A stretch of DNA of 37,992 nt. Origin: a virus. Both the position numbers and the translations under genes were made by a program. Location of the stretch: positions 1 through 37,992 of IMG/VR virus record IMGVR_UViG_3300007799_000007; one strand, given 5' to 3'. Positions 1-37,992 of the stretch are shown here, one piece after another. The first letter of the stretch is position 1. Every line of letters begins with the position of its first letter. The notes under the pieces are model-generated. The model was given only the letters and a program-made list of their open reading frames with translations. It had not been told where the DNA came from and ran no database searches.

Positions 1-615
1 ACTAAGTTTAATGATAATAAATATTGTGAAAAAGGGTCTTTGCAGGAGGAAAGGGGAATTGATGTAGCGTCAGTTGTTATGAAGCACTTTTTTAAGAAAA
101 ACGAAACGCGATTCTCAAACGAACTATACACCTGCATACCGGATTCGTTTTATTTAGGCGACACTTCCGTAGATTTTAAGTGCAGTTGGTCACGTGAAAC
201 ATTTTTAATGGCAAAGTATTCAGAACTTGATTCAGATTATGAATACCAGGGGCGCATTCAAATGGAGGTTTGCGGCAAAACAAAACACATGGTCATTTAC
301 TGCCTTGTTAATACCCCGGCCCACCTTATCGACAAAGAAAAAAGATTCTCAAACCCATTTGCATTGGGTACAAAAATGCACAATCAGAGAGAAAGGCAAA
401 TAGAAATAAATCATATATTTAATTTAGCCGAGTTCAAAAAAGAAAACCCCGATTATTTAACCACAATACCAGAAAACGAATGGGTTTATGATATAGCTAT
501 GGTTGACCGTTGCTTTCGTTTTGACATGACGCATAGCGATGAAATTTTAAATAAAATGAATACTCGCGCTTACGAGTGTTTAACATGGATGAACACTAAC
601 CTCTTTAAAATCTAA
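1..615 (+). CDS. YqaJ/lambda-exonuclease-like recombinase nuclease (5'-partial)
   Basis: Probable phage alkaline exonuclease of the PD-(D/E)XK superfamily (YqaJ type), which resects double-stranded DNA ends for annealing-type recombination. The frame is open from base 1, so the N-terminus lies outside the window; the first start inside is a TTG at 40, which I consider internal. Visible motifs are the KGSLQEERGI segment (glutamate helix), VDFKC (the D-x-K catalytic core) and YEYQGRIQMEVCG, matching the Y-x2-Q-x3-Q helix of the family. It begins the + strand replication and recombination block; the next gene starts 2 bp later. The nuclease superfamily is fairly sure, the exact family less so because the protein is truncated. 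Confidence 0.72.
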   Translation, partial: TKFNDNKYCEKGSLQEERGIDVASVVMKHFFKKNETRFSNELYTCIPDSFYLGDTSVDFKCSWSRETFLMAKYSELDSDYEYQGRIQMEVCGKTKHMVIYCLVNTPAHLIDKEKRFSNPFALGTKMHNQRERQIEINHIFNLAEFKKENPDYLTTIPENEWVYDIAMVDRCFRFDMTHSDEILNKMNTRAYECLTWMNTNLFKI

Positions 616-617
616 AC

Positions 618-2069
618 ATGGAACCGTACAGACAATTTAAAAAAGGCGACATTATTGAACGGTATCAGGGAGAACCCGCCGAAACTATTAAAAACAATGA
701 ACCATTAACGTTTAAGGTATATGCAAGTCGCGCGCTTAGCAATAATACATTAATGGTCAACGAAAGCTGGGGTTCGTTTGCATCTAAAAACTTTCGCAAA
801 TGGGTTGAAGTGGAGCCAAAGCAGGAACCGTACAGAGAATTTAAGAAAGGCGACCTTATCGAAAGATATCAAGGGGAGGCAGTTAAAAGCATTAAAAACA
901 ATGTTCCGTTGACCTTTTGGAAATACACACCTTCCGTAACTGGTGATAACTTTTTAATGCTGTTTTCCGGCGATGAATCGTTTGCATCTAAAAACTTCCG
1001 CAAATGGGTTGAGATAGTACCGGAGCCGGTGAAGCGGAAAATAAAAATCGGGGATTTTGTCAGTGGGCCAGACTTAGGAACAGGGACTCCAAAACGAGGA
1101 ACGGTAATTGAATTTAGTAGGGTGGGCAATCCAATTATTGAAATAGGTGGCGTTAACAATTTGATTGACTTAGAACTTACGCGACACGTTGAAAAACCAT
1201 CTTTGGAAAAACCTAAAATAAAAATCGGGGATGAAATACAGGGGCTTATTGTTAGCGGTATCGTTAAGGGTATTGATGAAACCTTTTATATTATCAATAG
1301 CGGAAATAAGATTACAAAAGACATCGCTACACTCATCCGCACTAAGGAGCAAATCGAAGCGGATAAAATAGTAAAGGATAATTGCGACCAGATTGACGAT
1401 AAGCTATTAAAACAATCCCTTTTCGACAAGGCAAAGGAAATAGCAGAAAAGGAAATACACCGGATAAAAAATAAACCTTTTGATGCGGAATATATTATTC
1501 CTGTCGGGACGAAGGTAAAGGTATTGTCCGGTGACCGTATCGGCGAAACCGCAATTGTAATATATTCCGATAATAAATACGGAGGCGCTTCTGACCGATG
1601 TGGCTGCACAATTGAATTTTACGACGGCTTACAATTGCGCTATTTTTCAAATTATTTAGCCCCGGCAGACCTAGATCACTCAATTACCGAAGCGGAAATC
1701 GAGCGGCTAAAAAATAAACATATTTATGCCGATTCTATTTTTCCTGTTGGGATGAAGGTAAAAGTTATTAACGATGACAGGGCAAAGTATTTTGATAAAA
1801 TTTTTGAAACCGGAACAGTTATATCTTCGGGCCGATATAACAACGATGGGTATCACTGGGAGGGCACTTATGTCGAATTTAAAGACGGGCTAAAATTGGG
1901 CTACAATTACAACCAACTTGTCCCTGTAGACCTAGACCACTCAATCACCGAAGATCCACCCGTATACGATACCGGGACGGATCGGCTGAAACAAATGGCA
2001 AAGCAAGCCAAAGAAACGGGAACGGAAAAATCATTTATAGACGCACTAATAAACGGATGGATATGTTAA
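618..2069 (+). CDS. Repeat-containing protein of unknown function, SH3/KOW-like modules
   Basis: I do not recognise a named family. The 483-residue protein is built from duplicated modules. Residues about 2-68 and 70-137 are two copies of a unit with PYRxFKKGDxIERYQGE near the start and SFASKNFRKWVE near the end. Residues about 295-365 and 375-450 are two copies of another unit with FPVGxKVKV followed by a beta-rich stretch ending LDHSITE. The repeated (I/F)PVGxKVKV pattern resembles small barrel folds that bind nucleic acid or carbohydrate, but this is inference. It lies between exonuclease and DnaA-like genes and overlaps the next gene by 13 bp, so it is probably co-expressed with the replication module. 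Confidence 0.75.
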   Translation: MEPYRQFKKGDIIERYQGEPAETIKNNEPLTFKVYASRALSNNTLMVNESWGSFASKNFRKWVEVEPKQEPYREFKKGDLIERYQGEAVKSIKNNVPLTFWKYTPSVTGDNFLMLFSGDESFASKNFRKWVEIVPEPVKRKIKIGDFVSGPDLGTGTPKRGTVIEFSRVGNPIIEIGGVNNLIDLELTRHVEKPSLEKPKIKIGDEIQGLIVSGIVKGIDETFYIINSGNKITKDIATLIRTKEQIEADKIVKDNCDQIDDKLLKQSLFDKAKEIAEKEIHRIKNKPFDAEYIIPVGTKVKVLSGDRIGETAIVIYSDNKYGGASDRCGCTIEFYDGLQLRYFSNYLAPADLDHSITEAEIERLKNKHIYADSIFPVGMKVKVINDDRAKYFDKIFETGTVISSGRYNNDGYHWEGTYVEFKDGLKLGYNYNQLVPVDLDHSITEDPPVYDTGTDRLKQMAKQAKETGTEKSFIDALINGWIC

Positions 2070-2509
2070 TTGAAACGAACGTAATATACGAACAACCTGC
2101 AAATCTATCCACCGGGAATCTTTCGCTCAATATAATTGATTTAATTATTGAGCAGGATTTAAATAACAGCGGGATTGAAAAATGGATGGAAAGTGCTTTT
2201 AAAATCGCGGCCTTATTCTTTGGTGACCATATCGGCGGCAGTCGCAAAGGCGAACAGGTAGAGTTAAGGCGCGCCGTAATTGCCGCCACCTGCAAGCGAT
2301 GGAATCCGATGTATACCTTTTCCAATATCGGTAAGCTGATTGCAAAATATACGGATCGAAACGTTAAATTTGATCATGCGTCAATTATTCACGCAAAAAA
2401 TAAGCACACCGAAATGATGGACAATTATAAATTTGGCCATCATGTTTACCACGACAACTTTAATAAGTTCTACAACCGGATTGTTTCATATAATATGATG
2501 CGTAAATGA
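2057..2509 (+). CDS. DnaA C-terminal-domain-like DNA-binding protein
   Basis: A 150-residue protein whose central and C-terminal part (about residues 70-125) resembles DnaA domain IV. It has a helix with RRAVIAATCKRW, then FSNIGKLIAKYTDRNVKFDH, then ASIIHAKNKH, matching the arrangement R-x-D/F-H-S/A-T/S-V/I-x-H-A of the DnaA-box-binding helix-turn-helix. There is no AAA+ ATPase part, so it probably binds DNA only, for instance at an origin or as a regulator. ATG codons at 2057 and 2063 are both possible. It overlaps the previous gene by 13 bp and the resolvase gene by 4 bp (ATGA), indicating translational coupling. Confidence 0.7.
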   Translation: MDMLIETNVIYEQPANLSTGNLSLNIIDLIIEQDLNNSGIEKWMESAFKIAALFFGDHIGGSRKGEQVELRRAVIAATCKRWNPMYTFSNIGKLIAKYTDRNVKFDHASIIHAKNKHTEMMDNYKFGHHVYHDNFNKFYNRIVSYNMMRK

Positions 2510-2859
2510 ATAAGGAATCCGATATTTACCACATTCCCGTTAAGCCCATGAGCATTAACGAAGCATGGAAAGGGCGAAGATTTAAAACGGATAAATACAA
2601 GGCTTACGTTATCGCTGTTAAGGCGAAGTTGCCCGTAATTAAATTGCCACCGACACCATATAAAGTTTCGTTTTGGTTTGGGTTTAGTACATCGCTTTCA
2701 GACGTTGACAATCCGACAAAGCCAACGCTCGATATACTTTGCCAGAAATATAATTTTAGCGACCGACACGTAATGGAATTGACGTTGAAAAAAGTCATGG
2801 TTAAAAAAGGATCAGAGTTCTTTTCCTTTAAAATTGAACATTACAACGAACAATCCTAA
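2506..2859 (+). CDS. RusA-like Holliday junction resolvase
   Basis: Likely a RusA-family endonuclease that resolves four-way junctions during phage recombination and replication. The core SDVDNPTKPTLDIL at residues 65-78 supplies the family's D-x-DN-x2-K-x3-D pattern (D66, D68, K72, D76) and a further acidic residue, D86, follows in NFSDRHV. Its length of 117 residues is normal for RusA. It starts within the stop of the DnaA-like gene (ATGA overlap) and ends just before a truncated membrane-gene copy. Confidence 0.82.
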   Translation: MNKESDIYHIPVKPMSINEAWKGRRFKTDKYKAYVIAVKAKLPVIKLPPTPYKVSFWFGFSTSLSDVDNPTKPTLDILCQKYNFSDRHVMELTLKKVMVKKGSEFFSFKIEHYNEQS

Positions 2860-2869
2860 AATACCTAAA

Positions 2870-2929
2870 ATGAAATACCTACTTAGACTGATTGCCTTTC
2901 CTTTTATTTTTGTCCTGATTGTAATTTGA
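2870..2929 (+). pseudogene. Truncated copy of the small membrane protein gene at 3691
   Basis: An ATG-initiated frame of 19 codons whose sequence matches the first 60 bp of the gene at 3691-3882 with about seven substitutions. It ends in TGA exactly where the full copy continues (TTTCAGCAG). Similarity starts at the ATG and stops at the truncation. Together with the full copy it flanks the adenine methyltransferase gene, so it looks like a scar of gene insertion or unequal recombination. A 19-residue hydrophobic peptide could still be made. Confidence 0.7.
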
Positions 2930-2960
2930 TCTAATTTAAACAAGAAAATTTAGGAAGCCA

Positions 2961-3677
2961 ATGTTCAGCTATTACGGAAGCAAGTCAAAGATTGTAGATT
3001 ACTACCCACCACCGAAGCATAAACGGATTATAGAACCGTTTGCAGGCAGTGCAAGGTATAGTTTAAAGTATTGGGAGAATGAAGTTTTGCTGGTGGATAA
3101 ATACGATGTAGTTTATAATGTTTGGAAGTATTTACAACGAGCTACAAAAAATGACATACTTTCTTTACCTAAAATGAAGCAAGGTGATAATGTAAATGAT
3201 TTTAATATTTCACAGGTGGAAAAAGATTTTATAGGATTTTTGATTTGCAGAGGGATGGAAAGTCCAAGAAAGAACGTAAGCAGTTTTGTTGGTGATATTT
3301 CAGATAAACTAACAGAAATAGCAAATAACGTATTTAAAATAAATCACTGGACAATTATTAACGGCAGCTACGAGAATTTAAGAAATGAAGAAGCTACCTG
3401 GTTTATAGACCCGCCTTACCAATTTGGCGGGGAGCATTACGTAGAAAGCACAAAAAACATAGATTTTAATAATCTTTCGGATTGGTGTAAAAGCAGGAAC
3501 GGTCAAACAATAGTTTGCGAAAACACAAAAGCTGATTGGTTGGATTTTAAGCCAATGAAGGAAATGACAGGTTCACAACATAAGACAGTTGAAGCTATTT
3601 GGTCAAACCATAAAACTAATTACGACAACGTGCAGATGTCGATGTTTAAAGAATCGCTTTTCAAAAAACCTTTATAA
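2961..3677 (+). CDS. D12-class DNA adenine N6-methyltransferase
   Basis: S-adenosylmethionine-dependent DNA methyltransferase of the Dam/D12 type. The N-terminus has YYGSKSK (residues 4-10), motif I is IEPFAGSARYS (24-34) and the catalytic motif IV is DPPY (150-153). At 238 residues it is slightly short for the family and no separate target-recognition domain is obvious, so the site cannot be predicted. No restriction partner is next to it. It probably protects phage DNA or marks it. It sits between a truncated and a complete copy of the same small membrane gene, which suggests late acquisition. Confidence 0.85.
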   Translation: MFSYYGSKSKIVDYYPPPKHKRIIEPFAGSARYSLKYWENEVLLVDKYDVVYNVWKYLQRATKNDILSLPKMKQGDNVNDFNISQVEKDFIGFLICRGMESPRKNVSSFVGDISDKLTEIANNVFKINHWTIINGSYENLRNEEATWFIDPPYQFGGEHYVESTKNIDFNNLSDWCKSRNGQTIVCENTKADWLDFKPMKEMTGSQHKTVEAIWSNHKTNYDNVQMSMFKESLFKKPL

Positions 3678-3690
3678 TAAACGCTGAACA

Positions 3691-3882
3691 ATGAACTACC
3701 TACTTAGACTGATTGCCTTTCCTTTTGTTTTTGGCCTTATTTTAATTTCAGCAGTTCGGCTAATAATTAAAAACTCGTATTTGTTTTTGCGATACGGCGG
3801 CGAATTGATGCTGTACAAAGAAAAACATACGCCTCAATCATTTGCCTTAGTTTTGAACAAGATCGAAGCACTTTTAAAATAA
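3691..3882 (+). CDS. Small membrane protein
   Basis: A 63-residue protein with one N-terminal hydrophobic segment (about residues 4-25, LLRLIAFPFVFGLILISAV) followed by a basic, polar tail ending in a short helix. No family is recognised. It starts 13 bp after the methyltransferase. Its first 60 bp are duplicated at 2870-2929. It ends just before the structured intergenic region that precedes the putative replication initiator. Confidence 0.65.
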   Translation: MNYLLRLIAFPFVFGLILISAVRLIIKNSYLFLRYGGELMLYKEKHTPQSFALVLNKIEALLK

Positions 3883-3897
3883 CCCTTATATTGCACC

Positions 3898-4020
3898 GCT
3901 CAATCGTTGAGCCGTCAGGAGTAGTACCCTGTTAGTAAAACATCTTAACTTTCCCGGCAAGGGATCAAACGAGGCTTCGGCTGTACTATTCGTTTGTGAA
4001 CTTCCGGGAATTTTATTTTT
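3898..4020 (+). ncRNA. Candidate structured leader RNA or attenuator
   Basis: The 142-bp gap before the gene at 4025 holds several perfect inverted repeats. Hairpin 1 is GCTCAA-TCG-TTGAGC (3898-3912). A second element is nested: outer stem TTCCCGG 3951-3957 with CCGGGAA 4004-4010, middle stem CAAACGA 3966-3972 with TCGTTTG 3990-3996, and an apical GGC-UUCG-GCU tetraloop hairpin (3973-3982). The outer stem is followed by TTTTATTTTT, so the whole resembles an elaborate intrinsic terminator ending 4 bp before the start codon at 4025. A weak promoter-like box TATATTGC lies at 3888-3895. That it is an RNA is inference from the nested pairing. Confidence 0.5.
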
Positions 4021-4024
4021 ATGT

Positions 4025-4834
4025 ATGAAGGGTTACGAGCTTTCCAGGTACTGGTTTGATTTCTCATTTGAGAATCCAGAGGCAAAGACTATTCACACCG
4101 CTATCTTTATGTGGGTTGTCGAGCTAAACAATCGCTTGGGTTGGAAGGCTCAATTTGGCCTACCAACAAGAGATACCTGCGAGGGCCTTTCAATCGGAAA
4201 TAAAACTACTTACAACACAGCCTTAAAAGATCTTCATAGTTGGGGATTTATTACGATTATAAAGGAGTCAAAAAACCAATACCAAAGCTGCATAATCTCA
4301 ATAAATGAGAAAAAGTGCCGTGTCAAAAATGTGTCGGCACTAGATCGGGCACTGCTTAGGCACTGCGAAAGCACCGTAGGAGGCACTAGTGCGGGCACTG
4401 CAACCATAGACAAACCAATAAACCATGAAACAAGTAAACCAATAAACAAAGAGGGGCCCGCCCATTTATCTGCTGACCCGGTTAAGTGGTGGAAAACTGC
4501 CACAAAAGAAATCTTGGAAAAAAAATGTGATCCGTTCAAAGAATTTTATCCGACGAGTTTTATTGAATACTTTGTGGGGTATTATATGCAGGACCACGAG
4601 GACGGAGGATCACTTTTAAAATACGAGCAAAAATTTTCAGTTGAATTTAAGTTAAAAGCATTTTGGGCCGATCCAAAAACAAAAGCAAAATATTCACAAA
4701 AAACACAACTACTTCCCGATGGAATCTCTACCCCAGCAAACGAGCGCCTTGCAAACGCAATCCAGCAACATCGAATCTTTAATGAGGCACTTGATCGAGC
4801 TAACGAAAACAAAGGGGATTACGGCGCGTCCTGA
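4025..4834 (+). CDS. Putative phage replication initiator (winged-helix-like N-terminus)
   Basis: A 269-residue protein. Residues 1-95 (GYELSRYWFDFSFEN, then NRLGW, LPTRDTCEGL, WGFITIIKESKNQYQSCII) fit a family common in Bacteroidota phages and elements whose N-terminal half looks like a winged-helix DNA-binding domain. A low-complexity linker (about 100-145) separates it from a C-terminal domain (about 150-235). The linker-coding DNA contains an iteron array (4336-4401) and then an A-rich stretch, the same layout as lambda O, where the initiator gene contains the origin. I infer an initiator role; no catalytic motif is present. ATG 4025 directly follows a structured, terminator-like leader. 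Confidence 0.6.
   Translation: MKGYELSRYWFDFSFENPEAKTIHTAIFMWVVELNNRLGWKAQFGLPTRDTCEGLSIGNKTTYNTALKDLHSWGFITIIKESKNQYQSCIISINEKKCRVKNVSALDRALLRHCESTVGGTSAGTATIDKPINHETSKPINKEGPAHLSADPVKWWKTATKEILEKKCDPFKEFYPTSFIEYFVGYYMQDHEDGGSLLKYEQKFSVEFKLKAFWADPKTKAKYSQKTQLLPDGISTPANERLANAIQQHRIFNEALDRANENKGDYGAS
4336..4401 (+). repeat. Phased GGCACT iteron array, candidate replication origin
   Basis: Five exact GGCACT hexamers start at 4336, 4348, 4359, 4382 and 4394. A degenerate sixth (AGCACC) lies at 4370. Start-to-start spacing is 12, 11, 11, 12 and 12 bp, about one helical turn, so all copies face one side of the DNA. Because 11 is not a multiple of 3 the repeat changes reading frame and cannot be explained as a protein repeat. 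Downstream an A-rich strand carries a 12-bp direct repeat (AAACCAATAAAC at 4412-4423 and 4436-4447) that could act as an unwinding element. Confidence 0.6.
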
Positions 4835-5543
4835 TGAGATCTCGGTCGTCCTGCTTGCCATGGACTTTCCGATAAAGCAAATGGGAGTCGGTGAGTTTAG
4901 AGCGCAGTTCGAACAAAAAATGGCCGTCGTGGTAGATGCGTATTTTGGATCGACGCTAGGAACGACAACGGTCACGATCAACGAATGCAGGGAGATAATG
5001 CTTCGCGACTTTCCATCGTGGGGAATCGGCGAGCTAATGGAAGCGGCCAGGAACTTGGAGCCGGGACAGATAAAAACTTTCGGCCAGTTTACCGTTGATC
5101 ACTTCAAGACAATGCTTTTTGCCCATCAAAAAAAACGAAATGCAATAGCCGCAGCAATCGCCGAAAGCAAAGCGAGTGAAGATAAATTGGAGCGAGAAAA
5201 AATAGTTGAGGGTTCCCGGATCTGGTTTCGCGACCAAGCAGAAAATTGGTTTTTGCAGCAAAAAAATATCTGCACTTACTCGCACTGGAGCAAGTTGCCT
5301 TACGGATATTGTTTGCAAATTGCGCCGTCGTTGGAGGAAAACATACCGCTCAAGCACGAAGCGATGAGGCACGCAGCCGACGAAATGCAGGCCGACGCAG
5401 AAAAATCACGGGATGCAGGCCGGCTTTCAAATTACGAGAGCATAATGGCCGCACTAAGGAAAGAACGCGGCGAAGATCAGGTGCTGACAGCCAAAAAAAT
5501 ATATCCGCGTTTGCTCGTCTGGAATGAAATCAAACCTAAGTAA
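4719..5543 (+). CDS. Replication-module protein of unknown function
   Basis: A 274-residue, largely helical protein with no motif I can name. Residues 95-150 (TINECREIMLRDFPSWGIGEL, then GQIKTFGQFTVDHFKTMLFAHQKKR) resemble a family found next to initiator-like genes in Bacteroidota phages. Residues 150-185 look like a charged helix and the C-terminus is helical (residues 220-260). Position after the initiator suggests a helicase loader or a similar partner, but no Walker motif is present. The first ATG (4719) overlaps the initiator gene by 116 bp; ATG 4782, with a 53-bp overlap, is a plausible alternative start. Confidence 0.6.
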   Translation: MESLPQQTSALQTQSSNIESLMRHLIELTKTKGITARPDEISVVLLAMDFPIKQMGVGEFRAQFEQKMAVVVDAYFGSTLGTTTVTINECREIMLRDFPSWGIGELMEAARNLEPGQIKTFGQFTVDHFKTMLFAHQKKRNAIAAAIAESKASEDKLEREKIVEGSRIWFRDQAENWFLQQKNICTYSHWSKLPYGYCLQIAPSLEENIPLKHEAMRHAADEMQADAEKSRDAGRLSNYESIMAALRKERGEDQVLTAKKIYPRLLVWNEIKPK

Positions 5544-5561
5544 CAACTACCCGAATATTAA

Positions 5562-5569
5562 TACCTTTG
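5562..5569 (+). promoter_or_regulatory. Promoter -7 box TACCTTTG abutting the terminase start
   Basis: TACCTTTG matches the Bacteroidota -7 consensus TAnnTTTG. Only 4 bp separate it from the ATG at 5574, so the expected start of transcription falls on or next to the start codon, predicting a leaderless mRNA for the terminase operon. No clear TTTG -33 box is seen. Confidence 0.45.
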
Positions 5570-5573
5570 CGTT

Positions 5574-5957
5574 ATGGCCATGAAGCTGGAGGGAAAAATA
5601 GAAGCCCTGATTGATTTTATAGTGGAAGGAAAAACCTTTAGGCAGATCGCCAAAGTAATGGGGTGTTCAATTTCGACGCTTCATTACTTCCTCGCTTTGC
5701 CCGAACACTCCGCGCGCACGAATGCCGCTCTAGCGTTAAGTGCTGCCCAATATGCTGATAAGGCAGAAGATGTTTTAATTGAATGCAAATCGACAATGAC
5801 AGAGGTCACAAGAGCCAAAGAACTTTCTCAATATTATCGGTGGAAGGCAAAGATGCGAGACCCTAAAAAATACGGCGACAAGATTGACGTTGACCTAGGC
5901 GTTCCACCAGGTACTGAAATAATTATAAAGGGCCAAAAGTTTGCAGATAACGATTGA
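5574..5957 (+). CDS. Terminase small subunit
   Basis: DNA-recognition subunit of the packaging motor. The N-terminal part (residues 8-45, IEALIDFIVEGKTFRQIAKVMGCS) is a helix-turn-helix. The middle has AAQYADKAEDVLIE, and the C-terminal part has RAKELSQYYRWKAKMRDPKKYGDKIDVD, typical of small-terminase families. Its length of 127 residues is normal. It overlaps the large terminase by 17 bp. Start choice: ATG 5574 or 5580; the promoter box 4 bp upstream favours 5574. Confidence 0.82.
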   Translation: MAMKLEGKIEALIDFIVEGKTFRQIAKVMGCSISTLHYFLALPEHSARTNAALALSAAQYADKAEDVLIECKSTMTEVTRAKELSQYYRWKAKMRDPKKYGDKIDVDLGVPPGTEIIIKGQKFADND

Positions 5958-7245
5958 TGAGAGCGCCTATTCAACGCATTTCCGGCCAGTATTATATTCC
6001 TGGGATCGGTATATAATCGCTTGGGGAGGCCGTGGTGCATCAAAAACGGACGTACTTTACCTCAAATACCTGCTTTGCCTCTTTGAGCCGTTCTACTTCA
6101 AATTAGCCTATATTAACAAAGAATTTAACGGAATCCGTGACGGCCAATACGCAGGATTTAAACGGGTAGCTAAGCAGGTAGGGTTATACGATAAGCTAAA
6201 GTTTTACGACGGCGACTACCGAATAGTCAATCAGGCAAACGGGAATATGCTCATTCCAAAGGGGATGGACGACCCGGAAAAAACAAAGGGACTCGACAAC
6301 ATAACCGCGATTTGGTGGGATGAGATTAACAAAGGCGACCTGGAAGATTTCCGGGCGTTAAATGAACTATTAAGATCGCCGTCGGCAACGTTCCTGCAAT
6401 TCGCGATGTCGTTTAACCCGGTGCATGAGAATCATTGGCTAAGGCACTTTTTCTTCCATCCAGATAATGAATATGCGATACACCAGGACTTCAAGGGGTC
6501 TGCACTTTTGCATCATTCGACGTACAAGGATAATGAGTTCATAGATCAGGAACAATACCTAAAAACGTTAACGGAAAGCGCCGGTACAAACAGCAACGCG
6601 CTAATGGTTAACGTGCTTGGTAAATGGGGACTTGGGGAGCCTGTTGTTAATCCTTTTCTATCAGAGTTCAGGCGCGATAAGCACGTTTCCAGCGATGCCG
6701 TTTATAACCAGAACCTGCCTCTTTACCTGTCTTTGGATTTCAACTGTGAGCCTTTATGTGGCGTGTTTTTTCAGTTTTATCTTCCTGAAAAAAGGCTTTG
6801 GTACTTTGACGAATTTGCCATTAGTAATGCCAATGTAGCCGAGTTATGCACCCGTATATCAGATCGGCTAATTCAGTATCAATGCCAGCCGTCTAGGTTA
6901 CTGATAACGGGCGATAAGAACGGCGGCAATGGTAGGATAGGGTCATTTCACAACCTGTCAATCTATCAGGAAGTAAAAGCAACATTAAGGCTTGCCGAGT
7001 CGCAGTTTAAGCTACCCGGAAACCCAAACCACGTTCACAGCCGGACACATTGCAACCAGATCTTTAGGCTTTGGAACGTAAAATTTAATCCTAAACTGAT
7101 TGGAGTCATTACCGATTGTGAGAATGTTTCATGCGATGCAAAGGGCGAAATCATTAAGAAGAAACGATCCGACATGAGCCAACGAGCGGATTTTTTAGAC
7201 GGTGTTCGATATTCGATTAATACTTTTTTGCCGTTTATTAAATAA
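5941..7245 (+). CDS. Terminase large subunit
   Basis: ATPase and nuclease of the DNA packaging motor. Walker A is GGRGASKT (residues 29-36), Walker B is AIWWDE (about 123-128), and a RNase H-like nuclease part contains LYLSLDFN (about residue 260), LLITGDKNG, and RADFLDGVRYS near the C-terminus. It has 434 residues, normal for the family. There is no ATG near the expected N-terminus. An upstream in-frame TAA at 5926 leaves TTG 5941 as the only usual start, overlapping the small terminase by 17 bp. Confidence 0.92.
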   Translation: MQITIDESAYSTHFRPVLYSWDRYIIAWGGRGASKTDVLYLKYLLCLFEPFYFKLAYINKEFNGIRDGQYAGFKRVAKQVGLYDKLKFYDGDYRIVNQANGNMLIPKGMDDPEKTKGLDNITAIWWDEINKGDLEDFRALNELLRSPSATFLQFAMSFNPVHENHWLRHFFFHPDNEYAIHQDFKGSALLHHSTYKDNEFIDQEQYLKTLTESAGTNSNALMVNVLGKWGLGEPVVNPFLSEFRRDKHVSSDAVYNQNLPLYLSLDFNCEPLCGVFFQFYLPEKRLWYFDEFAISNANVAELCTRISDRLIQYQCQPSRLLITGDKNGGNGRIGSFHNLSIYQEVKATLRLAESQFKLPGNPNHVHSRTHCNQIFRLWNVKFNPKLIGVITDCENVSCDAKGEIIKKKRSDMSQRADFLDGVRYSINTFLPFIK

Positions 7246-7294
7246 TTGCTTTACTTAGCACCTCACATTTAACACCCCAAATACACCCCAAGAA

Positions 7295-7570
7295 ATGAAG
7301 TATGGTAAACTATTTACGAGCGTAGCGTTAATCGCGGCAGCATTATTCGGCGGCAATGGGATGTTGAAAGCCCAAAATCACGCCCAAACAAACAAGGAAA
7401 TGAACGTTCCCGCTCCGCAAGGACGGAATGTTTTTACCGGCGTTGTTCCACAGGGATCAAGGTTTATCAACGGGTCGAACCGTTTTAGGGACGAACCAAT
7501 GAACCAACGGCAAAGGCGCGAACAGTGGGCGCGAAATCCATCTTCACGCCCAAAAGCAAACAGGCGGTGA
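7295..7570 (+). CDS. Small secreted protein of unknown function
   Basis: A 91-residue protein with a clear signal peptide: a basic start (MKYGK), a hydrophobic core (residues 6-18) and a likely signal peptidase I site before QN around residue 27 (LKAQN), typical of Bacteroidota. The mature part is short, basic and rich in Asn, Arg and Gln, with an Arg-rich C-terminus. No family is recognised. Its stop overlaps a GTG that begins the next tiny frame, starting a ladder of overlapping small genes. A role at the host envelope is possible but unproven. Confidence 0.6.
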   Translation: MKYGKLFTSVALIAAALFGGNGMLKAQNHAQTNKEMNVPAPQGRNVFTGVVPQGSRFINGSNRFRDEPMNQRQRREQWARNPSSRPKANRR

Positions 7571-7659
7571 TTGACGAATACGACAACTGGCACAATGAAA
7601 CGCGATACTTTATTCTTTCCGATTCGCCGTACACTTTTGAAAGCAGCAAGGGAAGATGA
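7567..7659 (+). CDS. Tiny overlapping ORF (30 aa)
   Basis: GTG-initiated frame of 30 codons, acidic and aromatic (starts MIDEYDNWHNET). It overlaps the stop of the previous gene (GTGA) and its own stop overlaps the next ATG (ATGA). Support comes only from this ladder of overlaps; the function is unknown. Confidence 0.35.
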   Translation: MIDEYDNWHNETRYFILSDSPYTFESSKGR

Positions 7660-7745
7660 GCGAATCTAGAGCATATCCGCACATCGAACTTCAGATAGTG
7701 TTTTCCCGGCTGCTCAAACATCATATTTTAATCTGCCTGAACTAA
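7656..7745 (+). CDS. Tiny overlapping ORF (29 aa)
   Basis: ATG frame of 29 codons with an amphipathic to hydrophobic C-terminal half (LQIVFSRLLKHHILICL). It overlaps the upstream frame by 4 bp and the downstream frame by 1 bp (TAATG). The function is unknown; support is positional. Confidence 0.35.
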   Translation: MSESRAYPHIELQIVFSRLLKHHILICLN

Positions 7746-7825
7746 TGAAGAAAATCAACCCGACCGTTTTTATGTTCATCGTCTGGATTGCGGCGATTCT
7801 GGCAACCTTAATACTTCAAACATGA
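7745..7825 (+). CDS. Tiny single-span membrane peptide (26 aa)
   Basis: ATG frame of 26 codons. After MKKINPT it is one hydrophobic span (VFMFIVWIAAILATLIL). It overlaps its neighbours by 1 bp and 4 bp. The basic N-terminus followed by a span is typical of a small inner-membrane peptide. Role unknown. Confidence 0.45.
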   Translation: MKKINPTVFMFIVWIAAILATLILQT

Positions 7826-8172
7826 GTATATGCACACCCTGTTATGATGCCGGGGTTATCCCAAAGTGCATCGACCTGCTGATAGTGGCCGGAACCGATC
7901 TAAGCCCCGCTGACGAGGTCACCATATATTGGAAAAACGTCGCGACCGATAGGCTGGAAACCATCGAAGGAATCGTTGCATCAGGATCAATATACTCAGC
8001 AACAGAGGAAGGTATTAACTTTCCTACCAACGTACCAATTAACATTTGGGTCACGTTAAAAGACGAGCAACCGAATCAATACCAAGACTTACTAATCAAT
8101 GGCGAAACGTTTACCTGCATATCATTTAAGGCTCGAAACGGAACATTTGCCGAATATAATCTCGCCGAATGA
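7822..8172 (+). CDS. Hypothetical phage protein
   Basis: A 116-residue protein with a Cys-containing N-terminus (CTPCYDAGVIPKC) and a beta-rich body (VTIYWKNVATDRLETIEG, VPINIWVTLKD). The pattern suggests a small all-beta domain, perhaps a virion or tail component, but no family is recognised. ATGA overlaps at both ends place it in the small-gene ladder after the terminase. Confidence 0.6.
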   Translation: MSICTPCYDAGVIPKCIDLLIVAGTDLSPADEVTIYWKNVATDRLETIEGIVASGSIYSATEEGINFPTNVPINIWVTLKDEQPNQYQDLLINGETFTCISFKARNGTFAEYNLAE

Positions 8173-8246
8173 TAACACTATTCCTTCTTTACATTGTTGA
8201 TTTTATCGACAAAATCGAAAAAAAGATATGGCCGCCCGTTTCGTAA
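8169..8246 (+). CDS. Tiny hydrophobic ORF (25 aa)
   Basis: ATG frame of 25 codons starting MITLFLLYIVDFIDKIEKK. It overlaps the stop of the previous gene by 4 bp and runs 19 bp into the DUF1360-like gene. It has a hydrophobic N-terminus and a basic C-terminus. Support is positional only. Confidence 0.35.
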   Translation: MITLFLLYIVDFIDKIEKKIWPPVS

Positions 8247-8518
8247 TTGAGTTCGTACTTTGCGCGTTCGCATTGTGGAGAATCACCCGGCTATTTGCCG
8301 ACGAATCAGGCCCGTTTGACTGCTTTAAACGGCTGCGGCAATACCTGGAATTTAGAACGCCGTTTCTGTTTAAGCTGATAGACTGTTTCTATTGCCTTTC
8401 GATTTGGTTTGCTATTCCGTTTGCAATTTACCTGTCACACGGATGGATTGACGGCTTACTGATTTGGCTCGCTCTTTCCGGGAATGCCTGCATAATTTAC
8501 ACGGCGACCGAAAATTGA
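8228..8518 (+). CDS. DUF1360-like membrane protein
   Basis: A 96-residue protein resembling DUF1360. It has ALWRITRLFADESGPFDCFKRLR (residues about 14-36), the family's A-x2-R-x-T-x-L...GPF...RLR pattern, then a conserved C-x2-C-x2-I/V-W element (DCFYCLSIW, about residues 56-64). Hydrophobic spans occupy the N-terminus and residues about 60-92. The biochemical role of the family is not known. It probably sits in the inner membrane. It overlaps a tiny ORF by 19 bp. Confidence 0.7.
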   Translation: MAARFVIEFVLCAFALWRITRLFADESGPFDCFKRLRQYLEFRTPFLFKLIDCFYCLSIWFAIPFAIYLSHGWIDGLLIWLALSGNACIIYTATEN

Positions 8519-8522
8519 TGTT

Positions 8523-8906
8523 ATGAAAAAACATAATCATGCCTCTTTTTACGAAAACGAGCCTAAATATTCGGGCGGTGATATTATTGTCGTCAAGGGC
8601 AAATTGCACATAATTTCCTCTGTCGCGAAAGAGCTATTAACGGACGATCAAAAGAATGACGTTTGCGCGTATGTCGCAAGGAGGAAAGTTTGTTGTGGGC
8701 AAGGTGGACGTGCGGTGCGTATGGGGCTAAATTACTTTTACTACAAATGCACGGACGAGAATCTGTTTAATGAGATTGAAATTACGGGGTCAGGTATTGA
8801 TGCGGCTAATGCCTTAATTTGCGATTTGCAACACGAAATTGACAGATACTCAGAACAAATTTCAGCAATCCAATCAGCAGTTGGATTTGACCATGAACGC
8901 GATTGA
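8523..8906 (+). CDS. Hypothetical protein with C-terminal coiled coil
   Basis: A 127-residue protein with no recognised family. The middle carries two adjacent cysteines (RRKVCCGQGG) and an aromatic stretch (NYFYYKC). The C-terminus from about residue 92 (DAANALICDLQHEIDRYSEQ) is predicted helical and probably a coiled coil. It starts 4 bp after the DUF1360-like gene and overlaps the next small membrane ORF by 14 bp. Confidence 0.55.
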   Translation: MKKHNHASFYENEPKYSGGDIIVVKGKLHIISSVAKELLTDDQKNDVCAYVARRKVCCGQGGRAVRMGLNYFYYKCTDENLFNEIEITGSGIDAANALICDLQHEIDRYSEQISAIQSAVGFDHERD

Positions 8907-8991
8907 CCTAATCGGCAGGATAATGATTGTTGCACTAATCGCAGCCTGCCTATACGCACTAATGAGAAACGATATTGACCGAAACAGATGA
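8893..8991 (+). CDS. Small single-span membrane protein (32 aa)
   Basis: ATG frame of 32 codons with one hydrophobic span (IGRIMIVALIAACLYALM) flanked by charged ends. It overlaps the upstream gene by 14 bp and the downstream gene by 4 bp (ATGA). It is too short for family assignment. Holin- or inhibitor-like roles are possible but not supported by more than size and topology. Confidence 0.5.
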   Translation: MNAIDLIGRIMIVALIAACLYALMRNDIDRNR

Positions 8992-9308
8992 AAACTGATG
9001 TTGATTTACTAAACGACCTTGCAAAAGGAGTAACTATTACTTGCCTGCTATTTTATTGTGAAATGGTAAGATATTCATTTGGGAAGTACGTTTTAGTTTA
9101 CGGAACTGATAAAGAGGATGAAGTCCTTTTAACGGCTATAACTTATATCCGCGCAGGAGGCGATAAATTGCAATATAAAAAGTTGTCGATGTCTTTTGAT
9201 AAAGAAAGATTTGATTTAGATAAATTTCGTGCAATAGATCACTTTCAAAAAAAAGTAATAGACGCTTTTGCCCGGATTGATAAAAGAAAAGAAACAGATG
9301 AGCTTTAA
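8988..9308 (+). CDS. Hypothetical protein
   Basis: A 106-residue protein without a recognised family. The N-terminal 30 residues are mildly hydrophobic (LAKGVTITCLLFYCEMV) and the C-terminal half is charged and helical (LDKFRAIDHFQKKVIDAFARID). It overlaps the upstream membrane ORF by 4 bp and the next gene by 11 bp. It ends the accessory block between terminase and tail genes. Confidence 0.5.
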   Translation: MKTDVDLLNDLAKGVTITCLLFYCEMVRYSFGKYVLVYGTDKEDEVLLTAITYIRAGGDKLQYKKLSMSFDKERFDLDKFRAIDHFQKKVIDAFARIDKRKETDEL

Positions 9309-9942
9309 AACATTCTTTAAAAAATCACCAGCAGCCAACCCGATTAAGGATCAGTTGGTTTTTCTGTTTAAAGGAACGGACGGACACGACTACTTTTCCT
9401 ATAAGCCGGATTCAGACCTTCATATGCCTCGACTGCCGGAGCAAATGAAGTTGATGGAACACATGAGGATAGGTATGTCAGAGGAAGATATGTTCTTAAT
9501 ATTCGACAATATCGACACCCTGAACGCGGCAATATTGACGACGAAAAACGATAAGGACAAACCGTCATTGCACGCTAACATAGGCGCGCACACAACCATT
9601 GGACGTGGCCGGATGAGTAACACGCTGCATCATAAATTACTGCTGCAAATGGCGGCTACATGGTGCATCCGAAACGACGAGAACCCGCAGGAATTTAGCC
9701 GCGAAATACATGAGCAGAAAGTTAACTTTTTTGATGCCGAATGTCGGGAGGGTTCGGCATACGCTTTTTTTCAGTTAATTGGTTTCAGAGGACTAAGTCG
9801 CTACATGACAATGTCAGGGGACGAGTTCAGCGAGCTATGGACGAACTCGATCCTGAACTTAAAGACGCTACACCAGACGTTAGAGAACTTGATCCCCGAA
9901 AGGCTGCGGCGAAGCTCGTTAAAGACTTCCGCAAGTCGCTAG
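9298..9942 (+). CDS. Putative tail assembly chaperone (first frame)
   Basis: A 214-residue protein upstream of the tape measure gene, the usual place of tail assembly chaperones (lambda G). It is mostly helical, starting SFKTFFKKSP. A longer TTG start at 9268 is less likely, because ATG 9298 overlaps the previous stop region. At codons GCT-TTT-TTT (9763-9771) there is a perfect in-frame X-XXY-YYZ slippery heptamer of seven T. A -1 shift there would enter the overlapping frame that reaches 10082 (lambda GT-like). The chaperone role is inferred from position and this arrangement; no sequence family is recognised. Confidence 0.55.
   Translation: MSFKTFFKKSPAANPIKDQLVFLFKGTDGHDYFSYKPDSDLHMPRLPEQMKLMEHMRIGMSEEDMFLIFDNIDTLNAAILTTKNDKDKPSLHANIGAHTTIGRGRMSNTLHHKLLLQMAATWCIRNDENPQEFSREIHEQKVNFFDAECREGSAYAFFQLIGFRGLSRYMTMSGDEFSELWTNSILNLKTLHQTLENLIPERLRRSSLKTSASR
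9765..9771 (+). other. Candidate -1 ribosomal slippery site T-TTT-TTT
   Basis: Seven T in phase with codons GCT-TTT-TTT of the gene at 9298. A -1 slip keeps perfect pairing of both tRNAs and enters the open frame ending at 10082. The alternative run TTTTTT at 9727-9732 meets a TGA immediately after slipping, so only this site works. No strong downstream stimulatory hairpin is evident. Confidence 0.45.
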
Positions 9943-10082
9943 TGATGCTATCGGAGGGCAGTTCTGTTGAGCTTGAATCATTAAAACGGTTAAGCGTTGC
10001 CGATTATGTCGAGAAAATAGAACACTTTTGCAGTAAGTTAAAACCGCGAGAAAAAGATGGCAGCCGAAAAAATACAACTTGA
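9837..10082 (+). CDS. Putative tail chaperone second frame (GT-like, frame -1)
   Basis: Frame open from about 9735 to 10082, in the -1 phase relative to the gene at 9298. The protein-like part starts around MDELDPELKDATPD at 9837 and ends just inside the tape measure gene (26-bp overlap). It can be made independently from ATG 9837, or as the C-terminus of a frameshift fusion made at the T-heptamer at 9765-9771, as in many phages with long tails. It is helical and charged. Which of the two applies cannot be told from sequence alone. Confidence 0.5.
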   Translation: MDELDPELKDATPDVRELDPRKAAAKLVKDFRKSLVMLSEGSSVELESLKRLSVADYVEKIEHFCSKLKPREKDGSRKNTT

Positions 10083-12966
10083 ATTTGACCTCGAAACCCA
10101 AAAGCTAAAGGCCGGATTTGAAGATGGCGTTCTCGATCCGTTAGACGCGGTATCGGTTAAAAGCAGGAAGGTTGCTGAAACGGTTTCCGCTGAATTTAAA
10201 AAGACAGGTAACAATATCACTAAGGCATTTGCTGCCGGAACTGCGACCGCCGGATTTAAAAAACTTTCGGTCGAGGTCGTTTCCGTTTTTAAGAATGTCG
10301 ATTCATCCATCAAAGGAACTGTAGTAAGCTTAGCGGATCAACGCAAGGCACTTGAGGCCAACGCAGCGACGGCAATTAAGATGCAGAGCGCGATCACAAA
10401 GGCATCGGCCAATGTTGCGCGCCCGGTAAAATTCAATCCAGCGTCGCAGCTTGTGCCAGGCATCCAGACCGGAAAGATAATCGACCCAAAGCCCATCGAG
10501 AAAGCAACCGTGGCAACGCAGAAGCTAACGACCCAGCTAAGGAATCTAAAAAATCAGTTATCGCAGTTAGACGATGCCGGCCAATCAGGGACGGCCCAAT
10601 TTCAGTCGTTAGCGATACAGGCGGCAAAGCTAGAGGATCAGATCGGCGACACGTCCGACCGAATTAGGATATTAGCATCGGACACCTTCGCCTTCGATGC
10701 CATTTCAGACGGCGCTCAAAAGGCAACGGCGGTATTTGGCTTACTGCAGGGTGCATCCGCATTGGTAGGTGAAGAAAATGAGGATCTGCAAAAGACGCTC
10801 GTAAAGCTAAATGCGATACAGGCAATAAGTAATGGACTGCTTGAGGTAAATAGATTTTTAAGCACTGAAAATGCAGCGAAGGCCGGAATACTAACGGTCG
10901 TAACGAAGGCAAACACGGCGGCAACATTGGCAGCAACAGCGGTAACGAGGCTATTTGGCGGCGCGGTAAATACAACGGCGACATCCTTTAAAGTTCTTAA
11001 AGGCGCGATAATGGCAACCGGGATAGGGCTGTTATTGGTGTTAGTTGGCTCCATCATTTCCGCATTTTCATCAGCAGAGAAAAAAGTTGATGAGTTCGGC
11101 AAAACGATCAATGAGGTAAACCAGAAAACGATTGACTCTTTTAATAAATTAATCGACGCACGGCTTGCGTTATCGAGAGCCGAAGATCAGATTTCAGAGC
11201 AGCAGTTAAAACGGCAGCAGCTAATCAATAAGTACAATGAAGAACAAGTGCTTATTAAAAAGCAGCAGCTAGATCAGATCGAGGAACTAAAAACAAAGAC
11301 GGTCGAAAGCCTTTCAGCTACGGAACTTTTCTTTAGAGGTCTGGCCGATAAGGTCGGACTTTCATCGGTTGGCATCACTGAAAGCGTTGCAGACGTTATT
11401 TCCAAAACCGTAAAAAAAGGCATATCCCAGGAAACGATACTTCGAGATGAATTTGATAACCAAAGGAAAAACGCAGAGGCTACACTGGCGGCAGAATTAG
11501 CAACGATTAATGTTGAGGCATCGAAACAGACGGCAAAGGAACTCGCCGAATTAGAGAAGCAAAGGACAAATTCAAAATTAGCCGAAGAACGGGCAAGATT
11601 AAAGCTTGTAATTGACCTAACCAAAGAAGGATCTGAATTAAATCAGCAGGCAATCATTGCCCTTGCCGAATTTGAAGGCAGAGCAACAAGGACGTTACTA
11701 GATCAGGAATTAAAGGATCGAAAAAAAGCACTTGAGGAAACCGGAATTGCTACCCTTGCTGATTATACCGCATTGAATAATGAGATCAGCGCACGCCGTA
11801 AATTGTCCGAGCAAGACACCTTAAACGAGGTTAACAGGCTTAACAGTGAATACCGGGATAAGCAATTTCAGGACGAAAAAGATTTTCAGGAAAAGTTAAA
11901 GCAGATCGAAATTGATAGGATTGATGCTATTCAGTTAGCAACACAAACGGCTGCGGATATCGAGAAAAGGATCAAATTGGATTCTGCCGTTACCAATTCC
12001 GGGCAGGAAACAATTAAACGAGTGCAGGCCGAAAATAATATCATAAGGTTTGAGGCGGCGCAAACAACGAGGGAATTAGAAAAGGAGGAACAAAGCAGAA
12101 CGGCAGGACTTGCAAGAGAAACGGAACTGCGAATAAAAATAGAGGCAGAAATCGCGGCAAAAAAGGTAAAAGTCAATAAGGACGCAAATGCTGCTATTGC
12201 CCAAAATAATAAAAACTTTCAAAATGAAAGAGCGCAATTACTTATTTCATCAGCGGGACAAATAGCTGCGTCTATTTTTGCGATAGAAAATAATTTGCTA
12301 CAGCGTAAGATTAACGACATTCAGACGGCGACTAATTTTGAGCTACAGAGCGCAACGTTAACGGCCAGGCAGAAGGAAGCACTTGCCAAAAAATCAGCCG
12401 CTCAAATTGCTGCGCTACAGGCAAAGCAGGCACGAAACGACCGGAATGCAGCAATTTTAAGTGTAATCTTTAACACCGCTGTTGCAGTCACTGCCGCGTT
12501 AGTCAAAGGCCCATTAGCAGCAGGAGTAGCGGCGGCATTAGGTGCGGCGCAATTAGCCGTAATACTTTCGCAGCCCGTTCCTAAATTTGAGGACGGAGGC
12601 AAGGTAAAAGGCAGGAGGCATTCATCCGGCGGCGTGCATATCGAAGCGGAAGGAAATGAGTTTATCACCCGTAGGAAGCAAGCAATGAAACACGGCGACG
12701 CATTGACGGCAATGAATACCGACGATAGGGCGTGGAACAAGTTTGTCGAAAATAATTACGTGCGGCCTGCTTTAATTTCCGAACGGATGCAAAACGCGAA
12801 CGAGGGCCGCAAATCAACGGTATCGGAAAGAACAGGGCGCATTGAAATAAAGACAGCGTCATTGGAAAAACGAGTATCGGCAGGTCAAAAACAGGCCCGT
12901 AAAGATGCCGACAGGATAGTGAACGCCGTGACAGTTAATCGCGAAAATGACCGTAACAAATGGTAG
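10057..12966 (+). CDS. Tape measure protein
   Basis: A 969-residue tail-length-determining protein. It has long Ala-, Lys- and Glu-rich helical stretches throughout and hydrophobic segments at about residues 318-338 (GAIMATGIGLLLVLVGSIISAF region) and 800-850 (Ala-rich, starting ILSVIFNTAVAVTAAL). The family's C-terminal signature follows: FEDGGKVKGRRHSSGG, then HIEAEGNEFITRRKQAM (about residues 847-885). The length, at about 1.5 Angstrom per residue, would correspond to a tail on the order of 145 nm. It overlaps the chaperone frame by 26 bp and the next tail gene by 7 bp. Confidence 0.92.
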   Translation: MAAEKIQLEFDLETQKLKAGFEDGVLDPLDAVSVKSRKVAETVSAEFKKTGNNITKAFAAGTATAGFKKLSVEVVSVFKNVDSSIKGTVVSLADQRKALEANAATAIKMQSAITKASANVARPVKFNPASQLVPGIQTGKIIDPKPIEKATVATQKLTTQLRNLKNQLSQLDDAGQSGTAQFQSLAIQAAKLEDQIGDTSDRIRILASDTFAFDAISDGAQKATAVFGLLQGASALVGEENEDLQKTLVKLNAIQAISNGLLEVNRFLSTENAAKAGILTVVTKANTAATLAATAVTRLFGGAVNTTATSFKVLKGAIMATGIGLLLVLVGSIISAFSSAEKKVDEFGKTINEVNQKTIDSFNKLIDARLALSRAEDQISEQQLKRQQLINKYNEEQVLIKKQQLDQIEELKTKTVESLSATELFFRGLADKVGLSSVGITESVADVISKTVKKGISQETILRDEFDNQRKNAEATLAAELATINVEASKQTAKELAELEKQRTNSKLAEERARLKLVIDLTKEGSELNQQAIIALAEFEGRATRTLLDQELKDRKKALEETGIATLADYTALNNEISARRKLSEQDTLNEVNRLNSEYRDKQFQDEKDFQEKLKQIEIDRIDAIQLATQTAADIEKRIKLDSAVTNSGQETIKRVQAENNIIRFEAAQTTRELEKEEQSRTAGLARETELRIKIEAEIAAKKVKVNKDANAAIAQNNKNFQNERAQLLISSAGQIAASIFAIENNLLQRKINDIQTATNFELQSATLTARQKEALAKKSAAQIAALQAKQARNDRNAAILSVIFNTAVAVTAALVKGPLAAGVAAALGAAQLAVILSQPVPKFEDGGKVKGRRHSSGGVHIEAEGNEFITRRKQAMKHGDALTAMNTDDRAWNKFVENNYVRPALISERMQNANEGRKSTVSERTGRIEIKTASLEKRVSAGQKQARKDADRIVNAVTVNRENDRNKW

Positions 12967-15038
12967 ATGAATTATATATTTTATTAGACGGTCAATATCG
13001 CGGATCAATCCCCAATGAGTTTGGTATACAGGTTCAATTTGATACGTCAACGCATGGTGTTTTTACGACCTTTGAAAACGATGTGACGCTATCCGGTGAA
13101 TCTTACGCCTACCTGTTTGACATATATCTCCAGAATGACTATTGCCGCGAGATCGAAGTAACGGCTATTTATACGTGCAGCGGATATGATAGAATCGTCA
13201 TTGCTACCGGGATAATATTTGTATCTGATTGCCTATTTGATCGCGATAAATGCCAGCTAACCACTATAATAAATGACGACGGCTTTCAGACGCGGATTAA
13301 TAACAATAAGTCGATACCCATATTCTCAAACTCTGCCCTTACAAAGAATCTGGATGTAATTGCAGAGCCTTTTAATTCGTTTACCACGGGCGGGATTTTG
13401 ACTCCGCAAGCCACAAAAATGTTTATTCCATCGACGGGAAACTACATTAACCCGGATCAATTTGCCTATGGATGGACGGTATTTAATGCGTTCAAAATCA
13501 GCATTGCGTTCATGTCTGATAATTCGGTGGGCTTTGTTTCGGACTATTTCCTGACCGGCGAAGGCAAGCAATTTATGATAGTTTCAGGTGCTTCAATAAG
13601 GACTGGTAAAACGACTCCGTTTGAATTTACGTTTGAAAATATTTATTCATCCCTCAACAAAAAAATTCAGTTAGGATTCGGATTTGAAAAAATCGACGGC
13701 GTTCCTTTCATTAGAATTGAAAAGCTGGAATATTACAGAAATCAACCCGCGTCCGTAACCTTACTCGATGTCCCAGATATTAAAAGCCGATTTGACAAAT
13801 CAAAAATATGGGCAACGATATCGCTTGGATCGGAACAGGGCGAGTTTTTGGAAGAATGGCAGGGACGAAATGAAACGGCGGTGTTATCATTTCCGCAAGT
13901 CGCATTTAGAGGTTTTAAACGGGAAACATTCGGGCTAACGGGAAATTGTAACCTGGATTCAAACTTTGACCTGGTCACCAATAAGCTAATATTCGACACC
14001 AACATAATCGAGGATGTTTTAATTTATGACAATCAAAACTTTGACAAAAACCCTTTCCTAATTGAGCTGCCATTTTATATTGGTCAAGCTGATACGGTCA
14101 TTTCCGTTGCAGCGGAAAGTAGCGACATATTAGGTATCGGTACGTTTCAGTATAATAAATCATTTGTCAACGATCAGCAGGCGCAAAATAATATTAACGG
14201 CGTTCCTTCATCCATCTGGCAATACTATCAGGGATTGGCCCCTACAGCTTGGCAGATTGATAATTCAGGCCCAAACCCAGCGCCTCCATCTACATTAGGT
14301 GATCATGAAATGGAACTGGATGGAACGTTGCGCGAATATTCATCTTCGACCGATCCAGACCCGGTGACAGGAGCATTTGGAACGGGCCATTATGTTGAAT
14401 TTACAGACCAGACAATTAATCCAAATGGGTTTTATGAAACGCCGCAGACCTATGTCGTTCCGGCTCCGGGTATCTACACTGTAACGGCCGACATTTGGCG
14501 ACGTGCGCCGATTAATGCGCCCTTTGCCGCAGTGGGCGCCATTATTAGTTGGTTCATCGTTATAAGAAGAACAACGGCGCAAAATGAGATCCTCCATGAT
14601 TATGCGTCGGTACAATTTACCGGCTTTGGTAACACCGATCAAAATGAAACGCATAGCAAAACGTTCTTTGCAAACGAGGGCGACTTTATAGTAATAAATA
14701 TTTTCGCTGAAACGTCAATCCAGCCTGCATGGTTTTCGGCCTTTAGCTTAATTTCATTGGGTGAAGTCCAGTCGTTTATTGGATCGGGCGAGCCGTTTCA
14801 GGGCGGCGAATTGCAGCCATACGATCCCGGTGCATTTCGTCCGGTTATCGACACGTTTAAATATCCACTATCTTTCGCCCAGATAATGGATATAGTAAAT
14901 AATACACGCGGATCAATCGCCTATTCAGATTCAACCGACGTTACGAGCGTGAAACTAGGCGACATTTTACGAATTACAATACCATCGTTAATGAACAATC
15001 CTGTTGCGGAATTTCAACTAAAAACAAATACCCTTTGA
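12960..15038 (+). CDS. Large tail protein (distal tail or baseplate candidate)
   Basis: A 692-residue, mostly beta-rich protein directly after the tape measure, where distal-tail and baseplate hub proteins usually sit. The N-terminal half has short beta stretches and Cys pairs (DYCREIEVTAIYTCSG, DCLFDRDKCQL). Residues about 470-590 form a separate beta domain with YVVPAPGIYTVTADIW, resembling a carbohydrate-binding or jelly-roll module. No named family is recognised. It overlaps the tape measure gene by 7 bp and the next gene by 4 bp (TTGA). Confidence 0.6.
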   Translation: MVDELYILLDGQYRGSIPNEFGIQVQFDTSTHGVFTTFENDVTLSGESYAYLFDIYLQNDYCREIEVTAIYTCSGYDRIVIATGIIFVSDCLFDRDKCQLTTIINDDGFQTRINNNKSIPIFSNSALTKNLDVIAEPFNSFTTGGILTPQATKMFIPSTGNYINPDQFAYGWTVFNAFKISIAFMSDNSVGFVSDYFLTGEGKQFMIVSGASIRTGKTTPFEFTFENIYSSLNKKIQLGFGFEKIDGVPFIRIEKLEYYRNQPASVTLLDVPDIKSRFDKSKIWATISLGSEQGEFLEEWQGRNETAVLSFPQVAFRGFKRETFGLTGNCNLDSNFDLVTNKLIFDTNIIEDVLIYDNQNFDKNPFLIELPFYIGQADTVISVAAESSDILGIGTFQYNKSFVNDQQAQNNINGVPSSIWQYYQGLAPTAWQIDNSGPNPAPPSTLGDHEMELDGTLREYSSSTDPDPVTGAFGTGHYVEFTDQTINPNGFYETPQTYVVPAPGIYTVTADIWRRAPINAPFAAVGAIISWFIVIRRTTAQNEILHDYASVQFTGFGNTDQNETHSKTFFANEGDFIVINIFAETSIQPAWFSAFSLISLGEVQSFIGSGEPFQGGELQPYDPGAFRPVIDTFKYPLSFAQIMDIVNNTRGSIAYSDSTDVTSVKLGDILRITIPSLMNNPVAEFQLKTNTL

Positions 15039-16639
15039 AAAAAATGGCAATACTTTGGCTCTTATGGCAACCGATTGTCCCGGCAACATTATCAGCTTGC
15101 GGATGCGATGCCGAATCTTGCGAATCCGGCAATTACATATCGTCAACAGATACGGTTGATATTCAATTTCAGGTCGAGCCATGCGAGGGCGCGGATAGTA
15201 ATACCTTCGATACGTTTGAAGTCTCTCCTGAATGGGCCGAAATGTCGGGCATCGTTTGCGCTGAGGGATCTGGCTTTGCAGGAGGTCTAATTGCGAATCC
15301 TACTTATGCGAGGTTCTTTAAAATCGTCGTCGTGGTTTCCGGTTATTTTTCAGGATCTTTAACAATGGTAGTTGAGGGAGGCGAAACATTCACATTTAGC
15401 AGCAACGGGACATTTACCGTTTATTCGACAGCACCTCCAGCGGTAGCCGTAGAGATAAATTTCTCATCAGATAGCTTTGTCGGATGCTTTGCACGGGATA
15501 TAGAAGTCACACCAATCGCGAGTGACTATAAGATGGTATTAATCAATTCGGACGGAATCCCGGTATTTATATTTGATGAATTTGATATCGACGGAAACTA
15601 CATAACCTTCCATAATGATATTAACCTAATCGACGTACTACCAAACGGATGCTATCAATGGGGATTGCTCGACCCGTGCGAAAACACCTGCAACCAGAAC
15701 TTTCTCCCGGGTGCATACCTTGACTTAGGATCGTTTAGCACCTATTGGACGAATATCACCATACCCAATGAGTGGGAAATCGTTTTGGACGGGCAGCTAT
15801 CAATAGAGGTCGCAACAAACGGCGGCCATACGGTAGCGAATAATGAATTACTTTGCAATGGCACTTATACGGTAACTTACACCATCACATCCATTGACTC
15901 ACCGAATCAGTTAAGGGTGACAGCGGGAACAACGGGCGCGATAAGGACAGCACCGGGAACGTATACAGACACGTTAACGGTAAGCAGCCAGGCACCGCTT
16001 CAAAACAGGCTTTTGTTTTCTGCAACATTTAACGACGTTGCCGGTGGATTTATCGTCGTGGAAAACATCCAATTTAACAGACTTCCGGCGCAGATCGTTG
16101 CGGATAAATTCTCACGCCCCTATTCAATCGGAAGTACAAACGACTGTCTATTAGAAATGGAAGGATGCTCAACCGGCGAAGTATTTGGATTTAACTTTAA
16201 TAATTTTAGACCTAAAATACGGGTAAAAGGTTCCATCGAAGCACCAAAGTATGAATCGGACGCGGAGATATTTAGGTATAAATCGGGATTAAAAGAAGTT
16301 GTTTATGCAGATGTTATTAAACAAAAAAATGTCGCTATTGAGGCCGTCCCGGAATACATACACGACTTCCTTTCAATATGGAGGTTCCTAGACAATAGCT
16401 TTATAAATGGATTCAAAGTAATCATTGCCGATATCGACTACCCCGAACTAAACTTTCTTAACGGATGCAGCGCGGGAGTGACTTTGCCAATCGAGCAAAA
16501 CCCACAAAAACGGCGCAAGGTAAAATGTGGCCCCGCCTCTGAATGCGTTGCAACCACAAACGATATCGGCAAAGACTTTGAAAGCGGAAACGCCTTCCTG
16601 TTTGAATCCGGGATAAGGTTTCTTTTTAACCGAGGATAA
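15035..16639 (+). CDS. Cys-rich tail protein with possible lipoprotein-type N-terminus
   Basis: A 534-residue beta-rich protein next to the distal tail gene; a tail or adhesin component is inferred. TTG 15035 overlaps the preceding stop; ATG 15044 is the alternative. With the TTG start the N-terminus is MKKM, a hydrophobic stretch, then LSAC at about residues 19-22, which fits a lipobox. Several Cys pairs follow (CGC, CESG). The last 20 residues read FESGNAFLFESGIRFLFNRG, a motif repeated as an orphan fragment after the capsid gene (29085-29162). Confidence 0.6.
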   Translation: MKKMAILWLLWQPIVPATLSACGCDAESCESGNYISSTDTVDIQFQVEPCEGADSNTFDTFEVSPEWAEMSGIVCAEGSGFAGGLIANPTYARFFKIVVVVSGYFSGSLTMVVEGGETFTFSSNGTFTVYSTAPPAVAVEINFSSDSFVGCFARDIEVTPIASDYKMVLINSDGIPVFIFDEFDIDGNYITFHNDINLIDVLPNGCYQWGLLDPCENTCNQNFLPGAYLDLGSFSTYWTNITIPNEWEIVLDGQLSIEVATNGGHTVANNELLCNGTYTVTYTITSIDSPNQLRVTAGTTGAIRTAPGTYTDTLTVSSQAPLQNRLLFSATFNDVAGGFIVVENIQFNRLPAQIVADKFSRPYSIGSTNDCLLEMEGCSTGEVFGFNFNNFRPKIRVKGSIEAPKYESDAEIFRYKSGLKEVVYADVIKQKNVAIEAVPEYIHDFLSIWRFLDNSFINGFKVIIADIDYPELNFLNGCSAGVTLPIEQNPQKRRKVKCGPASECVATTNDIGKDFESGNAFLFESGIRFLFNRG

Positions 16640-16643
16640 TTAT

Positions 16644-16651
16644 TATATTTG
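16644..16651 (+). promoter_or_regulatory. Promoter -7 box TATATTTG
   Basis: A perfect TAnnTTTG box just after the tail gene stop. It would start a leader of about 80 nt before the gene at 16739. That leader ends with a weak AT hairpin TTTTGTA-AACAA-TACAAAA (16719-16737) touching the start codon, which could modulate translation. No convincing -33 box is seen. Confidence 0.45.
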
Positions 16652-16738
16652 CCCTTGCTTTAGTCGGCTTATCACGTTGTCAATTCTGTCCCGGTCAGTA
16701 AAATAGGGGATGGTAAAATTTTGTAAACAATACAAAAA

Positions 16739-17278
16739 ATGGCTATATGTGTAGACGATTATTGCCTAGATCCGCTCAATACGCACACGGATAATGACTG
16801 TGGCGCGTACAAGTACGGTGGCATATCTCAAATCGTCGCTTTTAAATGTTTGCCCAACAATCCATCAAGTGGGGCAGAAGTGCTGAATATGATTTCAGCA
16901 GGATCGGCTTGGATAATTCCCGGTCTGTTAGGTGGAATCCCGGAAGGATCACCCGTCGAGATTGACGCTCAGGAATCATGCGGCGACTCTCAGGTTGCCC
17001 GTATTGATCGTACGCTTACGTTTTCCGATTCGGCTATCAATGCTAACAATGTAGAGTTCTACAACCGTGCGCGAAATGCTAACTTTGCATCTGCAATAGC
17101 GTACTTCTGCGATTCTGGTGAGAGTGTTTACATTCTGCCTAAATCGAGCATTAAACTGCGAGGCACGCAAACGGCTCCAAACCAGAACAACGACACACGT
17201 AAATTTGTCGGTGAGTTCTATTGGAACAACCTTAACGATCCGTTGATTATTCCAACACCAGACGGAGTTTTCGCTTAA
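16739..17278 (+). CDS. Putative major tail tube or structural protein
   Basis: A 179-residue protein with its own promoter-like box and leader, consistent with high expression. It is beta-rich with scattered Cys (CVDDYC, NDCGAY, FKC). A central RIDRTLTFSDSAINANNVEFYNRAR segment is followed by IAYFCDSGESVYILPKSSIKL and GEFYWNNLNDPL, a pattern reminiscent of tail tube proteins. The assignment rests on size, expression context and position near tail genes, not on a recognised family. The stop overlaps the next start by 1 bp (TAATG). Confidence 0.45.
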   Translation: MAICVDDYCLDPLNTHTDNDCGAYKYGGISQIVAFKCLPNNPSSGAEVLNMISAGSAWIIPGLLGGIPEGSPVEIDAQESCGDSQVARIDRTLTFSDSAINANNVEFYNRARNANFASAIAYFCDSGESVYILPKSSIKLRGTQTAPNQNNDTRKFVGEFYWNNLNDPLIIPTPDGVFA

Positions 17279-18156
17279 TGAAAGCAGAAACAAAAACCAA
17301 AACGACCACGCCGGAAAATTCTTTCGGCGTGGTTTTGATTGCCTTTAATCATGCCTATTTTCATAAGGCATACAACCTCGCTTTCTCCATTCATTATTTT
17401 AATCCAGACATTAAAATAACGGTTCACGTTGACAGCGTTTACGATTTTAATATTGCCCTCGCTGACTGGAAAAGCAAAGAGTTTGATCAGGTCGTTGAGC
17501 ATAAAGAATACTTCAGGGATTTTGCAGAAGTTAAATTAAACATCGATAGGTTTGCCGTCTATGATCGCAGCCTATACTTGGACGTTGATACTATCTGCTT
17601 AAAAGACATTGCGCCGCTGTTTGAGCAATTAAAAGATTCAGACTATAAGACGGAAGTAAACACTGACTTCATGCTATGGGCGACGCGCGAACAAACGGAA
17701 AAACATTATGGATTTACTCCGGACGATTATATTCCTTCTACCAATAGTTCAGTTCAGTATATCGCAAAGGGAGGGACGGCGACAAAGATATTTGATGCAG
17801 CACGGGCCGCACATTCCAACCCTATCCCTGTTAAGGAATTATACAATACATGGGGAGGGACACAACCAGATGAATTGTATCTAAATGTGGGCATTGCAAA
17901 GAATCGGTTTGATGCGGCATTTGAAAAAGGCCCGGTATTTTTTACAACTAAAATATCCCACGAATACGAAAAGCTAAAAGACTTTTATTACTTCCTTTCC
18001 TACTTCGGGCCGCGCGGTCACACGCCGTACTATTACACCAATTACATGGACGTGGAATTAAAACGGATGCAGCAGGAACGAGGACAAAGGCACACAAACG
18101 AATCAAGGGTTAGCAACCTGATAAATTTTAAATACGCAAACAAACGGAGGAAATGA
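17278..18156 (+). CDS. GT-A fold glycosyltransferase with DxD motif
   Basis: Probable nucleotide-sugar glycosyltransferase, 292 residues. The N-terminal Rossmann-like strand is FGVVLIAFNHAYFHKAYNLA and the sugar-nucleotide and metal site is YLDVDT (D102 and D104). A WGGTQPDELYLNVGIA segment follows, where GT8-like enzymes place acceptor-side acidic residues. The C-terminus is basic. It sits between a structural gene and the portal gene, away from any host glycan cluster, so virion or receptor glycan modification is the likely job. Donor and acceptor are unknown. Confidence 0.7.
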   Translation: MKAETKTKTTTPENSFGVVLIAFNHAYFHKAYNLAFSIHYFNPDIKITVHVDSVYDFNIALADWKSKEFDQVVEHKEYFRDFAEVKLNIDRFAVYDRSLYLDVDTICLKDIAPLFEQLKDSDYKTEVNTDFMLWATREQTEKHYGFTPDDYIPSTNSSVQYIAKGGTATKIFDAARAAHSNPIPVKELYNTWGGTQPDELYLNVGIAKNRFDAAFEKGPVFFTTKISHEYEKLKDFYYFLSYFGPRGHTPYYYTNYMDVELKRMQQERGQRHTNESRVSNLINFKYANKRRK

Positions 18157-18266
18157 AAACGATAAAACTAAACCCGAAAAGTTGCCGGACAAGGAAATGC
18201 GGGAATGCATTCGATCCTGAAACGTACATGATACCTTTGAATTTACCGACTAAAAAAGCGGCATAA
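18153..18266 (+). CDS. Small basic protein (37 aa)
   Basis: ATG frame of 37 codons, preceded by GGAGG, one of the few clear Shine-Dalgarno-like sites in the window. It is basic with two cysteines (SCRTRKCGNAFDPETYMIPL). It overlaps the glycosyltransferase by 4 bp and the portal gene by 1 bp (TAATG). Coupled translation into the portal is likely; the function is unknown. Confidence 0.5.
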   Translation: MKTIKLNPKSCRTRKCGNAFDPETYMIPLNLPTKKAA

Positions 18267-20218
18267 TGTTAACACCGGAAGAACTTGAGGCAATAAAACA
18301 ATCCATCGTCCCAAAGTGGCGCGATTGGGAGGTCGCATATCGGCAATGGGAAGCAAGTAAAAAGTGGGGCCGGTACGCATCAAAAGACTTTGCAACGGAG
18401 CCAGTTTTGCCGGAATATTATACCGGATATCGAATGGCGGTTGACATGATGGAGCAAATTGATATCCATGCCTCAAAATACAGATACCCGGATAAGTTAT
18501 TTATCTGTCGCGCTCCCAATGAAACCGACGCGGAATATATTTACCGCAGGCAAAACTATAAGAACACCACCGCCCCGGTATTTTCCGATTATCTTGCAAC
18601 CGTTGGCCGGTCTAACTCAGATCAGAACTGGAGCCTAGAAACGGAAGATATTGCGTTGTATGAATACTTGACAAAACAACTGCCAAAATACAAAGACATA
18701 GGCGGTTATCTTAAAAACTTTATCACACCGTTAAAGGCAAAAGATGCGAATGGTATCATTGCGATTGAGCCAAAAAATATTCCATTAATACGCGACGAGG
18801 AAGGCAATATTTCGCTCAACGGGGAAGGCATGGCAATCATATCTGATGAGCCTGTTGAGCCGATGCCTGTCTATTATTCGTGCCGCCATATTGTAGCGCA
18901 GGAATTGGATGAATGGTATGCGGTTATATCCTACGAAAAATCAGAGGTTCAATTCAACGGCAAGTCGGTTAAAATGGGCCTCGTCGTTCGCATTTTTGAC
19001 GAAGCAAATATTTATGAATTTCGTCAGACCGGAGTATTTACAGACTACCAATTTACACCTGTATTTGTTCGCTATCCTCACACGTACGGACAAGTTCCTG
19101 CGGCCAAATTAAAAGGGATCGTTGCGTTAATAGAAGATAAAATCATTTACATATCGCACTTTTCGCCTGCTGCGGATTTGCTCGACCTTGTATTGTTAGA
19201 TGAGAGTAATTTATCAGCAATAAAGGCCACGTCGATTTACCCTTATAAGGTCGCACTTGGAACGCCCTGCACATTCGAGCGCGGCGGTAACCGTTGCAAC
19301 GATGGTATGCTGTTCAACCCATCCGCTGTTTCAGGCAATTACGACGGCGAAGGGAAGCAGATACTTGGCCGCGATGAAAGCTGCCCTAACTGTTTAGGCT
19401 CTGGATTAAGGCCGCGTATGTCACCTTTTGGCGTGCTATTGATTAACCCAGGAACGCAGTTAAATGAAACCGGCGACGGAAACATTAACGGCGATTATTT
19501 AAAGTTTGTTAGCCCACCGATTGACGCGCCGAGGTTCCTGCAAGAGCAAATCGACAAAAACGAGTACCGGTCGAGAAAGATTATTCATTTACAGGCGGCA
19601 GATACCGCAGTGACGGGCAAGGAGGGAATAAATCCCACCGCCTCGTTAAACAATGCGAGGGCGACATCCGCATTTATTGAACCGATATCGGATCAGACAT
19701 TCGAAATAATGGAAACGATGATAGGCGCGATCAATTCAATGCGTTTCACTGATGCCAAAGGATTTACCCTTACGAAGCCGCAGAACTTCGATATCACCAC
19801 GCCTTCGGATCAGTTGGAATTGATAAGCATATTTATTAAAGACGGATTGCCGCCGGGGCTAACCGCATACCATATCCAGAAGTACATTGCTTCAATTAGC
19901 TATACGAGTTCAAACCTTGCGAAATCGTTTAAGCTGATTATGGATCAGGACTTATTGATATGCGTTTCACCGGACGACATCAATCTTCGTTTAACGGCTG
20001 GAGACATTGAACCGTGGCGCGACACTTTGCACCAATCAGGATTTCAGCTTATAAAAATGCTGCTAGAAGAAGATCCGTTTTTCTTTACCCAAGATTATAA
20101 GATTCAAGCCGATAAGTTCATTCAGAAGGCGAAGGATGAAACGGTTGATAAGAGCCTTACCGATCCGGGAACAGCGGCAGCAGAGCAAATGCGACGAATC
20201 GCGGAAACAACTGCTTAA
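18266..20218 (+). CDS. Portal protein with a zinc-ribbon-like insertion
   Basis: A 650-residue protein, probably the dodecameric portal through which DNA enters the head. Support is size, position before the head genes and the overall pattern: an acidic helical start, a beta-rich middle, a long central helix region (residues about 440-520, EYRSRKIIHLQAADTAVTG, TFEIMETMIGAINSM) and a C-terminal helical tail. An unusual feature is a four-Cys element at C335, C344, C373 and C376, ending CPNCLGSG, a zinc-knuckle pattern. A minor-head or unrelated structural role cannot be excluded. Confidence 0.65.
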   Translation: MLTPEELEAIKQSIVPKWRDWEVAYRQWEASKKWGRYASKDFATEPVLPEYYTGYRMAVDMMEQIDIHASKYRYPDKLFICRAPNETDAEYIYRRQNYKNTTAPVFSDYLATVGRSNSDQNWSLETEDIALYEYLTKQLPKYKDIGGYLKNFITPLKAKDANGIIAIEPKNIPLIRDEEGNISLNGEGMAIISDEPVEPMPVYYSCRHIVAQELDEWYAVISYEKSEVQFNGKSVKMGLVVRIFDEANIYEFRQTGVFTDYQFTPVFVRYPHTYGQVPAAKLKGIVALIEDKIIYISHFSPAADLLDLVLLDESNLSAIKATSIYPYKVALGTPCTFERGGNRCNDGMLFNPSAVSGNYDGEGKQILGRDESCPNCLGSGLRPRMSPFGVLLINPGTQLNETGDGNINGDYLKFVSPPIDAPRFLQEQIDKNEYRSRKIIHLQAADTAVTGKEGINPTASLNNARATSAFIEPISDQTFEIMETMIGAINSMRFTDAKGFTLTKPQNFDITTPSDQLELISIFIKDGLPPGLTAYHIQKYIASISYTSSNLAKSFKLIMDQDLLICVSPDDINLRLTAGDIEPWRDTLHQSGFQLIKMLLEEDPFFFTQDYKIQADKFIQKAKDETVDKSLTDPGTAAAEQMRRIAETTA

Positions 20219-20233
20219 TCCAAATATTTGTTT

Positions 20234-20241
20234 TATGTTTG
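20234..20241 (+). promoter_or_regulatory. Promoter -7 box TATGTTTG
   Basis: A perfect TAnnTTTG match 16 bp after the portal stop. The expected transcription start (about 20247) falls at the first hairpin of the structured element that follows, so promoter and element look like one unit. No -33 TTTG at the right spacing is seen. Confidence 0.45.
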
Positions 20242-20242
20242 T

Positions 20243-20316
20243 TTATCCGTTGCGGGATAAGAGATTGGATTCGTCCATTTAAACTGCCTGACCTTCGCAA
20301 CGGGGTCGGGCTTTTT
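20243..20316 (+). ncRNA. Candidate structured RNA: three hairpins with complementary loops
   Basis: Hairpin 1 is TTATCC-GTTGCG-GGATAA (20243-20260). Hairpin 2 is TGGA-TTCG-TCCA with a UUCG loop (20266-20277). Hairpin 3 is GCCTGACC paired with GGTCGGGC (20286-20311, one G-U pair), followed by TTTTT, an intrinsic terminator. CCGTTGCG from hairpin 1 (20247-20254) is perfectly complementary to CGCAACGG in the loop of hairpin 3 (20296-20303), allowing a kissing-loop or pseudoknot. A promoter box directly precedes it. It could be a free small RNA or an attenuating leader of the gene at 20331. Confidence 0.55.
20286..20316 (+). terminator. Intrinsic terminator after the portal gene
   Basis: An 8-bp stem GCCTGACC/GGTCGGGC with one G-U pair, a 10-nt loop, and TTTTT. 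It ends 14 bp before the ATG at 20331 with no promoter box in between, so expression of the downstream glycosyltransferase needs readthrough. Confidence 0.65.
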
Positions 20317-20330
20317 AATTTGATACAACT

Positions 20331-21032
20331 ATGATTTCAGTAATTCATCCGTCACGAGGTCGCCCGGAGCGAGCGCGAAAGTCTTACGAGAGGCTTAGTA
20401 TAATGGCAACAGGGGAGTTTGAATTTATCCTTTCCGTTGATATTGACGATCCCGAATTGTCCAATTACAATTGGTTGTTTTCCGACTGCATAATTGTTGA
20501 AAGCAATAACCGATCAGTTACCGACGCAGTGCAAAACGGCTGCAAAATAGCAACGGGCGAAATGATGATGATTTTTTCAGACGACTTTGAAACAATGCCT
20601 AGCGGATGGGACTGGATGATTAAAAAAGCGGTAAAGGACAAAGAATTTTACGCTCTAAAAGTCTATGACGAGATTCATAGATGGATTCACACGATACCAA
20701 TTATTGACCGGAAACTGTATGAGTACCTGGGACATATTTATAATCCGATCTACCTGCATATGTTCGGCGATACTGAATTAGCATGCATTGGTGACCTGCT
20801 GGATATAACCATAACCCGGAATGATATTCGTTTCCCGCATCACCAATTTACCCGTTACCCAAAAACAAAGGATCATATCAATGACCGGAATAATTCCTTT
20901 TGGACTCAGGACGAAAAGGTATTTTTGGAACGCTGGAAAACCAATTTCGGTTTAAGGCCCGATCAAATTAAAGGAAGGATAAAAGACACCGGGACTATTG
21001 CATTTGTTAAAGGTAAAATCGGAATGCTATGA
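20331..21032 (+). CDS. GT2-like glycosyltransferase
   Basis: A 233-residue GT-A fold enzyme. It begins ISVIHPSRGRPERARKSYERL, the family's N-terminal strand and loop, then LSVDIDDPEL (about residues 34-43), NNRSVTDAVQNGCKIATGE, and the metal-binding IFSDDFE (about residues 82-88). The second half contains HMFGDTELACIGDLL, where GT2 enzymes keep a conserved acidic loop. Substrates are unknown. It opens the run of sugar- and methyl-transfer genes after the portal and is preceded by a structured leader with a terminator. Confidence 0.78.
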   Translation: MISVIHPSRGRPERARKSYERLSIMATGEFEFILSVDIDDPELSNYNWLFSDCIIVESNNRSVTDAVQNGCKIATGEMMMIFSDDFETMPSGWDWMIKKAVKDKEFYALKVYDEIHRWIHTIPIIDRKLYEYLGHIYNPIYLHMFGDTELACIGDLLDITITRNDIRFPHHQFTRYPKTKDHINDRNNSFWTQDEKVFLERWKTNFGLRPDQIKGRIKDTGTIAFVKGKIGML

Positions 21033-21214
21033 AAAACATATCTAAAATTTTACCCCTTATTTTTGCATCAACAATAATCATTTACATTGCCGGGGCGTTA
21101 GCCTGTTTGTCGTTTAATGTATTGGAATGGCATGAGGTAGTAAGAGGATGTGTTGCGTGCGTGTGGGGCGTGCTGTGCATTTTAATAATTACTTTTCCAT
21201 ACGACGAATTATGA
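21029..21214 (+). CDS. Small two-span membrane protein
   Basis: A 61-residue protein with two hydrophobic segments (about residues 7-29 and 40-56), a basic N-terminus and an acidic C-terminus. It overlaps the glycosyltransferase upstream and the one downstream by 4 bp each (ATGA). Topology and size would suit a holin, but it lies inside the glycan block far from the endolysin, so a membrane anchor or flippase-like helper is equally possible. Confidence 0.55.
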   Translation: MKNISKILPLIFASTIIIYIAGALACLSFNVLEWHEVVRGCVACVWGVLCILIITFPYDEL

Positions 21215-21834
21215 AAACTTTATCAATCCTAATATGCACTGTTGAAGGCCGAGAGGATCAGTTACGCAATACCGTTGAGTCGCTAGTCGGTCACAGGGTC
21301 GTTAATTATTTTGAAACCGGGGCGATATCAAATATTCAGTTTGACGAAGGCGAAATAATTATTTACAAGGACAACAAAGAAATATCGGTAGGTGCAAAAA
21401 GGCAAAGTTTACTTTTAATGGCATCGTGTAAATGGTGTGTATTTCGTGACGACGACGATAAAGACTTTGGCAATTATATTGACCTGATAACCGATTGTAT
21501 TAATGCCAATCCTTATGCTGATTGCATAGGTATCAACGGCATTATGACCACCGACGGAAAGAACGAGCAACGGTGGATTCATTCGCTTAAATACCCACGT
21601 CCGGCAAGCAATAAGGACGGATGGGATTATGTCCGACCGATAATACATTTTAATCCCGTCTTGACTTCCTTAGCTTTAAAGGCCGGGTTTAAAGATATGC
21701 GTTTCGGTGAGGACATGGACTACGGAATGAGGCTAAAATGGTATTTAAGAAACGAGGCATTAATAACCAGTCCGCTGTTTCATTATTGCTATTCGACGGA
21801 AATTAAACACAAAGAAAAATACGGAATCAAATGA
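21211..21834 (+). CDS. GT2-like glycosyltransferase
   Basis: A 207-residue glycosyltransferase. Its start TLSILICTVEGREDQLRNTVESL is a standard GT2 N-terminus. SVGAKRQSLLLMASCKWCVFRDDDD (D80-D83) carries the nucleotide and metal site after the K-R-x-x-L helix, and FGEDMDYGMRL (E167, D168) supplies the catalytic ED-type motif. ATG 21211 overlaps the previous stop; an upstream ATG at 21148 would add an unlikely Cys-rich leader. Donor and acceptor are unknown. Of the four transferases this is the clearest. Confidence 0.85.
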   Translation: MKTLSILICTVEGREDQLRNTVESLVGHRVVNYFETGAISNIQFDEGEIIIYKDNKEISVGAKRQSLLLMASCKWCVFRDDDDKDFGNYIDLITDCINANPYADCIGINGIMTTDGKNEQRWIHSLKYPRPASNKDGWDYVRPIIHFNPVLTSLALKAGFKDMRFGEDMDYGMRLKWYLRNEALITSPLFHYCYSTEIKHKEKYGIK

Positions 21835-22514
21835 ACCCTAAAGTATGCATCATTAACGCTTCATGGGGAGCATGGTACCCGAAAGGAACGCAACGGTTAG
21901 TCGATTCATTGTGGCGCAACGGATGGGCCTACGATGTACGGTTCTGGAAAGATCAGCCTATTAACAGTTTCTTTAATCCATACTATCCATACACTATTAA
22001 AATGGCCGCATGGATACAGGCAATTTGGGAAGGTTACGACATAATCATTTGGGCCGATTGTTCCATTTGGGCCGTCTCAGATCCTAATGTTTTGGTAAAG
22101 ATAATTGAAAATGAAGGCGGCTACTTTTTAACGTCCGGGTTTAATTTGGCCCAAACGCTAGGGGATAAGGATCTGGCATTTTCCGGGATGAGCCGGGACG
22201 AGGCAGAAACGAAAAGCGAAGTATGGAGCTGTTTATTCGGCGTTGATCTACGAACGGCAAAGGGAAAGATATTTTCTGATGTGTTTATTGACGCTTACAA
22301 GGAAGGCGTTTTTAATACCCCGCGCGAGCATTCGGGCATGAGTGAAGATCCAAGATTTCTATTTTGCAGGCAGGATCAATCAGCGGCTTCGATTGCATTT
22401 CATAAAGCCGGATTTGAAACGATGCACCACCCCGGAGAACAAATGTGCAGCCACACGGAGAAGGATTTAAAGAAAAATACATTTGTTACATTTTATATGA
22501 GAGGCGGTTTATGA
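21831..22514 (+). CDS. Putative GT-A-like glycosyltransferase
   Basis: A 227-residue protein, coupled by 4-bp overlaps on both sides. KVCIINASWGAWYPKGTQRLVDSL is an N-terminal strand and helix, YPYTIKMAAWIQAIWEGYDIIIWADCSIW resembles sugar transferases where a W-x-D-x-S element replaces DxD, and DPRFLFCRQDQSAASIAF lies in the region of the late acidic or Gln-rich motif. The family is assigned by pattern and neighbourhood; catalytic activity is less certain than for its neighbours. Confidence 0.6.
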   Translation: MNPKVCIINASWGAWYPKGTQRLVDSLWRNGWAYDVRFWKDQPINSFFNPYYPYTIKMAAWIQAIWEGYDIIIWADCSIWAVSDPNVLVKIIENEGGYFLTSGFNLAQTLGDKDLAFSGMSRDEAETKSEVWSCLFGVDLRTAKGKIFSDVFIDAYKEGVFNTPREHSGMSEDPRFLFCRQDQSAASIAFHKAGFETMHHPGEQMCSHTEKDLKKNTFVTFYMRGGL

Positions 22515-23110
22515 CAGGTTCGCAAAATTCAGAAGATCGTTTCGTTTTAAATTACTTTCAACGTGCCGGGACTGCCTTAGAACTTGGAGCAGGTGACGGA
22601 ATAACAATGAGTAATACCAACTTATTAAAATACCGAGGCTGGAATATTCGACAAGTTGACATTAACAATCAGGGCAATAAAGCAGTTGAACAATGGGACA
22701 TAACAAAATATTCTATTAACTGGAAATTGCAGGGATCACCGACATTTGATTTTGTTTCTATTGATATTGACGGGAACGACTATTGGGTGCTTGCGGCCTT
22801 ATTAAAGGTGCAGCGCCCATTACTTATATGCTGCGAGGTTAACAGTCAGCTACCATTAAATGAGTCGATAACAATTAACTATGACGACAAGCGGAAATGG
22901 TCAGGCAATTACAATTATGGAATGAGTTATCTTGCCGCTGAAAAGCTGTTAAACGGTAGCGGATATTCCGTAATTTCATGCCTCAATAACCAGAACCTTA
23001 TGGCTGCATTTACGCCTGATAACATTCAAAACATTGACCGATCAGAATACGGGGCTACTTTTTCCCACCCTGAAATAATGGGAGAAAATGATAAATGGAT
23101 TCAAGTATGA
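22511..23110 (+). CDS. FkbM-like SAM-dependent methyltransferase
   Basis: A 199-residue class I methyltransferase. SEDRFVLNYF leads to motif I ALELGAGDGITMSNT (about residues 23-37), then VDINNQ as the acidic strand 2 end, FDFVSIDIDGNDYWVL as motif IV (about residues 79-94) and PLLICCEVNS. The pattern fits the small FkbM-type O-methyltransferases that often accompany glycosyltransferases and methylate sugars. The start is ATG 22511 (overlapping the previous stop by 4 bp); a longer ATG at 22445 is out of keeping with the family. Confidence 0.75.
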   Translation: MTGSQNSEDRFVLNYFQRAGTALELGAGDGITMSNTNLLKYRGWNIRQVDINNQGNKAVEQWDITKYSINWKLQGSPTFDFVSIDIDGNDYWVLAALLKVQRPLLICCEVNSQLPLNESITINYDDKRKWSGNYNYGMSYLAAEKLLNGSGYSVISCLNNQNLMAAFTPDNIQNIDRSEYGATFSHPEIMGENDKWIQV

Positions 23111-23445
23111 GAGCGTTAGCCATGTCGGACTTGCGAGTAAATAATTACGTGGCTGTCCTAGGGCCAAATTTTGACGAAAGAATAAAAGGATTCGTTGATG
23201 GTAAAATCATTTTTCACGGAAACTCAAGCGCGGATTTCGACTCGTGCAGGACCATTGATCTTGATAAAAGATGGCTCGACAGCTTTGGAGTGAAACGGTT
23301 ACGAGCGGGGCTATTTATTCACACGGAAACGGGAAAAAAAGTAAAATCAAATAAACCAATTTTATATGTACATCAGCTTCAGACCCTGTTCTACGTTAAC
23401 GAAGAGGTTGAACTATCTAACAACGGACTAAACAAAATAATGTAA
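23107..23445 (+). CDS. Bacteroidota phage protein of the LRxxNYV...YVHQLQ type
   Basis: A 112-residue protein of a family often seen in Bacteroidota phages and elements. SDLRVNNYVAVLG comes first, then IDLDKRWLDSFGVKRL, and near the C-terminus PILYVHQLQTLFYVNEEVEL. I know of no assigned function. ATG 23107 overlaps the methyltransferase stop by 4 bp; ATG 23095 is an alternative. Location between two methyltransferases may be incidental. Confidence 0.7.
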   Translation: MRALAMSDLRVNNYVAVLGPNFDERIKGFVDGKIIFHGNSSADFDSCRTIDLDKRWLDSFGVKRLRAGLFIHTETGKKVKSNKPILYVHQLQTLFYVNEEVELSNNGLNKIM

Positions 23446-23446
23446 C

Positions 23447-24007
23447 ATGGAAGGACAAGGACAGCCGTTTAACGGCGACACGTACTTAGAGAAGGAATTT
23501 CTAAGGCTAAAAAGAGATTTCAAGATTAAAAACGTTGTCGAAACCGGGACTTACCACGGCGACTCGACAGCATGGTTTGCGGCTAACTTTTTAGCGGTGC
23601 AGACCATTGAATTTAAAATGCCGCAATATTTGGAGGCAAAGAAAAAACTGGCCGCTTTAAAAAATGTTTCGATGGTACGTGGCGATTCTGCGCGTGACTT
23701 AAAAACAATGATTGAGGGACAGCCGAATTTGCTTATTTTCCTCGATGCTCATTGGTACGCAAATCCCGTTATTGACGAATTAAAACAAATTGCAGCCTGT
23801 GGATTAAAACCCGTTATTGCAATTCACGATTTCAAAGTTCCTAAAAAGGATTTCGGCTTTGATTCATACAACGGGCAGGATTATACTTTTGAATGGGTTG
23901 AGCCACATTTAAAAGCGATATACGGCGAGTTTGACTATCACTATAATACCGAGGCGACAGGCGCAATGCGAGGATGTCTGTTTGTTTACCCTAAAAAATC
24001 TTTGTAA
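23447..24007 (+). CDS. Class I SAM-dependent methyltransferase-like protein
   Basis: A 186-residue protein. NVVETGTYHGDSTAWFA (about residues 29-45) is a motif I-like glycine loop, QTIEFKM the strand 2 acidic end, NVSMVRGDSARDL a motif around the adenine pocket, and LLIFLDAHWYANPVIDELKQI a motif IV-like strand with D-A-H-W. The pattern is close to TylF or rhamnosyl O-methyltransferase-like folds. It closes the glycosyl and methyl transfer block, suggesting modified sugars as the product. Confidence 0.7.
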   Translation: MEGQGQPFNGDTYLEKEFLRLKRDFKIKNVVETGTYHGDSTAWFAANFLAVQTIEFKMPQYLEAKKKLAALKNVSMVRGDSARDLKTMIEGQPNLLIFLDAHWYANPVIDELKQIAACGLKPVIAIHDFKVPKKDFGFDSYNGQDYTFEWVEPHLKAIYGEFDYHYNTEATGAMRGCLFVYPKKSL

Positions 24008-24027
24008 CAATTAAAACAAACAAAATG
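24005..24027 (+). repeat. Repeated A-rich translation leader, copy 1
   Basis: TAACAATTAAAACAAAC-type leader ending in AAAACAAACAAAATG. The same leader precedes the starts at 24285 and 24681, and its 3' half precedes 27416. It replaces a Shine-Dalgarno site. Confidence 0.6.
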
Positions 24028-24240
24028 AAAGCGAACCACTTAATAAAGCAAAGCGAGGTACTCGACAATATCTACAAAAGAATTAGTGAGGCAAACTCAC
24101 ATAGTATGTTTAAAATATTTATACCTCACTTTATTTATGTTGAGGAAAGCGTAAGGCTTCAACTAATTGACGACGGGTACAAAGTTTACGAAGGGGATTG
24201 GGACGGCATGGTAAAAGGTGCATTGATAATTGAATGGTAA
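24025..24240 (+). CDS. Hypothetical protein
   Basis: A 71-residue protein with a helical N-terminus (HLIKQSEVLDNIYKRISEAN), a mildly hydrophobic middle (FKIFIPHFIYVEESVRLQLI) and an acidic end, the general layout of many small phage proteins of unknown role. It starts after the repeated A-rich leader. No family recognised. Confidence 0.5.
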   Translation: MKANHLIKQSEVLDNIYKRISEANSHSMFKIFIPHFIYVEESVRLQLIDDGYKVYEGDWDGMVKGALIIEW

Positions 24241-24263
24241 CCTTTAGCACTTGGTTTTTTAAT

Positions 24264-24287
24264 TAACAATCTAAAACAAACAAAATG
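24264..24287 (+). repeat. Repeated A-rich translation leader, copy 2
   Basis: TAACAATCTAAAACAAAC-type leader ending AAAACAAACAAAATG, preceded by TTTTTTAAT. It matches the copy at 24661-24683 over about 30 bp with small differences. Confidence 0.6.
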
Positions 24288-24470
24288 GGATTTTTAGACG
24301 CATTAATCAACGTTGCAAGTGCGGCAACGAAAATAGTATTAACTCCAGTGGCAATAGTGGCAGATGTCGCCGTAAAGGTAGTAACCGGGGAAAACCCCGA
24401 ACTAACAGAAGGTGCAATAAAATCGGCTAGTCAAGACCTTGAAGATGCAGTAGACGAGATATCGCCGTGA
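24285..24470 (+). CDS. Small Ala/Val-rich hydrophobic protein
   Basis: A 61-residue protein: MGFLDALINVASAATK, then a long hydrophobic stretch (VLTPVAIVADVAVKVVTG) and an acidic C-terminal helix (ELTEGAIKSASQDLEDAVDE). Similar small proteins are frequent in phages without known function. It is preceded by the repeated A-rich leader. Confidence 0.5.
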   Translation: MGFLDALINVASAATKIVLTPVAIVADVAVKVVTGENPELTEGAIKSASQDLEDAVDEISP

Positions 24471-24472
24471 GA

Positions 24473-24631
24473 ATGAAAGCAAACATTTTACGTCCATTTA
24501 AATGGGCTTCGCGTCAGCTTGGTCATATATGGTGCCTGTTTATACATGGATTTATTCGGGAAAAACATAAAATGCACAGGGCTTACGGGCCGGAGGAATG
24601 TCAAATATGCGGCAGGTGGTGGGAATTGTAA
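24473..24631 (+). CDS. Small putative zinc-binding protein (52 aa)
   Basis: ATG frame of 52 codons starting 3 bp after the previous stop. It is basic and aromatic, with HKMHRAYGPEECQICGRWW at the C-terminus: an H-x2-H plus C-x2-C set that could bind one zinc ion. No family recognised; support is the motif and tight spacing. Confidence 0.5.
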   Translation: MKANILRPFKWASRQLGHIWCLFIHGFIREKHKMHRAYGPEECQICGRWWEL

Positions 24632-24660
24632 TTACATCATTTAATCCCCGACCTTTTAAT

Positions 24661-24683
24661 TAACAATTAAAACAAACAAAATG
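24661..24683 (+). repeat. Repeated A-rich translation leader, copy 3
   Basis: TAACAATTAAAACAAAC-type leader ending AAAACAAACAAAATG, identical to copy 1 over 23 bp. It extends upstream as TTTTAAT shared with copy 2. Confidence 0.6.
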
Positions 24684-25022
24684 CAAAACGAAATAAAATT
24701 TAGAGCGTTTGATGATGGAAAAATGTTATCAATGCCAATCAGTAGCAATTACGGTATAGGTCGTTTTTTTGGCTTTCTCAGAGAAGATGCAGTAATTATG
24801 CAATTCACAGGCTTAAAAGACAAAAACGGCAAAGAAATTTACGAAGGCGACATTGTACAAAGAGGTGTAATTACATTTAGCCGCGGCAAGTTTCAAGGGA
24901 CTTATTTTGATAGCACGGGAGATTTGGCAGAGGATTGGGAAGATGATTTGTTTCAAGAAAAAAACATTGAAGTAAAAGGTAATATTTACGAAAACCCAGA
25001 ATTGCTGGTGGATTCTTTTTAG
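24681..25022 (+). CDS. YopX-family protein
   Basis: A 113-residue protein matching the YopX family seen in many phages: NEIKFRAFDDGKML at the start, VIMQFTGLKDKNGKEIYEGDIVQ (about residues 38-60) as the diagnostic core, and EVKGNIYENPELL at the end. Its function is unknown. It is preceded by the repeated A-rich leader and followed by an intrinsic terminator, so it may form an independent accessory unit before the head genes. Confidence 0.88.
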   Translation: MQNEIKFRAFDDGKMLSMPISSNYGIGRFFGFLREDAVIMQFTGLKDKNGKEIYEGDIVQRGVITFSRGKFQGTYFDSTGDLAEDWEDDLFQEKNIEVKGNIYENPELLVDSF

Positions 25023-25036
25023 CCTGCCAACTCACT

Positions 25037-25064
25037 AAAGCCTTTCAGCAATGGAGGGCTTTTT
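25037..25064 (+). terminator. Intrinsic terminator after the YopX gene
   Basis: A 10-bp stem (25037-25046 with 25053-25062, G-U pairs allowed) built on AAAGCC/GGCTTT, with a 6-nt loop and a T-run. It separates the accessory genes from the head genes. Confidence 0.75.
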
Positions 25065-25069
25065 AATTT

Positions 25070-25077
25070 TACCTTTA
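25070..25077 (+). promoter_or_regulatory. Promoter-like box TACCTTTA abutting the minor head start
   Basis: Seven of eight positions agree with the TACCTTTG form of the -7 box seen at 5562. The spacing to the ATG at 25082 is again 4 bp, implying a leaderless transcript after the terminator at 25037. Confidence 0.4.
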
Positions 25078-25081
25078 CCGC

Positions 25082-25996
25082 ATGGCAACATTTGAAGAAC
25101 TTGTAAAGCAGAAGATTGAAATCCTAGAAAACAGCCCGGAAAGATTTTCCTCCAGCGTGGAAAAGGCGCAGTTGAAGCTATGGAGTAAGATAGAAAAGCA
25201 ATTTGATAAGCTGCAAACAAAGGGCGGCAAAGTAGTTCAGAATAGTAAAAACCTTGCCCTAATAAACACAATAGTAAAGAGGCTAGGCGTTCTTATTTCT
25301 ACGGGCGACTACATCAAAGCCGTCCAGTCGTTTCTCGGTGAATACGATCAATCCGCAAGGATCAGCGACGACCTCGTTAAAACATTGGATAAGGCCTTTG
25401 TTCCTAATGCCTTTGCAAAACAAATACAGTCGCTCTACAGGGAGGCCGCAATAGATCAGCTATTTACTAATCCATCGTCCAACACTCAAACATCGTTACG
25501 GGCAAACCTAATCAGCTCAATTAGCTCAGGTGCAACATTCGCTCAAACGGTTAACTCAGCGCGTGAGATAGTGCAGGGAGGCCCGGACACAGATGGAAGG
25601 ATGCTTGCAAATATTAAGACGGTAGCGATCACCTCGATTGCCGTTTCAGACGCCGGTTATTCTGCTGCAATAAATAACCAAATCGTAGCCGAATGGTTCA
25701 GATATGTAGGTGGGACGATTGAAACCACACGCCCGTTTTGCCAACAAAGGAACGGCAAATACTACCACCGAAAAGAAATAGAAGCATGGGGAGCCGGGAA
25801 AGAATCCGGCGGCGCAGGAGCGATAAACGACGAGGGTAAATGGTACGGGCAGATTGAAGGCACAACGGCATCAACGATATTCACCAATCGCGGCGGCTGG
25901 AACTGTAGGCATTTTATTGTGGCCGTCCCGATCTCATCCGTACCGCCGGAAGTGATCCAACGGGCAATAGATGAAGGCTTTTTTAAGGCTGATTGA
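25082..25996 (+). CDS. Minor head protein with Mu gpF-like C-terminal domain
   Basis: A 304-residue protein. The N-terminal two-thirds is helical. The C-terminal part (about residues 205-290) has EWFRYVGGTIETTRPFCQQRNGK, then WYGQ, then RGGWNCRHFIVAVP, the R-x-FC...NG...GG-W-x-CRH pattern of phage Mu F/SPP1 gp7-type minor head proteins. These sit inside or near the portal and aid head assembly. It starts right after a terminator and promoter-like box, as the first gene of the head operon. Confidence 0.8.
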   Translation: MATFEELVKQKIEILENSPERFSSSVEKAQLKLWSKIEKQFDKLQTKGGKVVQNSKNLALINTIVKRLGVLISTGDYIKAVQSFLGEYDQSARISDDLVKTLDKAFVPNAFAKQIQSLYREAAIDQLFTNPSSNTQTSLRANLISSISSGATFAQTVNSAREIVQGGPDTDGRMLANIKTVAITSIAVSDAGYSAAINNQIVAEWFRYVGGTIETTRPFCQQRNGKYYHRKEIEAWGAGKESGGAGAINDEGKWYGQIEGTTASTIFTNRGGWNCRHFIVAVPISSVPPEVIQRAIDEGFFKAD

Positions 25997-26162
25997 CGAA
26001 AGACATTTTACCGTCGCTTATCAGCTTATGGACAAGTGCGATAAGGCGCTCGCGTTTCTTTGCCGATAGCGTGCTTTGCTTGGTAGCAATTAGGTTATAC
26101 TGCTCACCCATGTGAGCAAGCTGTTCGGATGTAAATTCGCCTAAGATCTCTATATTTTCCAT
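25983..26162 (-). CDS. Small hypothetical protein, reverse strand
   Basis: A 59-residue frame read leftwards, starting MENIEILGEFTSEQL, charged and helical, with a basic segment (LSAKKRERLIALVHKLISDGK). It is the only - strand gene within the structural block and ends 14 bp inside the minor head gene. The start at 26162 lies directly after a terminator-like hairpin with eight U. A longer start at 26198 would read through that hairpin. Moderate support; function unknown. Confidence 0.5.
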   Translation of the reverse strand: MENIEILGEFTSEQLAHMGEQYNLIATKQSTLSAKKRERLIALVHKLISDGKMSFVNQP

Positions 26163-26194
26163 AAAAAAAATGGGCGGCACATGACGACCGCCCA
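26163..26194 (-). terminator. Intrinsic terminator touching a start codon
   Basis: On the - strand a 7-bp stem TGGGCGG/CCGCCCA (26194-26188 with 26177-26171) with a 10-nt loop is followed by eight U (26170-26163). The next base is the A of the ATG of the - strand gene. It may act as an attenuator for that gene. Confidence 0.6.
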
Positions 26195-26234
26195 CCACTT
26201 TTAAACCACTTAACCACGGCTAAGGTAAATTATT

Positions 26235-26242
26235 TACATTTG
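26235..26242 (+). promoter_or_regulatory. Promoter -7 box TACATTTG
   Basis: A perfect TAnnTTTG match, 7 bp before the ATG at 26250 and about 160 bp before the scaffold gene. It faces away from the - strand gene, so the 26195-26250 interval is a divergent control region. Confidence 0.45.
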
Positions 26243-26249
26243 CAAACAC

Positions 26250-26504
26250 ATGAGCCAAGTAATTCTCATCAACTTTAATTCTCAGAAGGTCGAAATTACG
26301 ACAGCCGAAAAGGGATTGATCTTTAAATTATTTGGATTTACTGATTGCACACCCGACCCAATGCCGGACTTCTTACCTTTATTTCTAACCAACACAAACA
26401 CAAATGGCGTTAACAGCAGAAGAACAATCGCAATTCCTGAAGGACTTCACCGGGATAGACCCGGAGGCAATGGAAAGCCTCGAAAAAGCAAAAGAACAAT
26501 TTAA
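26250..26504 (+). CDS. Small ORF overlapping the scaffold gene start
   Basis: An 84-residue frame beginning MSQVILINFNSQKVEITTAE 7 bp after a promoter box. It runs 101 bp into the scaffold gene in another phase. The first 50 residues look protein-like, while the part that overlaps the scaffold gene does not. It may be a leader ORF controlling the scaffold gene, or a small protein with a longer accidental tail. Confidence 0.35.
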   Translation: MSQVILINFNSQKVEITTAEKGLIFKLFGFTDCTPDPMPDFLPLFLTNTNTNGVNSRRTIAIPEGLHRDRPGGNGKPRKSKRTI

Positions 26505-27255
26505 CACTACCTACCTTCCACGGAAGGAAGCCGCAAAAGATCCTGATATTGTTGCGATGGCAGTTGGCAAACTTGCCGGATCGTTAAAGACGACACTGAA
26601 AAGCCTGGCTCCTGATGTTGACTTTTTAAGCCCGGAATTAAAAGACGCAAAGGTTGAAGATTTGGTAAAGGCTTCTTTCGGTTTTAATTCTGAAAAGATC
26701 AAGACGCTGGAGCTGTCACTTAAAACTGCCGGATCAGGTGACGTGACAAAAGTAAAGGACGAATACGAGGGAAAGATCAAAGGGTGGGAGAAAAAATACT
26801 CCGAACTTAACGATCTTCATATCGGCTACAAAACCGAAATGGATACCCGGGTACAAACAATCGCCGAGCAAACCAAGCGGGAAAAGATAGCGAAGGCACA
26901 CGACGACGCATACCGGGCAATACCTTTTAAGGCCGAACTGAAGGAAGATAAAATATTTCAGGCTGGATTTGCCGCAAGTGTCGCACAGGTCTACGGCCAG
27001 GAAATCGGCGACGACGAAAAGGTATACGCACTCAAAGAAGGCAAGCGGATCAGTTCTAAGAAATCAGCGCAGAACTTCATGGAGTGGGGCGAGGCTTTGG
27101 AAATATTCGCAACAGAGAACGGAAAGATTGCCGGAAACCCGGTGGGAGGAAGGCCGCTACCATTTGTACCACCGCCAGCACCGGGACAGCCAACGGTTCC
27201 CAATTCGCCTGACGCTATCCATGCGGCGAGGCTGGCAAACAGATCGACGATGTAA
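26404..27255 (+). CDS. Capsid scaffolding-like protein
   Basis: A 283-residue protein upstream of the major capsid gene. It is rich in Lys, Glu and Ala, has a long predicted coiled coil (about residues 95-165, with SEKIKTLELSLKTAG and KDEYEGKIKGWEKKYSEL) and a Pro-rich C-terminus (PPPAPGQPTVPNSPD). Composition and position match phage scaffold proteins (GP20-like), which shape the procapsid and then leave. No protease domain is seen. The gene is followed immediately by a strong terminator. Confidence 0.65.
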   Translation: MALTAEEQSQFLKDFTGIDPEAMESLEKAKEQFNTTYLPRKEAAKDPDIVAMAVGKLAGSLKTTLKSLAPDVDFLSPELKDAKVEDLVKASFGFNSEKIKTLELSLKTAGSGDVTKVKDEYEGKIKGWEKKYSELNDLHIGYKTEMDTRVQTIAEQTKREKIAKAHDDAYRAIPFKAELKEDKIFQAGFAASVAQVYGQEIGDDEKVYALKEGKRISSKKSAQNFMEWGEALEIFATENGKIAGNPVGGRPLPFVPPPAPGQPTVPNSPDAIHAARLANRSTM

Positions 27256-27261
27256 TTTTAG

Positions 27262-27289
27262 GCCCGGTAATAATTTACCGGGCTTTTTT
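27262..27289 (+). terminator. Strong intrinsic terminator after the scaffold gene
   Basis: A perfect 9-bp stem GCCCGGTAA/TTACCGGGC (27262-27270, 27275-27283) with a 4-nt loop TAAT and six T. Confidence 0.9.
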
Positions 27290-27341
27290 ATTGTTCATTA
27301 TCAACACGTTATAAAATAAATACAAATAATGTTTGAATAAG

Positions 27342-27372
27342 TTTGCAGAATCAAAAGGAAGGTGTATCTTCG
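27342..27372 (+). promoter_or_regulatory. Bacteroidota-type promoter TTTG-N19-TATCTTCG
   Basis: TTTG at 27342-27345 and TATCTTCG at 27365-27372 are exactly 19 bp apart, the canonical spacing for the Bacteroidota primary sigma factor. The -7 box differs from consensus at one position. It drives the small gene at 27416 after a strong terminator. Confidence 0.65.
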
Positions 27373-27415
27373 TATAGTTGAAAGCAATTAAGCGCAACGA
27401 TAAAAAACAAACAAA

Positions 27416-27694
27416 ATGAAAAAGTTCTATTTATTTCAAAACATAGGCGTTGCAGAAAGATTTTTTTGCGGTAACATTTACGAAAATTTACCAACGGATC
27501 GTATTAAATATCACGGGGAATCAATGATGTTTAAAGATTGTTGCGAAGAGGGCATTTGCAAAGAGTTTGACAGTAGAAAAGAAGCTAATCAATACAGCTT
27601 TATGGAACAAGAATCAATGGAAGATTCAAATAATTACGCAAATCAAGCAATGCGTGATGAGGAAATATATGGATGCGAGGGTGTAGATTGTTAG
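27416..27694 (+). CDS. Small acidic Cys-containing protein
   Basis: A 92-residue protein with a beta-like start (KKFYLFQNIGVAERFFCGNIY), a Cys cluster (DCCEEGICKEF, about residues 41-51) and an acidic C-terminus ending GCEGVDC. No family is recognised. It has its own promoter and the A-rich AAAACAAACAAAATG leader, and behaves as an independent cassette between scaffold and capsid genes. Confidence 0.55.
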   Translation: MKKFYLFQNIGVAERFFCGNIYENLPTDRIKYHGESMMFKDCCEEGICKEFDSRKEANQYSFMEQESMEDSNNYANQAMRDEEIYGCEGVDC

Positions 27695-27695
27695 T

Positions 27696-27887
27696 ATGAA
27701 AAAAGAAACAAAAAGGGGCGGCATCCGGCAAGGTTCGGGTGCCAAACCGAAATACAACGAGGAAACAAAAACGGTTTCCTTCCGTTGCCCGGTATCGAAG
27801 ATTGATGAACTAAAGGCAACCGTCAAAGATAAGCTGTCGGACTGGTCACTAAAATAACAGCCAAAAGTTTCCGCGGCCTTTTTTGAT
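27696..27887 (+). CDS. GGxRxGSGxKPKY-type small protein
   Basis: A 63-codon frame starting 1 bp after the previous stop. Its core, KRGGIRQGSGAKPKYNEETK, then TVSFRCPVSKIDELKATVKD, matches a small protein family widespread in Bacteroidota (GGxRxGAGxKPKYGEETKTVSFRVP), thought to be a small DNA-binding or regulatory protein of ribbon-helix-helix type. The C-terminus after KDKL is less typical. Confidence 0.6.
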
Positions 27888-27897
27888 TAAAATAATT

Positions 27898-27905
27898 ATA
27901 TTTGC
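27898..27905 (+). promoter_or_regulatory. Promoter -7 box TATATTTG for the major capsid gene
   Basis: A perfect TAnnTTTG match, 110 bp before the capsid ATG. The leader contains a hairpin TCTCG/CGAGA (27936-27940, 27952-27956). A long leader and own promoter fit a highly expressed capsid gene. Confidence 0.5.
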
Positions 27906-28014
27906 GGCGACTAAAAGCACAATGTTGCCTTTTATCTCGACGGCATTAAACGAGAATTGTTGGCCAAACCTTCAGCCAGAATAGCAAGAAGGACACCCAT
28001 AATTCCTTTTAATA

Positions 28015-29085
28015 ATGTCAATCTTCTCAGACTTAATTGACTGTCCCAACCTGCTCGTTAACGTCGATCAGGCTTTCTCAAGGCCCGGCGTAATTCAAGA
28101 GCCGCTCCCATTTTTGCAATACGTTCTATCAAACACCATGCGTGAAGGGCTATCACTAGCGATGCTTCCCGGTGATGCTCACGTGCGTACGGTTCAGGTT
28201 AAATACGTTCAGCGATTGAACGAAACAACTGTGCAGGCAAACGTTCCGAATCCAAACTGCTCTCCAGGGGTAGTGTACAAGGAAAAGTCCACAACTTACG
28301 ACATGGACACCTCGGTAAACTTCGGCGTTGGATTTCGCTGGAGCATTAAAGACTTCCAACGGATCTGCGGCGGTACACCTCAAATCATATTTGATATGAT
28401 TGCCAAGCTAGGTGATGCACTTGATCGTAAAGTAGCTACCAGTTTTGCCAATAAAGTCGTTACAAACCACATTGGAAATTGGGCGCGCGATACGCAGAAC
28501 TATAACGGTACTGTTGTAACCCAGCCGACTTTAAATGTGGCCACCAAACTGGCGAACGGAAACACCGATCCAACGCTTTACGAAGTGGTACGCAGGGCAA
28601 TGGCTGTCAGCGGCTACGGTTCGGCAGCGGTATTCACCGATCAGACGCTCCTTCAGTATGCTAACAATGCAGTTACTGGATGTTGCGTTAACGATTTGGG
28701 TTATGACCTTGCAGCTCAACTGGCGAGATACGGAATCGTATTCACATGGGATCGCAGGATTGAAACAGCGTTGAAGCTGCTTAACCCTGATGGAAATGGT
28801 TTAATGGTAGCGCCGGGATCACTTGCAGCGGTATCATTTACTCAGGCAGAATGGAAAAACGGCGTTCCACTTGCAACAGAAGGCGGTAACTACTTCTACA
28901 CGTCGGTATTTACTCCTGCGGGATTAAAGGCAGACCTTACGTTTAAGGACGACTGCGGTGATGTTGTTTTAAACATGGTTGTTACGACCGATATCTTCGG
29001 AATGCCGGACGATTTGTACTCGAATGAGGATGTGTATTCAGGCATCGTTGGTGTTAACAAGATAACGGTTACCAACCCTTCCTAA
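28015..29085 (+). CDS. Major capsid protein
   Basis: A 356-residue protein placed after the scaffold-like gene, with its own promoter and leader. N-terminal SDLIDCPNLLVNVDQAFSRPGVIQE precedes an alpha/beta body with LGDALDRKVATSFANKV (spine-helix-like), a loop with LYEVVRRAMAVSGYGSAAVF, and a C-terminal part with AWKNGVP-like and TSVFTPAGLKADLTFKDDCGD. The pattern fits HK97-fold capsid proteins in general, although no signature is diagnostic. No protease gene is nearby. The orphan C-terminal-like fragment at 29085-29162 follows directly. Confidence 0.75.
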   Translation: MSIFSDLIDCPNLLVNVDQAFSRPGVIQEPLPFLQYVLSNTMREGLSLAMLPGDAHVRTVQVKYVQRLNETTVQANVPNPNCSPGVVYKEKSTTYDMDTSVNFGVGFRWSIKDFQRICGGTPQIIFDMIAKLGDALDRKVATSFANKVVTNHIGNWARDTQNYNGTVVTQPTLNVATKLANGNTDPTLYEVVRRAMAVSGYGSAAVFTDQTLLQYANNAVTGCCVNDLGYDLAAQLARYGIVFTWDRRIETALKLLNPDGNGLMVAPGSLAAVSFTQAEWKNGVPLATEGGNYFYTSVFTPAGLKADLTFKDDCGDVVLNMVVTTDIFGMPDDLYSNEDVYSGIVGVNKITVTNPS

Positions 29086-29162
29086 TCGGGATTCAGAAAC
29101 TATTTGAATCAGGAGCAGAGTTCCTTTTTGAGTCCGGAATACCATTTCTGTTCAATCATTAA
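29085..29162 (+). pseudogene. Orphan FESGxxFLFESGIxFLFN fragment
   Basis: In the -1 phase after the capsid stop, a start-less frame encodes KLFESGAEFLFESGIPFLFN before its stop. The end of the tail gene at 15035-16639 encodes FESGNAFLFESGIRFLFN. The two DNA stretches are also similar. It is probably a duplicated or left-over gene 3' end. A frameshifted capsid extension is conceivable, but no proper slippery site precedes it. Confidence 0.55.
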
Positions 29163-29166
29163 TATT

Positions 29167-29195
29167 GCACCGGGCATATTTGTCCGGTGCTTTTT
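29167..29195 (+). terminator. Strong intrinsic terminator after the capsid gene
   Basis: A perfect 7-bp stem GCACCGG/CCGGTGC (29167-29173, 29184-29190) with a 10-nt loop and TTTTT. It ends only 12 bp before the ATG at 29208 with no promoter box in between. Confidence 0.88.
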
Positions 29196-29207
29196 AACAC
29201 CCAATGT

Positions 29208-30212
29208 ATGTGCTTTGAAACGCTGATAGGAATTAAAGAATGTGGTGAGCCAGAACCGAAATCAAAACTTTATGTGGACGATTACGGCATCACCATTTCC
29301 CAATTAGATCAGCTATACACGAGCGACTATCCAACCGGATTGCTCCTTTTTAAATCCAAAAGAAAGGCGGCAGGCGAACTGATTTCTTCACTTGTAAATA
29401 ATCAGCTTGCATCATGGATGAAGGCTGATACGATTATAGATAATTCAAAAATAGGCTTCATTGAAAACAACCTTTCCCCTTACGATCCGGCTTTGGGCGC
29501 GGGTATTTACGTAGGTGTTTCACAACGGCTATACAACAGGGATTCATTCGTTTATATCTTTAACTCGAACGTCTTTCTTTCCGCTGATGTAAATGTGGAA
29601 GTTGAGTTAAAAATCGTTGATCTTAACTTGAATAAGGTTATTGATACGATAACAATTAACACCAACGAGAATACCATTATTGACAAAGAATACTTTTCCA
29701 ACCGGAACGATTTATATATCGGCATTATGTATGAAAGTACATTTGCCGCTCAACGAACAATTTTAAGGGAGGGGTATTGTGGTTCCTGTAACGGGAAAAA
29801 TGCACCCGTTAATCATAATCAATTCGTTACGATTCAGGGGATAAAAGGAAGTATTGCCGGGGAAGTATTTTCCGATTTGCAGGGCTATGCATACACGGGA
29901 GGCTTGCAGATTAACTACGCGGTAAACTGCGATAGGAAGGCGTGGATTTGCAGCAACTCTAAACTGTTTGCGCTCGCCCATATCTTTAAGACTAACGCTT
30001 TACTTATGCAGTTCGCACAATTTGAAAGCGTAAACGAGAGGGCAAATACTCAGGTAACAATTAATGCAGAGGCGGCAAAGTTACGTGAGGATTTCTACAC
30101 CGATCAGTTCAATAAGCAAATGACGACGGTATTATCGAACATGAGGATGCCAAAGGATAGCTATTGTTTCCGGTGTAATGAGAATCTGAAATACAGTTCT
30201 ATGATACCATGA
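29208..30212 (+). CDS. Structural protein after the capsid gene (head-tail candidate)
   Basis: A 334-residue protein starting MCFETLIGIKECG. A GTG at 29187 lies inside the terminator stem and is unlikely. The first half has helices (LLLFKSKRKAAGELISSL) and a beta segment (VELKIVDLNLNKVIDTITIN). The second half has two CxxC-type pairs (YCGSCNG and CFRCNEN near the C-terminus), perhaps a zinc site. Position between capsid and connector genes suggests head completion or neck; no family recognised. Confidence 0.55.
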   Translation: MCFETLIGIKECGEPEPKSKLYVDDYGITISQLDQLYTSDYPTGLLLFKSKRKAAGELISSLVNNQLASWMKADTIIDNSKIGFIENNLSPYDPALGAGIYVGVSQRLYNRDSFVYIFNSNVFLSADVNVEVELKIVDLNLNKVIDTITINTNENTIIDKEYFSNRNDLYIGIMYESTFAAQRTILREGYCGSCNGKNAPVNHNQFVTIQGIKGSIAGEVFSDLQGYAYTGGLQINYAVNCDRKAWICSNSKLFALAHIFKTNALLMQFAQFESVNERANTQVTINAEAAKLREDFYTDQFNKQMTTVLSNMRMPKDSYCFRCNENLKYSSMIP

Positions 30213-30787
30213 CAATCGCGGAATATAAATCGAGCCTAACGTCAAAGCTGGAAAATCTAATTCAGAACTTCGTGCCATTGCGCGAGGCGATGAGTGATTA
30301 TGTTGCCGATTCATCTGTTAGGATATGGGATCAACATGAAAATTCAGCAGGCGACGATCTGCTTTCGTATTCGCCGTATTCAAAAACTCCTATTTATGTT
30401 TCCAAAGTTTTGTTTCCATCTGTTGGCACTAACATCGGAAAGAAGGGCAAGATTGTTAAGAATCAATCGAAGTCAACTACAAACGTAGGGGCGCGAAATA
30501 TTGAGATCAAATCGGCTTACTTGCCTGGTGGTTACGCAGAACTAAAAAAGGCGTTAAGCAATAGGCCTCCGCTTGAATTGTTCGGTGTTTTAAAAGCCGA
30601 TTGGGCAAATGCGCAAATCGAGGTCAAAGGATCAAAGGCAACGGTCGCATTAAAGAATGAGGTCAATATCGGCAAGACTGAAGGACTGATAAAAAAATAT
30701 GGAAGATTCTTTTCCCCGAAGCGAAGTGAGCTTGATAAAATAAAAGAAACGATCAGGATTGGAACTATTAAAGCATTGAACGCATGA
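30209..30787 (+). CDS. Putative head-tail connector or tail completion protein
   Basis: A 192-residue protein. It is helical at the N-terminus, then GYAELKKALSNRPPLELFGVLKADW and a late KKYGRFFSPKRSELDKI, resembling small morphogenesis proteins (HK97 gp10-like) where a GG-x-Y/W-x-x-L and a final F-P/F-x-P element recur. It is coupled by 4-bp overlaps to both neighbours. Function assigned by pattern and context. Confidence 0.5.
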   Translation: MTIAEYKSSLTSKLENLIQNFVPLREAMSDYVADSSVRIWDQHENSAGDDLLSYSPYSKTPIYVSKVLFPSVGTNIGKKGKIVKNQSKSTTNVGARNIEIKSAYLPGGYAELKKALSNRPPLELFGVLKADWANAQIEVKGSKATVALKNEVNIGKTEGLIKKYGRFFSPKRSELDKIKETIRIGTIKALNA

Positions 30788-31350
30788 CGATATTAAAATC
30801 AATTATCGACGTTTTAAACGCTAAAATATTGGCAACGAATATCGTTACAAAGGCGTTTGGCATTGCTGTCAAATTAGACCGTTTAAAGGACAAAGCAGAC
30901 TACGGTATTTATATCGGAGCTGGTCAATTAGAGCCTGTGACAGACTTTGATAATTGGATTGGGCAATCTTTCTGGATTAAAAACGGATCACCTGCGATCA
31001 ACCCTAGTGATGCCTCACGCGCGCAATCCTCCTGCGATAACAGTTCGGACTATTCATATCCGATGCGATTGGTTGCCGTCGCGAAGAAAGACAGTTTGCC
31101 GTGTGATAATTACATAGCTTCTGATGCAATCGCGCAGACGTTTATTAAAAGACTTACGGGGCGTTACAACCCAAACGAATTGGGTATTTCGTCAACGTTT
31201 GCCGCCATTAATGCGCGGGAGTATACGGACGAGTTTCCTAATTTAATCCTGCCGTATACGCTTGCGTTGGCAGTAATTGACTTTAATTTTAACATAACAA
31301 TTCCGAATAATTGCATACCGGATTTGTGTCAAACTGAAAACTATGGGTGA
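30784..31350 (+). CDS. Putative neck or tail terminator protein
   Basis: A 188-residue alpha/beta protein. The order connector, this gene, then fibre suggests a neck or tail terminator protein. Visible elements are the helix ILKSIIDVLNAKILATNIV, DYGIYIGAGQLEPVTDF, and a long C-terminal strand LPYTLALAVIDFNFNITIP. Several Cys lie in the second half. Overlaps are 4 bp upstream and 8 bp downstream. Low certainty about the exact role. Confidence 0.45.
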   Translation: MTILKSIIDVLNAKILATNIVTKAFGIAVKLDRLKDKADYGIYIGAGQLEPVTDFDNWIGQSFWIKNGSPAINPSDASRAQSSCDNSSDYSYPMRLVAVAKKDSLPCDNYIASDAIAQTFIKRLTGRYNPNELGISSTFAAINAREYTDEFPNLILPYTLALAVIDFNFNITIPNNCIPDLCQTENYG

Positions 31351-33445
31351 GAAACTAACGGCACAACCGGAAAAAATAACCGGATTTGCGGACGATGATT
31401 TAATTCATACCGTCGCGGGTGGTGAGTCGTGGAAGGTTAAGTACATTAATCTTATTAAGTTCTTTTGGAGTAAAATTTCGGGCCGTGACATTGTAAATTC
31501 CGGCAATGGATATATAACAATTAACGATTACACCTCCCTCGATATATTCTCATCGGAGCCGACAAATTTTACCACTACCCTGTCTGCTGACACAAGCGCA
31601 AATCATTTAATTATTCTTTCATCCGGCGGACCTGATTTCGTGACGGTAACTATTAATTCGTACCCATCGCCAAAGGACGGGGCAATAGTGCAATTAAGGC
31701 TTTCGGAAAAAGGCACAACTGACTTAATTATTTGTGGTATTAATTGGCCGGGTTCTGCCTTTGCGGCTGGTTTATATACGATTCGATATTCCGGCGATGC
31801 TGGTGCGTGGTTGCCGATTAACTTCATTCCTTTTGGAATTGTATCGGCTTCTGAACTTGCCGCTTATCAGTTAATTTCTAATAAAGCTACTAATTTCTCA
31901 ACAGTAAATAACACGTTATATCCTTCTGTTCAAGCGGTTGTTGATTATGTAACCGCGTTTCCAGTCGCCCCTGTTTCGACCGACGACGTCACTAACGCCT
32001 CCCTCTATGCAGGTGCAACTCAGACGGACGTTAACAATGTGGCGAAATCCATCATCTATGGGGGCGGTTCTAATCCGGGTGTAAGTCAGGACTCAAGTCA
32101 GGGCTATTCGGTAGGTTCGCTGTTTGTCAATCAATCCAGCGGCGTTACTTTCCGGGCGGAGGATGTTTCTGCGGGTGCTGCTGTTTGGGCTGTTAAGAGC
32201 GATAAATTTACCTCTCAAAATTCGATCTTCGTTTCCTCGGTAAATACAGGCAACGCGGCGGCAGATGCAATTTCCAACGGCGTTCTTTTAAGGGCTGCAA
32301 TAACGGCGGCAAATGCTTTGGTCGTTGGAACTAGGGCAATCAATAACCGTGTGGCAGTTGTATTAACGGGCGGCACTTATGATGCAGATGGAGTAGGCTT
32401 TACTATTCCTTCTTTTATGGATATTGTCGGATTAAGCTCTAGCGCGGGTGATACTATACTGACTAATACTACGGGCGATTATACCCTTATTGCAGGGGAA
32501 AATGTCGATTACGGCTTGTACAATATTGACTTACGTCCAGGAGCCTTAGCTGCATTAAATGATGACACTTCAATAGGTCAATTTCACCGATGGAACAATG
32601 TTTTAATTTCGGGGTTAGTAACCACGGGAATGAGTACTCTGTTCGGCGATTTCCGCAGGATTAGGGCGACCAACGATGTTGAATGGGCTGTTGTTTCGGG
32701 TTCTATTGGTGGTTACCACGAGATTGAATTTGATGCTACAGTGACGCAGGTATATAATAGCGCAAACGGAGATTTAGGCGGCGTTATAAATTTCAAGGGA
32801 CAGAATTTTGGAAATTTTTGTTTTTTTGGAAGTGATTTTTCAGCACACGTAAACGGCACGGCTGGCAATTTTGGAAATCTCTGTTTTGCCACAATTGACG
32901 GCAACTTTAGCGGATCGGCAAATCTAAAGGCGGGTAATTACGGAAACGATTGTTTTTTTGCAGGAAATGACTTCTCGGGGCCGGTAAAAGGAACGTTCGG
33001 CAATTTTGGAAATGGCTGTTTTAGTTGTGGCCCCGGCAACTTCTCGGGGCCGGTAAAAGGGACGTTCGGCAATTTTGGAGATAATTGTTTTGTGTCTAAT
33101 GGCGCAGATTTCACACCCTCTTTAGAAATAACTACGGGAGCTTTTGGAGTAGACTGTATGTTTGCTATTGGCATTTTCGCCCCGACAATTATAAACTCAA
33201 ACATTGAAGAAATAACTTCGGGATTAACAGGCTCACTAATAAACTCAACCGTTAGATCAAAAGCAGTTGGCGTTGGTGACCTTGCCAAAATAGAACGCTG
33301 CAAAATATTAGGAAGTAATGGAACTAACTCAATTATTGGAACTACAACCTCCGCGCAGATACTCGACACTAACTCGAGTATGCCAATCGCCGCAGGTGTT
33401 ACGGGCGTTTTAAATGGAAACTATAATAATGCCTCGTTGACTTAA
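31343..33445 (+). CDS. Tail fibre or tailspike with beta-helix repeats
   Basis: A 700-residue receptor-binding candidate. The N-terminus (LTAQPEKITGFADDDLIHTV) is typical of virion-attached fibres. SNKATNFSTVNNTLYPSVQAVVDYV (about residues 178-202) is a fibre element common in Bacteroidota phages. A pectate-lyase-like beta-helix region follows from about residue 320. Residues about 488-620 hold six tandem 22-23 residue repeats of the form NFGNxCFxxxxxFSGPVKGTFG. No glycosidase catalytic pattern is certain. A 41-bp repeat (32970-33010, 33039-33079) with one mismatch lies in the array. Confidence 0.75.
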   Translation: MGEKLTAQPEKITGFADDDLIHTVAGGESWKVKYINLIKFFWSKISGRDIVNSGNGYITINDYTSLDIFSSEPTNFTTTLSADTSANHLIILSSGGPDFVTVTINSYPSPKDGAIVQLRLSEKGTTDLIICGINWPGSAFAAGLYTIRYSGDAGAWLPINFIPFGIVSASELAAYQLISNKATNFSTVNNTLYPSVQAVVDYVTAFPVAPVSTDDVTNASLYAGATQTDVNNVAKSIIYGGGSNPGVSQDSSQGYSVGSLFVNQSSGVTFRAEDVSAGAAVWAVKSDKFTSQNSIFVSSVNTGNAAADAISNGVLLRAAITAANALVVGTRAINNRVAVVLTGGTYDADGVGFTIPSFMDIVGLSSSAGDTILTNTTGDYTLIAGENVDYGLYNIDLRPGALAALNDDTSIGQFHRWNNVLISGLVTTGMSTLFGDFRRIRATNDVEWAVVSGSIGGYHEIEFDATVTQVYNSANGDLGGVINFKGQNFGNFCFFGSDFSAHVNGTAGNFGNLCFATIDGNFSGSANLKAGNYGNDCFFAGNDFSGPVKGTFGNFGNGCFSCGPGNFSGPVKGTFGNFGDNCFVSNGADFTPSLEITTGAFGVDCMFAIGIFAPTIINSNIEEITSGLTGSLINSTVRSKAVGVGDLAKIERCKILGSNGTNSIIGTTTSAQILDTNSSMPIAAGVTGVLNGNYNNASLT
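32970..33079 (+). repeat. 41-bp tandem repeat in the fibre gene
   Basis: Two copies 69 bp apart (32970-33010 and 33039-33079), identical except for one base, each starting ACTTCTCGGGGCCGG. They encode FSGPVKGTFGNFG. The low divergence suggests recent repeat-unit duplication in the receptor-binding gene. Confidence 0.75.
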
Positions 33446-33467
33446 ACCTTAAATCACAATCCCACGT

Positions 33468-33505
33468 AAAAGGAGCATGAGAAAATTTCTTACGCTCCTT
33501 TTTTT
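33468..33505 (+). promoter_or_regulatory. Hairpin with U-run enclosing ribosome site and start codon
   Basis: A perfect 9-bp stem AAAAGGAGC (33468-33476) pairs with GCTCCTTTT (33494-33502), followed by TTT, with a 17-nt loop that begins with the ATG at 33477. The left arm contains a Shine-Dalgarno sequence (AAGGAG), rare here. It can act as terminator of the fibre transcript and as a translation block of the next gene. Confidence 0.65.
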
Positions 33506-34220
33506 ATTTCCGGCCCTAGCATTCTCCCAATGCCTGCCAACCTACAATGGATCGGGATTCTATTCACAGCCGTCATTCGTCACCCTGTATAATTCCGGGC
33601 AGTGCATAGAAGGCGAGTTTACGGCCGGATCGTATTTTGTAAAGTTCCCACGCATACCGAACTCCACGCAGCTAGCAAGGTTTTCGTTTGCTTCGGACGA
33701 TGGATTTACAGCTACACTACTTCGAGTGAATCAGTACGATATAAACTGTACTCCGATCGCCGAAAACTTTAACGTTATATGGCCCGGAACCGGATTTGTA
33801 ATTGTTGAATATGTGATCCAATCGGAAGGCTTCCAGGTACTTTGTCCGTTTGCCAGAATTACGGGTGTGCTATCGGTCGATTTCGGATATGTCAACGCCC
33901 GATGGTTTAACGATATTCTATTCATCCAGTACCGAACCGAGTCAAATCAAAATACAAACAGATACGAGATACAGGTCAGCCGTGACGCTCAAACATGGGA
34001 GCCGCTGTTAGATGTTGCGCCGAAGGAAATAAACAGCTCTACGGCCTTAATCTACTCAAAGCATATCGCATTCAATCGGACAGGCCAATGGTACGCGCGG
34101 GTGATGGAGGAAGATTTTAACGGAGAGAAAACGTATTCCGATATTGCTCCGTTCGTTGCCAGCGGAAAGTTTGAATCAGGGCCGGTGTTTGATTTAGCCG
34201 GGCGTAAAATATCGGAGTAG
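33477..34220 (+). CDS. Secreted protein of unknown function
   Basis: A 247-residue protein with a textbook signal peptide, MRKFLTLLFLFPALAFSQC, cleaved probably before Q18. The mature part is beta-rich, with a fibronectin- or lectin-like appearance (VNARWFNDILFIQYRTESNQ, NRYEIQVSRDAQTWEPL, QWYARVMEEDFNGEKTYSD) and a C-terminus GPVFDLAGRKISE, similar to the last strands of type IX secretion targeting domains. Unusual for a phage: it may coat the host surface, block receptors or act at exit. Its ATG lies in a hairpin loop. Confidence 0.65.
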   Translation: MRKFLTLLFLFPALAFSQCLPTYNGSGFYSQPSFVTLYNSGQCIEGEFTAGSYFVKFPRIPNSTQLARFSFASDDGFTATLLRVNQYDINCTPIAENFNVIWPGTGFVIVEYVIQSEGFQVLCPFARITGVLSVDFGYVNARWFNDILFIQYRTESNQNTNRYEIQVSRDAQTWEPLLDVAPKEINSSTALIYSKHIAFNRTGQWYARVMEEDFNGEKTYSDIAPFVASGKFESGPVFDLAGRKISE

Positions 34221-34224
34221 GGGT
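34204..34224 (+). repeat. 21-bp direct repeat, left copy
   Basis: A perfect copy of the sequence at 34486-34506 starting GTAAAATATCGGAG. It contains the stop codon of the secreted protein gene. The two copies enclose the - strand gene at 34233. Confidence 0.85.
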
Positions 34225-34232
34225 TAGTTGGG

Positions 34233-34466
34233 TTATTGACGCTTCCCGTTACTGTACGGAGTTTCTTTTATAAAATCCCAATACTTTGAGTTTTTATCAG
34301 CGTTGCCCCATTTGTTGCCACATGACAAACACTCTAAATTCAATAACCTTCTACCATCATAAGAAGCGGCATTTGGCCCATAATGTTTATATGGTTGACG
34401 GCTTTCTATTTTCCAGTTGCGCTCTGAAAGCGGTTTCGTTTTTTCAGTACATCTACAATTTGGCAT
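34233..34466 (-). CDS. Small zinc-binding Bacteroidota phage protein
   Basis: A 77-residue protein with MPNCRCTEKTKPLSERNWKI at the start and LNLECLSCGNKWG later: C-x-C plus C-x2-C, a zinc-ribbon. The layout C-x-C...PLSERNW...S-Y...C-x2-CG-x-x-W fits a family common in Bacteroidota phages. It reads against its left neighbour, lies between 21-bp direct repeats and has the A-rich - strand leader (ATTGAAACAATG). Likely a mobile cassette. Confidence 0.7.
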   Translation of the reverse strand: MPNCRCTEKTKPLSERNWKIESRQPYKHYGPNAASYDGRRLLNLECLSCGNKWGNADKNSKYWDFIKETPYSNGKRQ

Positions 34467-34485
34467 TGTTTCAATTATTTAGTTA

Positions 34486-34506
34486 GTAAAATATCGGAGT
34501 AGGGGT
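34486..34506 (+). repeat. 21-bp direct repeat, right copy
   Basis: A perfect repeat of 34204-34224, 282 bp away. It lies outside any gene and looks like a duplicated 3' end of the secreted protein gene. Confidence 0.85.
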
Positions 34507-34518
34507 GGGTAAGAAAAG

Positions 34519-34770
34519 TTAAGCGGAAGGCTCAATAAGTTCTACAACAGCGGCCATATACATCATTTGAGCCATGCCGTTTTCTTGGTAGTGGATCGTT
34601 TCACTTATCTTTAAAAGAGCCGGTATTTCTTCAAGATTGTTGCTTTTCATTACCTCCTTTAAAATATGCGTGTACGGCTGTAACTTTTCCTTGTATTCCC
34701 CTTTAAAAAAGGATTTTGCCGTATCTCTACATTCGTAAAGTTTTGCAGCGATTTTAATTTGTTTTTCCAT
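34519..34770 (-). CDS. Small helical protein
   Basis: An 83-residue protein starting MEKQIKIAAKLYECRDTAKS, all helical, with a late hydrophobic stretch (MAQMMYMAAVVELIE). An in-frame ATG at 34821 would add 17 residues. ATG 34770 is preferred because it carries the repeated leader ATAATTGAAACAATGG shared with the two other - strand small genes. No family recognised. Confidence 0.55.
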   Translation of the reverse strand: MEKQIKIAAKLYECRDTAKSFFKGEYKEKLQPYTHILKEVMKSNNLEEIPALLKISETIHYQENGMAQMMYMAAVVELIEPSA

Positions 34771-34804
34771 TGTTTCAATTATTAGTGATTGCCCTAGCGC
34801 AAGG

Positions 34805-34999
34805 TTAGTGTTCATTGTCAATCATCAAATCCGCTATAATCAACTTTACGCCAAGCAACGCGGACAGCATCATTTTAAAATCCTTATTAGATAAGGTCTT
34901 GCTTTCCGATAGGCGCTGTTTATACATTTCAATTCTACTTAACAGCAGTTCAGGCGACAACGACCGCTTACTACCTCCCAATTCCTTTTCCTTTTCCAT
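34805..34999 (-). CDS. Small helical protein
   Basis: A 64-residue protein starting MEKEKELGGSKRSLSPELLL, charged at the N-terminus, then two helices, the last hydrophobic (MLSALLGVKLIIADLMI). It has the same kind of leader (AATTTAAACAATGG) and the same first residues (MEK) as its downstream neighbour. No family recognised. Confidence 0.55.
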   Translation of the reverse strand: MEKEKELGGSKRSLSPELLLSRIEMYKQRLSESKTLSNKDFKMMLSALLGVKLIIADLMIDNEH

Positions 35000-35027
35000 T
35001 GTTTAAATTATTTAGTGAAGTGCCAGG

Positions 35028-35201
35028 TTAACCATACCACGGATCTAAGCAATGGCCCATACATTTATCACATCCGAAGCCCGAATCATTGTCTTGAAGA
35101 TTTCCACAACCCATACATTCATATCCTAAAAGTTCATCCTCATCCTCATCATCACCCCATCCTTCGCTACTACCATCTGTCAATTCCTTTTCCTCACTCA
35201 T
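35028..35201 (-). CDS. Acidic zinc-ribbon small protein
   Basis: A 57-residue protein. It starts MSEEKELTDGSSEGWG, continues with a run of Asp and Glu, then YECMGCGN and FGCDKCMGHC, two C-x2-C pairs forming a zinc ribbon. Its ATG overlaps the stop of the endolysin gene by 3-4 bp, so the two are translationally coupled. Function unknown. Confidence 0.6.
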   Translation of the reverse strand: MSEEKELTDGSSEGWGDDEDEDELLGYECMGCGNLQDNDSGFGCDKCMGHCLDPWYG

Positions 35202-35626
35202 GGCCTAACGATTAACAGTTCAGACTTTCCGGTATTTCTGCAATCAAGGTGACTCCATGATCTTGTGAAGGTAACATCTTCTACCGTTGTTAATCCCAAA
35301 TTCCTTAATTCAATCCAGTTGCTTTTAATAAACTCAAACACTTCCGGCGGTGTCATTCCTTTTACCTTAATATCTGCCGCCTTTCCGAATTTATGAAGCG
35401 ACATTCTAGCGCCTGTTGTCGTGTTGAATCTACGTAAGCCGCTTTCCTTATACTGACCGCCAGTGTGCCAATTATTAACGGTTACGGCCTTGCCAGTTTT
35501 AACCCGTATAAACTCGCAGATATTAACAATCTTAGGGTCGATGTACCAAATAGATTTTTGGCCCATTGCTGCAAACAGTTCCGGGTAAACAAATTCCTGA
35601 ATTACAAAGTTCGGTGATATTTTCAT
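35198..35626 (-). CDS. Peptidase M15-family endolysin
   Basis: A 142-residue peptidase of the M15A type (D-Ala-D-Ala carboxypeptidase or L-Ala-D-Glu endopeptidase group) that cuts peptidoglycan stem peptides at lysis. Zinc ligands are visible: H78 and D85 in SLHKFGKAADI, and H126 in SWSHLDCR. Supporting signatures are NNWHTGGQY and GLTTVEDVTFTRSW. No signal peptide is seen, so a holin or similar is needed. It belongs to the leftward operon after the DUF551 gene. Confidence 0.88.
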   Translation of the reverse strand: MKISPNFVIQEFVYPELFAAMGQKSIWYIDPKIVNICEFIRVKTGKAVTVNNWHTGGQYKESGLRRFNTTTGARMSLHKFGKAADIKVKGMTPPEVFEFIKSNWIELRNLGLTTVEDVTFTRSWSHLDCRNTGKSELLIVRP

Positions 35627-35644
35627 GGTGTTTTTTAAATTATG

Positions 35645-36007
35645 TCAATCCTTTTTATTAACCGGCGGCGGCGAAGGTAAGGGCATCCAATGAGTAATGT
35701 AATCCTGAAACCTTAGCGTTGGCTGCATAGTCTTCATATCAACTGCGCTAAATAAATCCGAAACGTGAACCTGACCTCTTTTTTTATTAGCAACCAATTG
35801 ATCAATAACGACTAAATAATAGCCCTCTGTTTCCGGCAACCTGTCATTAACATCTATCCATTTGGTAAACTGTTCAGCGTACCGAGTCATAGCAAGTTCG
35901 GTAAATTCGTGTACGGTATAGCCGGGTGAATCGTAAATCAAAGAGTACCAGCCTTCATAGCTATTCTCTTTCGCTATTTCCTTTAATATCTCTGATGGTT
36001 CTTTCAT
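35645..36007 (-). CDS. DUF551-domain protein
   Basis: A 120-residue protein. Its C-terminal half has FTKWIDVNDRLPETEGYYLVVI and then DYITHWMPLPSPPP, the W-I-x-V-x-D-x-LP...HWMPLP-x-PP signature of DUF551, common in phages. Its function is unknown. It is the first gene of the leftward lysis operon; a TTCCTTTG box (36019-36012 on this strand) sits 4 bp before its ATG, repeating the leaderless promoter spacing. Confidence 0.82.
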   Translation of the reverse strand: MKEPSEILKEIAKENSYEGWYSLIYDSPGYTVHEFTELAMTRYAEQFTKWIDVNDRLPETEGYYLVVIDQLVANKKRGQVHVSDLFSAVDMKTMQPTLRFQDYITHWMPLPSPPPVNKKD

Positions 36008-36077
36008 TCACCAAAGGAAAGTAAAATTTCGATACGAAAATAAATTTTAAGATTTTTTTGTGTTGTAAAAATATTGC

Positions 36078-36085
36078 TACATTTG
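36078..36085 (+). promoter_or_regulatory. Promoter -7 box TACATTTG abutting the RHH gene
   Basis: A perfect TAnnTTTG match 4 bp before the ATG at 36090, with TTTG at 36057-36060 (17-bp spacing) as a -33 candidate. The shared upstream region has an inverted repeat TTTCG-ATA-CGAAA (36027-36039), a candidate operator between the divergent operons. Confidence 0.5.
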
Positions 36086-36089
36086 CCTC

Positions 36090-36242
36090 ATGGCAGATAA
36101 AACAAAAGTTACGTTCAGCATCACACTCGATTCTGACGTTGTTAAAAAAATAGACCTGTTATCGGTCGCGCAGCAAAGAGATCGTAAGAAGCAAGCCGAG
36201 TATATCATTATCCAGGCCGTAACGAAGGGGAGGGCAAAATGA
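36090..36242 (+). CDS. Ribbon-helix-helix transcription regulator (50 aa)
   Basis: A 50-residue protein. KTKVTFSITLDSDVVKKIDLL, then RKKQAEYIIIQAVTKGRAK, is an Arc/MetJ-type ribbon-helix-helix: a beta strand with alternating polar residues followed by two helices. It probably binds the divergent region just upstream and controls both the lysis operon and its own operon. Its stop overlaps the next ATG by 4 bp. Confidence 0.7.
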   Translation: MADKTKVTFSITLDSDVVKKIDLLSVAQQRDRKKQAEYIIIQAVTKGRAK

Positions 36243-36523
36243 AAGTATTAGTTTCCTCCAAAGCACTTGGTCAAATCTTAAAGGACATGATCGAAGAGCC
36301 GCAAGCGGTTGTGTTCCTTTCGGCAGGGATCGGAGCCGGGTCGTTAATATTTGTGAATCAAACGGGCCGATCTGAAATGTTTGTTAGTTCCGATTCGCAG
36401 GATGCCGCTATCGTCGTTAATGCCCGGTGGCAATCGTTTATCAGGGATGTAACTGCCATAGAGGATAGGCCGATAGTGGTTCAGTTCTCGGAAGAAGCAA
36501 TTTATTTTGAGTTAAAATACTAA
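36239..36523 (+). CDS. Hypothetical protein
   Basis: A 94-residue alpha/beta protein: VLVSSKALGQILKDMIEE, then AVVFLSAGIGAGSLIFV, and VVQFSEEAIYFELKY. The alternating pattern is faintly like one domain of a sliding clamp but this is not enough to assign it. It is coupled to the RHH gene by a 4-bp overlap. Confidence 0.5.
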   Translation: MKVLVSSKALGQILKDMIEEPQAVVFLSAGIGAGSLIFVNQTGRSEMFVSSDSQDAAIVVNARWQSFIRDVTAIEDRPIVVQFSEEAIYFELKY

Positions 36524-36528
36524 GCAAA

Positions 36529-36810
36529 ATGAAACCCAACGACCGGCTCGAAGTTCTGATTAAAAAGCATGAGGCTAACTCTGAAAACCTATTTAGAAAA
36601 ATGGGCAAATTGACATACGAGCAATGCGATGCACAGTCGCTACATAAAGAATATCAATGCCGAACTCAATTCATAACCGACCTAAAAACACTAAGGGCTG
36701 ACGCATCGCCCTGCTGCGGGGCCGACATGGTAAAGTTTACCACGTATGGTTATAATGAATGCGTAAAGTGCGGCAAGACGTTTAAACAAGCAAAAACAAC
36801 TGAGCAATGA
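36529..36810 (+). CDS. Small protein with C-terminal zinc ribbon
   Basis: A 93-residue protein. The N-terminal 60 residues are helical and charged. The C-terminus has SPCCGADMVKFTTYGYNECVKCGKTF, C-x-C/C-C...C-x2-C, a treble-clef or ribbon-like zinc site. The role is unknown; it is coupled by 4 bp to the next gene. Confidence 0.6.
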   Translation: MKPNDRLEVLIKKHEANSENLFRKMGKLTYEQCDAQSLHKEYQCRTQFITDLKTLRADASPCCGADMVKFTTYGYNECVKCGKTFKQAKTTEQ

Positions 36811-36992
36811 ACGACTACACAGTTAAAAGGTTAGCCTTAGTGCTTTCCATTCAGGCCGAAATCGAAGGCATGAAAGCCGAAAATATAAACAGGGAACAAA
36901 TAGGCCATTCAATGGCTTATGTCGAAGCAGACTTTAATCAAAAGCGGGACGAGTTACTAGAAATCGCCTACAAGCATGATGAGCAACTCTAA
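36807..36992 (+). CDS. Small helical protein
   Basis: A 61-residue, highly helical protein starting MNDYTVKRLALVLSIQAEIE. It is similar in kind to many early phage proteins; no family is recognised. It overlaps the previous gene by 4 bp and the next gene by 14-17 bp. Confidence 0.5.
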   Translation: MNDYTVKRLALVLSIQAEIEGMKAENINREQIGHSMAYVEADFNQKRDELLEIAYKHDEQL

Positions 36993-37398
36993 CCTAATCC
37001 CGTTTAAGACCTCAAACGCTGAGGGCTGGTTCGTGAAAGTTCCTGATGAGGCTACTAATATTACAATCAGTAAATACCTGCAATACTGGCATTCCTCATG
37101 GGACTTACCATCTAGGCCCGGTACTAAATGCACGGGAGGAAGTTGTTTCTTTTATAAAGATTTGGGAGGAAAGAAAAAGTACCCCGAAAAGCTTGTATTT
37201 CTTTGCCTTGCCTCCGAAATAACCGAGTATCAAGCGATAAGCCTTTGCGAATACTTTGAGGTAGGTGACGGAGAGCCTGCATACCTTAACTACTTTGAAA
37301 AGGATAGATACTTAAACACCGCTATAAGCTCGTTCAAATCACTAATGGATTCGCTCGGTGCATTAACCGGGAGCTGGGCCGTAATTTTAAAGAAGTAA
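36979..37398 (+). CDS. Hypothetical protein
   Basis: A 139-residue alpha/beta protein with Cys (GTKCTGGSCFF, then FLCLASEITEYQAISLCEYF). No family recognised. ATG 36976 or 36979 can serve as the start; both overlap the previous gene. Position suggests an early-operon protein. Confidence 0.5.
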   Translation: MSNSNLIPFKTSNAEGWFVKVPDEATNITISKYLQYWHSSWDLPSRPGTKCTGGSCFFYKDLGGKKKYPEKLVFLCLASEITEYQAISLCEYFEVGDGEPAYLNYFEKDRYLNTAISSFKSLMDSLGALTGSWAVILKK

Positions 37399-37402
37399 AA
37401 CG

Positions 37403-37735
37403 ATGATATTTTTTTTAACGATTATTTGTCTGTTAACTATTTTTGTTGGCTCATCAATGATATTAATGTTTCACCAATGGCGGCATTATAAGAAATGCTA
37501 CTTCCAATTAATTACGACAAACTTTGTCAGATATGACGATCAGCTTTGGGATAAGAATGATATTATTGGCGGCATAACCGTTTTTCTTGAGTGTGGATCT
37601 TTTAAGTTCGCCAATGAAATTTATTTACATAGACAGTATTACGTTTACCTTGACCCCGTTTCCTGCTATTGGCTCTGGAAGTGTACAAAGTTTATTAAAA
37701 CGCAAAACGTTACCAATATGCCCGGATTGTTCTGA
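37403..37735 (+). CDS. Membrane-anchored hypothetical protein
   Basis: A 110-residue protein with an N-terminal hydrophobic span (IFFLTIICLLTIFVGSSMILM, residues 2-22) and a soluble aromatic remainder (GITVFLECGSFKFANEIYL). A signal anchor is more likely than cleavage. It is the last gene of the rightward operon before a terminator. Function unknown. Confidence 0.5.
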   Translation: MIFFLTIICLLTIFVGSSMILMFHQWRHYKKCYFQLITTNFVRYDDQLWDKNDIIGGITVFLECGSFKFANEIYLHRQYYVYLDPVSCYWLWKCTKFIKTQNVTNMPGLF

Positions 37736-37743
37736 TTGAAAAC

Positions 37744-37774
37744 AAAAAGCCCCGGTATTATCCGAGGCTTTTTT
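37744..37774 (+). terminator. Intrinsic terminator
   Basis: The stem AAAAGCC (37745-37751) with GGCTTTT (37766-37772) is continued inward by CGG/CCG after one mismatch, and is followed by T. It ends the rightward operon. The A-run on the left side may allow it to work in both directions. Confidence 0.8.
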
Positions 37775-37854
37775 GATTTGATTTCAGTGGGCTTAATTTT
37801 GGCCCGGTTACTACTTATGTGCGAATCAAAAAAATGGGCGCACTCCCGTTTATG

Positions 37855-37926
37855 TTGCGATCGCGGGACTCGAACCCGTCTGAAAGGATATGAACCTCCC
37901 GTGCTAAGCCGTTACACTACCTCGCT
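37855..37926 (-). tRNA. tRNA with anticodon CAT (Met or lysidine-type Ile), atypical
   Basis: On the - strand: D-arm GTGT...GCAC with GG in the loop, anticodon stem GGAGG/CCTTT with loop TTCATAT (anticodon CAT), and T-arm CGGG-TTCGAGT-CCCG. The acceptor stem is poor: only about four of seven pairs form (GCGA/TCGC) and the variable loop is very short. CAT can be elongator or initiator Met, or AUA-reading Ile. It may be degenerate but all arms are recognisable. Confidence 0.65.
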
Positions 37927-37992
37927 CTACAAACCTATAAAAATAATCGACACAAAAACAAAACGCCCGGAAATTTTAATGTGTTTTATACC

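Follow-up and report, generated by a model that had tools for sequence, protein, structure and literature searches.

A putative replication origin of short iterons and an A-rich 8-bp array inside the initiator gene of a Bacteroidota phage family

Results

The putative initiator gene and its protein

The sequence analysed here, referred to as the window, is the full length of the virus record IMGVR_UViG_3300007799_000007 (37,992 bases). Positions 4025-4834 of the plus strand hold an ORF for a putative replication initiator of 269 aa, whose translation comprises an N-terminal winged-helix DNA-binding domain (residues 1-93, coded by 4025-4303), a linker (coded by 4304 to about 4459) and a C-terminal domain. 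The next gene (4719-5543, plus strand, 274 aa) overlaps the initiator gene by 116 bp, and genes for the small (start at 5574) and large terminase subunits lie downstream. In an AlphaFold2 model of the window protein, residues 1-93 form a winged helix-turn-helix with a pLDDT of about 97; the helices of the helix-turn-helix are predicted at residues 48-54 and 60-73, the second being the predicted recognition helix. The linker is mostly modeled at low confidence, with a single helix at residues 105-118, and the C-terminal domain is poorly predicted.

A Pfam search with the 269-aa window protein retrieved no matches, and searching solved structures by sequence likewise produced none. The lambda O profile had no Pfam match in the window protein or in 61 relatives, and there was no Pfam match to a Rep_3 or two-winged-helix Rep profile, apart from one weak RepA_IncFII match (E 0.005) in a single relative. 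Some relatives, the window protein not among them, matched PHROG families annotated as 'O-like'. When the fold of the window protein was searched against solved structures, only generic winged helices were returned, all as weak matches.

Two arrays in the linker-coding region of the window

Within the linker-coding part of the gene, the hexamer GGCACT occurs on the plus strand at 4336-4341, 4348-4353, 4359-4364, 4382-4387 and 4394-4399, with a degenerate copy, AGCACC, at 4370-4375 that contains AGCA, the commonest core in the family. The six copies follow each other at steps of 12, 11, 11, 12 and 12 bp and fall, in order, in reading frames 2, 2, 1, 0, 0 and 0. The initial annotation had described five exact copies and one degenerate copy at 11-12 bp steps in the linker-coding part of an initiator-like gene, all of which were found where it had placed them. 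It had also stated that the steps break the reading frame and that the repeat is selected as DNA, and the succession of frames and the recoding test both bear this out. The GGCACT array is the densest hexamer cluster anywhere in the window. Of 60 first-order Markov genomes of equal length, 59 had at most 3 copies per 64 bp (58 of them reaching 3) and one had 4; across 100,000 synonymous recodings of the window protein, GGCACT never exceeded 3 copies, compared to the 5 present. A 20-bp segment with two iterons is found twice (4336-4355 and 4382-4401, 90% identity, 46 bp apart), which suggests an internal duplication of iteron pairs.

The annotation's further claim, that one helix face carries all copies, had to be given up. 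At 10.5 bp per turn, the six copies of the window drift by about 190 degrees, and the nine copies of the Polaribacter phage Danklef_1 go nearly full circle; alignment would be obtained only at about 11.5-11.7 bp per turn. Because the conserved pitch is about 11.7 bp, versus the 10.5 bp per turn of B-DNA, the copies are not on one helix face, and one-face phasing was rejected.

A junction element, ATAGAC (ATAGAT in its family form), is located at 4406-4411 of the plus strand, 12 bp past the last iteron core. It is followed at 4412-4447, on the same strand, by an A-rich array of five AAAC units at exact 8-bp steps (4412, 4420, 4428, 4436 and 4444), which is presumed to be the unwinding element. 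The A-rich stretch with a 12-bp direct repeat reported in the initial annotation is present, with AAACCAATAAAC at 4412 and 4436, and proved to be part of this larger array with its 8-bp pitch. Positions 4402-4452 have 29% G+C, with 61% A versus 10% T on the given strand. When stretches of 36 to 50 bp are ranked by stability across the window, the A-rich tract falls in the lowest 4-6% without being the minimum. The A+T-rich element of a lambda/SPP1-type origin is recognizable here in an A-rich 8-bp array of low stability at a fixed distance from the iterons, which is predicted to unwind.

Conservation of both arrays among homologues

At least 459 relatives were confirmed in IMG/VR, and further relatives were obtained from 30 genome assemblies and from the isolated Polaribacter phages Danklef_1 to 5. 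The assemblies with relatives include Dyadobacter, Chitinophagaceae, Lutibacter, Sphingobacterium, Pedobacter, Chryseobacterium, Flavobacterium, Porphyromonadaceae, Cecembia and others; one relative lies in a MAG labelled Clostridia, and the named hosts are otherwise almost all Bacteroidota. From 112 usable homologues, 65 non-redundant linkers were kept after similar linkers had been dropped. Both arrays are present in the same place in nearly all homologues.

Across the family, the first array is built of RGCAYTG-type iterons with a core of about 7 bp, typically in 4-7 copies (range 2-10). Pairs of GCA cores in the 65 linkers lie 11 bp apart in 95 cases, 12 bp apart in 229 and never 10 or 13 bp apart, and distances of 23, 24, 34 and 35 bp predominate at the next spacing orders; the same analysis shows no such peaks in the N- and C-terminal coding regions. 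The step pattern 12-12-11-12-11-12 recurs across the family, whole or truncated, and 49 of 65 linkers place the junction element 12 bp past the last iteron core. Iteron chains of at least 5 units were found 43 times in linkers and 0 times elsewhere (417 kb of the 65 loci, both strands). The unbroken array passes through frames 2, 1 and 0 in 37 of 65 linkers; with skipped units allowed, 50 of the 65 make use of every frame. In most linkers the same iteron core is read in three frames, as KAL, KH or ST. Repeats at 12 bp throughout could preserve the reading frame, whereas each of the recurrent 11-bp steps shifts it; a DNA pitch of about 11.7 bp therefore appears to be the conserved quantity. The arrays of two linkers (L012 and L021) include pure 12-bp in-frame tandem expansions, which suggests that iteron copy number can change by slippage.

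Selection at the DNA level

We compared the observed arrays to synonymous recodings of the same proteins. Phased iteron pairs number 300, versus 33 +/- 6 under synonymous recoding, and codon choice is skewed, with Ser written as AGC in 48% of cases in linkers versus 14% elsewhere and Ala as GCA in 71% versus 43%. Between close pairs of homologues, synonymous third positions differ by 26% in the N-terminal domain, by 10.7% in linker sequence outside the iteron cores and by 2.4% within the cores; the pairs behind these values are non-independent, and in each of them the cores were delimited on a single member. For the second array, 161 pairs of AAC at 8 bp were observed; synonymous recoding gives 55 +/- 8 such pairs, and shuffling the order of the codons gives 9 +/- 3.

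It could be argued that what is selected is a lysine/alanine-rich or serine/threonine-rich linker peptide, with the DNA repeat arising as a side effect or through recent slippage. The simple tandem expansions in L012 and L021 speak for such a protein-level repeat, as does the part of the AAAC array (55 of the 161 pairs) that amino acids explain. The reading of one DNA core in three frames, the skew to AGC and GCA codons and the gap between 300 and 33 phased pairs all speak against it. Synonymous recoding refutes it for the iterons and leaves it as a partial explanation of the AAAC array, and as an account of the locus we give it next to no probability. The initial annotation had proposed that homologues should keep the spacing of the hexamers while codons vary, and spacing, frames, recoding and synonymous divergence agree in showing this pattern. 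The direct repeats lie within the initiator coding sequence and are conserved as DNA; from these comparisons, selection of the iterons as DNA inside the initiator gene, with the A-rich tract after them, is strongly supported.

The predicted recognition helix and the operator alternative

Two iteron subtypes are found across the family, AAAGCA-type and ACRGCA-type. The alignment columns that best track the subtype include residues 50, 56, 58, 60 and 64, in the predicted helix-turn-helix. This association between subtype and predicted recognition helix is suggestive, and largely reflects one deep split of two clades. The window protein has the SIGNK helix of the second (ACRGCA) type, and its iterons likewise have G at the first core position, with mixed flanks.

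A winged-helix protein with sites inside its own gene could also be a transcription regulator that binds there and blocks transcription, the A-rich tract then being the code for a flexible linker. The Danklef_1 homologue carries the annotation 'transcriptional regulator', the best PDB folds in our search were repressor-type winged helices, albeit weak ones, and initiators often regulate themselves too. Against an autoregulatory operator, the sites lie some 310 bp into the gene, other parts of the loci have no array, a second 8-bp array is conserved at a fixed distance, and the C-terminal domains and neighbours are replication proteins. We consider the operator reading unlikely, and such a role could be an added function of the site rather than an alternative to an origin.

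Replication context and neighbouring genes

The C-terminal domains of relatives match PHROG families annotated as 'replication initiation O-like', 'replication initiation protein', 'DnaD-like helicase loader', 'primosomal protein' and 'replisome organizer'. The next gene encodes a DnaB helicase in three relatives (L001, L017 and L088), a Toprim/DnaB primase-helicase in another (L031) and a Walker-A protein of loader size, a putative loader, in some others. The window's gene at this site (4719-5543) belongs to no known family and has zero homologues in IMG/VR; from its position, its product may be a helicase or loader.

Given the terminase genes of the window, and as small terminase genes often carry or adjoin pac, the arrays could be taken for a packaging (pac) site. 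Many array-bearing relatives, Danklef included, have DnaB, a primase-helicase or another gene, not terminase, in the next position, and these neighbours disfavour a pac site to the point that we regard it as extremely unlikely. The large terminase subunit of the window has only distant matches (23% identity), mostly in Firmicutes phages, and is no guide to the host.

The N-terminal domain and the C-terminal domain have separate histories. Among pairs with N-terminal identity of at least 70%, only 15% share a related C-terminal domain. By sequence, the N-terminal domain and the arrays form a cassette, with C-terminal domains swapped right after the array. Such swapping is what a recombination hotspot exchanging initiator cassettes would produce, and a plasmid centromere-binding winged helix was also among the weak fold matches, as might be expected of a partition or centromere-like site; in either case replication would start elsewhere. 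No partition ATPase was seen among the neighbours examined, in a non-systematic look, and a pure recombination site would need no phased iterons matched to a recognition helix. We judge a partition or recombination site to be very unlikely.

Other initiators that share a C-terminal domain were also examined for arrays of their own. The initiator gene of Vibrio phage 1.259.O (L117, 1027-1806), which has only the C-terminal domain in common, contains in the linker four copies of TCCGGAG, each exactly 11 bp on from the last, and then TTAGAT repeats, and is possibly the same design with other sites. That of a faecal phage (L118, 1054-1734) has GAACAA repeats at 9-10 bp and then AATGGN at 6 bp in the linker; its six GAACAA copies exceed all 1000 synonymous recodings. 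In a clustered-hexamer test of sharers of the C-terminal domain, L118 was significant and L117 and L115 were borderline, the test being insensitive enough to miss lambda itself.

Other indications of an origin were sought in the window. The initial annotation had proposed examining GC skew around 4.4 kb, which gave no signal: there is no change at this position, and the measure is uninformative because nearly all long genes are on one strand. The skew is negative (about -0.2) over 34501-36000, where minus-strand ORFs sit at 35198-35626 and 35645-36007, the latter of which matches PHROG families of unknown function. A DnaA-type oriC was rejected, as only two TTWTNCACA sites occur in the window (25 and 23315), below the chance mean, and none is near the array. 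Danklef_1 (L008) encodes, shortly upstream of its initiator (2629-3075), a stand-alone 148-aa protein that is largely a DnaA DNA-binding domain (PF08299, E 2.7e-11) and could be a competitor or a recruiter of host DnaA. The ORF at 2057-2509 of the window, upstream of the initiator gene, was considered as a counterpart and rejected, as it has no real similarity to this protein.

Discussion

We conclude that 4336-4447 is very probably a phage replication origin located inside its own initiator gene, in the manner of lambda and SPP1; binding, melting, helicase loading and origin activity are what we infer for it. The lambda-like origin proposed in the initial annotation stands with respect to the DNA-level iterons, the A-rich tract and the lambda O layout, and was corrected in its one-face phasing and in the extent of the second array.

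In lambda O, the N-terminal domain binds DNA and the C-terminal part recruits a partner, a division of labour to which we liken that of the present family. Similar to our locus, the lambda origin occupies the central part of its initiator gene (O at 38686-39585, iterons at 39034-39118), has its A-rich tract after the iterons and has an overlapping next gene, which in lambda serves helicase handling. Lambda O binds both its iterons and single-stranded A/T-rich DNA (PMC7466680). The lambda origin differs in having four 18-bp iterons at 20-24 bp steps, whereas the cores here are about 7 bp at 11/12 bp, and no ordered array comparable to the 8-bp AAAC array is evident by eye in lambda.

The oriL of SPP1 likewise has direct repeats and an AT-rich unwinding element inside its initiator gene, gene 38, with a loader and a DnaB-family helicase as partners (PMC6316719). 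The likeness is one of layout and extends to the intragenic repeats, the predicted unwinding element and, in relatives, the types of partner (in SPP1, G38P replisome organizer, G39P loader and G40P helicase). SPP1 infects a host of another phylum and has, besides oriL, the origin oriR; the 65 loci here showed no second iteron array.

Iterons that adjoin an unwinding element with its own short tandem repeats are also found at RK2 oriV and at ori2 of Vibrio chromosome 2. TrfA binds the repeats of the RK2 element as single strand (PMC4081077), and RctB does so with the ATCA repeats of the ori2 element (PMC10316083). Unlike these, the putative origin here is intragenic, and single-strand binding is proposed by analogy: the AAAC array may be a single-strand site for the initiator.

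In the mechanism that we propose, the N-terminal winged helix would bind the iterons with one subunit per 11/12-bp step, and the bound subunits would together form a coil of protein over roughly 60 bp. This coil would destabilise the adjacent AAAC array at 4412-4447 and lead to its opening, and the interchangeable C-terminal domain, together with the next-gene product where that is a helicase or loader, would bring the replicative helicase onto the opened strand. Coating by subunits, melting of the AAAC array and helicase loading are proposed because the layout equals that of lambda and SPP1 oriL. A more specific version, which we offer tentatively and consider rather doubtful, is an origin with two rulers: the AAAC array would serve as a landing strip, specific in sequence and bound as single strand at a pitch of 8 nt, and the iterons (about 35 bp per three units), running across three frames, would force an underwound coil of about 11.7 bp per turn, the whole travelling with the DNA-binding domain as an exchangeable cassette among Bacteroidota phages.

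Intragenic origins are already known; what is new is the family, the short iterons at 11/12 bp and the 8-bp AAAC array. The initial annotation had called this a family with no described origin, and we too found none in the open-access literature, nor any description there of an intragenic origin in Bacteroidota phages. The accessible part of the Danklef paper lists replication genes and no origin.

For a widespread family of phages and probable prophages of Bacteroidota (at least 459 relatives), the locus offers an origin that can be put to the test. It also suggests a rule for annotation, by which RGCAYTG repeats at 11/12 bp and, after them, AAAC repeats at 8 bp mark a winged-helix gene as that of an initiator and not of a 'transcriptional regulator'. 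A minimal origin fragment could serve for replicating vectors in Bacteroidota, and the two conserved pitches lead to structural predictions on how a small winged-helix initiator would open DNA.

Follow-up and report, generated by a model that had tools for sequence, protein, structure and literature searches.

Leaky intrinsic terminators occur between phage genes, for example after capsid genes, as in T7 after gene 10. Kissing-loop RNAs are exemplified by ColE1 RNAI/RNAII and by TAR/TAR*, and UpxY/LoaP antitermination acts at the leaders of polysaccharide operons. In the enterobacterial small RNA RydC, a pseudoknot protects the molecule from decay and a 5′ seed is exposed (PMC4337610). For Bacteroidota, PMC7366714 gives TAnnTTTG as the -7 box, and PMC9723704 places the flavobacterial box at -12 to -5. 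The latter classes transcribed regions at predicted intrinsic terminators of Flavobacterium psychrophilum as partial termination.

The element described here lies in an uncultured phage, and the window that we analyzed (37,992 bases) is the whole virus record. Bacteroidota are the likely hosts because the relatives are phages of that group together with Chryseobacterium contigs: of the 17 phage records that the tape-measure protein matched, 16 belong to phages of Porphyromonas, Parabacteroides, Bacteroides or Alistipes, and two Chryseobacterium contigs carry terminase relatives at 47%. The element sits in a 112-base gap between two plus-strand genes. The upstream gene (18266-20218) encodes a 650-aa protein that gave no match in family searches but has distant homologues (19-23% identity) in seven of 12 related virus records, and, judging from its place, it probably closes the virion/tail module. 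The downstream gene (20331-21032) encodes a glycosyltransferase (phrog_14945, E 1.7e-17) and is the first of its module. The interpretation that we favor, and hold to be reasonably probable, is that a leaky intrinsic terminator marks the border between the tail and glycosyltransferase modules, within the glycosyltransferase leader, where it determines sugar-gene dosage and leaves an RNA of ~70 nt as a by-product. Polymerases arriving from the tail genes and from a promoter at 20234 would in part stop at 20312-20316, the remainder would read on, and the glycosyltransferase would be translated from the read-through RNA. The terminator would in this way fix how much sugar-gene product is made for a given level of tail-gene expression, and the by-product RNA of 67-71 nt (20246 to 20312-20316) need not itself be functional.

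The plus strand at 20286-20316 has the form of an intrinsic terminator. A G+C-rich stem of 10 pairs (20286-20295/20302-20311, -16.6 kcal/mol), the top two of which are U-G, encloses a 6-nt loop, CGCAAC (20296-20301), and is directly followed by a U5 run (20312-20316). The 14 nt from the U-run to the glycosyltransferase ATG are too short for a separate promoter, so the gene would be transcribed through the terminator; leakiness is deduced here from the gene order only. The ATG at 20331 lies 19 nt past the end of the stem. A hairpin about 20 bases away is as near as one can stand without covering the ribosome landing site, and this distance suits an RNA that is both read through and translated. 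Among the terminator-like sites on the plus strand of the window, four have 10 or more pairs, and at three of them (20286, 25037 and 29167) the stem ends 17-19 nt ahead of the next ATG; the fourth, at 27260, has a gap of about 130 nt downstream with promoter-like boxes. In Bacteroides phage C1_85S2P, a strong hairpin after the annotated major capsid gene lies 19 nt before the next ATG, and Parabacteroides phage PD491P1 has a strong hairpin with the same 19-nt placing at the corresponding position. Like leaky phage terminators, the element has a strong stem and a U-run between co-directional genes and leaves no space for a promoter ahead of the downstream one, but it differs in the promoter box just upstream and in a terminator loop that is complementary to an upstream loop. 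If the leaky-terminator interpretation is correct, the element is an ordinary dosage device, mainly useful for annotating Bacteroidota phages, in a genome where the promoter boxes in gaps are conspicuous and strong terminators tend to sit just beyond the reach of the ribosome before the next gene.

The box at 20234-20241 on the plus strand, TATGTTTG, matches TAnnTTTG. The window has 22 intergenic gaps that are 30 bases or longer (3,026 bases in total), and on their sense strand this motif occurred 10 times against 1.9 in shuffles, with none of 1000 shuffles reaching 10; these counts depend on our choice of genes, and one of the ten matches (2905) probably lies within a short coding frame. The antisense strand of the gaps had two matches against 2.2 expected, and the window as a whole had 45 against 39 by chance, i.e. 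no excess. Most TAnnTTTG boxes in gaps are thus probably promoters, and from the sense-strand enrichment we infer that the box at 20234 is likely one as well. It resembles the Bacteroidota housekeeping promoters of PMC9723704 and PMC7366714 in its exact -7 box, its sense-strand orientation and its intergenic position, and differs from them in that TTTG at about -33 is absent at the expected spacing. That motif was not identifiable in Flavobacterium johnsoniae either, according to PMC7366714, and is therefore not required in all Bacteroidota. Its absence here nonetheless counts against the favored interpretation and is in keeping with an alternative in which the terminator is real and all the rest is chance: the promoter box would not be used, the first two hairpins would be incidental, and the loops would match by coincidence. 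We consider this improbable, and the enrichment of TAnnTTTG on the sense strand of gaps argues against it.

Because the flavobacterial box spans -12 to -5, transcription from the 20234 promoter is predicted to start near 20246, within the 5′ arm (20242-20248) of hairpin 1. This hairpin (20242-20248/20255-20261, -6.5 kcal/mol) has seven pairs and the loop GUUGCG (20249-20254). In RNA beginning at 20246, only three of the seven pairs are left (-2.8 versus -6.5 kcal/mol intact), so the promoter RNA would carry a truncated hairpin 1 and, given the predicted start, the intact form is found only in RNA read through from upstream. The original prediction of a promoter box followed by three hairpins, the last with a U-run, is confirmed in part: these features are present, but a single RNA that has both the 20234 promoter and an intact hairpin 1 is unlikely. 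The UUCG hairpin of that prediction, hairpin 2 (20266-20269/20274-20277), is present but weak, with four pairs and -2.6 kcal/mol. Its closing pair is A-U and not C-G, which puts it outside the extra-stable cUUCGg class.

The full 97-nt stretch forms a more stable fold than 197 of 200 shuffles (z -2.42), and most of this signal comes from the terminator. The preceding 44 nt (20242-20285) have no excess stability, 10.5% of 2000 shuffles folding equally well, which would be expected if hairpins 1 and 2 were incidental. Hairpin 1 on its own is unremarkable.

The loops of hairpin 1 and of the terminator, GUUGCG and CGCAAC, are complementary at all six positions. The match of 8 nt that had been described as loop complementarity exists, between CCGUUGCG (20247-20254) and CGCAACGG (20296-20303), both on the plus strand, although on each side six of the bases are loop bases and two belong to the stem. 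The duplex is worth -12.6 kcal/mol over 8 bp and -6.9 kcal/mol over 6 bp. When the 67 nt upstream of an unchanged terminator loop were shuffled (40,000 shuffles per setting), a hairpin with a complementary 6-nt loop arose in 1.0%, 0.31% and 0.13% of shuffles for stems of at least 5, 6 and 7 pairs, respectively. The chance of the loop match given the terminator is thus about 0.001 to 0.01, a figure that flatters the match, which had been spotted before testing. When a terminator was not demanded, kissing pairs were common, with at least one in 104 of 200 shuffled genomes, as the chance alternative would predict. When it was demanded, none appeared in shuffles of 3 x 421,905 and 5 x 427,319 bases (3.4 Mb in total), which speaks against coincidence, although such shuffles are poorer in terminators than real DNA. 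Outside the window, no kissing terminator was found in 30 related loci and 10 further records (of the latter, L086 is the same contig as L007), which is weak evidence on a recurrent class as these contain few terminators. The leaky-terminator interpretation does not need the complementarity, which has a chance of about 0.1-1% given the terminator and is a point against this interpretation. The element is like ColE1 RNAI/RNAII and TAR/TAR* in having two hairpin loops that are fully complementary over 6 nt, and differs in that both are in one molecule and one is a terminator. We regard the loop contact, possibly a pseudoknot between the 5′ end and the terminator loop, as putative.

The same complementarity could act during transcription. 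In RNA prefixes with 3′ ends from 20302 to 20307, the nested fold of lowest energy is, with all seven of the starts tested, the long-range helix 20247-20254/20296-20303, and from 20308-20310 onward the terminator fold wins. Together with the 6/6 loop match, this would suit a regulated attenuator in which a kissing loop, in read-through RNA, or the long-range helix, in promoter RNA, alters termination to differing extents. The helix, however, takes up the terminator loop and only the two U-G pairs at the top of the stem. The other eight of the 10 pairs remain free and can close around it as a pseudoknot, so the terminator stem is neither blocked nor sequestered, and a classical antiterminator was rejected. 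The 8-bp helix and the 8-bp terminator stem can coexist, with UU joining them on one side and a direct junction on the other. By rough hand arithmetic, with a large uncertainty, the energy of this pseudoknot comes near the -22.3 of the nested fold; a computed barrier of 17 kcal/mol excludes pseudoknots and therefore does not apply.

Candidate regulators of such an attenuator were also sought. Rfam gave no match at gathering score and, below it, five weak matches at chance level, none of them a riboswitch. The only leader reading frame noticed has 10 codons and begins with a TTG, and we found no support for either a leader peptide or a riboswitch. A NusG-like gene (PF02357) was not found in the window record, while the control search was positive in 10 of 14 genomes. 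The element resembles the sites of UpxY/LoaP action in that a leader with hairpins precedes glycan genes and the setting is likely Bacteroidota, and differs in the lack of a NusG-like gene in the window and in having its own terminator near the gene. We therefore judge a regulated attenuator to be quite unlikely. The original proposal of a small RNA or an attenuator for the glycan genes is near the mark, since the promoter, the terminator and the leader position are supported, whereas the overlap of the helix with just two U-G pairs, the Rfam result and the NusG search leave the regulated switch unsupported.

The small-RNA half of that proposal would have a stand-alone transcript of ~70 nt made from the 20234 promoter and protected from decay by a compact pseudoknot, in which the unpaired 5′ end (CCGUUGCG) would bind the loop of the terminator and eight terminator pairs would be kept. 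Truncation of hairpin 1 would free the 5′ end for this, and the 8-bp helix (-12.6 kcal/mol as a duplex) is compatible with the 8-bp terminator stem at an energy near that of the nested fold. A start site and a terminator mark high-confidence Bacteroides small RNAs (PMC7366714), and an intergenic gap of Flavobacterium phage 11b has a TATATTTG box 43 nt ahead of a terminator. On the other hand, there was no Rfam match at gathering score, and duplexes of the 5′ part with the phage's own RNA were no better than in shuffles (best duplex -23.6 versus shuffle minima of -22.1 to -26.6 kcal/mol, n=10), and a target in trans among the phage's own RNAs was rejected. CGCAACGG occurs three times in the window, twice in one downstream gene (21889 and 21915), which 18 of 300 shuffles matched or exceeded. 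The predicted RNA would be like RydC in being possibly short, ended by a terminator and pseudoknotted, but its 5′ end would be paired where the 5′ seed of RydC is exposed. A stand-alone small RNA is, in our view, unlikely. For a functional small RNA, as for a regulated attenuator, the loop match is the sole positive evidence.

A further variant, which we hold to be highly improbable, is that the terminator senses the origin of the transcript. RNA starting at 20246 would lock its 5′ end onto the terminator loop, read-through RNA would only kiss, and unequal termination or decay would couple the sugar genes to the source of transcription. A loop contact that influenced termination or the stability of the RNA would offer a compact means of distinguishing transcripts by their 5′ ends.

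The search for homologues of the element used the flanking 650-aa protein, two glycosyltransferase-module proteins, a tail protein and the glycosyltransferase-8-like protein, as well as DNA similarity and two loop patterns, and none was found in the collections searched. A looser loop pattern gave 47 contigs with 53 scored matches, none of which had both stems; the match in L050 has a 10-pair terminator stem at the pattern loop and lacks hairpin 1. The seven records that carry a 650-aa protein homologue offer no gap for comparison, as the end of the homologue is overlapped by the reading frame that follows. Terminase relatives were found at 30 loci and, in genomes, on the two Chryseobacterium contigs and one other contig, and the closest relatives (70% and 62%) are fragments that end short of the element. 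A literature search that combined kissing loops with phage intrinsic terminators and small RNAs yielded a single review, on FinO/ProQ proteins.

Several other features were noticed along the way. In Flavobacterium phage 11b (L094, 30327-30400), a hairpin that ends in a T6 run lies no more than about 45 nt past the TATATTTG box, forming with it an unannotated small-RNA-like unit; the intergenic gap that contains them has another promoter-like box closer to the next gene. In the window itself, sites 25037-25082 and 29167-29208 are strong plus-strand terminator-like hairpins so near the following ATG that a promoter would hardly fit in between. Within 28015-29162, the ORF stops at 29085, and coding-like sequence continues in another frame up to a stop near 29162 that directly precedes a terminator; the frame change is perhaps a frameshift, programmed or due to an assembly error. 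The gap at 27256-27416, past the terminator at 27260, contains a strong-looking Bacteroidota promoter, TTTGC followed about 19 nt on by TATCTTCG. An A-rich leader precedes the ATG of the gene at 27416, and similar leaders recur at 24005 and 24661. A 59-nt stretch is present in two copies with 92% identity (2869-2927 and 3690-3748) and resembles the beginning of a gene for a small membrane protein. Finally, degenerate repeats of ~69 nt at 32788-33091 lie inside a 700-aa ORF (31343-33445), which possibly encodes a fibre-like repeat protein.
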